Source: a virus
Strand: one strand, 5' to 3'
Length of the DNA stretch: 39,617 nt
IMG/VR virus record: IMGVR_UViG_3300046501_000429
Span: 1 to 39,617 of that record
Shown: piece after piece, positions 1 to 39,617 of the stretch
How positions within the stretch are numbered: the first letter of the stretch is position 1
Layout: every line of letters starts with the position of its first letter
Position numbers and translations under genes: made by a program
Notes under the pieces: generated by a model
The model's input: only the letters and a program-made list of their open reading frames with translations
What the model was told of the DNA's origin: nothing
The model's database searches: none

Positions 1-523
1 AACTCGTGCACCCGGCATCCCGAACCGTGCCGACGAAATCACACAACTCCTCGTAACTGTCCCGCCCGTTGATCCCGATCCGATGCTTCACCGTCACCGG
101 AATCGACACCGCATCGCGCATCGCCTTCACACAATCAGCCACCAACTGCGGATGCCCCATGAGGCACGCACCGATCATATTGTTCTGCACCCGGTCACTC
201 GGGCAGCCGACATTTAGATTCACCTCGTCGTAACCGTGCTCCTGCGCCATGCGTGCACACATCGCCAGGTCCAGCGGCACACTGCCGCCGAGTTGCAGGG
301 CGAGGGGGTGTTCGGCTTCGTTGTGACGCAGGAAGCGGTCGTGATCGCCGTTGAGCAGCGCACCGGTGGTGACCATTTCGGTGTAGAGGAGGGCGTGCTT
401 GGAGAGTAGGCGTAGGAAAAAACGGCAATGCCTATCAGTCCAATCCATCATGGGTGCAACGCTAAAGCGTCTAGACACTGTAGAGCTTGAATTTACTGGG
501 TATGTAGCTGATTTCTGTACCAT
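1..523 (-). CDS. dusA: tRNA-dihydrouridine synthase A, N-terminal part (runs off left edge), with phage-supplied start
   Basis: Reading the minus strand from the ATG at 523 gives 174 uninterrupted residues to the window edge. They include the DusA signatures [17 protein letters not shown] (from about residue 17), the FMN-site region with [10 protein letters not shown] (catalytic Cys about residue 107), and [12 protein letters not shown]. DusA reduces U20/U20a in tRNA. The phage attachment core (439-451) encodes part of APMMDW, so everything upstream of that motif (about 24 residues, including [13 protein letters not shown]) is read from prophage DNA. Integration therefore swaps the 5' end of the gene and leaves an intact frame with a new start. 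No strong Shine-Dalgarno is seen before the ATG. A GTG nearer the core (about 478) could serve as an alternative start. Identity of the gene is secure; the exact start is inferred. Confidence 0.95.
439..451. other. attL core (dusA side)
   Basis: The 13-bp sequence TCCAATCCATCAT occurs here and again at 39028-39040 in the same orientation. On the minus strand it encodes the MMDW part of DusA. The integrase gene lies about 175 bp inside this copy, as expected for an attachment site. The dusA body lies to its left and phage DNA to its right. Sequence beyond the 13 bp diverges, although the APMMDW codons continue at protein level on both sides. Confidence 0.85.
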
Positions 524-618
524 TTTGCTCTACGTGTTCAAAGCCGGTTTTAGGGGGTAAATGGGCGTTTTTTAAAGGTCGTTGGTACAATGTACCAACT
601 CCTTTAGCAATTGTACCA
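516..618. promoter_or_regulatory. Cluster of TGTACCA arm-type sites next to attL
   Basis: The heptamer TGTACCA or its complement TGGTACA occurs at 516-522, 583-589 (inverted), 591-597 and 612-618. The middle pair forms a 19-bp inverted repeat (581-599) with one central base. Two further copies lie next to attR (38954-38960, 38965-38971). Clustering at both prophage ends suggests recombinase or excisionase arm-binding sites, possibly also controlling the integrase, whose ATG is 8 bp downstream of the last copy. The 516-522 copy overlaps the new dusA start codon. Confidence 0.5.
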
Positions 619-625
619 GTTGACC

Positions 626-1750
626 ATGGCCACGATCAGAGCACGGAAACGCACCGACGGCAGCACCAGTTACACGGCACAGATACGCCTGTTTCGCGAT
701 GGTGCGCAAGTTTACCAAGAGAGCCAGACCTTCGCCCGGAAACAGGCCGCCCAGGTTTGGGTTCGAAAGCGCGAAACTGAACTGGATCAGCCAGGCGCGA
801 TCGAGCGGGCAAATCGCAAAGGCGCGACGATCAAGGAAATGATCGATCGCTACTTGGATGAAATGGAAAAGGTTCGACCGCTCGGGAAGACCAAGCTCGC
901 CACGCTTAAAGCGATCAGCGAATCATACCTAGGCAAATTGAATGACCAGGACATCAACAGTCAGCAGTTGGTGGAGTATGCATTGTGGCGGATGGGCAAA
1001 GAGGGCGGGAACGTTCAGCCTCAGACAGCCGGTAATGATCTCGCGCACCTCGGCGCAGTACTTTCGATCGCTCGGCCTGCTTGGGGTTACGAGGTCGATC
1101 CGCACGCAATGACGGATGCCCGGCGGGTGTTGAAAAAGCTGGGGTACAACATGAAAAGTCGAGAGCGCGATCGACGCCCGACTTTGGATGAACTCAACAA
1201 GCTACTCAAGCATTTTCAGGGTATCCAAGCCCGTCGCCCAACGTCGATCAATATGCTCAAAATGACGGGGTTTGCGTTGTTTTCAACGCGTCGCCAAGAG
1301 GAAATTACGCGGATTCAATGGGCAGATCTGGATGAGGTAGGCAAGCGGGTGTTGGTGCGGGACATGAAAAACCCCGGTCAGAAGATCGGCAACGATGTCT
1401 GGTGCCATTTACCGCCAGAAGCGTGGGCCATTATTCAATCCATGCCGAAGACGCTATCTGAGATATTTCCGTACAGTGCGGAGTCTGTATCCGCGTCATG
1501 GACCAGAGCGTGTCATATGGTTGGCATTGAGGACCTGCACTTTCATGACCTGCGTCACGATGGTGTTAGCCGGCTTTTCGAAATGGACTGGGACATTCCT
1601 CGAGTAGCGAGTGTGTCGGGGCATCGCGATTGGAATTCAATGCGGCGTTACACCCACCTTCGTGGGCGAGGTGACGCATACGAGAACTGGAAGTGGTTGG
1701 AGAAGATCCTACAGGCGCCCGTAAAATTGGGCGCCAGGACGCTGAAGTAA
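626..1750 (+). CDS. int: Tyrosine-recombinase integrase
   Basis: This 374-aa protein catalyses site-specific integration and excision at dusA. It has an N-terminal arm-type DNA-binding region, a core-binding SAM-like region (about 65-170), and a C-terminal catalytic domain. Visible catalytic residues are an Arg in FSTRRQEEITR (about 222), HDLRH (about 307-311), the GHRDW His (about 333) and the nucleophilic Tyr of RRYTHL (about 342). I chose ATG 626 (MATIRARKRTDG) over the upstream TTG at 611 because the extra five codons lie in the TGTACCA repeat. It is the only long plus-strand gene at the left end and converges on the early operon. Length is typical for phage integrases of this type. Confidence 0.95.
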   Translation: MATIRARKRTDGSTSYTAQIRLFRDGAQVYQESQTFARKQAAQVWVRKRETELDQPGAIERANRKGATIKEMIDRYLDEMEKVRPLGKTKLATLKAISESYLGKLNDQDINSQQLVEYALWRMGKEGGNVQPQTAGNDLAHLGAVLSIARPAWGYEVDPHAMTDARRVLKKLGYNMKSRERDRRPTLDELNKLLKHFQGIQARRPTSINMLKMTGFALFSTRRQEEITRIQWADLDEVGKRVLVRDMKNPGQKIGNDVWCHLPPEAWAIIQSMPKTLSEIFPYSAESVSASWTRACHMVGIEDLHFHDLRHDGVSRLFEMDWDIPRVASVSGHRDWNSMRRYTHLRGRGDAYENWKWLEKILQAPVKLGARTLK

Positions 1751-1751
1751 A

Positions 1752-2027
1752 TTAGCTGCTGCGTGGAGCGCTGTTTAATTGATTGCTCTCTTTTACGGCG
1801 GCAGCGCGCTGAGCATCCAAGTATTCGGAAAGGTCCGTGATGTGAATCCCCTTTGCGCTTTTTTGGCTCGGCTCCATGCGCGTAATGGGGATTTTAATTT
1901 GTCCTGCCCCCACCTTGCGTTGGAACATGTCCGTGGTGAGATGAGTGAAATAATCCTTACACACTCGATCCAGCGGAATCACAACTTGGCCATCGTACTG
2001 GGCCATCAGTACAAACAACGTTTTCAT
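1752..2027 (-). CDS. prtN: PrtN-family (pyocin activator) transcription regulator
   Basis: The 91-aa product closely resembles pyocin activator PrtN: it begins with MKTLFVLMAQYDGQVVIPL and carries the family stretch RMEPSQKSAKGIHITDLSEY near residues 50-69. PrtN in P. aeruginosa activates pyocin promoters. Short homologues occur in Pseudomonas phages near the integrase, where the role is less clear. Here it is the last gene of the leftward early operon, overlapping the previous 46-aa gene by ATGA, and ends one base from the convergent integrase stop. It could act as an excisionase-like or late-gene regulator; that is inference. Confidence 0.85.
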   Translation of the reverse strand: MKTLFVLMAQYDGQVVIPLDRVCKDYFTHLTTDMFQRKVGAGQIKIPITRMEPSQKSAKGIHITDLSEYLDAQRAAAVKESNQLNSAPRSS

Positions 2028-2164
2028 AGTGTTGCTCCTTTGCGGACACTGAGCCGATAGCCGGTGTCATTTGCCACCATGGCGAAATAGGGGGCGTCAT
2101 TGCCAACGGAAAATGAGTTCGTGGTAGCCTCGGCGACGCTGCCATTATGGGTTTGAGCTTGCAT
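2024..2164 (-). CDS. Small hypothetical protein (46 aa)
   Basis: An ATG at 2164 preceded by the strong ribosome site AAAGGAGAGAACC opens a 46-codon frame starting MQAQTHNGSVAEATTN and ending SVRKGATL. Its TGA overlaps the prtN ATG (ATGA), which supports real, coupled translation. I recognise no domain. The start region is the same repeated SD module used by the genes at 2372 and 2719. Confidence 0.7.
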   Translation of the reverse strand: MQAQTHNGSVAEATTNSFSVGNDAPYFAMVANDTGYRLSVRKGATL

Positions 2165-2188
2165 GGTTCTCTCCTTTTAGGGGTGGCA

Positions 2189-2218
2189 GGTGCCATGGGG
2201 TTGCAGCCCCATGGCACC
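2189..2218. terminator. Perfect 12-bp hairpin between small early genes
   Basis: GGTGCCATGGGG and its exact complement flank a TTGCAG loop. A T-run follows shortly on the plus strand (GACTTTTTGC), so it could end rightward transcripts that pass the integrase. On the minus strand it lies between the genes starting at 2372 and 2164, without a T-run, and may instead be a processing or stability hairpin. The loop is part of a repeated motif (see findings). Confidence 0.5.
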
Positions 2219-2234
2219 GACTTTTTGCGGATTC

Positions 2235-2372
2235 TTAGCTTAGGATCCAGATCATCAAATCCGGTACCTGGACCGCGACGATGGCAATCAACGCCACCGT
2301 CATGACTGCGCCGAGTAGTTGCCCAAGCAGGGCACCGCGTTGGGTTTGTTCAAGTTGGTCTGTGTTGCGCAT
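2235..2372 (-). CDS. Small single-span membrane protein (45 aa)
   Basis: ATG at 2372 with the SD sequence GAAAGGAGAGAACC opens a 45-codon frame beginning MRNTDQLEQTQRGALLGQ. The second half (LLGAVMTVALIAIVAVQVP) is one clear hydrophobic span, so an inner-membrane peptide is likely. The gene sits inside the early operon between the 102-aa gene and the 46-aa gene. Function is unknown; a superinfection-exclusion or inhibitor peptide is possible but not shown. Confidence 0.65.
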   Translation of the reverse strand: MRNTDQLEQTQRGALLGQLLGAVMTVALIAIVAVQVPDLMIWILS

Positions 2373-2410
2373 GGTTCTCTCCTTTCAGGGGTTACCGGTT
2401 GCAGCCGGCG

Positions 2411-2719
2411 TTACAGGTTGCTGTCTGGCAGTCGCACCAGGTGCAGCACCAGGTCTTCAAATTCGTTCGTGTCTTCGGTGCATGACTGCCAGTCCAAAAC
2501 CGCCTGGATCTGTAGCCTTGAACAATTCAGCACCAGGATCTCGTGCTGACCGTCCGTGGCCCGTACCTCCAAAATGTCTACCAGGCCGTTTGCGCCGTAG
2601 GCCTCGGCCTGCACCGTTTTGCGGTGATCGTTCCCGAGTTCGTTAAGCAGCTCGGACACGCGGTCCTGCAGGCTTTTCGCATCACTACGATCGGTGCCGG
2701 CAACGACTTGAATCTGCAT
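2411..2719 (-). CDS. Hypothetical early protein (102 aa)
   Basis: The frame starts MQIQVVAGTDRSDAKSLQDR and has the same SD module AAAGGAGAGAACC as the two small genes after it. It is directly downstream of the primase and in the same operon. The composition is acidic and soluble with no evident membrane span or known motif. I do not recognise it. Confidence 0.75.
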   Translation of the reverse strand: MQIQVVAGTDRSDAKSLQDRVSELLNELGNDHRKTVQAEAYGANGLVDILEVRATDGQHEILVLNCSRLQIQAVLDWQSCTEDTNEFEDLVLHLVRLPDSNL

Positions 2720-2759
2720 GGTTCTCTCCTTTCAGGGCTGTTCAACGTGGGTTGCAGCC

Positions 2760-5570
2760 CTACGCCTGAAACATCCAGCACTTGACGGTGGGTGACTTGG
2801 TGATCGTGTTGTTATTCCGCGTGGCTTGATAAGCACGCACCGCGCTGTCGACGGCCTTGTTCGACTCCAGGAATTTGCGGCAACGAGATTCCTTCAGGCG
2901 ATCGCGCAGCTCGCTGACGTCGGCCAGCTTCTGCCGGTGTTCTGCGGCTCGCTCGACGAACTCGTTGAGGTTGATGGCGATGACGTTGTCTTTTTTGCTG
3001 TGGTTGACCACCGGCCCATCGGCGTCAAGGCCTTGGAGGTAGTCGTAGACTTCCCAGAATTCAGCGACAACAGGGTGATCTGCGCTGATCGAGCCCTGGC
3101 GCTCGATCGCCATTGCGATGATGCAACGCTGGGTGGTGCTGATATGGGAATCGCTCAGGGGTACAAGCGAGCGGATGCAGTCCAGTAGGCCGAGCAGCTG
3201 GGCATGGTTTTTAACGATCCGTTCGACGCGGATATAGCCGCGCAACTGATTGCCGCAGTTTTGGCATGCGGCCTTGTCGTTGTTGGCTGGGTACTCGGTG
3301 TCGCAACTGATGCAATGGGTATGCAGCCGGCGCAACCGCGCTTCGTGTGCGGGGATTTTGTCGGCGAGCGTGGACATGACATCGGTTTCGCGCTTCACCG
3401 CCTGCAGCAGGAAGTGGCTGAGCTGATTGCCGTCCAAGGCAGTCAGGCGGTCAGCCGCGGCTCGGCTTTCTGGCGTCACATTTGGCCGCACGAAGTGCAG
3501 CTTCACAATCCGCGTCATGATGGCTTCGGAAGCAATCACAGGCGCGTTCTGGCTGATCGCGATCGTGCCTCGGAACGGTGGCTCGTAGGTTTCGTTGCCG
3601 GCGGTTTTGACACCCTTTGTCGCCAAGGTACCGCCGCCGAAGTAATCCTTCAGCTCGTCCCATTCGAAGTTCTTCGCGTGGGATTTGTCGTCACCGCTCC
3701 GATCGGACTCCAGCAGCACCACCGGCATCCCGGACACTTGCCCCATCAAGCGGCTGCGACCTGCCTTGGTGGACTTCGACGGGTCAAACCCTTCGTAGCC
3801 TGCGCGGCCGAGTAACTTCCACAGCAGGTTGAGCAGGGTGGTTTTACCGGCCCCTGCCTCGCCAGTGGCTTCCAGGAAGGGAAACGACTGGTAGCGAGCG
3901 CGGATCTGCTCGGCGAACAGCGAGCCGAACCAGAAAGTCAGTGCGACAACGCCCTGGGCGCCGAAGCACGTCCACAACAATTTCGCCCATTCGTCGCTGT
4001 ATTCCTTCGGGTCGCGCTGAATTCGCACCGGTACCGCACGTTGCAGGGTTTTCAGACGTAGCTTGCCGAACTCAAAAAATTCCTCGTCGTTGACGTCGAC
4101 CACTTGGCCATCTTTGATGGCCACGTCGCCGTACACGTAGCAACCGTATTCCTTGCTGTACCCGACGAAGTCGATCGTCTGAACCGTTTTGATCGCGAAC
4201 AGCTGGTCCTTCATGATTTTGTCGAGCTGCTGGCCACTGCCGGTGAACACCGCGCCGGCGGCCATGCCGAGCAGACGTTTCTTAAACTCGCTCGCAGCTG
4301 CTACCTGGCCACCGGTGAAGGTGTTTTTTACCGAGCCACCGTCGTGCGGAAAATCAACACGGAAGAAGTACCAGGACTCGTCGGTGATTTCATTGCGCTG
4401 GAAGTACAGAGCTTGGGGGTAGCAGTTGGCGATCTCGACCACGCAGCCCGACATGCGCAACGCTTTCTCACGCATGGCTTTGCTGTTCAGCTGTTGCTCT
4501 TCGTGATTCTCGCTGGTCTCCAGCGCCTGCATGGCGTTATTGAATTTGCTGATGTCCAGCTTCCACCAATAAAGGCGGGACTCAAACCCGAAGTGGAATT
4601 CCTCGCGCTCACGCCAGTTGTACATCAGCAGCGCTTTTTCTGATGCGCTCTCGGCGATAAGCAGGGCACCGTGGTGGCGGGCCTCGTCGAGGTCCGCTTC
4701 GGTGCGCCGGCGGCGATCGGCTTCATCACTGATGAAGGCCCAACGCTGATGCAGGTCGTTCCAGTCCACCTTTCGTGCATCGCGTTGCGGAATCTGAGCC
4801 GCAGTGCATTCAAAGCCCAGAGCCCGGGCCATGGCGACCCATTTGCGCGTGTAACGGTGCGCGCCAGGCTCGTTGTCCAGTGCCCACACCAGTCTCGGCA
4901 GATTGCCTGCTCGATCGACGGCGAGTGCTTTCAGCGAGGCCTCGGGAAAAGCATTCGACGACATTGCCGCGACCGCATCGATCGCGTTGTGCTCGAGGGC
5001 TATCGCATCAAAAATGCCTTCGACGATCCACAGTTCTTCGGTCTGTGACAGGTCGATATTCGGCGAACACCACCAATAGCCCTTGTAAGACGCCCCGGGT
5101 TTGAATCGGGCTTTCTTCTTTCCGAAGCGCTGAGGCTGGTCAATCAGGCGCTCCCAGTAACCGCCGCGCTCTAGAGGAAAACGGACCGTTGCTGAGCCGA
5201 TATTCAGGTCGCGATCAAAATAGTTTTCCTGGGTGAACAGTCCGGCGACCAGCTCGATCTTGAAACCCCGAGCGAACTCCATATAGGCGCGGGCGCTTGC
5301 TGTCGGTTGATCGTCCGTGGCTGGCGCGCGCTTGCTCCAGTCGTCGAACAGATCGGCGTACAGCTCTTTGACATGCCACTGCTGACCGCATTTGCTCTCA
5401 CGGCCGCACTTGATGAACCACGGGTTTTCGAAGCTGGAATACAGTTCCTTTTTCGAGCAGGCAGGGCAGGTGCCACCGCGCATGAAGTCGGTGCCTGTGC
5501 GATGCCGCAGGCCATAGTCGAATTCGAGTCGGGTCAGTACATCACCCCGGATTTGCTGTTCCATCTTCAC
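2760..5570 (-). CDS. Phage DNA primase-helicase (Toprim plus ATPase)
   Basis: This 936-aa replication protein likely primes and unwinds phage DNA. The N-terminus has a zinc-binding pattern (Cys about 35, 38, 55 and 61), then a Toprim-like core with LWIVEGIFDAIA (Glu about 184) and WALDNEP (Asp about 232). A helicase domain has Walker A GEAGAGKT at about 570-577. A second Cys-pair zinc motif follows (CISC...CQNC, about 745-775). The last about 100 residues (from 834) resemble the C-terminus of the antirepressor at 33120-33953. The listed start is GTG 5570, overlapping the stop of the upstream 77-aa gene; ATG 5564 is an alternative. It replaces the P2 A-type replication protein, implying a different replication mode from P2 (inference). 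Confidence 0.92.
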   Translation of the reverse strand: MKMEQQIRGDVLTRLEFDYGLRHRTGTDFMRGGTCPACSKKELYSSFENPWFIKCGRESKCGQQWHVKELYADLFDDWSKRAPATDDQPTASARAYMEFARGFKIELVAGLFTQENYFDRDLNIGSATVRFPLERGGYWERLIDQPQRFGKKKARFKPGASYKGYWWCSPNIDLSQTEELWIVEGIFDAIALEHNAIDAVAAMSSNAFPEASLKALAVDRAGNLPRLVWALDNEPGAHRYTRKWVAMARALGFECTAAQIPQRDARKVDWNDLHQRWAFISDEADRRRRTEADLDEARHHGALLIAESASEKALLMYNWREREEFHFGFESRLYWWKLDISKFNNAMQALETSENHEEQQLNSKAMREKALRMSGCVVEIANCYPQALYFQRNEITDESWYFFRVDFPHDGGSVKNTFTGGQVAAASEFKKRLLGMAAGAVFTGSGQQLDKIMKDQLFAIKTVQTIDFVGYSKEYGCYVYGDVAIKDGQVVDVNDEEFFEFGKLRLKTLQRAVPVRIQRDPKEYSDEWAKLLWTCFGAQGVVALTFWFGSLFAEQIRARYQSFPFLEATGEAGAGKTTLLNLLWKLLGRAGYEGFDPSKSTKAGRSRLMGQVSGMPVVLLESDRSGDDKSHAKNFEWDELKDYFGGGTLATKGVKTAGNETYEPPFRGTIAISQNAPVIASEAIMTRIVKLHFVRPNVTPESRAAADRLTALDGNQLSHFLLQAVKRETDVMSTLADKIPAHEARLRRLHTHCISCDTEYPANNDKAACQNCGNQLRGYIRVERIVKNHAQLLGLLDCIRSLVPLSDSHISTTQRCIIAMAIERQGSISADHPVVAEFWEVYDYLQGLDADGPVVNHSKKDNVIAINLNEFVERAAEHRQKLADVSELRDRLKESRCRKFLESNKAVDSAVRAYQATRNNNTITKSPTVKCWMFQA

Positions 5571-5800
5571 GCCTGCTTTCTGATGGCGACCTGAAGGGCG
5601 CCGAGAGTTGTTTTTTGAGCCGCCAAGGCGGGGTAGGCAGACAGGATTGCGCTAGTCCGCAAGCCATCAGGAACGCGTCGAAACTCGTCCGAATACCAGT
5701 GCTCCTGAATGCCCATCCGAAGGCGCTCACGCAGCTCCTGGTGCAGGGCTTCAGCGAGGTTTTTGCTAAGGTTCATCCGGATGGAAAGTGCTGTATTCAT
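5567..5800 (-). CDS. Hypothetical early protein (77 aa)
   Basis: The frame begins MNTALSIRMNLSKNLAEALHQEL and ends RKQA, with its TGA overlapping the GTG of the primase. It is largely helical and basic. Position and coupling inside the early operon support it. No family is recognised. The overlapping 62-aa frame at 5542-5730 is a shadow. Confidence 0.7.
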   Translation of the reverse strand: MNTALSIRMNLSKNLAEALHQELRERLRMGIQEHWYSDEFRRVPDGLRTSAILSAYPALAAQKTTLGALQVAIRKQA

Positions 5801-5864
5801 GGCTTTTTCCCTGATTTCGGGCGCAACTTGCCCAAACCCACTCGCGAAAGGTGGTGCTATTCGG

Positions 5865-6239
5865 TCAGTTGAAAGGGGCTGTTGGCTGAGGCTCGGTAGC
5901 GTCGACCAGGTGTTTAAAAATCAAAGCGACGGGAATGGCGAAGGACTTGCCACTGGCTGGATCGGTGAGTACTGCTACGGATGCGCTACTGCCCTTCAGG
6001 TCGAGGTGGCGCTGGCCACCGCCGGAATGCAATTCGCCGTATGCCAGGCCCGTCAGTGTTTCGGCAAGGTAGACGGGCACTTCCAGTGTCGCCTGCAGGT
6101 AAGTAACGGTGCGGTTGAAGAGTTGCTGGTCATTGCCCAGGTGTTCAGCCTGGTGGCGTTGCATATAGCAAAGCGCGGCGCTCTGCATTGCTACGCGGTA
6201 TTCGCGTTCGGGGTTCTGCGCGGTGATCGTCATGTTCAT
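5865..6239 (-). CDS. Hypothetical early protein (124 aa)
   Basis: It starts MNMTITAQNPEREYRVAMQS and the ATG overlaps the TGA of the Ogr-like gene (ATGA). No signal peptide, membrane span or catalytic motif is evident. It resembles uncharacterised proteins often found beside ogr in Pseudomonas P2-like phages, but I assign no function. Confidence 0.75.
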   Translation of the reverse strand: MNMTITAQNPEREYRVAMQSAALCYMQRHQAEHLGNDQQLFNRTVTYLQATLEVPVYLAETLTGLAYGELHSGGGQRHLDLKGSSASVAVLTDPASGKSFAIPVALIFKHLVDATEPQPTAPFN

Positions 6240-6520
6240 CAGGCCGTCTCCAGTCCAAGTAGGTCCATCTGTTGCTCGCCTTCCTTCTTCATCGCGTGCC
6301 GCCGAATCGCCACCGGTGCAACCGGCAGGGAAACCGATGGGTTCGGCATACCGGAGGGACTCATTTCGTGAGTCATTTCGAACTGAGCTCGAACTGACCA
6401 GCCGCAGGCCTCGTTAATGCATTGCAGGTAGGCAATACGCAAAAAGATATGCGTGCCTTCACTGGTTCGGATGCGCATTCGCTCCTGGCAGTGCGGACAT
6501 ACCAGCTTGTAAGTGCTCAC
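6239..6520 (-). CDS. ogr: Ogr/Delta-type zinc-finger late transcription activator
   Basis: The 93-aa protein begins MSTYKLVCPHCQERMRIRTS and continues with CINEACGWS, giving the C-X2-C ... C-X4-C zinc ligand set of the Ogr/Delta family, followed by FEMTHEMSPSG. These proteins bind dyads near -55 of late promoters and recruit RNA polymerase. Three matching TGT-N13-ACA dyads occur upstream of the structural operons in this window. Unlike P2, where ogr follows gene D, the gene here lies inside the early operon between the CII-like gene and the primase, so it should be made with early transcripts. Confidence 0.9.
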   Translation of the reverse strand: MSTYKLVCPHCQERMRIRTSEGTHIFLRIAYLQCINEACGWSVRAQFEMTHEMSPSGMPNPSVSLPVAPVAIRRHAMKKEGEQQMDLLGLETA

Positions 6521-6584
6521 TTTTTCTCCCCGCCGCTAGTCGCGGCCTTCGGCTAATGCCGAGAAATGACGACGCTTCCAGCGC

Positions 6585-7070
6585 CTACTTCGAATCTTCG
6601 CTGCCCGGGTTTTCCCGGTGCAGAACGATCACTGCAGTGATCTCTTCATGCCTGGCTGCAACGTGTGCACGGTGCGCTGTGAGAATGGCCTGCACCTCGT
6701 CGTCCTGAATGACGCCGTCTTGAAGTGCTTTGCCAATGATGGCGTCGACCAACCCACGCTTGACTGCGGTATTGATCGAGCGGGCATACAGGTCGAGGTT
6801 GTCGAGCTGTCCAGCCTCGGCTACTGGGACAAACACGCCGCCGTACAGATTGCAGACGAAGTCGGGGAGGTGAGTGGTGCCGGTCTGTAACTCCAGAAGG
6901 CAGATCTGCTCATCAGTCAGTGGGCGGCTGCCGGCGTTTTCATAGGCGTGATTGTCGAACTTCTTTACCGACATACCCAGACGCGGAGCTGCGCAATCAC
7001 GACCGCCTGGGTACGCACAGATAACGGCGCTGACGACTTGCCTACGGGTTTCTAGAACAATGCGTTTCAT
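6585..7070 (-). CDS. CII/YmfL-type phage regulatory protein (Phage_CP76 family)
   Basis: This 161-aa protein begins MKRIVLETRRQVVSAVICAY and includes a helix-turn-helix-like stretch RLGMSVKKFDNHAYEN, then the family-typical LTDEQICLLE. This is the pattern of YmfL/CII-like regulators of P2- and lambdoid-type phages. It lies second in the leftward early operon. It probably influences the lysis-lysogeny decision or early transcription. Confidence 0.8.
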   Translation of the reverse strand: MKRIVLETRRQVVSAVICAYPGGRDCAAPRLGMSVKKFDNHAYENAGSRPLTDEQICLLELQTGTTHLPDFVCNLYGGVFVPVAEAGQLDNLDLYARSINTAVKRGLVDAIIGKALQDGVIQDDEVQAILTAHRAHVAARHEEITAVIVLHRENPGSEDSK

Positions 7071-7099
7071 TTTCTGGTTTCTCGCCGGGGCCGCTGCAA

Positions 7100-7309
7100 T
7101 TATTTTGATATCACGCCGTCTTTGATTCCCAGGAGTACAGCTGCTCGTCGGGCTTCACCTCGAACGCCCTTCTTGCGACCGTTCAACAAATCGCTGACCA
7201 AATTTTTGTTCAGGTCATGTTGCCGACAGAACTGCGCAATGGTGATCCCGTTGCGGTCAAGGTCTGCGCGGGCTTGCTCGGCTGTAAGGAGGACGGGCAT
7301 AGTGTTCAT
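7100..7309 (-). CDS. Cro-like small DNA-binding protein (BcepMu gp16-like)
   Basis: The 69-aa product contains an HTH segment GITIAQFCRQHDLNKNLVSD followed by LLNGRKKGVRGEA, the arrangement seen in BcepMu gp16-type phage DNA-binding proteins. It is the first gene of the leftward operon and divergent from the repressor at 7404, the classical position of a Cro/Cox-type regulator. ATG 7309 or ATG 7300 could be the start; neither has a strong SD. Confidence 0.8.
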   Translation of the reverse strand: MNTMPVLLTAEQARADLDRNGITIAQFCRQHDLNKNLVSDLLNGRKKGVRGEARRAAVLLGIKDGVISK

Positions 7310-7403
7310 GTGTGTTCAATCGTGTTGTGTGTGCCATCATTATGCCCAAAACTTTGGCTGTGTAAAGCTGTGCATGCCAAAAAATTGTGTGTCTGGAGAA
7401 TCC
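7310..7403. promoter_or_regulatory. Divergent early promoter/operator region
   Basis: This interval separates the Cro-like gene (leftward) from the repressor (rightward). It is AT- and GTGTG-rich and holds the inverted repeat CCAAA-AC-TTTGG (7346-7357). The 10-mer AAAACTTTGG recurs at 7410-7419 inside the repressor's start. These are candidate operators; promoter boxes cannot be fixed by eye. Confidence 0.5.
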
Positions 7404-7760
7404 TTGGAAAAAACTTTGGGCGAGAGGCTCCGGGAAGAGCGCGACCGGCTTGGAATTAATCAGAACGATTTCGCTGATATAGGCGGTGTGAAACGTAACT
7501 CCCAAGGCAATTACGAGAATGATCGACAGAGGCCGGATACGGCTTATCTGTTGGCGATCTCGAAGATCGGCGTGGACGTGATGTATGTGCTTTTCGGTCG
7601 GAGGGATACGACAGCGGGAACGCAGACCACTATCGAAAACGAAGTGCTTAACTGTTTCCGTTCGCTGAGTCCTGGTGATCAAGTTGTGGTGCATCGGATC
7701 GCTACTGGCCTCGCCGAAATGGCAGCGAAAGAGTCGCAGGGCACGCTTCCTCTGGAGTGA
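7404..7760 (+). CDS. XRE-family phage repressor (C-type)
   Basis: The 118-aa protein reads (TTG start) EKTLGERLREERDRLGINQN with a complete HTH: ERLREERDRLG...QNDFADIGGVKRNSQGNYEN. This XRE domain covers about residues 5-60, then a short C-terminal part suited to dimerisation. TTG 7404 is preferred because GGAG sits 5-6 nt upstream; ATG 7374 (128 aa) lacks an SD. It is the only regulator transcribed rightward in the switch and is the presumed lysogeny repressor. There is no LexA-type protease domain, so induction would need an antirepressor; one is encoded at 33120-33953. Confidence 0.85.
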   Translation: MEKTLGERLREERDRLGINQNDFADIGGVKRNSQGNYENDRQRPDTAYLLAISKIGVDVMYVLFGRRDTTAGTQTTIENEVLNCFRSLSPGDQVVVHRIATGLAEMAAKESQGTLPLE

Positions 7761-7864
7761 AATTGCATCACTCGATCTAGCGCTACCATGCGAAAGAGTG
7801 TGCACCTGGTGCTTCAGAAAATCTCGATTTCGCCGATGCTCTGCGGCTTTAAGGAGTATTGAGC

Positions 7865-8038
7865 ATGTTGGATCGAGGCGTTTTGGAGCAACTTGAACAG
7901 GACGTTCGGGACAGGGAATGTTCCGCACCTCAGCTGACACAGCTGGAGTGCATTTTGCTTGGCATGTACCGAAAAATGTCGGAGGCGGACAAGAGCCATC
8001 TACGACGCTTGGCGGAAATGATGGCCGATACGGAGTAA
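7865..8038 (+). CDS. Small hypothetical protein (57 aa) downstream of repressor
   Basis: ATG 7865 preceded by AAGGAG opens a frame beginning MLDRGVLEQLEQDVRDRECS and ending LAEMMADTE. The product is charged and helical. It follows the repressor in the same direction and probably shares its transcript. No family recognised. It converges on gene D. Confidence 0.75.
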   Translation: MLDRGVLEQLEQDVRDRECSAPQLTQLECILLGMYRKMSEADKSHLRRLAEMMADTE

Positions 8039-8058
8039 CTCCTGGCCAATGTCCCTCG

Positions 8059-8079
8059 CCCCGGCTGATCACGCCGGGG
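8059..8079. terminator. Hairpin between repressor unit and gene D
   Basis: CCCCGGC and GCCGGGG form a perfect 7-bp stem around a 7-nt loop that contains the end of gene D. It lies exactly between two convergent transcription units. There is no strong T-run on either side, so intrinsic termination is only tentative. Confidence 0.4.
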
Positions 8080-9358
8080 TTCCTGTGGTAGCTGCACCAT
8101 TCTTCGCCTGTAACCGCTTGTACTCTCTGTCCACCGCACGCTGTGCCGAAGCCTTGCTTTCATACAGGTGCGTCAGCCGTTTCGGCTTGCTCTGGTCACC
8201 CTCGGTAAGTTTTTGCTGTTTTCCGCTCTTCTTGTCGCGGTACCAGGCGACGATGCCTGAGTAGTCCTTGGCATCGTCGGCCAGCTCCGCTACCTCGTCG
8301 CCATCTGGCAACTTTGATTCAAGCTCAAGACTCGTGGTGAATGAGTCCGACGTGAAGCTGTGTTTGACGTTGCCACCCAGCCAAATAATGTCCGCGATTT
8401 CCTGCTTGATCCCCGTTAGGGAGTAGGTGAGCTCCGGCGTTAGATCCGGACGACCACGCGCCAGTGAATAGCTGAGTGTTGCCGTTCCCCGTTGCAGCTT
8501 ATTCCACTCGGCCCGGGCGGCGACCAGCGCGCTTTTTTGGTCGGTATAGGAATGCCGCAGGTCCTTGATATTGTCCCCGTCGCCGGATACAGCCTCTTTT
8601 TTTTCGGCGCTGTTGACGTCGTAGTAGAACGCCCGAACGCCCGTGTAACTATCCCGATCCGCTTGAAGGAATCGGTGCTGGTCGCCATCTCGACGGGTCA
8701 GGGTGATGTGCGGCAGGTTCAGTCCACTGGCGCTGGTTGCATTGCCGATCGGCATAAAAAGCAGCTTGCCGGCTTTCACTGTGGCGATCGCATCATGCTC
8801 TTGTCCCAGGCGCGACAGCAGGTTCGCGTCTGATTCATTGGCCTGATCAAGATGCACCAACTTGATCGCACTGAGGGCCGCGCTTACCAGTGGACCAAGG
8901 CCATAGGCGCCTGCGATGGCTTGCACGACTGATTCAATCGTTTCGTTGTGCCAGCTTCGTTCCCGTTTGACCTTGAGGCCCGCGCTCATGTCCACGCTGC
9001 GCGCTCGGATGTTCAACTGGTCCGGCGCACCGCTGTGTTCAGTCTCGTCGACCGTGTACGAGCCTTTGTCGACCAATCCCGTATCGCTCCAGCCAAGCCA
9101 CAGGCGCAAGGACGCACCCTTCGGTGGAATGACCAGGCGCCCGTCATGATCCGACAGCGTGACATCGAGCTGGTCCGCCGCGAGTCCGCGGTTGTCGGTC
9201 AGCTCGATGCTCATCAGGCGCTTCTCGATAGCCGCTGTAATGTCGCGTCCGTCGACCTCCAGCCGACAAATTGGACGCGGGTAGGCTTTCGCTTCCCGCA
9301 TGGAGGCCTGCGCATCATTCAGATAGCCATCAATCTGGCTCAGTGCCTGGTCGATCAC
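8069..9358 (-). CDS. D: Baseplate hub / late control protein D
   Basis: This 429-aa protein matches P2 gpD: it has RPICRLEVDGRDITAAIEKR near the N-terminus and SIELTDNRGLAADQLDVTLS, the gp27-like hub fold signature of Phage_GPD. The hub joins the tail tube to the spike (gpV). Its ATG overlaps the gpU stop by 4 nt. It is the last gene of the tail operon that starts at FI. Confidence 0.95.
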   Translation of the reverse strand: MIDQALSQIDGYLNDAQASMREAKAYPRPICRLEVDGRDITAAIEKRLMSIELTDNRGLAADQLDVTLSDHDGRLVIPPKGASLRLWLGWSDTGLVDKGSYTVDETEHSGAPDQLNIRARSVDMSAGLKVKRERSWHNETIESVVQAIAGAYGLGPLVSAALSAIKLVHLDQANESDANLLSRLGQEHDAIATVKAGKLLFMPIGNATSASGLNLPHITLTRRDGDQHRFLQADRDSYTGVRAFYYDVNSAEKKEAVSGDGDNIKDLRHSYTDQKSALVAARAEWNKLQRGTATLSYSLARGRPDLTPELTYSLTGIKQEIADIIWLGGNVKHSFTSDSFTTSLELESKLPDGDEVAELADDAKDYSGIVAWYRDKKSGKQQKLTEGDQSKPKRLTHLYESKASAQRAVDREYKRLQAKNGAATTGTPA

Positions 9359-9795
9359 AGGATTTTCCTCAGAATGTTGCCGGCTGTGCTGACGCCTGCA
9401 CCAAGTAGGTCGACGCGGCCGTCATCGATCCGTTTAAGCGCGATGGTGAACTCGATCCGCCGCGCTGCGCCGTCCGGGAAAAACAGGGTCTTGTTCTCAC
9501 TGATGCTCTCGATTACCCAGATGCCCAAGATTCTGCCGGTGCCCTCAATCAGCGGCCATGCCTTGCCTGTATCGGCCATGGCGCGAAGTGTGTCGAGGCT
9601 GAGCGGGGTTCCGGCGAGTGCCGGCAGAAGAATCCCTGGCATGCTGATCGAGTCCTCCCCACGGCCCAGGAACTGTCGTGATGGGTTGGTGCCGATACGG
9701 GAAGTCGAACCGTGACGCCATTCTGTCTGCCGCTGCAGTTCTTGATACGCCAAGGTTTCGAGGCTGAAGATGAACATGCCCAGTGACATCATCAT
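9355..9795 (-). CDS. U: Tail tube terminator / tail completion protein U
   Basis: The 146-aa product has the gpU features: hydrophobic start MMMSLGMFIFSLETLAYQEL, then PGILLPALAGT and LGIWVIESISENKT. gpU caps the tail tube and fixes tail length with gpT. The first ATG is preferred because AGGAG lies 9 nt upstream. It sits between T and D as in P2. Confidence 0.93.
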   Translation of the reverse strand: MMMSLGMFIFSLETLAYQELQRQTEWRHGSTSRIGTNPSRQFLGRGEDSISMPGILLPALAGTPLSLDTLRAMADTGKAWPLIEGTGRILGIWVIESISENKTLFFPDGAARRIEFTIALKRIDDGRVDLLGAGVSTAGNILRKIL

Positions 9796-9801
9796 GTCCG
9801 T

Positions 9802-12540
9802 TTACTCCTGGTCAAAAAGGGCGCTACGTCCCTTGGCTTGTTTTGCCTGCTGGCGCTTGTCCAGTTCTGCAGACACCGCTCGCGCGATCGCGGCGGTATC
9901 CATCCCAGGGGCGGGATGAATGTTGATGACGATTTGATCTGGCGCCATCTGCATCGCCGCTGGAGCTGCTGCGGCACCAATCGGCGGGCGGTTGTCGACC
10001 GCGATCGCGCCCTGAGCCCCGCCCATACCTACGGCGATTGCACCCACTTGAGCCAGTCGTTTACCCATGCCGATGATCGAATCGAGCATGCCGCCACTTT
10101 CAGCTTTCGCCCCGGGCCCGGACGCGGCCGGGTTCAGCGCTGCGCCCGCGTTGGTGATGGCACTCATGGTCACAGTCCCTGCTTGAGTCATAAGGTCGCC
10201 CACGGCCTTGACTGCTTCCAGAGGGCCGCTCTGACCTTCAGCAACGCCCTGCGCCAACCCGGCCATGGTGAAGCCGCCCAGCTCGGCAAAAACCCGGGAC
10301 GGGCTGTGAATACCCAGCTTCTCTTTGAACCAGTCGACGGTGTTGCTACCGGCATTAGTGATCGCCGTCTTCACGGCACCCATCGCGTTCGTGATGCCGT
10401 TGACCAGGCCGGAGATAATCATTCCCCCGAATTCGGTGAATCGGCTGGGCATCTCGACGCCCATGTAGTTCATCACCGCCGAGAAGGCCTGGTAGATCAG
10501 CCCGATGGGGCTGAAATTGGCGAGCGTCTTCAGGATGCCGCTGATCCCGCCGCTGAAGCCCAGTTTGATCTCAGCCCAGGCACTGATGAAGTAAGCCTTT
10601 ACCTTGTCCCAGTTCGCATAGATCAGATACGCAGCGGCGGCGATTGCCGTGATGGCCAGGCCAATTGGATTGGCCATGAACAGTCGGCCTACCCACATGA
10701 AGGCCTGACCGACAAAGGGCAGTACTTTCGAGCCCAGGTTGAACAGCAGCCCGATCACAGAGGGCAGGCGGATCCCGATCAATGACAGCCCGTAACGCAC
10801 GGCCAGGAACGGGCCAAGGGTCGTGGCCAGTGCGAGGGCAACTGTGCTGAAGCCGATCGACAGTGCCGCAATGCCGGCGCCTATTTTGAGGATGCCCAGC
10901 ACCAACCCCGGGTTAGCGGTCGCCCATGCATTGACGCGCTCCAGCACACCATTAAATCCGGTGACCAGTTGGATCAGCGCTGGTCGGAGGGTGGCGCCCA
11001 GGGCGCTACTCAGATTGAACATGCGGTTCTGAGACATTTCCCATCGGGCGGACAACTGGTCTGCGCGGATATCGCCCTCGCGCTGCATCGAGCCGTCGCG
11101 TTTAGGCGCGTTGTCCGCTCCATTCACCAGGTCAAGCTGTCGCTTATATTCGCCGATGTTGGACGCCAGTTTCGCCGCGTCGTCGCCGTATTCCTTGCCA
11201 AACAGCTGGGTCATCACACCGAGCTGCTGATTTTTTGGCAGTTTGTTGACCGCTTCCAGCACCTTCTGGATGGTGCCCGTTGCGTCTTTGCTCATGCCAT
11301 CCTGAACCGCTTTCGCTTCCAGACCGATCGACTTGAGGCCGGTGACGAATCGCTTAGGTTGCTGGGTGGCGATAGCCAGCTCTCGAATCATTGCGTTGGT
11401 AGCGGTTCCGGCGATCTCTGCGGATGCGCCAAGCGTCAGGAAGGTTGAGCCCAATGCGGCTGCGTCCTTGAATGACATGCCGACCGACGCGGTAATACCT
11501 GCCGTGCGCTGCATGACTTCAATAATGTCTCCACCCTTCGACATCGCGTTGTCGTCAAGGTAGTTGATCGCGTCGCCGAGCTGGCTGACGTTCTTGATGG
11601 GCAATTTGTAGAGACTGGCAATGCGCGCCAGGCTTTCGCCCACCTGGTCCGCAGGTAACTCGAAAGCCGTTGCGGCAGTTGCCGCGACGCGGGCGAACTC
11701 CAGCAGGTCGTCTTTGCCCTGGATGCCCATTCGTGCGCCACCTTCCACCAGCGCGGCGATATCGGTAGTCGCCATGGGAATGGTTTCGGACATCTTCTTG
11801 ATGGCCGCGCCCATGTCGTAATAGGTCTGGGTGAGCTGTCCGTTGCCATCCCGGGCGCCTTCGACCTGTTTGGCAACACCGGCCATGGCATCTTCAAAAC
11901 GAGAATAATCTTTGACCATTCCCACGATCGGCAGGCCGACTGCCGCTCCCACCGCACCTGCGCTCGCACCGGCAACAGCGGCGTTGCCGGCAAGCTCTTT
12001 GCCCTTGGAGTAATTTCTCTGCGCCTTTGACACCCGCTCCTGCTGTTTGGCGAGCGCAGAGAGGCGTTCCCGCTGTGCCTGGATGGCTTTGTTGGCCGCC
12101 TCGATCTCAGTTTTTAGGCGGCGCTCGGTGGTACCAAGGTTGCGAGTATCAGCGCCGGTCGATTTCATGAGGGGGATCAGGCGCTGCAGCTCCGATCGCT
12201 GAGCCGTGTGTTTGTTGGTCAGCTTTTCCACGGTGGCGGAGGCATTGACGAATGCCTTCTGGAAAGCAGCAGTGGGGGCGTCCATCTTCTGCAGCTGCTC
12301 GCGCAGGCCGCGTAGCTTGTCTTGAGCACGAGCCAGTTCCTCGGAGGATTGGCGGACCGCTTCCTTCTGGCGGGTGTAGCTGGAAATGTTGGACTGCTGG
12401 GCGTTGAGCTCCTTGAGCTGGTCCCGCGCCGCTTTCAAAGCGCGAGACGTAGCATTGCTCCCAGCGCTGATCTGCTTAAGGGGCGCGGTGACCCTATCGA
12501 TCGCCGACAGCAGAAATTCCAGCCGCAGCTTGTCAGTCAT
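9802..12540 (-). CDS. T: Tail tape-measure protein T
   Basis: About 912 residues from ATG 12540 (MTDKLRLEFLLSAIDRVT). The N-terminal about 200 residues are coiled-coil (long runs such as QKEAVRQSSEELARAQDKLR). A TP901-type tape-measure core follows, then central hydrophobic segments (about 550-680) and a Gly/Ala-rich C-terminus. Protein length sets tail length. The start overlaps the end of E' by 8 nt. An upstream in-frame ATG at 12552 exists but would sit deeper within E'. Confidence 0.94.
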   Translation of the reverse strand: MTDKLRLEFLLSAIDRVTAPLKQISAGSNATSRALKAARDQLKELNAQQSNISSYTRQKEAVRQSSEELARAQDKLRGLREQLQKMDAPTAAFQKAFVNASATVEKLTNKHTAQRSELQRLIPLMKSTGADTRNLGTTERRLKTEIEAANKAIQAQRERLSALAKQQERVSKAQRNYSKGKELAGNAAVAGASAGAVGAAVGLPIVGMVKDYSRFEDAMAGVAKQVEGARDGNGQLTQTYYDMGAAIKKMSETIPMATTDIAALVEGGARMGIQGKDDLLEFARVAATAATAFELPADQVGESLARIASLYKLPIKNVSQLGDAINYLDDNAMSKGGDIIEVMQRTAGITASVGMSFKDAAALGSTFLTLGASAEIAGTATNAMIRELAIATQQPKRFVTGLKSIGLEAKAVQDGMSKDATGTIQKVLEAVNKLPKNQQLGVMTQLFGKEYGDDAAKLASNIGEYKRQLDLVNGADNAPKRDGSMQREGDIRADQLSARWEMSQNRMFNLSSALGATLRPALIQLVTGFNGVLERVNAWATANPGLVLGILKIGAGIAALSIGFSTVALALATTLGPFLAVRYGLSLIGIRLPSVIGLLFNLGSKVLPFVGQAFMWVGRLFMANPIGLAITAIAAAAYLIYANWDKVKAYFISAWAEIKLGFSGGISGILKTLANFSPIGLIYQAFSAVMNYMGVEMPSRFTEFGGMIISGLVNGITNAMGAVKTAITNAGSNTVDWFKEKLGIHSPSRVFAELGGFTMAGLAQGVAEGQSGPLEAVKAVGDLMTQAGTVTMSAITNAGAALNPAASGPGAKAESGGMLDSIIGMGKRLAQVGAIAVGMGGAQGAIAVDNRPPIGAAAAPAAMQMAPDQIVINIHPAPGMDTAAIARAVSAELDKRQQAKQAKGRSALFDQE

Positions 12541-12652
12541 CCTTTGCCCCACTTCGCTTACGAGCGCGTTCGCGCCAGTCCATCAGTTCGGTCAGGGGGA
12601 GCGGATCCATCTCCGCTGGCCCCCAGTGAAAAATCACGGCGATATCCGCCAT
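12533..12652 (-). CDS. Tail assembly chaperone E' (39 aa, also read by frameshift from E)
   Basis: ATG 12652 opens a 39-codon frame starting MADIAVIFHWGPAEMDPLPL and ending RSGAKDD, the GpE-family pattern (FHW...EMD...LMDWRERARKR). The same frame continues upstream without stops into gene E, so it is mainly expected as the C-terminal part of an E+E' fusion made by a -1 frameshift at 12703-12709. Confidence 0.85.
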   Translation of the reverse strand: MADIAVIFHWGPAEMDPLPLTELMDWRERARKRSGAKDD

Positions 12653-12660
12653 CGCGTCAT

Positions 12661-13005
12661 CTACGCAACGAGGGATGCATCCACCTTCGCCGACTTCGGC
12701 AGCAAAAAACCGGCAACCTCGGTGGCCATCTGCACCAGGTCGGCCGGATCCATCAGGCCAATGTCGTGATCGGTGAGGGTCGGCGTGGTGATGCGCGGAA
12801 GAACCTTGCGTAGTGCCAGGACGTCCATCTGCAGCAGATCGGTGAGCGAGACGCCACGCAACTCGCCGGAAACCGGCTTGCGCAGTGTCACTTCGGTGAT
12901 CTCAGTCGAGCCTCTGACGATGGGTGTATCCAGGGTGATGACTGGACGGTTTGGGTTCTTCTCGGCTGGGGTGTCTGCAGCGTCGGTTTTGATGGGAGCG
13001 GTCAT
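12661..13005 (-). CDS. E: Tail assembly chaperone E
   Basis: The 114-aa protein is P2 gpE-like: VITLDTPIVRGSTEITEVTL at the start, then KPVSGELRGVSLTDLLQMDV. It acts with the frameshifted E+E' product in assembling the tail around the tape measure. Near its end the codons GGT TTT TTG contain the slippery heptamer T TTT TTG (12709-12703); a -1 slip after residue 101 gives a fusion of about 157 residues. Confidence 0.93.
   Translation of the reverse strand: MTAPIKTDAADTPAEKNPNRPVITLDTPIVRGSTEITEVTLRKPVSGELRGVSLTDLLQMDVLALRKVLPRITTPTLTDHDIGLMDPADLVQMATEVAGFLLPKSAKVDASLVA
12703..12709 (-). other. Programmed -1 frameshift slippery site (T TTT TTG)
   Basis: The heptamer is positioned in the zero frame exactly as X XXY YYZ within gene E. 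After the slip the frame reads 17 codons without a stop into the E' ATG. The same heptamer serves E/E+E' in P2. Confidence 0.85.
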
Positions 13006-13059
13006 GTCGATATCCTATGGAAGAGAGGGCGCCGGACGAGCCGGCGGGGAAAGCAGTGC

Positions 13060-13575
13060 TTACAGGCCGATCGCCTTACGGTGTTCTGCCAGCATGTCTT
13101 TGCCGTTGACGTTGAAAATGAAGTTGAGCAAGTCGATCTCGATCTCGACGTTGCCGTCGATGGTCAACTTGTAATAACTGCAGGTGGTGGTGAACTTGTG
13201 CTCCGTGTCTTCACCACTCTCCGAGTCGCCCATGTCGATTTCTTCGTGCCGGCCGCGCACGACAACCTCCACGGCGGAAACCTCACCGGTATCGTCGCGC
13301 TGAATAGAGCCAGCCCACCGCAGCATGATGCCGCTTGCCGACACCGCACCGTACTGACGCAGCGCCGTCAGATCCCAGCCGCCGAGGGTCCATTCGAGCT
13401 GGATACCGTCGTCACCGTGACCAAGATCGACTTTTACCGCCCCATCCATGCCACCACCCCTGAACGCTTCGAATTTGCGGGCGAGTTTTGGCAGGGTGAC
13501 GCTCTTGCACTCACCGACGTAGCTGACACCGTCGTTGTACAAGTTCATGTTCTTGAGCTTCTTGGGCAGAGCCAT
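13060..13575 (-). CDS. FII: Major tail tube protein FII
   Basis: This 171-aa protein has the gpFII hallmarks: MALPKKLKNMNLYNDG at the start, YVGECKSVTLPKLARKFEAF, and GGMDGAVKVDLG. It polymerises into the inner tail tube inside the FI sheath. It is encoded 49 nt downstream of FI, separated by an 8-bp hairpin (13594-13611). Confidence 0.95.
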   Translation of the reverse strand: MALPKKLKNMNLYNDGVSYVGECKSVTLPKLARKFEAFRGGGMDGAVKVDLGHGDDGIQLEWTLGGWDLTALRQYGAVSASGIMLRWAGSIQRDDTGEVSAVEVVVRGRHEEIDMGDSESGEDTEHKFTTTCSYYKLTIDGNVEIEIDLLNFIFNVNGKDMLAEHRKAIGL

Positions 13576-13593
13576 GTGGGCGCTCTCCTAAAG

Positions 13594-13611
13594 GCGCGGC
13601 TGAAGCCGCGC
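13594..13611 (-). other. Hairpin between FI and FII
   Basis: GCGCGGCT and AGCCGCGC are perfect complements separated by two bases. With no T-run, it is more likely an mRNA-stabilising hairpin upstream of the highly expressed tube gene than a terminator. Confidence 0.4.
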
Positions 13612-13624
13612 GAATGAATGAATA

Positions 13625-14797
13625 TCAGGCGTTGACGCGGCTCGCGAAGTCGACCAGGTAGCGATCGGTAATGCGCTGGCGAAGGCTCAAGTTCTCCAGC
13701 GGTGGGACCGGCGTGTAGTCATAGTCCAGGTACAGCTTTCCGGCCTTGAGGGTGTCCTTGTCATTGGCCGCTTCGTCGTACCAGCACTCGCCACCGATCA
13801 AGTAACCCAGGCGCACCAACTCGCGGAACTTGGCGTTGATCCCTTCGACGATGTCGCGCACGAGACTCGCGTGCATCGGTTTATCCACTGCCCAGAACTG
13901 ACCTTCGGCCATTGTGTCCGCAAGCACCTGGGCTGTGCGGGTGTAGTTCTCAAAGGCAAACAGCGGGTCGTCGCTGCAGGTGCGTGAGCCCCAGAAACGG
14001 AAGCCTTCGCGGCGAATGAGAGTGGTCACGTCTGCCGCGTTGAGCAGGCCTGCGTCGGTAGCTGGGTTTTGCAAATCCCAGTAGATGTCCTTGCTCAGCC
14101 CGGACACGCCGTTGACCGGCACGTTGGACAGGGTTTTATGCCAGCCAACCTGCTCGTCGAGTTTTGCGCGCAACCCGAGGGCGCGAGCGATGGAAGAGGC
14201 GGGGGCATCGGCATTCGCTGCGGTGTCCCAATTGATAAAGTCAGGCCAAATTGTCATCAGTTCCCGGGCACCGAAATTCTCCCGGTACGCGATCGCTTCG
14301 GACACGGTCTCGCATTCCCAGGCGTTGGCATAGGCAAAGCCGCGAAGCTTCTGCGCGATGACAACCAGCTCGGTGGCGACGGCCAGTGAATCCAGACCTG
14401 GTACGCCGAGGATGCGAGGCCGTACGCCCAGTTGAGCCTCTGCAGCGAGCAGCGCCTTGAGGCCTCTGTATTGGCCGTTGGCGCTCACGCTGCCGACGAT
14501 GTTGGACGTAGTTTCCGCCTCGGTTGCGCCTTCCTCCACCCGCACCACAACCGTGACTGGGCTGGCCTGGTCTGCGATGGCGTCCAGGCTCTTGGCCAGC
14601 GTGCCGAGCTCACCGGCCTTGCCGCTGGCGGTCAACACGTCGGTGAGCAGTACGGGCTTGTTCAGTGGGAATGCAACCGGGTCCGCGTCGCTGGCGGTAC
14701 ATACCATGCCGACGACAGCGGTGGCGATAGTGCGGATGGGGCGGGTGCCCTCGTTGATTTCTACGACTCGGACGCCGTGGTGGTAATCAGTTGCCAT
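13625..14797 (-). CDS. FI: Contractile tail sheath protein FI
   Basis: The 390-aa protein matches P2 gpFI: N-terminal [40 protein letters not shown] in the C-terminal half, and [20 protein letters not shown] near the end. It is the first gene of the FI-FII-E-T-U-D operon and lies downstream of an Ogr-type dyad centred near 14881. Confidence 0.96.
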
Positions 14798-14871
14798 GGG
14801 GAATTCCTGCGCGTTGGTGGCGATGAAGAGCAGGGTGACGCGCGCGCGATGCAGCGGCGAGCAACTGGGGT

Positions 14872-14890
14872 TGTAGGACGGGCTGGCACA
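14872..14890. promoter_or_regulatory. Ogr-type activator site of late promoter PF
   Basis: TGT AGGACGGGCTGGC ACA, extended by flanking GTTGT/ACAAC, lies about 84 bp upstream of FI. Very similar dyads with identical N13 spacing occur at 19819-19837 and 26187-26205. P2 Ogr sites are described as a TGT/ACA dyad near -55. This is the expected position of PF. Confidence 0.65.
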
Positions 14891-14941
14891 ACAAGCACGC
14901 AGCGATATCGACGTAACTCGACTTGTGACGATGCACTCTCA

Positions 14942-15000
14942 GAAAAGAAAAAGCCCCGCACGGGCGAGGCTGAATGGGAAGCTATCCGACAGAGCGGGGC
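14942..15000 (-). terminator. Terminator after the tail fibre operon
   Basis: On the minus strand GCCCCGC (15000-14994) pairs with GCGGGGC (14959-14953), followed by a long T-rich run. It lies just past the tail fibre assembly gene stop and separates the V-to-tfa operon from the FI operon promoter. Confidence 0.75.
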
Positions 15001-15002
15001 GT

Positions 15003-15557
15003 TTATTGGGGTTGGTCAGCGATCCAGCTCGGCGCCACCGGCCGGTCTTTTTGATCCGGAAAATGTCCAGCCGCAGGCCAGTTCCGCAGGTCCTGCCGAT
15101 AGGTATATACCTGCGCGCGCTGATCAGCATTGAGCGGGTAATCAGGCATGACCAAATAATCGGTGCCCGCGATTTGCGCATTACGCCACGCTCGTTCGCC
15201 AGCTTGTGCCGCTGCAATCTGCGCCACCGCATCCAGAACCCAGTCACCACCAGCCCACACGTAGAACTGACCCGGCCAGGGTTTGGCGGTCAGTCCTTCG
15301 GGCAGATCGCCAAGCTCGACATGCTCATCCTCGGCACCGGTATCCGTGTGGTAAACCATGCCGCGATAGTCGGCCAATTGTTGCGGCTTCCCATCGACCA
15401 GCGCCCATACGTGGCCAGCCTCGGGTTGGGCCAAAGGATTTTCCAGCTCGATGGTATTGCCCGGCAGATACGGGCCAAACCCCGGGACCTCCGGAAACGC
15501 TGACAACTCAAACGGCCCGGACAGAATGCCGAGCGGGTCAAATAAATAGATATTCAT
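15003..15557 (-). CDS. Tail fibre assembly protein (P2 gpG/Tfa-like)
   Basis: The 184-aa product starts MNIYLFDPLGILSGPFELSA and has the Tfa C-terminal pattern RNAQIAGTDYLVMPDYPLNA and YRQDLRNWPAA. Tfa proteins help trimerise the tail fibre encoded just upstream. The gap to H is 7 nt. The middle part is divergent, as usual in receptor-binding modules. Confidence 0.88.
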   Translation of the reverse strand: MNIYLFDPLGILSGPFELSAFPEVPGFGPYLPGNTIELENPLAQPEAGHVWALVDGKPQQLADYRGMVYHTDTGAEDEHVELGDLPEGLTAKPWPGQFYVWAGGDWVLDAVAQIAAAQAGERAWRNAQIAGTDYLVMPDYPLNADQRAQVYTYRQDLRNWPAAGHFPDQKDRPVAPSWIADQPQ

Positions 15558-15564
15558 TAGAACC

Positions 15565-17361
15565 TCAGATCACTTTAATTCGGCCCGGATAGGCGATGTG
15601 TTTCGGTACCGTCTCAGCGCCGCCAGCGGCGCCAGTGCTGCCACCAGTCGGGGTGGCATAGGTGATGCTCCCGCCGCCCATCGCCTGCGTGCCGTAGCCT
15701 GTGGAAGCTGAATAGTGGGCGTGACTCTTGATATCATCGAGCCGATAGCTACCCGCCACACGGCCCGGATCGATCCCGGCAGACTCGTCAAGGGGGCGGA
15801 AGAATTTACTGCGCGGATCTGGACTACGGAACGTGGACGCACCATCGCCCGAGGTCCAACCGCCCTCCATACCCGCACGAGCGGCTTCCGTAGTCAGCAT
15901 TCCCGACTGTTGAGCGTGGTCCCACAACCATGGCCAGTCGGCACGAATGAAGACGGCATTACCCAGCGGAGCGTGACCACCCGGATTCAATACGGTGATC
16001 GTTTCAAACACGGGCCGCCCGAGTGCCGTACCGTCTAAGCGCGCAATCGGTATCCAGTTGCCCTTGCCATCACTGCGCAAATGCCAATAATCCCCGGCCC
16101 CCATCAGGACAAAAAACTGATACCCCTCGGCCCGCAAGTGCGTGTGGAACTTGATTTTATTGGTACCGGCCGCCTTGATCACCAACCGGTTGATGGTGTT
16201 GTCGACGCGGCGCACCACCACACCACGAACACCGAGCGCCGAGTTGGCATCGGGCAGCTCAACCGTCAACGCCCCCGCGCTGGCATCAATCAGGACAAGC
16301 CCCAACTCGTTCGCCACCAAGGGCCTTGAGGTGTTGACCTCCACCAAAGGGACTTGGCTCGTGCCGTTAATCAACTCGATTGTTTCAGTTTTGGTGAAGG
16401 CGTCCGTGATCGCATAACCGGCCAGCGTGGTCGGGTTGGTCCCACCCACCACCCGACCGTATTTGTCCACGGTCACACTTCGGTATGTGCCGGCATTGAC
16501 ACCGGTGCGCCCAGCCGCCATTTCAAACAGCAGATCCGTCACGCCCAGGACAATCGGCGCATCCGTCACCAGTTGCCAAATGCTGTCGCCGTTGGTTGTG
16601 CCGCGCTCGACATGCACAAACAGCCCGGGCGTCACTTCCAGACTGCTATCGGCATCCGCGCTACGCGCCCAAACCGCCGCAGCCGCTACGTAAAGGCCAT
16701 TGTCTTTGGCCACGGCCTGGTTTTTCACCAACACGCGATCACCGGCAACAAGGGCGACTCCGTCAATGGTCTGAAGGCCGCTTAGCACCACAGGGGCGGT
16801 GGTCGCCACCCGCACAGAGTGTTTAAAGTCCTGCTTGCCCAGCTCCTCCAATACCTTTTGATCGACGTACTCCCGCACCCCCAACGTCTTTTGATCGACG
16901 TAGTCACGCGTCGCCAACACGACGCTCGGATCGATCTTAAGCGTGATGTTGCCGGTACTGGTGACAATGAAGTTCATCCGCACAATCTGCGTGCGGCCTG
17001 AACCTTGCGACAGGATCGGCTTGAAACTCGGCGCGCAGTTGGCCACCGCGACCAGATCACCGTCGATGTCGTACAGACCAATTTCGCGAATCCACTTACC
17101 ACCCTCATCGGCCGGAATAACCTGCTCGGCGATCAGTACCGTAGGGTTGGCTGGATCAATCTTGAGCTGATTCAACGGCCGGCGGCGCCACTCGCTGATC
17201 AGCTGGGTTTGCGCCGCGCTGGGGATAGGGTCGGTGCCGTTGGCATCGCCCACGCCCATTTCGGTGATCTTCCAGGGAATGCCGAGCGCGTCGGCGTTCG
17301 CCTGTTTGGCCATCCCCACGTTTGTGAGGATCGCGAAAAACTGCGAGTTCGCATCAATCAT
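15565..17361 (-). CDS. H: Tail fibre protein H
   Basis: A 598-aa fibre. The N-terminal about 150 residues are the conserved tail-collar attachment domain (DUF3751 type: FAILTNVGMAKQANADALG, EQVIPADEGGKWIREIGLYD). Next comes a short near-repeat (RDYVDQKTLGV / REYVDQKVLEE), a carbohydrate-module-like stretch, and a C-terminal receptor-binding part ending with a collar-like FRSPDPRSKFFRPLDESAG and Gly-rich tip. It determines adsorption specificity. It overlaps gene I by 8 nt. Confidence 0.93.
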   Translation of the reverse strand: MIDANSQFFAILTNVGMAKQANADALGIPWKITEMGVGDANGTDPIPSAAQTQLISEWRRRPLNQLKIDPANPTVLIAEQVIPADEGGKWIREIGLYDIDGDLVAVANCAPSFKPILSQGSGRTQIVRMNFIVTSTGNITLKIDPSVVLATRDYVDQKTLGVREYVDQKVLEELGKQDFKHSVRVATTAPVVLSGLQTIDGVALVAGDRVLVKNQAVAKDNGLYVAAAAVWARSADADSSLEVTPGLFVHVERGTTNGDSIWQLVTDAPIVLGVTDLLFEMAAGRTGVNAGTYRSVTVDKYGRVVGGTNPTTLAGYAITDAFTKTETIELINGTSQVPLVEVNTSRPLVANELGLVLIDASAGALTVELPDANSALGVRGVVVRRVDNTINRLVIKAAGTNKIKFHTHLRAEGYQFFVLMGAGDYWHLRSDGKGNWIPIARLDGTALGRPVFETITVLNPGGHAPLGNAVFIRADWPWLWDHAQQSGMLTTEAARAGMEGGWTSGDGASTFRSPDPRSKFFRPLDESAGIDPGRVAGSYRLDDIKSHAHYSASTGYGTQAMGGGSITYATPTGGSTGAAGGAETVPKHIAYPGRIKVI

Positions 17362-17968
17362 AATAAACGTCCAGGGTGTCTATGGAGTGTTCGCGCCCGA
17401 CCATACCGAAGCGGCCCGTGACCTCGATGTCACGCATCGCTGGCGGATACACGTCGAGTTCGTCGCCTTCGGAGAGGGATACGGCAATGTTCAAAGCGCC
17501 TTGGGTTTCCAGGCTGATCGCCAGGCCGGTCAGATGACGGGTCAGGGGCTTGGCGTCTTCAATCAGCCAGGTCAGCTCTTGGTACATCTCTTCGGTGATG
17601 CCGGTGTCGAGTACTCCGACCTTTAAGGCGAAGGTGCCCGGTACACCTTCCGGGACGGTCTGCCACCACTCCAGCACCTCGATCAGGTAGCCCAGCGGTT
17701 CGACGACACGGCGCAGGGCGCCGATGGTGCCCTTGCGTGAATGGACGTAATACGAGGTCTTGATGACCTGGCGCTTGGCCGCTTCCGACCAGTTGGAATC
17801 CCAACGGTCGACCGAAAATGCCCATGCGAGGTAGGGCAGCAGGTCGACCGGGCAGCGATCGGGATTGACCAGGTCGCGAATCGGAATGGGAACACGCTCG
17901 ATGCGAGCCAATGCCTGGGCCGCGAGCTGTTCCAGCTGGCTGGCACTGGGCGGCAACAAAGTGCTCAC
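17354..17968 (-). CDS. I: Baseplate/tail formation protein I
   Basis: From GTG 17968 the protein reads STLLPPSASQLEQLAAQALA and has the gpI signatures LPYLAWAFSVDRWDSNWSEA and RKGTIGALRRVVEPLG. The GTG overlaps the J stop (GTGA), which decides the start over the ATG at 18004. It is a baseplate component that anchors the fibres. About 204 residues. Confidence 0.93.
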   Translation of the reverse strand: MSTLLPPSASQLEQLAAQALARIERVPIPIRDLVNPDRCPVDLLPYLAWAFSVDRWDSNWSEAAKRQVIKTSYYVHSRKGTIGALRRVVEPLGYLIEVLEWWQTVPEGVPGTFALKVGVLDTGITEEMYQELTWLIEDAKPLTRHLTGLAISLETQGALNIAVSLSEGDELDVYPPAMRDIEVTGRFGMVGREHSIDTLDVYYD

Positions 17969-18879
17969 AGCTGACCCCCAACCATGACGGAAACGCCGGT
18001 GCAAAAGGCCGCCTGCGCGGTTGTGGGAGCCAAGTCAGTCCAACCATTCAGCACTACCTTTCGAACACCTTCGACATGCAGGGCGGCATGAATGGCGGAC
18101 TCCGACACTTCAACACCCAGGCGCCGACGTTGCGAGACGAAAGCGGCCAACTTGGCCTCGGATGCTGCGCGAATAGGCTCAGCCTCCGGGCCAGTGGTGG
18201 CCAGGTACAGCACGGCGTCGACGGTGTACGGCAGAATTTCAGCGGCTTGCACAGTGAGACGATCAGCAACTGGGCGCCGATCCTCGTCGCTCAGATAATC
18301 AAAGACGATATCAAGCAGCTCTTGGGAGGCAGTGCCATCGCCCAACAACGCCTGAACAGTCACCACTGCCACTGCAGGGGACGGGCTTTCGGCCGAGGCA
18401 TCGGCGACACGACCATCTGCGCTACGCGCGTGCAGGATGTAGCTGTTGCGCGGGCCTGCAGTGGATAGTCCTTCCCAAGCCATCTGCGCGCGTTCGCGCA
18501 GGCTGTCGTCCGACTCCATCACTGCTGTGACGGGCGGAACCGCAGTGGGATTGGCTGGAATGACAACGAGCCGGTGTACGTTGACGTTGGCCGCCAATTG
18601 CACCAGGTCATTATTTTTTGCCTTGGCCAATAAGGTGGCCAGACAAGCCTCATTGACCCGCTGACGCCAGATGGTTTCGCGGTAGGCGTTTTCCTGCACC
18701 AGTTTGGTCAACGGCTCTGATTCGAGCGCGAGCGTTGCGGCAACTTCCGCCTGCTGTTCGACGGGCCACAGACTGATAGCGTAAGCCTTGCGCTCGGCGA
18801 GGATCTGCTCGTAGTCGATCTGTTCAACCACGTCGGGGTCCGGCAATTGCGCCAGGTTAATGGGCGTGAAGGTTTTCAT
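17965..18879 (-). CDS. J: Baseplate wedge protein J
   Basis: 304 residues, beginning MKTFTPINLAQLPDPDVVEQ. Typical gpJ segments are ESEPLTKLVQENAYRE and SYILHARSADGRVADASAES. It is homologous in role to T4 gp6-type wedge proteins and forms the baseplate with W and I. It overlaps W and I by 4 and 4 nt. Confidence 0.95.
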   Translation of the reverse strand: MKTFTPINLAQLPDPDVVEQIDYEQILAERKAYAISLWPVEQQAEVAATLALESEPLTKLVQENAYRETIWRQRVNEACLATLLAKAKNNDLVQLAANVNVHRLVVIPANPTAVPPVTAVMESDDSLRERAQMAWEGLSTAGPRNSYILHARSADGRVADASAESPSPAVAVVTVQALLGDGTASQELLDIVFDYLSDEDRRPVADRLTVQAAEILPYTVDAVLYLATTGPEAEPIRAASEAKLAAFVSQRRRLGVEVSESAIHAALHVEGVRKVVLNGWTDLAPTTAQAAFCTGVSVMVGGQL

Positions 18880-19229
18880 GCTGTTGCTCCCAAGCTGAGA
18901 GGAACGCGCAGGCTCAACGGCTCATTGGTGTCGACCAGGCTGCCCTCGATGTCGAGAAAGGCCTGACCGGCAACATCACCCAATGTCAGCTGAACTCGAC
19001 TCAGGCGGATGCGTGTCTCCCATCGCATCAGCGCTATGACCGTGGCCGCATAAGCCTGCAGTCGCGTTGAGCTGTTGAGCGGCCAATCAATCAGGTCGGC
19101 GAGCTGACTGCCGTACTCGCGCCGCATTACCCGGGTCCCAATAGGTGTGGTCAGGATGTCGGCGATCGATTGCACTAGGTGCGCGTCGCCGGCAACGCTA
19201 CGGCCGGAATTACGATTCATGCCGATCAT
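18876..19229 (-). CDS. W: Baseplate wedge protein W (gp25-like)
   Basis: From ATG 19229 the 117-aa product has the gp25/gpW pattern: HLVQSIADILTTPIGTRVMR followed by REYGSQLADLIDWP. The ATG overlaps the V stop as ATGA, which fixes the start; the longer frame upstream lies inside V. It is a conserved sheath-initiating baseplate part. Confidence 0.94.
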   Translation of the reverse strand: MIGMNRNSGRSVAGDAHLVQSIADILTTPIGTRVMRREYGSQLADLIDWPLNSSTRLQAYAATVIALMRWETRIRLSRVQLTLGDVAGQAFLDIEGSLVDTNEPLSLRVPLSLGATA

Positions 19230-19771
19230 GGGACTGGCCCATCGGAAAGCGCGTTGCCACGCAGCACGCCCGAAGTGCGGTGATTGATCAGGCTTATTTT
19301 TTGCTCGCCGGCCACAACGTCCTCGGTCACCTTCACGAAACCGTCTATATCGACGTCGCCCTTGATTTTCAGACCGCCGGGTACGATCAGCTCGACTTTG
19401 CCACCTTCTGGCAATGTCGCGGTCAGCGTATGGGTTGCGGTGTCGTAGTCGACGACTGCGCCATCGCGGTATCGGCGCCGGCGTCGCGTCGATACGTTGT
19501 CCGGCGCCGGGAAGCGGTCGCTGTACAGGCCGAAAATGACGAAACCATGGGCTGGGTTGCCGGAAGGCGAAAGCACCAGGCACTGCTCGTCGATACTCGG
19601 CGGATCCCAGTCGCTATCCTCCCCCGCACGCAGGGCAAAGAACGGCAGCCAGCCGGTCAGCAAGCCGCCGGTTTTCACACGACAACGCGGCTTCTCCGGA
19701 TCGAGCTCGGCGATGGTGCCGGCACGGATCAGGTTTTCAAGGCGTCGGGTTAGTTCAGTAAGAGAGTCCAT
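19226..19771 (-). CDS. V: Baseplate spike protein V
   Basis: From ATG 19771 (MDSLTELTRRLENLIRAGTI) this 181-aa protein has the gpV OB-fold region (RCRVKTGGLLTGWLPFFALR, DEQCLVLSPSGNPAHGFVIF), then a beta-helix stem (LKIKGDVDIDGFVKV) and a short tip. The usual metal-binding HxH at the tip is not obvious (INHRTSGV). It pierces the outer membrane. It is first in the V-W-J-I-H-tfa operon, with an Ogr-type dyad about 57 bp upstream of the start. Confidence 0.94.
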   Translation of the reverse strand: MDSLTELTRRLENLIRAGTIAELDPEKPRCRVKTGGLLTGWLPFFALRAGEDSDWDPPSIDEQCLVLSPSGNPAHGFVIFGLYSDRFPAPDNVSTRRRRRYRDGAVVDYDTATHTLTATLPEGGKVELIVPGGLKIKGDVDIDGFVKVTEDVVAGEQKISLINHRTSGVLRGNALSDGPVP

Positions 19772-19818
19772 GCCGCCGATGTTGCAGGTCGCGCGTGCGA
19801 GCTGCATCGGCGGTGGGC

Positions 19819-19837
19819 TGTAGCACGAGTGCGTACA
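19819..19837. promoter_or_regulatory. Ogr-type activator site of late promoter PV
   Basis: TGT AGCACGAGTGCGT ACA has the same N13 spacing as the PF and PO/PP sites and lies in the short gap between genes S and V, the P2 position of PV. The dyad centre is only about 57 bp from the V start codon, so the leader would be very short if P2 geometry holds. Confidence 0.6.
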
Positions 19838-19845
19838 GGAGAAGG

Positions 19846-20298
19846 TCAGCCTGCGAGGTGATCGATGAACAAATTACGGATGTTCTCCAGCTCGTCGCCG
19901 CTGAATCCCAACAGTTGCCGGGTTTCGTATTGCACATCCGCTTGCCCGCGCTCGGGTCGATCCTTGAGGCCGTACTGGTGAACCCGAGCGATGCGGCTCA
20001 CACGACCAACGAATCCGACTGACAAGCCGTTTGCTGTGATTTCGGTGCGCAGGTAACGCGCCGTTTTCAACTTACCGAACATCTTGCCCTTGATCCGGCC
20101 TTTTTTCCCACGCAGGTCCTTGGGCTTGCGAGGTGCGAACGCCGAACCATCAGGATTGCGCTGCGTCGTTATGCGTTTCGACTGGCTCCGGCGGAGATCC
20201 CGGGCGACAGCGCCCAGCAGCTTGCGGCGTTCTCCCTCATCCAGTTTGGCTAGCAACACTGATACCCACGTTTCCAGCGCCTGCAGGTCATTGCTCAT
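19846..20298 (-). CDS. S: Tail completion / virion morphogenesis protein S
   Basis: 150 residues from ATG 20298 (MSNDLQALETWVSVLLAKLD). The gpS pattern includes RKLLGAVARDLRRSQSKRI, RNPDGSAFAPRK and GRVSRIARVHQYGLKDRPE. A GTG at 20310 overlapping the R stop is an alternative start. It works with R in finishing the tail for head joining. Confidence 0.93.
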   Translation of the reverse strand: MSNDLQALETWVSVLLAKLDEGERRKLLGAVARDLRRSQSKRITTQRNPDGSAFAPRKPKDLRGKKGRIKGKMFGKLKTARYLRTEITANGLSVGFVGRVSRIARVHQYGLKDRPERGQADVQYETRQLLGFSGDELENIRNLFIDHLAG

Positions 20299-20303
20299 GG
20301 TTG

Positions 20304-20777
20304 TTACCACCGGGCGATCAGATCGCCGCCGGGAGTCAAGAGATCAAGCCCAGGAGTGAAGAACGGCTCATCATCGACCACGGGCTCTGGTGGATGATTG
20401 ACGACCAGGTTGCCGTCGTCCTGGCGTTTGACGATCACACGCTCGGTGAGCGGTAGCTTGATCGACAGGTCGACCTTGCTGTTATCCAGAACGTCAACTT
20501 CGAACGCGAAGGCGTCCTTGCTGCGCTCCAGGTTCTCCATCAACTCGCGCTGATTCACCAGGATCCAGGCGAACAATGGAATGGCAATGGCGTCAGGGTG
20601 GCCAGCGTAATCCGTGAAAATCAGGTTCAGCGTGTAGCTATATTCGAACGACAGTCCAACGGCAGCGGTGCTGCGCATGGTGCCGTTGTCGATGAATACC
20701 ATCATGCGGTCAGGGTTTTTCTTCAATCCTGGCACCGTGGCCAGCAGATGGGCGCGTAGCGATTCTGGTTTGTTCAT
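20304..20777 (-). CDS. R: Tail completion protein R
   Basis: 157 residues starting MNKPESLRAHLLATVPGLKK, with gpR features FEYSYTLNLIFTDYAGHPDA and FAWILVNQRELMEN. Its ATG overlaps the LysC stop by 4 nt, and it is followed by S as in P2. Confidence 0.93.
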   Translation of the reverse strand: MNKPESLRAHLLATVPGLKKNPDRMMVFIDNGTMRSTAAVGLSFEYSYTLNLIFTDYAGHPDAIAIPLFAWILVNQRELMENLERSKDAFAFEVDVLDNSKVDLSIKLPLTERVIVKRQDDGNLVVNHPPEPVVDDEPFFTPGLDLLTPGGDLIARW

Positions 20778-21040
20778 GGTTTACCCGCCTGGGTCTGCTG
20801 ATGCTGGTAAACCATATCGACCTGCGCAGCGCATTGCGCCCAGTCGTTCTCGGTGACGTCCTGGTCGTTGAGAAGGGCGCCGTTCTTGTCAGGTTTAGTC
20901 GCCGACAGGGTGCAAGGCATCACGGCCGGACAACCAGTCGCGATAAGCAGCGGCTCCGGTGATGGCGGGGCGCTCGCGCATCCGGCGAGCAGCGTCAGGG
21001 AGAGGCTGATCAGCCCAAAAGCGAAGTTCGGCATTCTCAC
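20774..21040 (-). CDS. lysC: Outer-membrane spanin subunit LysC (Rz1-like lipoprotein)
   Basis: The 88-aa product has a lipoprotein signal, FGLISLSLTLLAGCASAPP, with the lipobox LLAGC; it should be cleaved and anchored to the outer membrane. The gene starts inside lysB in another frame (146 nt overlap), the classical nested Rz/Rz1 layout. GTG 21040 has GAGG about 9 nt upstream; ATG 21034 is the alternative. It pairs with LysB to disrupt the outer membrane. Confidence 0.88.
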   Translation of the reverse strand: MRMPNFAFGLISLSLTLLAGCASAPPSPEPLLIATGCPAVMPCTLSATKPDKNGALLNDQDVTENDWAQCAAQVDMVYQHQQTQAGKP

Positions 21041-21326
21041 GTTTCAAGTCCTCAATCGTTCGTTGACGGGTGGCGAGCCCTTGGCGCAGTTGGTTTTGAA
21101 CGCCGCGTAATACGGTTTGGGCGTTCCGCTCTTCCTGCAGCGATGCCTGAAGTTGGTTGGCCGTCGCCTCGCTGCGTGTCGCTCGATCACGGGCGGTATC
21201 AGCCGCTTGATTTGCCAGCTCGGCATTCTTATCGGCGACCTCGATCCGTTGAGACTGAGCCCAGACCAGGAGCGCAATCGCAGCGAGCAAAGCCGAGCCG
21301 AGCAGCACCTGGCGCAGCGTGCTCAT
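20895..21326 (-). CDS. lysB: Inner-membrane spanin subunit LysB (Rz-like)
   Basis: From ATG 21326 the protein reads MSTLRQVLLGSALLAAIALL, one N-terminal membrane anchor, followed by a long periplasmic coiled coil (about residues 25-105: DKNAELANQAADTARDRA). The start overlaps the preceding 68-aa gene by ATGA. lysC is embedded in its 3' half. Together they form the two-component spanin. Confidence 0.9.
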   Translation of the reverse strand: MSTLRQVLLGSALLAAIALLVWAQSQRIEVADKNAELANQAADTARDRATRSEATANQLQASLQEERNAQTVLRGVQNQLRQGLATRQRTIEDLKRENAELRFWADQPLPDAARRMRERPAITGAAAYRDWLSGRDALHPVGD

Positions 21327-21529
21327 GCACGGTACCAACCAGCGGCATTCATCTCTGCGGTGCTGAGCCGGCGCACATCGCCCCGGAACACCAACGCCTT
21401 GACGCCCGGGCTGGCGACAGCGATCGCCTCGACCAGCGCACGTGCCAGGTCAACCGGCGTGTCCTCCGGCACTACAAAAATGTCGCCATCTGCGGGGCTG
21501 AGTTTGCGGATCTGCTCGTGGTCAATCAT
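21323..21529 (-). CDS. Small conserved phage protein between endolysin and LysB (68 aa)
   Basis: MIDHEQIRKLSPADGDIFVV ... ends AAGWYRA. It overlaps lysA and lysB by 4 nt each, so it belongs to the lysis operon. Proteins of this type recur at this position in Pseudomonas P2-like phages. A lysis-timing role is plausible from context only. Confidence 0.8.
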   Translation of the reverse strand: MIDHEQIRKLSPADGDIFVVPEDTPVDLARALVEAIAVASPGVKALVFRGDVRRLSTAEMNAAGWYRA

Positions 21530-22365
21530 GCGGCCTCCGGAATTGGGCAGCCTGCAGCGTGACGCTGATAGGCGCGCTCCAGCTTGGTGTCATACAGGTT
21601 GCGGGTGTAGTTGGGGCCGTTGTAAACCTTGGCGAACGCCGCCCATTTTTTGCCCTTCAGCGCCTTGAGCAGCGCCGGGTCAGCTTCGATAAAACGCACG
21701 AAGGCTTCGAATTGCTCGTTCTCGTCTCGGGCCATCCGATCGGTAAATTCCGAAACGCTTGTGTATCCAAGGCGCTCGGCGTGATAGCCCATCACCTGGA
21801 ACGCGCCCCAGCTGGCCGACTCCAGCGCGCAACGATCGTCAATCAGTCGGGCATTCGCCAGGCGCTGGTGTTCTGCCGTTCCGCCGGCGTAACCACCTGA
21901 TTTCGGATTGACCAGGTTGGGTTGGACCACAGCCAGTTGGTCGGCATGGGCCTTCAAATCGGCTACATCATCACCAGGTGCGCGCGGCGTGCTGAGCTGG
22001 CGATACATGATATGTCGCTCGAAAAGAATCTTCGGCTTGCCGTTGTCCAGGAAGCCGCTGCCTTGGCTTTCGACTTCGTTGACGGCCATGATCGCGGCGA
22101 GCTCAACGCCCAGGCGTGCAGCCGCCTTCACCAATAGGGCGTGCTGCAGCAGGTTCGAACAATCGGCGCCGGCCAGCGCCAGAGCGGTTTTCGATCCCGC
22201 AATACCGTCAATTACCAACCCAACCTGACGCTGGTAATTACGCACCGCGGACTCGGTGGCATCACCGAAATCGCCGTCCGGATCTAAGCCGGCGCCGTGC
22301 AGGTTAAGGCGCTGCTGCAATGTGCGGACCTCTTGCCCGCGATCGCCGTGGCGCAAAATACTCAT
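21526..22365 (-). CDS. lysA: Endolysin: peptidoglycan-binding domain plus N-acetylmuramidase
   Basis: The 279-aa enzyme has an N-terminal PG_binding_1-type repeat (HGDRGQEVRTLQQRL...DGDFGDATESAVRNYQ, about 7-62) and a C-terminal N-acetylmuramidase domain (MAVNEVESQGSGF with Glu 97/99, KILFERHIMYRQL, SASWGAFQVMGYHA). There is no signal peptide, so release depends on the holin just upstream. The modular layout is common in Pseudomonas phages. Confidence 0.94.
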   Translation of the reverse strand: MSILRHGDRGQEVRTLQQRLNLHGAGLDPDGDFGDATESAVRNYQRQVGLVIDGIAGSKTALALAGADCSNLLQHALLVKAAARLGVELAAIMAVNEVESQGSGFLDNGKPKILFERHIMYRQLSTPRAPGDDVADLKAHADQLAVVQPNLVNPKSGGYAGGTAEHQRLANARLIDDRCALESASWGAFQVMGYHAERLGYTSVSEFTDRMARDENEQFEAFVRFIEADPALLKALKGKKWAAFAKVYNGPNYTRNLYDTKLERAYQRHAAGCPIPEAA

Positions 22366-22676
22366 AGCTGATCCACCTTGCGGTTGAAGAATTGCTTGGC
22401 CAGAGCGCGGGTTCCCTCAACGCCCAGCAGTCCGATCACTCCACCAAAGAACGGGCCAGTGGTGGCCGGAATGCCCAGCAGAAAGAGCCCATGACTGGCC
22501 GACAGCGCAAGGGCGCCGCACAGCGGAGCTTCAAGTAAAACCCGACGCCAGGTACCGCCGCCGTAGATGATCCGTAGCGCGGCGATTACACAGGCGAGGC
22601 CACCTGAGTAGATGGCAGGCCAGTTCAGTTCGAGCCAGGCAGCGAACCAGGCCCATGTATCCGGTTTGTCAGGCAT
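22362..22676 (-). CDS. Holin (lambda-type family)
   Basis: From ATG 22676 (MPDKPDTWAWFAAWLELNWP) the 104-aa protein has three hydrophobic segments (near 20-37, 48-68 and 73-90) and an RVLLEAPLCGALALSASHG core typical of the phage_holin_3 group. The longer frame from 22748 would overlap gene X and lacks typical holin features. It stops 4 nt into lysA. Confidence 0.88.
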   Translation of the reverse strand: MPDKPDTWAWFAAWLELNWPAIYSGGLACVIAALRIIYGGGTWRRVLLEAPLCGALALSASHGLFLLGIPATTGPFFGGVIGLLGVEGTRALAKQFFNRKVDQL

Positions 22677-22738
22677 GCGCGTGATTCCGCTGTCCAAGGT
22701 TGAAGGTGATGGTGTGTGTGCTTGCGATTTCGGATGAC

Positions 22739-22951
22739 TCAATCCCATAGGTTCACCATTTGCAGCTCCGGGGCTTGCGGCGCGATATCCGGCAGCGCTA
22801 CCAGCGTGCCGTGCGGAATGATCGTGCCGAAATCTGACAGTCCTGGATTGGCCTCAAGGACTGCCTCGGTGATGCCGGTAGTGCGGCCGTAGACCCGCCA
22901 GCAAATGGCATCGACGGTGTCACCCTGAGCGGCATACACGGAGGTCGTCAT
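22739..22951 (-). CDS. X: Tail protein X (LysM-like)
   Basis: 70 residues, MTTSVYAAQGDTVDAICWRV, followed by YGRTTGITEAVLEANPGL: the gpX LysM-like fold of P2-type tails. It sits between L and the lysis genes as in P2; the ATG touches the end of L. Confidence 0.93.
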   Translation of the reverse strand: MTTSVYAAQGDTVDAICWRVYGRTTGITEAVLEANPGLSDFGTIIPHGTLVALPDIAPQAPELQMVNLWD

Positions 22952-23415
22952 CAGATGAGCTCCACAGTGGAATGGCCGACGCCCAATAGATCGCGAATGG
23001 CGAAGCGGGCGTCACGACGGTATTCATCGACCGAAGGCGTCAGTTCGTCTGCGTTCTTGTTGCCGTCGACGCTGGTGTCGTAGCTGCGATATCGCTCAGC
23101 GAGCTCAGCTCCAACGCTGCAATAGATCGAACGGCGGTACAGGTGGATGAAGTGGCTTTCGCCATTGACTTCAAACGCCGGCACAGCCCCGATGGTGGTG
23201 TATCCGTTCTCCACATGATTCAGCTTCACCTTGGCCAGTTCGCCGTTCACCTGGATCAACGCGTTGACGGTCACGACTTCAATGCGTGCGTCGGTGATGC
23301 TGCCATCCAAGCGAATAGCAGATCGCAGGTGCACGACATCGATGTCGGGCCAGAATCCGTCATTGGTGATAACGAAGGGTTCGTCGGTGCTGCCGGTGGC
23401 AATAAATCCGCTCAT
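22951..23415 (-). CDS. L: Head completion/stabilisation protein L
   Basis: 154 residues containing FWPDIDVVHLRSAIRLDGSI and LAERYRSYDTSVDGNKNADE, the gpL pattern. It adapts the filled capsid for tail joining. It follows M after a 100-nt gap that shows nothing coding. Confidence 0.93.
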   Translation of the reverse strand: MSGFIATGSTDEPFVITNDGFWPDIDVVHLRSAIRLDGSITDARIEVVTVNALIQVNGELAKVKLNHVENGYTTIGAVPAFEVNGESHFIHLYRRSIYCSVGAELAERYRSYDTSVDGNKNADELTPSVDEYRRDARFAIRDLLGVGHSTVELI

Positions 23416-23515
23416 GGTTCAGCCCTAAGTCGGCGGTGGCCGGGGCGTCACAGCAAGGAAAGGAGAGAAACCTGCTGTTCAGCCCCGGGCCGCCGGGGTT
23501 GCGGGGTACGCTCGG

Positions 23516-24220
23516 TCAGCTCCCTGGTGGGGGAGCAATCTTTTTCAGGAGGCGTTCAGCGCCTTCCAGATCCTTCTTGCCACCGCAGCTGTTGTTCAGC
23601 TCGATGGCGCGTTTCAGCAGTTCAATACCGGCCATTACCTGACCGGGTTGGCCCGGGTTATCGACATTCAGACCGGCCACGGTCGCGCGTCCTGTCGCCA
23701 GGTACAGCTTGGCCCTGGCTTCGTCCGGCATGTCCTGTTCGGCGGTCAACTCCATCGTCCGGTGCAAGATGGCCAGGTCGAATCCGCCACCGGTTTTCTG
23801 AGAGCTCAACGCCGCTTCGGCGACTTCTTCAGCGACCAGGCAGCCGGTGGTACGTTCGAAGCGATCGGGCATCAGAAGGTTGTGCTGCAACACATACGCT
23901 GCGATATCGAGCGCGCCGTTGTAGTCGGCGGCATCTACACGCCAGATCATGATGGTGGTGAGTACTTCGTCCTGGGCGCCGTTGCCCGTTGCCAGAACAC
24001 CGTCGACGTAAGGCACGTAAGCCGGCAGAAGCTGCAACTTGAGCGCGGCTTTGCCTTCGTTCGATTGGATCTGTTTCAGGCGCAGACGATCCTGCAGCAG
24101 CTGGGCCAACTGCATTTCGTAGGCCGTCCCGCCCGCCATCGAAACGGCGGGCGAAGCGGCAGCAGCCTCCTGCGAGGCAAGCGCCTTCAGCCGGTGACGT
24201 TGAGCGAGGGAGAGGGCCAT
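23516..24220 (-). CDS. M: Terminase small subunit M (endonuclease)
   Basis: 234 residues starting MALSLAQRHRLKALASQEAA, with MAGGTAYEMQLAQLLQDRLR and DAADYNGALDIAAYVLQHNL, as in gpM. In P2, gpM cuts cos with gpP. It begins 2 nt after the end of the capsid gene N. Confidence 0.94.
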   Translation of the reverse strand: MALSLAQRHRLKALASQEAAAASPAVSMAGGTAYEMQLAQLLQDRLRLKQIQSNEGKAALKLQLLPAYVPYVDGVLATGNGAQDEVLTTIMIWRVDAADYNGALDIAAYVLQHNLLMPDRFERTTGCLVAEEVAEAALSSQKTGGGFDLAILHRTMELTAEQDMPDEARAKLYLATGRATVAGLNVDNPGQPGQVMAGIELLKRAIELNNSCGGKKDLEGAERLLKKIAPPPGS

Positions 24221-24222
24221 TG

Positions 24223-25227
24223 TTACGCGGCCTCTTCGATGTTTTCGACCAGGGCGCCGAGACCGAAGTCTTCGATCACGTAGTCCTCGTTCGACGATTG
24301 ATAATCGGCGATGCGATCACGCTCCGGCTCGTCCTTGGTCATGCGACGACGGCTGCTGATCTGGAAGTAGATCGACAGGTTCTTCAGCGTGGTGATCATG
24401 ATGCCGCCGTCGATGAAGAACGGTGCGTCTTCGATCGGCAAGCCGCCCAAAGTGCCGTTGGCGAGGATCCGCGCGGCTGCCAACTCGTTTTCGTTGTCGG
24501 CGGCACCTTCGATGTTGGCCAGGAACTTCGCGTGCAGCAGGTTGCGATCGACCAGTACGACCAAGTCCGGACGTTTGCGGTGCCATGGGTCCAGCAGCTG
24601 GATGGCGTCGTAAACCAGGCCGTCGAGGGTTTTGTAGTCGCCAGTCGGGCCGATGGTGACTTTGCCAGCGACCTTGCCGCTGCTCAGGACGCGTTCAGGG
24701 GCTTTGGTGCGGTATTTCTCCAGCCAGCCTACGTTCACGTCTTCCAACAATGGGTGGGTGGCCCGATCGGTCGTCGGCGCAGCGCTAGTGCCGTTGAAGC
24801 CGATCATGATGCGGTCGAGCGCCTGGCGCTCAACGATTGCGCCGGACAGGCGAGCCTGGAAATCCGGGAATTTTGCCCAGGCATCCAGCAGCGCATAAGG
24901 AATCGCGGTGTCGAAGTCGGTCTTTTTGCAGCTGTACGTGTCGTTCTTGAGCGAGCTGACGCCGCGAGGGTTGCGGGCGGTCTGGTTGGTGTCTGTGCGG
25001 CCGGCAATCGTCGAGCCGACACCCAGAACAATGGCCTCGCCGTCTTTTTCGTCGACGCCCAGCACGTTGATTTTTTTCAGGAAGGCGTTGGATTCCTGAA
25101 TAGCCGTTTCCAGCTTCTGCTGAACAGAAGGGGTGACGGTGAATTTCTCCGCCACCGAACCGACGGAGTTGATCGATGCAACCTGTTTGGTGAAGCCGTT
25201 GAAGGCAAGCCGTGTTTCGTTACGCAT
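24223..25227 (-). CDS. N: Major capsid protein precursor N
   Basis: 334 residues, MRNETRLAFNGFTKQVASIN, with gpN segments GRTDTNQTARNPRGVSSLKN, LLDAWAKFPDFQARLSGAIV and the C-terminal NEDYVIEDFGLGALVENI. It is processed at its N-terminus by gpO in P2. Confidence 0.96.
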   Translation of the reverse strand: MRNETRLAFNGFTKQVASINSVGSVAEKFTVTPSVQQKLETAIQESNAFLKKINVLGVDEKDGEAIVLGVGSTIAGRTDTNQTARNPRGVSSLKNDTYSCKKTDFDTAIPYALLDAWAKFPDFQARLSGAIVERQALDRIMIGFNGTSAAPTTDRATHPLLEDVNVGWLEKYRTKAPERVLSSGKVAGKVTIGPTGDYKTLDGLVYDAIQLLDPWHRKRPDLVVLVDRNLLHAKFLANIEGAADNENELAAARILANGTLGGLPIEDAPFFIDGGIMITTLKNLSIYFQISSRRRMTKDEPERDRIADYQSSNEDYVIEDFGLGALVENIEEAA

Positions 25228-25265
25228 GGTGTTCTCCTGTGGAGCTCGTTAGGGGGCCGAAGTGA

Positions 25266-26096
25266 TCAGTAGGTGGTCAGCACAGCGCCGTCGCCGCCGG
25301 TCGCGGCTGGCCGTTTGGTTTGGCTGTGGTCCTGGGTTTCGCCCAGGCGCTTGATCAGTTCGTTGAAGTCAGTGCTGAGCTTGTCCAGGCTGGTTTTCAG
25401 GTCTGCGGAGAATTTTTTCTCAGCGGCCAGCTGGTCGGGCAGATCCTTGACATGCTCGGCAACAGCTTCAACGGCCTGGCTGATCTGGGCGAACTCGCCG
25501 TCATCCTTGGCCTGTTTGCCAGAGAGCAGGGCTTGCACCTTGCTGAAGAGTTGGGCGCCGAGACCGGGCTTTTCTTCGATTTCTTCGAAGGTGAGTTCGG
25601 TTTCCACGGCCTCGGTAAACATCGAACTAGCGGAGTAGTGGCGGTCTTTGAACGGACTCGCTTCAGGTTTTTGAGCTGAAAACGCGAGCACGTCGGTACC
25701 GAGACTCGCCGGGGAGTCGGTCACAGCGAGACCGACGATGTAGGCCTCGCCGGTGTCGGCAAAGCTGTCGTCGATTTCGATGGACGTGTAAATTTTCTGT
25801 TTCGCCTTGTTCATGGCGATCAGATCAGCAGTCGGTTCGATCTGGGCAAAAAGGGCCAGCTTGGTCTGGCCGTTGACCTCCACTTCCTCGGTCTTGACTG
25901 CCGTCACGTCGCCGTAGGCTTTGAATGGGCTGTCAGGCAACAAGCTGCGGAAATGCTCCAGCCAGATCCGGGCGCCGTAGGTGGTCGGATTGAAGTTTTT
26001 GGCAGCCTGTTCCAGCCAGCTGCGTTTGATGGTGCGCTTGTCCGAGGTAGCGCCCTCAACGGCGACACGGAACCAGTTGCTGCGAAATTTCTTCAT
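25266..26096 (-). CDS. O: Capsid scaffolding protein and serine protease O
   Basis: 276 residues. The N-terminal half is the protease: MKKFRSNWFRVAVEGATSDK has Asp19, GARIWLEHFR has His48, and YTSIEI has Ser105, matching the D-H-S triad known for P2 gpO (D19, H48, S107). The C-terminal half is a coiled-coil scaffold (KKFSADLKTSLDKLSTDFNE). It heads the capsid operon and is divergent from P. Confidence 0.95.
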   Translation of the reverse strand: MKKFRSNWFRVAVEGATSDKRTIKRSWLEQAAKNFNPTTYGARIWLEHFRSLLPDSPFKAYGDVTAVKTEEVEVNGQTKLALFAQIEPTADLIAMNKAKQKIYTSIEIDDSFADTGEAYIVGLAVTDSPASLGTDVLAFSAQKPEASPFKDRHYSASSMFTEAVETELTFEEIEEKPGLGAQLFSKVQALLSGKQAKDDGEFAQISQAVEAVAEHVKDLPDQLAAEKKFSADLKTSLDKLSTDFNELIKRLGETQDHSQTKRPAATGGDGAVLTTY

Positions 26097-26186
26097 GTCG
26101 GGAAATCCTCAAAGCGATGCTGCTGAATGCAGTTGCGTTGAGGTGCATCGTCGGCAGTAGCGTCGTTGCGAGCAATCAGCGCCAGT

Positions 26187-26205
26187 TGTAGGCCCGGGCG
26201 TTACA
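26187..26205. promoter_or_regulatory. Ogr-type activator site in the divergent O/P promoter region
   Basis: TGT AGGCCCGGGCGTT ACA shares TGTAGG and the N13 spacing with the PF site. It is the only such dyad in the 157-bp gap between O (leftward) and P (rightward), so it could serve both PO and PP. The centre is about 100 bp from O and 58 bp from P. Confidence 0.65.
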
Positions 26206-26253
26206 TGGCACATCGCTACGCCTTCATGCGCGCGAGGCGTCAGCATCTTCGCC

Positions 26254-28014
26254 ATGACGACAACCGAAGCCACTCCCATCCGCGATAACCGCCGTCAGGC
26301 CAAGTTCCTCTACTGGACCGGCCTGCGGATCTGTGCGATCGCCGAAATGCTGGATGAAAAGGAAAAGACCGTTCACGCGTGGAAAACGCGTGACGAATGG
26401 GATCGGGCCGATAACGTCGAGCGCATCGGTGGTGCGTTGGAAGCGCGCCTGGTGCAGTTGATCCTCAAGGATGGAAAGACCGGTGGTGAATTCAAGGAAA
26501 TTGACCTGCTGCACCGTCAGCTGGAACGTCAGGCCCGGATCGAGCGTTACAAGGCCGGCGGTACCGACACTGATCTGAACCCTAATCTTTCCAAACGCAA
26601 CGAAGGTCCAAAGAAGAAAGCGGCTCGCAACGAGTTCAGCGAAGAGCAAATCGAGCAGCTGACCGAGGCGTTCAAAGACGGCTGCTTTGGCTATCAGTTG
26701 GACTGGTACCGGGCGAGCAACCAACGCACAAGGGCGATCCTGAAAAGCCGGCAGATCGGTGCGACTTACTACTTTGCCCGGGAGGCATTCATAGATGCCC
26801 TGGTCACCGGGCGCAATCAGATATTCCTGTCCGCATCGAAGAACCAGGCGCACATCTTCAAGGCCTACATTCAAGGCTTCGCCCGCGAGGTTTGCGGCGT
26901 CGAGCTCACTGGTGATCCGATCATCTTGGCCAACCGCGCCGAGCTGCATTTCCTCGGGACCAACGCCAGAACCGCTCAGGGTTACCACGGTAATTTCTAC
27001 TTCGACGAATTCTTCTGGACGTTCAAGTTCAACGAGTTGAATAAGGTCGCCAGCGGCATGGCGATGCAGAAACAGTACCGTCGCACTTACTTTTCCACGC
27101 CATCGAGTATGGCGCATGAGGCCTACACGTTCTGGACCGGCGAGCGCTTCAACAAGGGCAAGCCTGTTGCGCAGCGGCTGAAACTCGACGTTTCGCACGA
27201 CGCGCTGCAGCAGGGCAGGTTGTGCGAGGACCGGATCTGGCGCCAGATTGTCACCATTCTCGACGCCGAGCAGCGCGGGTGTGATCTGTTCGACCTGGAA
27301 GAGCTGCGACTCGAGTACAACGCGGACGCTTTCGCGAATCTGCTGATGTGCCAGTTTGTCGACGACGGGGCGAGCATCTTCCCGCTCAACGTCCTGCAGC
27401 CCTGCATGGTCGACAGCTGGGTCGAGTGGTCCGAGGACTACAAACCTTTCGCCGCACGGCCGTTTGCCGATCGGCAGGTGTGGATTGGCTACGATCCAGC
27501 GGAAACCGGTGACAGCTCTGGTCTGGTGGTCGTGGCCCCGCCTTTAGTTCCGGGTGGGAAATTCCGCGTGCTCGAGCGCCACCAGTTCCGCGGGATGGAC
27601 TTCGCGGCGCAGGCCGAGGCGATCCGCCTGGTCACGATGCGCTACTGGGTGACGTACATCGGGATCGACATCACGGGTATGGGCTCTGGCGTGGCCCAGC
27701 TGGTGCGCCAATTTTTCCCCAACGTGACGACCTTCAGCTACTCCCCCGAGGTCAAGACGCGCCTGGTGCTCAAGGCTTACGACGTTATTCACAAAGGACG
27801 CCTGGAGTTCGATGCCGGCTGGATCGACATGGCCCAGTCGCTGATGGCGATCCGCAAAACCATCACGGCCAGCGGCCGGCAATTTACCTACACGGCAGGT
27901 CGCACCGACGAGACTGGGCACGCGGATCTCGCATGGGCGCTTTTCCACGCACTACATAACGAACCGCTTGAGGGGCAAACCTCAACGAATACCGGTTTCA
28001 TGGAGATTTATTGA
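26254..28014 (+). CDS. P: Terminase large subunit (ATPase) P
   Basis: 586 residues. An N-terminal HTH-like segment (LRICAIAEMLDEKEKTVHAW) is followed by the packaging ATPase with Walker-A-type KSRQIGATYYFAREAF (about 164-179) and Walker B in NFYFDEFFW. A nuclease-like C-terminal domain starts at IGYDPAETGDSSGLVVV (about 411). It pumps DNA into the capsid. It overlaps Q by 4 nt. Confidence 0.96.
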   Translation: MTTTEATPIRDNRRQAKFLYWTGLRICAIAEMLDEKEKTVHAWKTRDEWDRADNVERIGGALEARLVQLILKDGKTGGEFKEIDLLHRQLERQARIERYKAGGTDTDLNPNLSKRNEGPKKKAARNEFSEEQIEQLTEAFKDGCFGYQLDWYRASNQRTRAILKSRQIGATYYFAREAFIDALVTGRNQIFLSASKNQAHIFKAYIQGFAREVCGVELTGDPIILANRAELHFLGTNARTAQGYHGNFYFDEFFWTFKFNELNKVASGMAMQKQYRRTYFSTPSSMAHEAYTFWTGERFNKGKPVAQRLKLDVSHDALQQGRLCEDRIWRQIVTILDAEQRGCDLFDLEELRLEYNADAFANLLMCQFVDDGASIFPLNVLQPCMVDSWVEWSEDYKPFAARPFADRQVWIGYDPAETGDSSGLVVVAPPLVPGGKFRVLERHQFRGMDFAAQAEAIRLVTMRYWVTYIGIDITGMGSGVAQLVRQFFPNVTTFSYSPEVKTRLVLKAYDVIHKGRLEFDAGWIDMAQSLMAIRKTITASGRQFTYTAGRTDETGHADLAWALFHALHNEPLEGQTSTNTGFMEIY

Positions 28015-29069
28015 TGAGCAATAGCCGCAGCGAAACCACGCAGGTGTCCACATCAGCCCAGGCTGCGATCGCGGACCAGGTGCTGCCGGCAACGGGCGGC
28101 AAGATGGAGGCCTTCACCTTCGGCGATCCCACGCCAGTACTCGATGAGCGGGGGATTCTCGATTACCTGGAGTGCTGGCTGAACGGTCGGTGGTATGAAC
28201 CGCCGATGTCCCTTGATGGGTTGGCCAAGTCCTCCCGGGCCAGCGTGTTTTTGCAATCGGGCCTGAATTTCAAACGCAACATGCTGGCCCGCACCTTTAT
28301 TCCCCACAAGTTGCTGTCACGTCAGACCTTCGAGCAATTCGCCCTGGATTTCCTGTGGTGCGGCAACGGCTATCTGGAAAAGCGCGAAAACATGCTTCGC
28401 AGCACGCTGGGCTTGCAGCCCGCCCTGGGCAAGTACATGCGGCGCGGGGCTGATCTGGAAACCTACTACCAGGTACGCGGCTGGGGGGATGAATACGAGT
28501 TCAAAAAGGGGACCGTCTACCACCAGCGCGAAGCCGACATCAATCAGGAAATCTATGGCCTCCCGGAGTGGTTACCGGCGCTGCAGAGCGCGCTGCTCAA
28601 TGAGTCTGCCACCTTGTTCCGGCGCAAGTACTACAACAACGGCAGCCACGCCGGTTTCATCATGTACATGACCGACACTGCGCAGAACGAGACGGACGTT
28701 TCCGCGCTCCGGTCTGCGTTGAAGTCAGCCAAAGGGCCTGGCAACTTCCGGAACCTTTTCATGTATGCCCCCGGCGGCAAGAAGGACGGCATCCAACTGA
28801 TCCCCGTCAGCGAGGTGGCGGCGAAGGATGAGTTCGGCTCGATCAAGAACATCAGCCGCGACGACATGCTTGCTGCGCTGCGGATTCCCCCTCAGCTGAT
28901 GGGCATCGTTCCGCAGAACGCCGGCGGCTTCGGCTCGATCAAAGAAGCGGCGCAGATCTGGGCAATGAACGAGCTCGAGCCGATCCAGGCACGCCTGCAG
29001 CAGGTCAACGAATGGCTGGGAGAAGAGGTAGTTCGCTGGAAGCCGCTGGAGCCAGTTTCTGACAAATGA
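28011..29069 (+). CDS. Q: Portal protein Q
   Basis: 352 residues, PBSX/P2-type portal: FLQSGLNFKRNMLARTF, LDFLWCGNGYLEKRENMLRS, YYNNGSHAGFIMYMTDT and LRIPPQLMGIVPQNAGGFGS. It forms the vertex ring for packaging and tail joining. It is the last structural gene; accessory genes follow. Confidence 0.96.
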   Translation: MMSNSRSETTQVSTSAQAAIADQVLPATGGKMEAFTFGDPTPVLDERGILDYLECWLNGRWYEPPMSLDGLAKSSRASVFLQSGLNFKRNMLARTFIPHKLLSRQTFEQFALDFLWCGNGYLEKRENMLRSTLGLQPALGKYMRRGADLETYYQVRGWGDEYEFKKGTVYHQREADINQEIYGLPEWLPALQSALLNESATLFRRKYYNNGSHAGFIMYMTDTAQNETDVSALRSALKSAKGPGNFRNLFMYAPGGKKDGIQLIPVSEVAAKDEFGSIKNISRDDMLAALRIPPQLMGIVPQNAGGFGSIKEAAQIWAMNELEPIQARLQQVNEWLGEEVVRWKPLEPVSDK

Positions 29070-29132
29070 TCAGCCCGGGCGGCCGTTCATTTCAGCGTGC
29101 TGCCCTTTATCAATCCGAAGTAAGGATCACCA

Positions 29133-29894
29133 ATGTCTGCACCGATTTTCCCTTGGATGGGCGGCAAGCGCCGCATGGCGAAACACATCCTCCCGGAGTT
29201 TCCAGACCATGATTGCTACGTCGAACCGTTCTGCGGCGGTGCGGCCTTGTTCTTTATGAAAGAGCCCAGCCGGGTGGAGGTTATCAACGACTTCGACGGC
29301 GAGGTGGTGAACCTCTATCGAGTGGTGGCCAATCACCTGGAGGAATTTGTCCGCCAGTTCAAATGGGCGCTGGTGAGCCGCACCATGTTCGAGTGGGCCA
29401 AAGATCAAGCGCCGCGAACCCTCACCGATATCCAGCGCGCTGCGCGTTTTTTCTACCTGCAGAACCTGTGCTTTGGTGGAAAGGCAAAAGGCCGGACTTT
29501 TGGCACGGCGACCACATCGGCGCCGCGGCTCAATCTGCTGCGTATCGAAGAAAAGCTCAGTGATGCGCATCTGCGCCTGGCGCGGACCACTGTCGAGCAT
29601 CTCGACTGGAAAGAGTGCATTCGCCGGTACGATCGGAATCACACGCTGTTTTATCTGGATCCGCCGTATTGGGAAACAGCCGGGTACGACGCTGGTGAGC
29701 TTGGATTTGAGCAGTTCGAAGCCATGGCGGATCTGGCGTGCTCGATCCGAGGCAAGATGGTGATATCGGTAGGTGATCACCCGAGAATTCGGGAAGTGTT
29801 TGCCGGGCTGCGTCTTAAAGAGGTGCCGTTCCGGCATACCGTGGGCGGGAATGGCGGCATTGAGGTAAACGAGCTGGTTTACTTCAACTGGTGA
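29133..29894 (+). CDS. DNA adenine N6-methyltransferase (Dam/D12 class), solitary
   Basis: 253 residues with the D12-class order: IFPWMGGKRRMAKHI (AdoMet motif, 5-19), YVEPFCGGAALFF (29-41), INDFDGEVVNLYR, and the catalytic DPPYW at 176-180. AAGGA precedes the ATG by about 7 nt. No restriction partner is adjacent, so it most likely protects phage DNA or modulates expression. It follows Q after 63 nt and may be read from the same transcript. Its target (GATC in Dam relatives) is not shown here. Confidence 0.93.
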   Translation: MSAPIFPWMGGKRRMAKHILPEFPDHDCYVEPFCGGAALFFMKEPSRVEVINDFDGEVVNLYRVVANHLEEFVRQFKWALVSRTMFEWAKDQAPRTLTDIQRAARFFYLQNLCFGGKAKGRTFGTATTSAPRLNLLRIEEKLSDAHLRLARTTVEHLDWKECIRRYDRNHTLFYLDPPYWETAGYDAGELGFEQFEAMADLACSIRGKMVISVGDHPRIREVFAGLRLKEVPFRHTVGGNGGIEVNELVYFNW

Positions 29895-29912
29895 CAGACA
29901 ATCTGGCGGAAG

Positions 29913-29934
29913 GCACGCCCTGGGCTTGGCGTGC
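29913..29934. terminator. Weak hairpin between converging methylase and hydrolase genes
   Basis: GCACGCC pairs with GGCGTGC around an 8-nt loop, between the stop codons of two convergent genes. There is no T-run, so a terminator role is tentative. Confidence 0.3.
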
Positions 29935-29954
29935 TACCGCTTCACAGCATGTAA

Positions 29955-30839
29955 CTAAAAGAATACGAAATACAAGGTCAACGCTATGGCCAATAGAATT
30001 AATGCTGCAATACCAGTTTTCTGATGGGCCGCGAAAAGAGTCAAAAAACCAGTTTTAGGGCGGTTCGGATCGAGCTCCCATTCAGACGGAACAATTTCGT
30101 CGGATTCAAATAAAGGGCGCCAGTATTTCTTTATGTGCATCCGATTATTTTCGAAAAACTCGCTGTGAGAGTAATCGAAATATCTGTCTGTTACTGTCGC
30201 GTTTTTAAATCCAACACGGCCAGTACTCCCGTATCCCCAGGTAGCGCAGCTGGCTATTAGTGGCCAGATATCTCTGACGCCAACGTCATTAATAATTGAG
30301 CTCTTTCGCATGCTTCGAGCATTGCGATCCCATGGATAACTGCGCTTAATAAAGCATCCACTCAGCACAATTTTCTCAAAGCTAATGTCTGGATGATCCT
30401 CCAGAATTCTGCTTACCACATATGTGCCAAAACTGTGAGCAATTACTGAAATTCGAGCCAGCGGCTCCTCGTCTTTCAGTTTTCTGATGTCACGCACAAT
30501 TTTATTAACGGGGCCGTCCCGAAATGGACTAGCTAACTGTATCCCGGTAACTACGTCATAGCCTAAGTCATGAACTTGCAAGTTTGGCACGCCATGAAAC
30601 TCTCTTTGGACGTCCCGCTGCCAAGCCCCATCCGTTCGAATTCCATGGATGAGTACTAGTATTTTTGAATCTGCGCTGTCTCGAATGCCGCTGCGCTTGT
30701 TGTCGACCAACGCATCGAACAAGTCTTTTTGATCTTCGGAGATTGTCGCGCGGAGTAAACTAAATACTTCTTTTCTTTGTTTAGGGTCAGTTGCAGCCCA
30801 CAGTTTTTCAACTAATTTAATAATTTCAGTGGAGTTCAT
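29955..30839 (-). CDS. Membrane-anchored alpha/beta hydrolase, third gene of accessory cassette 1
   Basis: 294 residues from ATG 30839. A helical N-terminal region (1-55) is followed by an alpha/beta-hydrolase fold: oxyanion strand LVLIHGIRTDGAW (62-73), nucleophile elbow VIAHSFGTYV (132-141, Ser136), candidate acid Asp185 or Asp190, and candidate His225 in FDYSHSEFF. The C-terminus is one hydrophobic span (about 275-294, IAALILLAIALTLYFVF). It overlaps the upstream gene by 14 nt and is visibly AT-rich compared with the phage core. The fold suggests a lipase or esterase held at the membrane, an effector design seen in some anti-phage systems. Function is inferred, not shown. Confidence 0.85.
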   Translation of the reverse strand: MNSTEIIKLVEKLWAATDPKQRKEVFSLLRATISEDQKDLFDALVDNKRSGIRDSADSKILVLIHGIRTDGAWQRDVQREFHGVPNLQVHDLGYDVVTGIQLASPFRDGPVNKIVRDIRKLKDEEPLARISVIAHSFGTYVVSRILEDHPDISFEKIVLSGCFIKRSYPWDRNARSMRKSSIINDVGVRDIWPLIASCATWGYGSTGRVGFKNATVTDRYFDYSHSEFFENNRMHIKKYWRPLFESDEIVPSEWELDPNRPKTGFLTLFAAHQKTGIAALILLAIALTLYFVFF

Positions 30840-31212
30840 CTTTTGCCACGCTATACATGGTTTCAAGGTCACTGTCACTGACTTCCATTTCAACGCCTCG
30901 CAAAGGGTCGAAAACTTGTGTGGGGCAGTCGTACCAGCTATTTACTTGCAGTATTTCAGGGCCTAGCGGTGACCTGATAATCAGCCGCCGCTCCATGATT
31001 CCCGACTGTACTAGTAGCGTCGTCACTTTCGCAAAGCGAGCAGAACTTCCTGCTTGAGAAATATCAAACAAGCGAGTGATGTTCATGGTCACATCATAAA
31101 CTTTTGCGCCGCTGGCCCTTTCGATATCTTCAAGGTGCTCAGCAACCCTAACCAAAGCATCAGCAATTTGCGGATTTTCTTTAATTAAGGGAGAGAATCT
31201 TTTCGATAACAT
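30826..31212 (-). CDS. Small winged-helix-like protein, second gene of accessory cassette 1
   Basis: 128 residues, MLSKRFSPLIKENPQIADAL. The segment ARFAKVTTLLVQSGIMERRL then IIRSPLGPEILQVNSW resembles a winged-helix recognition helix and wing. It ends with an acidic VSDSDLETMYSVAKDEL tail. It overlaps the 342-aa gene by 32 nt and the hydrolase by 14 nt, so the three are translationally coupled. I do not recognise the family; an adaptor or regulator is plausible. Confidence 0.8.
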   Translation of the reverse strand: MLSKRFSPLIKENPQIADALVRVAEHLEDIERASGAKVYDVTMNITRLFDISQAGSSARFAKVTTLLVQSGIMERRLIIRSPLGPEILQVNSWYDCPTQVFDPLRGVEMEVSDSDLETMYSVAKDELH

Positions 31213-32209
31213 AAGAATATTCCCCAGGCGTGCAAGTTGCTGTTATTGCAAACTCGTGCAGCAAGCCATTCAAATGCACATGTATTTGACGGCTCGCGTC
31301 ATCTGGCATTATAAACCAAATATTAGAACCCGTCACAAAACCTTTTTGTGCCATGAAACTTTTCATTGCAGCGGAGGATCCACTGTCTTCTGAAAGGTTT
31401 TTAGACAAGTTTTGCGCAGCGAGGTTCATTGATATGCCGAAATCATTCATCGCAGTAGTTGTGCTGTAACGAATAATGCCGGCGAATTCTTCCTGTTTGT
31501 TATATAAAGTGTCTTTCGCGGCGCTCAGTGATACAGGTTCGAAAACGCTAACTGGCACAAACTTAAGAGCCATGTGAATAATGGCGGATAATTGTTCGTG
31601 GTACTTAGTCGAAGTGTCTCTGGATGCGATGCGGATTTGCAATAATCCATCGCGATTCAAATTGGCGATACTAATCGCCCTTTTTTTCGTTATCTGATAG
31701 GTCTTAGTTCTTTGGCTTGAAGCGGCGTCCCAGTTATCTTCTAAAAGTTTACTGCTTTCCCGAGTTTCGCAAATCTTCACTGTTAAAGAAATTGGGCCTG
31801 AGCCATTTGGTGCCTCTTCCAACCGGATGTCTACAATCTCGGGAGCTTCCGGCATTTCAAGGTGCAAGGGAATAGACATGCGCTCGAGAACATTTAGCTC
31901 GGTTGCCGCCGATTCTATCCGTGTTCTTTTCAGGATTTTTTCTGCGTCAGCTGGGGAGCATTTGAAGAGAAAAATATGTTGTTTTCCATACTCTTCCACT
32001 TGCCGTAGCAAGACTGACAAGTCATCGATCGTTAATTTTTTTGATTCGAGTGCCGGCAGAACCCGTTGGTTGTAAAGCTCATCCCAGTTGGGTGCGGTAA
32101 TCGGGACATTTCGGTCGCGCAAAAAATCACGAACGACTTCAAGGCTACTGGCCTCTCTGATCAGCCCAAACACCGTTTTAGCTTGTTTCTGTTCTGCGGG
32201 GTTAAGCAC
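31181..32209 (-). CDS. Unrecognised 342-aa protein, first gene of accessory cassette 1
   Basis: Begins MLNPAEQKQAKTVFGLIREA. The N-terminal about 100 residues are helical (VVRDFLRDRNVPITAPNWDE), the middle is beta-rich (SIPLHLEMPEAPEIVDIRLE, GPISLTVKICET), and the C-terminal part (about 205-342) mixes helices and strands, ending HEFAITATCTPGEYSYVIEK. No Walker, nuclease or membrane motif is evident. As the lead gene of the operon it could be the sensor component. Base composition is AT-rich like its partners, supporting joint transfer. Confidence 0.8.
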   Translation of the reverse strand: MLNPAEQKQAKTVFGLIREASSLEVVRDFLRDRNVPITAPNWDELYNQRVLPALESKKLTIDDLSVLLRQVEEYGKQHIFLFKCSPADAEKILKRTRIESAATELNVLERMSIPLHLEMPEAPEIVDIRLEEAPNGSGPISLTVKICETRESSKLLEDNWDAASSQRTKTYQITKKRAISIANLNRDGLLQIRIASRDTSTKYHEQLSAIIHMALKFVPVSVFEPVSLSAAKDTLYNKQEEFAGIIRYSTTTAMNDFGISMNLAAQNLSKNLSEDSGSSAAMKSFMAQKGFVTGSNIWFIMPDDASRQIHVHLNGLLHEFAITATCTPGEYSYVIEKILSLN

Positions 32210-32442
32210 TAGCGAACTCCATTCCTGAAAACTTCTGAGTGACCGTCAACGGATGGCCGACTTCGTTTTACAGAGATGGCAGCGGTCCCTCATAGGCGAC
32301 CTCGCCTGGCTTGCGTTTAGACGCCGCTTCCCTGCTGCTGAATTTTCGCCTTTAACACGAATGAACACAATCACCGCATCGAAATATATCGGGTGACTGT
32401 AGGCCCGGTGGTGCTTCCTGCTTTTCTCATTTCCATGCAAAA

Positions 32443-32464
32443 ATACTGTTCGTGCATACAGTAT
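32443..32464. promoter_or_regulatory. LexA-like SOS box
   Basis: ATACTG-N10-CAGTAT is a perfect 6-bp inverted repeat containing the CTG-N10-CAG core of LexA sites. It ends 12 bp before the ATG of the 90-aa gene at 32477, so bound LexA would block its promoter or ribosome site. Confidence 0.7.
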
Positions 32465-32476
32465 AGGTCAACATTT

Positions 32477-32749
32477 ATGGCTCGCGAGCTGCCCCCATTT
32501 CGGCCCGTTACGAAAGCCGAGCTGCGCTACTTCTGGAGCAATCATTCCGAATGCCGGCGGCTGGTGCTCGAAGTGGAGCGCTACCGTCGTGTGATCGCAG
32601 AAATCGATGACCTGTACAAGACCACGCACCAGGCGTGGCGCGAACACTTCGGCGGCAACCTGACGGCCCTGCATCTGCTACAGCAGGTGATGACAGAGGA
32701 ACGAGAGCGGTTACCTGCAGGATTCGCTGACAAGGATGGAAGGCAATAA
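32477..32749 (+). CDS. Small protein behind a LexA-like box (90 aa)
   Basis: From ATG 32477 (MARELPPFRPVTKAELRYFW) the frame gives 90 residues with YRRVIAEIDDLYKTTHQAWR and ALHLLQQVMTEER. This type of protein recurs in Pseudomonas phages. It is helical and soluble. The SOS box directly upstream suggests damage-induced expression, comparable to the Tum antirepressor of phage 186 by regulation, not by recognised homology. A hairpin follows the stop. Confidence 0.8.
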   Translation: MARELPPFRPVTKAELRYFWSNHSECRRLVLEVERYRRVIAEIDDLYKTTHQAWREHFGGNLTALHLLQQVMTEERERLPAGFADKDGRQ

Positions 32750-32781
32750 AAAGCCCCCACGCTCCTATCAAAGGTGGGGGC
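32746..32781 (-). terminator. Terminator at the end of the leftward antirepressor operon
   Basis: GCCCCCAC and GTGGGGGC form a perfect 8-bp stem. On the minus strand it is followed by a T-rich run. It lies between the plus-strand 90-aa gene and the minus-strand 79-aa gene and probably ends leftward transcription. It may also slow rightward transcription. Confidence 0.75.
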
Positions 32782-32797
32782 TAAGTGCGGAGGTGAA

Positions 32798-33037
32798 TCA
32801 GCCCGGCACATTTCCAGAGCGTGTCAAAACATCCTGCAGCTTATCCATGGCCTGTTTCATCAAGTGGGCCTCATCGTCGTCCAGGGCGTGGCTGGTGAAT
32901 TCGAACCAGCCCACCCGCTTGGCGAATTGTGCGAGAGCCAAGGCTTCAGCGCTGGACAGGCATTCGCTTTGACTGGCCCCCGATGATGCGGTGAGGGTTA
33001 GGGTATTTCCGCCGCGGCTATCTGTTGTCTCAGTCAT
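32798..33037 (-). CDS. Hypothetical phage protein (79 aa)
   Basis: Begins MTETTDSRGGNTLTLTASSG; the second part, ALALAQFAKRVGWFEFTSHA then DDDEAHLMKQAMDKLQDVL, resembles small uncharacterised Pseudomonas phage proteins. AAGGGG lies upstream of the ATG. It follows the antirepressor in the same direction, separated by a large hairpin. No function assigned. Confidence 0.75.
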   Translation of the reverse strand: MTETTDSRGGNTLTLTASSGASQSECLSSAEALALAQFAKRVGWFEFTSHALDDDEAHLMKQAMDKLQDVLTRSGNVPG

Positions 33038-33060
33038 GTTCGTTGTCCCCTTTCTATAAA

Positions 33061-33121
33061 GAGGTGAAAGCTATCGCCCTTACCGTCTGCTTACCAAGAC
33101 GGTAAGGGCTGCCTTCACCTC
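33061..33121. other. Large nested hairpin after the antirepressor gene
   Basis: CCCTTACCGTCT (33077-33088) pairs perfectly with AGACGGTAAGGG (33097-33108). Outer arms GAGGTGAA and TTCACCTC (33061-33068, 33114-33121) also pair. No T-run follows on either strand. It may be an mRNA-stability element, an attenuator or a protein-binding dyad. Confidence 0.6.
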
Positions 33122-33953
33122 ATTGGACTTGGATCTGGGCCGGCTTCTTGAACACCCAGCACTTGGTTGTGGTTTTGCGAATGATGCTGTCCACCGCCTT
33201 TTGCCCCAAAAATTGTGGCTCGGTGCAGCGTTTCAATGCGTTGGTTACGTCGGTACCGACGATCGTCTGAACGCCATTGGCAGCGAACAGTTCGACCAGG
33301 TGCGGCATGTTCAGCGCGATCAGTTGAGGATCCTTGGAGTGGTTGTAGATGATGCCCTTGGTGTCCAGCTGCAGGAGCGCGCTCCAGAAGTCTGCGACCA
33401 CGTCCGCTTGCGGCAGCTCGACGGTGCCGAGGGCGTCCAGATCCGGAACGGGCAGGCCCATGGCGTTGGACAGGTTTGTGATCTCGACGCCAAGCAGATC
33501 CCGCATCGACCGATTGCGACTACGCATCAGCTCTTTCAGTAGCACCAGGCGATGTTTCGATAGGCTGATCTGTTGCGCGATGGTGACGGCACCAGGTCGA
33601 ACGGCCACGCCTTTGGTCCAGTAATTCCAGAGCACCTCGTCGCACTCTTCCTGGTACCGAATGATTTTGTCGCGCAGTTCGGGTGCCACTTTGTTCGGGC
33701 TGATCGAGTAGAGCCAGGCTGCAAGTTTTCGCAGGGGAAGGCAGGTCATTCCGTACTGTTTGCCATCGGCGCCAGTTGTCACCATTTCGGTGACGACTGA
33801 GCCGAACCGCTCGTTGATCTTCCTGTGCTGCACCTGCCAGGCCAGCCCCATGTTTTCGACAACAGACCGCATTGCGACATAGGGTTCGTTCTCTTTGCCT
33901 ACCAGCACAATGGTGTCGCCATGAAACGGAACGGGCATCAGTTGGGTGTTCAT
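33120..33953 (-). CDS. Phage antirepressor (P22_AR_N) with primase-like C-terminal domain
   Basis: 277 residues. The N-terminal half is the P22_AR_N domain: MPVPFHGDTIVLVGKENEPY, VENMGLAWQVQHRKINERFG, MTCLPLRKLAAWLYSISPNK and VAPELRDKIIRYQEECDEVL. Such proteins inactivate repressors. The C-terminal part (about 185-277) shares VVA-D/E-FW, NHSK, IA-x-N, FLxxKAVDS and TxKCWxF with the last 100 residues of this phage's own primase. It lies in a leftward operon after two small genes that start behind a conserved leader. It is a candidate trigger for release of the repressor at 7404. Confidence 0.88.
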   Translation of the reverse strand: MNTQLMPVPFHGDTIVLVGKENEPYVAMRSVVENMGLAWQVQHRKINERFGSVVTEMVTTGADGKQYGMTCLPLRKLAAWLYSISPNKVAPELRDKIIRYQEECDEVLWNYWTKGVAVRPGAVTIAQQISLSKHRLVLLKELMRSRNRSMRDLLGVEITNLSNAMGLPVPDLDALGTVELPQADVVADFWSALLQLDTKGIIYNHSKDPQLIALNMPHLVELFAANGVQTIVGTDVTNALKRCTEPQFLGQKAVDSIIRKTTTKCWVFKKPAQIQVQ

Positions 33954-33973
33954 GATGTGAGTCCTTTCAGTAT

Positions 33974-34180
33974 TTAGATGCGGGATTGGGTGCTGTTGGC
34001 AGAGCGAATTACGCTGTTCAGGTCATCGCAGATCCGGTCCAAGAAGCCGGCCAGCATCTGAGGCTGAAACAACCCGGGGTGATCAGCCTGCTGGGCGAGC
34101 GCGTGCACCAAGGCAAGCGAATCCCGCACGCGTTCCAAATCAAACAGATCCGCATCGGTGAGACCGTAGGACTTTCTCAT
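33974..34180 (-). CDS. Hypothetical small protein (68 aa)
   Basis: MRKSYGLTDADLFDLERVRD ... ends ANSTQSRI. The ATG overlaps the previous 52-aa gene as ATGA and it is 20 nt from the antirepressor. The helical pattern SLALVHALAQQADHPGLFQP resembles small Pseudomonas phage accessory proteins. Function unknown. Confidence 0.75.
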   Translation of the reverse strand: MRKSYGLTDADLFDLERVRDSLALVHALAQQADHPGLFQPQMLAGFLDRICDDLNSVIRSANSTQSRI

Positions 34181-34335
34181 AGGGCACTGCCGTGCGTTTC
34201 CAGAACGCGCACTTGGTGCATGTGATGGTTGTAGCGCTTGAGGCGAGTGGAGAGGGAGGAGTTAGCGTGCAGCGCGGCGAGAGCCATGCGGCGATGGGCA
34301 AGTGCCCGGATTTTGGACGGAATGAGGGCGGTCAT
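34177..34335 (-). CDS. Hypothetical small basic protein (52 aa)
   Basis: ATG 34335 with AGGAA upstream opens MTALIPSKIRALAHRRMALA and ends LETHGSAL. It is rich in Arg and His. It is the first gene of the leftward antirepressor operon and sits directly behind leader element A; the longer frame to 34479 would translate that leader and is rejected. Confidence 0.7.
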   Translation of the reverse strand: MTALIPSKIRALAHRRMALAALHANSSLSTRLKRYNHHMHQVRVLETHGSAL

Positions 34336-34368
34336 ATGCAGTTCCTTTCTGAGTTGGAGCTGCGGCCT

Positions 34369-34460
34369 CGTCGCCAAACGAGGGTGGCAGCTGTACGCAG
34401 GTTGGCGAACCGGGGAAAGGTACCCGGCAGACCCTAAGGTCTCCCACGCACAGCCGCCAT
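34369..34460 (-). promoter_or_regulatory. Conserved leader element, copy A
   Basis: About 92 nt nearly identical to 39476-39570. On the minus strand it contains AGACC-TTAG-GGTCT as one hairpin and TCGCCAA ... TTGGCGA as another. It begins just after a terminator and ends 34 nt before the ATG of the 52-aa gene, so it is probably promoter plus structured 5' leader. Confidence 0.65.
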
Positions 34461-34478
34461 AACACGGAACTGCGGGCA

Positions 34479-34512
34479 CAAAAAAAGCGCCTGCTGTCGT
34501 GATGGGGCGCTT
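34479..34512 (-). terminator. Terminator upstream of the antirepressor operon
   Basis: On the minus strand AAGCGCC pairs with GGCGCTT and is followed by a run of seven or more T. It would stop leftward transcription coming from the cos and cassette 2 side before leader element A. Confidence 0.7.
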
Positions 34513-35443
34513 GTGCGCCTTTCTATCCGGGTCGCCAAACCCGTTCGCTGAATTGGCAGCGACGACCGCACTTTACGCTCGTCAACGTCTGGGGATCAAG
34601 TGTCCCCGGACAATATTTAATATCACGCTACGTTGCCGCTACCGCTGCAGGCGCTGCTCAGTTGTGGCGATCATCTCCACAGCTGCCACGAATAGATGAG
34701 TCGGGCGCGGGGCGGCTGGCCGCCGGGGTGCCGGCTTGAGGGTGGGCGGAGCCGGGGCGTCGTGAATGCACCGTTTTGGGGCGGCGCCGGTCGGGCTGGG
34801 TGGGTCTTCACCTGGCGCGCGCCGTCGTCCCCCCGCCACGCCTGCGGGCTAAATCGGTCTTAATTTCTGCACACCTGCAACCTACCAGCCGCAGCGCCCG
34901 ATGGGCCTCTCCCGCGCGAACAGGGGCTGATAAAACCCTGCAAATCCCTGCACGCACCCCCTATTTTCAGAGCGCCATGGAGCGCTATTCCAAGGGCCTG
35001 TTTTCAGGTGACCCACGGGAAACAAGTAATTTAAGTATGTGAAGGTGAGAAACCAGCTACAGCCCGCACGCGATGCGGTTTGGAGCACTTACTTTGCACT
35101 GGCTTTTTTGAGTAAGGAGGGGAGTAATTTTTATCTAACTGTATGATTTATATAGATATTTTATTTTCGATTTCTGACCTTAGTAAAAGGTAATGTTATT
35201 TCTAGATATTACTTAAAACTTACCTAATCAAATCGTCTACAAACCTTGTGATTCGTAGCTTTCAGAAGGGGGGAGGGAAAACTTACCAAAAATACCGGTT
35301 GCCCGTGGGTCAACATAAAAACGGGACTGGCTATAGGGGGAGGGTGGCGGCAGGTTCTCGCTCCTGCAGCAGCTCGCTTACACGCAAACTGTCACCAAAC
35401 ACGCTAAGGCTCAAACTGACACGTCTGGAACCCTTGAAAATAG
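34513..35443. other. Long non-coding stretch: GC-rich cos region then AT-rich segment
   Basis: I see no credible gene here. Near 34529-34560 a short partial copy of the leader element occurs (GTCGCCAAAC). From about 34690 to 34860 it is very GC-rich and holds the cos candidate. From about 35095 to 35250 it turns strongly AT-rich, then G-rich again. Listed reading frames in this interval have low-complexity compositions and no ribosome sites. Confidence 0.6.
34824..34842 (-). other. Candidate cos site
   Basis: The minus strand reads GGCGTGGCGGGGGGACGAC. From memory of P2-group phages, the cohesive end begins GGCG(A/T)GGCGGGG, so the first 12 bases match. The orientation also agrees: read from here the genome leads toward Q, as from the P2 left end. 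It lies in a GC-rich non-coding stretch. The last bases differ from P2. Confidence 0.5.
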
Positions 35444-35494
35444 TGGAGCGGGTGAAGGGAATCGAACCCTCGTTATCAGCTTGGGAAGCAGATA
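35444..35494 (-). other. 3' fragment of tRNA-Gly (anticodon CCC)
   Basis: On the minus strand this reads the anticodon arm (loop TTCCCAA, 35487-35481), variable region, T arm with GGTTCGATTCC, acceptor strand CACCCGC and terminal TCCA. The matching 5' half (GCGGGTG start, D arm) is absent, and the anticodon stem has one mismatch (T-T). It is therefore a truncated tRNA end, the usual form of an attachment core from a tRNA-integrating element. It borders cassette 2. Confidence 0.8.
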
Positions 35495-35535
35495 ACGGGG
35501 GTATGTAAAACACACGTAGGCAAGAGACAAAGGTA

Positions 35536-36549
35536 CTAAAATATTTCGACGTCGTTTTTCTTTCCAATGTTCGCGAGTTCTATATGTCCAACGTCATTTT
35601 TCCAATACATTAAGCGTAACGTAGGATTACCTTTAGTGATGTGGGTTCGCCATGCTAGATCACCATTTGCTCTACTTCGTTGTTCTTTACGTGTTGTGTC
35701 TTTCCAGAATGGATCCAGACTGTTTTTTCCTATCCCCGCTAAAGCATGACATATCACATCAAACGTCGTGCCGGAATACTTTTGAGTCGGTGCGCATTGA
35801 TTGGTATCTAAACTTTCAATGAATTTCTCGCCTAATGAAAAATCTTCCAATTTAAGTGCGCTGCGTTTGACTCCGCGTTGCGCAAATACGGCATTAGCTC
35901 CTACAAGAAAAGCGGATTTAATCGCATTTTCATCAGTCGCCGCATTGTATAGGGAAAGGGTATTCTGAGAGACGGTAAACATCTGATAGCTTTTCAAAAC
36001 CTGAATTGTGGTTTTGATTTCCTGTGGAAGCTCATCGTCATTTTCAGGAAGGATCGATACTACTTCGCCAGTAAAAGTGACGCTATTACCTTCACAAGTG
36101 GGGTGATGAAGCATGGAATAATTTTTGTCAAAAAAACGAATGGATAGACTTATATTTTCTAGTAGATCTACCAGGGCCTCGTTCCGAGTCTGGCTTCTTC
36201 CTTCAAGCATTGGCTCGACAAGTTTGTTGTTCCAGTCCGCGACGCATACTGGAAATTTACTATCGTCGCCTAGATTCTTAATTAAAATATTGTGTACTGT
36301 TCTGGCTATTTCTTTACCGCAGTAGTCGTCGTGTCCGATGTTCTTTAAGTGGTGATTGAACATCTGCGCGCAAGGGTAATAACCTATTTCTTCAAGCTTA
36401 TCGAGAGAATTTTCTTCAATTACAATAGAGCTCGAGCCATTATCTAGGTCTCTCTTGATGAAAATTAAACTCTCCACGCAGGAAGGCAAGCTTTCTTTAG
36501 AGCAGTAAGCTGGTGAGATTAGATAGTCACTGCTAACAACTAATTGCAT
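35536..36549 (-). CDS. Unrecognised 337-aa partner of the ATPase, accessory cassette 2
   Basis: Begins MQLVVSSDYLISPAYCSKES. Conspicuous segments are TRNEALVDLLENISLSIRFF, an alpha-helical middle, and a C-terminal part DLAWRTHITKGNPTLRLMYW followed by GHIELANIGKKNDVEIF, which looks like the conserved core. No membrane span or known nuclease motif can be named with confidence. Its ATG shares one base with the ATPase stop (TAATG), so the pair is coupled. Strongly AT-rich. It may be the effector or DNA-handling partner of the ATPase. Confidence 0.8.
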   Translation of the reverse strand: MQLVVSSDYLISPAYCSKESLPSCVESLIFIKRDLDNGSSSIVIEENSLDKLEEIGYYPCAQMFNHHLKNIGHDDYCGKEIARTVHNILIKNLGDDSKFPVCVADWNNKLVEPMLEGRSQTRNEALVDLLENISLSIRFFDKNYSMLHHPTCEGNSVTFTGEVVSILPENDDELPQEIKTTIQVLKSYQMFTVSQNTLSLYNAATDENAIKSAFLVGANAVFAQRGVKRSALKLEDFSLGEKFIESLDTNQCAPTQKYSGTTFDVICHALAGIGKNSLDPFWKDTTRKEQRSRANGDLAWRTHITKGNPTLRLMYWKNDVGHIELANIGKKNDVEIF

Positions 36550-38441
36550 TATTTTAGCTCCTTTTCAAGAGCTATCAGTTCTCTTCTCTTTTTTGTTGCT
36601 TCCAGCAAGATGTTTTCGATTTCTGTATCTGTCTGGTCGAAAAAGTCTTTTGGCCAATCAAGAATTGCGCCGAACTTACTTATATCCACAGTTCTGATGG
36701 CAGATTTACCGTTTTCCTTGTCGATAAAGATAATGGTAGATCGGTCAACGATCGAGTCGTCGCGACTCTGTGCGATACGCAGTCTCAGTCTATTTATCAG
36801 GTATTCGCTATGAGTTTCAATAATACATTGTATTTTGCGTTGTGATAGGGCTATAAAGAAGTCGCAAAGCCTTGCTTGAACCTTGGGGTGCAAATGCAAT
36901 TCTGGTTGTTCAAATATTAGGATGTCGTCATCTTTTGCAAGAAGGGCCATGACCACAATAGGAAGAATCTGACTTACCCCTACACCTACGTGAGTTAGAT
37001 CTTGCCATTTGTCATCGGGCGTCGTTTTGACTTTAAGCTCATATCCCAGTTTGCCTTTGTCGGAGGTTTGTACTGAAGCTACTACGCCGAGGTGTTGAAG
37101 CCATTCAGTACATGCTTCTTCGAGGGTTGTTTGTTTTTCTTGAAAAGTGATACAGCCATTGTCCAGTGCAACTACCGAGGGGTACGTCACTCGTGTAAGT
37201 CTATTTATATGAAGTACAGCAGCTGTGAATTCGCCTTTTAAGCCGACTTTGGTTGGTTCCGCTAAATCAAAAGCTTGGTAGGTCGCTTGAGGTTCGTTGC
37301 GCAACGGTCCAAGGTATTTTATGCTGCCTTCAAATACAGCTGAAAGGTAGTGGTCTAGAGACTGAAAAGTATCAAGATGGCAGTAAGTGCTTCTTCTGGT
37401 TTTTTTAGTATTTGAATACCAAACTCCCTGTAACGTATCTCTGTACTTAATAAGGAAGTCGGAGAAGGCCTTAGCTACTTTTTCATCTAGATTATCAGTA
37501 AGTGCGCGCCAGGCTGAAATATCCATTGCATGATTGCTAATCTGTGGAATGATGTCAGGTTTTAGTACCAGGGCTTGGCGGGCTAACAACGCTTTTACTC
37601 TTTCAAGGTTTTTGTTGCTCCGCTTGTCCTCCTCCATCATTGCAAGAATTTCTTCGGGGATTTCAAAGGAGTTACTTCGCTCTGCATGTTCTTTTTCTAT
37701 TAGAGAGCGGGTTTTATCTAGAAAGTCCTTAGGTAATACGATGTTTGCTAGATCTGAGAGATCCACCCCTTTAATTTGTTTTAAATAGGCCTGGGATCCT
37801 ATCAAGAATGGAATAAGTTGTAGGCTGGTTTTTTTTGTATGATCATAGTTAATGCGGACCATTCCCGGAAGGATTTCCTGCTTGTTGCTTCCTTCGATTC
37901 TGTAATCCGGATACTCTTTCTCAAGATTGTCAGTGCTGGCAGATTGCAGTGATAAAATCTTGTACAGTCTGTCCTCGAATTTAGAACTGTCGTCATGAGC
38001 GAATTCGATATGCTCTTCAGGTGTATCTACTCTTACAACAGTTGCACGCCCTTTGATAATGTCCGGATGGTAGTGGCTTTCGTAACCTTTACTCTGATCG
38101 TCAGTTGCGCCGAATGTGTAGTCGAGGGAAGCCCGCTTTATGTCATGTATCCATAGTTGGTTTGTTGTAAATGACATGTCGACTTTTAATCTGATGTGTT
38201 TATCCTTCGCATTATAGTCGAGGATGTCACTAAAAGAGCCTAGTCTAACAAAGCGGCCATTCAGCGAAATGGCACTTTTAAAGTAGCGAGAACTAAAGGT
38301 TTGGCTTAACATCAGGATTGCTTGTATTAGTGAGCTTTTTCCTGAGCTGTTTGATCCGCATATTATTGAAAGTTTTTCGAGGTTTAATGGGGTATTGGTT
38401 GTAATGGATTTGAAGTTCTTTAATTCGAGAGAGCGTATCAT
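36549..38441 (-). CDS. ABC-type ATPase with DUF3696-like C-terminus, accessory cassette 2
   Basis: 630 residues. SMC/Rad50-like N-terminus LELKNFKSI then Walker A CGSNSSGKSSLIQ (28-40), signature-like VGVGVSQILP (485-494), Walker B ILIFEQPELHLHP (about 507-519), H-loop ETHSEYLINRLR (542-553), and DWPKDFFDQTDTE near the end, as in DUF3696 ATPases. A long insertion separates the two ATPase halves. AAGGAAAG precedes the ATG. Relatives of this OLD/AAA15-like class drive several anti-phage systems, always with a partner gene, as here. The cassette is AT-rich and flanked by the tRNA fragment and attR. Confidence 0.9.
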   Translation of the reverse strand: MIRSLELKNFKSITTNTPLNLEKLSIICGSNSSGKSSLIQAILMLSQTFSSRYFKSAISLNGRFVRLGSFSDILDYNAKDKHIRLKVDMSFTTNQLWIHDIKRASLDYTFGATDDQSKGYESHYHPDIIKGRATVVRVDTPEEHIEFAHDDSSKFEDRLYKILSLQSASTDNLEKEYPDYRIEGSNKQEILPGMVRINYDHTKKTSLQLIPFLIGSQAYLKQIKGVDLSDLANIVLPKDFLDKTRSLIEKEHAERSNSFEIPEEILAMMEEDKRSNKNLERVKALLARQALVLKPDIIPQISNHAMDISAWRALTDNLDEKVAKAFSDFLIKYRDTLQGVWYSNTKKTRRSTYCHLDTFQSLDHYLSAVFEGSIKYLGPLRNEPQATYQAFDLAEPTKVGLKGEFTAAVLHINRLTRVTYPSVVALDNGCITFQEKQTTLEEACTEWLQHLGVVASVQTSDKGKLGYELKVKTTPDDKWQDLTHVGVGVSQILPIVVMALLAKDDDILIFEQPELHLHPKVQARLCDFFIALSQRKIQCIIETHSEYLINRLRLRIAQSRDDSIVDRSTIIFIDKENGKSAIRTVDISKFGAILDWPKDFFDQTDTEIENILLEATKKRRELIALEKELK

Positions 38442-38649
38442 CTTTCCTTGATCCAGTACGAAGAGTTACGTTGTTTTTCAATTGCATAGAGTGTCTGCAA
38501 TCAATTGTTGGAGTAAGCGAAACTTGTTTTTTCGTCTGGGCTCCTTCACGTAGCTTCATAGAATGCACAAACGTTGTCAATGAACATTCAATAGTGCCTG
38601 CAAAGATATGACTTTCATCGATAAATTAATGATTTGTTCTTGGGTCGAT

Positions 38650-38868
38650 TCAGCTATCAGGTGTCTGAGCTTGCAGGCGCGCCAAGCCCTGCTTTATGTG
38701 GCCAGCATTCTCGCCGATCATTTGTAGGGATGCGCGAGCATTTTCACCGACGTCTGTAGCTCCCTGGTACTCAGCCCTCAGCACTAGCTCCATGATTGCA
38801 GCCTCAAGGGCTAGCTGGTTCTCGTAAATTCTTGCAAGCACATCGGGAAGGGAATATTGGTTTGGCAT
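38650..38868 (-). CDS. Hypothetical protein next to attR (72 aa)
   Basis: From ATG 38868 (MPNQYSLPDVLARIYENQLA) the frame gives 72 residues with ALEAAIMELVLRAEYQGA and GENAGHIKQGLARLQ. GGAG lies 8 nt upstream. Proteins of this type commonly sit at the end of Pseudomonas prophages. Function unknown. The longer frame to 38961 would run into the arm-site region and is not used. Confidence 0.8.
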   Translation of the reverse strand: MPNQYSLPDVLARIYENQLALEAAIMELVLRAEYQGATDVGENARASLQMIGENAGHIKQGLARLQAQTPDS

Positions 38869-38953
38869 GAGATCGACTCCATTCGGAAAGTCGGAAGCAT
38901 AGCAGTGCGAATGCAGAAAAATATGATTGTGGGTCTTTAGGAGGGATGGTCGC

Positions 38954-38971
38954 TGGTACACAACTGGTACA
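38954..38971. promoter_or_regulatory. Pair of TGGTACA arm-type sites next to attR
   Basis: TGGTACA occurs at 38954-38960 and 38965-38971, spaced 11 bp (one helical turn) and about 60 bp inside attR. The same heptamer clusters next to attL. Likely integrase or excisionase arm sites. Confidence 0.5.
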
Positions 38972-39027
38972 GAGAAGGTTCGGGAGGTCTGAAGGCTCTG
39001 TTTTGCTTGGTTCTAGCTTTTAATCGT

Positions 39028-39040
39028 TCCAATCCATCAT
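39028..39040. other. attR core
   Basis: Second copy of TCCAATCCATCAT. On the minus strand the DNA to its right encodes SLAIAPMMDW in frame with the core, but the phage side then reads ND and a stop, so no intact dusA exists here. Confidence 0.85.
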
Positions 39041-39164
39041 CGGAGCTATGGCGAGGGATGTGGACGAGTCTTGCAGTGGTTCTTCAGAGCATATGTGTCA
39101 AGGAAGTCGAGGAACCAGATAGATGGGGCAACGAGGCGTCCGGGGAGGGCGCCCCTTTGTGACG

Positions 39165-39434
39165 TCAGGACGGTTCAGCATCCATACGTCTGGCAACGAC
39201 ATCCAGCACATCGCAGCCATCGCGCAAGGGTATGCAGCAAAGCATTGCGAAATCGCTGAGTATCACCGAATCCGTGGTGATGTCGCCGCGCATCGCGAGG
39301 TTTTCCAGGATCTGTGTTACCGCGCCAATTCGGTAGCGTGCGGTGCTAAGCAGTGAGTGCAGCGGTTGGGTGGTATTTACATACAGCGAGGGGAGGTCGT
39401 CGGCGTTGCTGGTTAAAGCCATAAATTCTTTCAT
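39165..39434 (-). CDS. Small phage-type hypothetical protein beyond attR (89 aa)
   Basis: MKEFMALTSNADDLPSLYVN ... with LLSTARYRIGAVTQILENLA and PLRDGCDVLDVVARRM. It resembles small accessory proteins of Pseudomonas phages rather than a housekeeping gene. It is preceded by leader element B, the same module as upstream of the 52-aa gene inside the prophage. Its position outside attR suggests a second element or remnant. Confidence 0.75.
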   Translation of the reverse strand: MKEFMALTSNADDLPSLYVNTTQPLHSLLSTARYRIGAVTQILENLAMRGDITTDSVILSDFAMLCCIPLRDGCDVLDVVARRMDAEPS

Positions 39435-39475
39435 GAGTGATTGCCTTGAAGTGAAGTGAGATCACCTACCACTCG

Positions 39476-39570
39476 TTGTCGCCAAACAATGGGTGGTAGC
39501 TGTACGCGGGTTGGCGAACCGGACAAGGCACAAACCGGCAGACCCGAAGATCTCCCACGCACAGCCACCA
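39476..39570 (-). promoter_or_regulatory. Conserved leader element, copy B
   Basis: About 95 nt matching 34369-34460 almost throughout, including GGTTGGCGAACCGG, AGCTGTACGC and CTCCCACGCACAGCC on the plus strand. Stems TCGCCAA/TTGGCGA and AGATC-TTCG-GGTCT are kept, with a changed loop and one base change in the stem. It precedes the 89-aa gene by about 40 nt. Confidence 0.65.
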
Positions 39571-39617
39571 AAAAAAAGGTAGCCAAGTGCGTTTAGAAAC
39601 TCTCCGAGCTGGCTCGG

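Follow-up and report, generated by a model that had tools for sequence, protein, structure and literature searches.

A predicted winged-helix domain shared by the antirepressor and the replicative primase-helicase of a P2-like prophage

The antirepressor (Ant) and the replicative primase-helicase of a P2-like prophage infecting Pseudomonas carry a common C-terminal domain: Ant residues ~181–270 are homologous to primase residues ~832–936, over a core of approximately 90 aa, and the domain is predicted to have winged-helix topology. Most likely it is a DNA-binding and dimerising winged helix, the primase copy of which would, by analogy with the alpha protein of P4, bind the origin, the Ant copy being directed to DNA or to the primase. 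The account as a whole, according to which the N-terminus of Ant faces the repressor and the shared winged helix holds Ant on phage DNA, is judged probable, with appreciable doubt; the homology, the predicted fold, the exchange of N-termini, the distinct lines of descent of the Ant and primase copies, and the C4 elements in the leader of ant are the results on which it is built.

The DNA analysed, referred to below as the window, is a record of 39,617 b that can be recognised, from reading by eye and tblastn comparison with relatives, as a P2-like prophage with the P2-type genes D, U, T, E, FII, FI and further to Q; a match to the Fels-2 tail sheath supports this assignment of the gene set. 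Close relatives of the window are found in Pseudomonas genomes, and phages Dobby and F_HA1961sp/Pa1641 are also closely related to it. The features discussed are collected in Table 1. In addition, the region 35536–38441 (minus strand) encodes a 630-aa ATPase with AAA_15/AAA_21 (PADLOC top match NsnB, 2.2e-78) paired with a 337-aa protein of no known family, which from their sequences are a candidate anti-phage defence pair. Three genes at 29955–32209 (minus strand), one of them encoding an alpha/beta hydrolase-like protein (PF00561, 1.4e-6), are regarded as accessory; the other two ORFs gave no PADLOC matches.

Table 1. Features of the window relevant to the shared domain (positions in the window unless given as residues)
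Feature	Position	Strand	Basis
dusA fragment (left end of the window)	2–523	-	
Integrase	611–1750	+	gene reading by eye, tblastn against relatives
Replicative primase-helicase, 936 aa	2760–5570	-	ORF; phrog_1139 DNA primase, 1233 bits
Shared C-terminal domain, primase copy (predicted winged helix, 13-aa wing insertion)	2766–3077	-	BLASTP, profile comparison, structure prediction
Toprim	primase residues 181–273	-	Pfam Toprim_2, 8.3e-8
Walker-A P-loop GEAGAGKTT	primase residue ~568	-	sequence
Zinc-ribbon-like CxxC pair	primase residues ~745–777	-	sequence
Candidate repressor	near 7500–7770	+	read by eye only
Antirepressor (Ant), 277 aa	33120–33953	-	ORF; P22_AR_N, E 1.5e-47; phrog_524 anti-repressor Ant, 7e-66
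Shared C-terminal domain, Ant copy (predicted winged helix)	33144–33413	-	BLASTP, profile comparison, structure prediction
Conserved Ant linker (SKHRLVLLKELMRSRNRSMRD...), probably helical	33414–33587	-	antirepressor alignment
P22_AR_N, N-terminal domain of Ant	33603–33932	-	Pfam PF10547, E 1.5e-47
68-aa ORF between leader ORF and ant	33974–34180	-	no Pfam match
Short ORF of 52 codons, probable leader, downstream of the C4 RNA and upstream of ant	34177–34335	-	read from sequence
C4 antisense RNA, upstream of ant	34380–34464	-	Rfam RF01695, 80.0 bits, E 2.9e-14
c4-a1b1, C4 antisense RNA target, leader of the ant operon	34524–34576	-	Rfam RF03163, 53.5 bits, E 6.7e-11

In a BLASTP comparison of the two proteins, Ant residues 185–269 aligned with primase residues 834–935 at 33% identity (E 2e-10), the primase copy differing by the insertion in its wing. 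Two profiles built separately, one from 16 antirepressors and one from 14 primases, matched each other over 85 columns with a probability of 99.1 and an E value of 1.8e-18. Furthermore, among PHROG models that of the primase family, phrog_1139, matches Ant at its C-terminus (2.9e-8), and two more, phrog_20645 and phrog_18886, each match both proteins. The Pfam matches, which include P22_AR_N for Ant and Toprim for the primase, leave the shared segment uncovered. The pairwise, profile, and PHROG matches together with the lack of a Pfam match thus establish a genuine similarity in a domain that has no name. A similarity owed to chance or composition is so improbable as to be negligible: nothing favouring it was found, and both E values and the independent PHROG matches contradict it. 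An earlier note on this DNA had proposed that the two C-termini share a domain, to be judged by comparison of profiles; the proposal stands, with the similarity significant in that comparison and the core refined to the length given above. The motifs it named are all present in Ant and in the primase, respectively, as VVADFW and VVAEFW, NHSK in both, IALN and IAIN, TTKCWVF and TVKCWMF, and, for FLxxKAVDS, FLGQKAVDS and the one residue longer FLESNKAVDS. The distance of about 28 kb that it gave between the two genes agrees with the measured 27.5 kb.

A model of the domain obtained with AlphaFold2 from 27 mixed copies (pLDDT 93.4, pTM 0.82) has the order helix-strand-helix-helix-strand-strand (H2–18, E31–34, H36–45, H54–61, E67–75, and E82–89), and the primase C-terminus modelled alone shows the same order, which corresponds to a predicted winged-helix topology. 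Foldseek searches of the PDB and of a viral library gave nothing below E 0.001, and the fold therefore rests on AlphaFold and on topology; nor did a sequence-based search for a solved structure return anything credible. The best PDB match, not significant at E 0.08–0.27, is TcpK of plasmid pCW3 (PDB 5vfx, 5vfy; PMC6137059), a small winged-helix protein solved on oriT DNA. The TcpK wing binds tandem DNA repeats and the protein dimerises (PMC6137059), but no sequence homology between TcpK and the domain was detected, and TcpK serves conjugation, not replication. The other weak matches are mostly unrelated, with some nucleic-acid-binding winged helices and replication proteins among them (Rep WH1, RTP, PadR, HSF, and the SCCmec Cch helicase), and those in the viral library include primase and helicase proteins.

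The half of the domain running from the third, recognition, helix to the wing has a net positive charge in all copies inspected, from +3 to +6 in 21/21 antirepressors and from +4 to +8 in 28/28 primases; averaged over the 49 copies, helix 1 is acidic. The residues most conserved in both kinds of copy, F9, W10, L16, N24, H25, S76, C85, W86, and F88, look for the most part like core residues. Since the residues of the recognition helix differ between the Ant and the primase copies, one DNA site common to both is not indicated. Nevertheless, the basic half found in 49/49 copies, the fold, and the weak structural matches taken together make DNA binding the most likely activity of the domain. That the two proteins simply reuse a module for oligomerisation or stability, one that binds no DNA, is unlikely. 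The structural appearance of the strictly conserved positions would suit such a module, as would the linker that precedes the domain in all antirepressors of the alignment and the occurrence of some P22_AR_N proteins without the domain, but the basic half is present in every copy, and the domain ends a primase-helicase, where related enzymes carry their origin-binding domain.

For a superfamily-3/D5-type helicase core, the primase yields the Walker-A motif and a weak AAA match in Pfam (E 0.037), and nothing more. The enzyme resembles the alpha protein of P4 in combining a Toprim (bacterial-type) primase, a helicase P-loop, and a C-terminal winged helix, the last being only predicted in the window primase. 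It differs from P4 alpha in having no match to a P4-family Pfam model and in its surroundings, as neither an iteron array near the primase gene nor iterons common to the primase and ant regions were found. The C-terminal winged helix of P4 alpha binds origin repeats (PMC4234260), and the C-terminal domain of Cch2 binds origin iterons (PMC7581432); by extension, the domain with which the Toprim primase-helicase of the window terminates would, like that of P4 alpha, bind DNA, specifically the origin. A leader sequence, GCATGGTTCTCTCCTTT(C/T)AGGG, occurs in three copies (2161–2191, 2369–2399, and 2716–2746) a short way downstream of the primase gene, with the palindromic GGTTGCAGCC near each of them; on the minus strand, the three copies can be read as the ribosome site and ATG of small ORFs.

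The N-terminal part of the antirepressors is exchanged, and the linker and C-terminal domain stay together in the versions with P22_AR_N, in those with Bro-N, and in standalone proteins (L208, L209, and L210). A Bro-N-type N-terminus, read from the sequences and supported by Pfam Bro-N matches, replaces P22_AR_N in nine loci (L022, L023, L024, L026, L028, L150, L158, L159, and L228). These fusions fall into three lineages, the L022/L150 type, the L158/L159 type, and L228 from a distant Pseudomonadota genome, and in the Bro-N forms from viral contigs the linker and domain are 72–82% identical to those of the window. The prophage in genome G028 carries both the P22_AR_N and the Bro-N kind. Elsewhere, P22_AR_N proteins have different C-termini or none, and P22_AR_C was not found in Ant by Pfam at E<=1. 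With P22_AR_N present and a primase-type C-terminus, the protein is, on its sequence, better filed as Ant-like than as a full-length P22 Ant. In two loci the genes stand in tandem: at L150 (4210–6406) antirepressor-type genes flank a C4/a1b1 pair, the first encoding P22_AR_N in a protein of 203 aa that lacks the winged helix and the second Bro-N with the winged helix, and at L159 (9635–11467) both genes of the pair are of the Bro-N and winged-helix type.

This pattern of P22_AR_N or Bro-N swapped onto a constant partner, with N- and C-terminal segments found in varying combinations, is that of the Bro network and the P22 Ant-type regulators, to which the association with C4/isrK RNAs and the setting in phages and satellites provide further likeness. 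Domain swapping in the Bro network was reportedly described by Iyer et al. in 2002. It is established (PMC10111431). The C-terminal segment of Ant, having no Pfam match, is absent from the Pfam domains listed for the network in that paper.

The reading of Ant as an antirepressor is supported by the arrangement upstream of its gene, where the C4 RNA and its a1b1 target, both above the Rfam gathering score, lie on the same strand as ant, as in C4-controlled antirepressor operons. The leader region folds better than shuffled sequences (z -3.8). In most of the relatives examined, C4, a1b1, and/or isrK are likewise present upstream of ant, at varying genomic places, and the standalone version L210 has C4/a1b1/isrK upstream as well. 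The closest studied analogue is the isrK-orf45-anrP locus of Gifsy-1, where a gene resembling antirepressor genes is under the control of isrK RNA (PMC4825925). Like that locus and the C4-controlled antirepressor operons, the ant locus comprises a C4-clan RNA and/or isrK, a short leader ORF, and an antirepressor gene; it differs in the type of phage and in the primase-type C-terminal domain of its Ant. By analogy with orf45 (PMC4825925), the 52-codon ORF probably plays the part of a leader ORF. A second C4 antisense RNA (78.3 bits) lies at the right end of the window (39489–39575, minus strand), upstream of a 103-aa ORF (38650–38961) and of the ATPase pair, and this region is possibly a second C4-controlled operon. 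A precedent for SOS control through LexA is tum of phage 186. Such control of ant was considered and rejected, as no LexA box CTGT-N8-ACAG was found upstream of 26 ant genes in the available upstream sequence of up to 700 bp.

In a tree of 49 copies of the domain, a single branch (support 100/100) divides the antirepressor copies from the primase copies, giving two clades, and 100% of the bootstrap trees contain a single change between the two kinds. Identity between the Ant and primase domains is 35.7% within a genome versus 34.9% between genomes (permutation p 0.05). Over 20 pairs, the distances among Ant copies of the domain are correlated with those among primase copies (r 0.73), and a correlation is likewise seen between Ant and the core of the primase (r 0.75), but given the primase core the covariation of the two domains falls to a partial r of 0.05, that is, it is explained by common phage descent; specific coevolution beyond that descent was thus rejected. 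The separate clades, the within- and between-genome identities, and the partial correlation point to an old split with no sign of exchange, and the two copies most likely derive from old domain shuffling, not from exchange between ant and the primase gene. The suggestion in the earlier note that the domain may be a site of recombination between the genes is accordingly not borne out. Free exchange of domains does take place at the antirepressor N-terminus, but in view of the tree and the two identity values it is highly improbable that the similarity marks recombination or gene conversion within the same phage.

The search for the domain in other phages, which the earlier note had advised, showed it to be widespread. 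It is present in 70/299 Pseudomonas genomes, mostly within primases of ~900–1000 aa, and in 12/398 Pseudomonadota genomes. The ant cassette occupies at least four positions in P2-like genomes, beside Q, in the interval from S to V, in that from FII to E, and after D (the window locus, L016, L025, L029, L151, L152, and L153), mostly accompanied at each place by its C4/isrK RNAs, as if gene and RNAs had moved as a unit. A unit of ~1.0–1.06 kb with the full P22_AR_N and winged-helix gene is also found at varied Pseudomonas chromosomal sites with no phage genes near (L154, L155, L156, L157, L211, and L212); the units of L154 and L156, both orphan copies, are 92% identical and end abruptly, and no obvious terminal repeats were seen in the unit.

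Among 51 virus records with a domain-bearing primase, 7/8 P22_AR_N proteins and 4/4 Bro-N proteins have the domain, the sole exception, L244 (184 aa), coming from a record that also has a domain-bearing antirepressor. Other P22_AR_N proteins occur in six records, none of which has such a primase, and both proteins are again found in a P2-like prophage of the distant genome G669. As 11/51 records entered the set via their antirepressor and the records represent one phage lineage, lineage alone could explain this co-occurrence. In the genomes G031 and G033 orphan copies persist with no domain-bearing primase in the genome. The genomes G028 and G030, in which Ant was seen and a domain-bearing primase was not, were rejected as counter-examples because their contigs end before the expected position of the primase.

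The heterodimerisation partner of the P4 alpha winged helix is Cnr. An analogous coupling, in which the winged helix of Ant would pair with that of the primase or occupy its site at the origin and so coordinate antirepression with replication, gives a specific form to the suggestion in the earlier note that the domain may bind the same partner as the primase or compete with it. That suggestion is compatible with the data; the coupling itself is held to be rather doubtful. The co-occurrence, the six records, and G669 are consistent with it, and a direct link of Ant to the primase is made plausible by the regulation of the P4 alpha winged helix via homo- and heterodimerisation, which the title of a paper by Yeo et al. 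from 2002, cited in PMC4234260, announces. Against it stand the loss of the correlation once the primase core is taken into account, the selection of records through their antirepressor, and the chromosomal orphans. It is a still more tentative and unlikely proposition that the Ant winged helix engages its own primase or origin in such a way as to lift repression and gate replication at once, under C4 silencing and with a repressor specificity that can be swapped with the N-terminus.

In the preferred account, that of a winged helix holding Ant on phage DNA, ant would be kept silent in the lysogen by the C4 RNA. Once this block was lifted and Ant made, its variable N-terminal domain, P22_AR_N or Bro-N, would meet the repressor and disable it. 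The constant linker and winged helix would dimerise and keep the protein on phage DNA, supplying a DNA address that may be near the origin or linked to the primase.

In the open-access literature searched, a link between a C-terminal module of the Bro network and a primase winged helix was not found. The domain has no Pfam model and could receive one. The C-terminal parts of Bro-network proteins are mostly of unknown role, and one of them can now be seen to recur as the end of the replicative primase encoded by the same phage, so that both a fold and a function are suggested for this module. Ant and the primase constitute a simple pair of proteins in which a physical link between prophage induction and replication may be tested.
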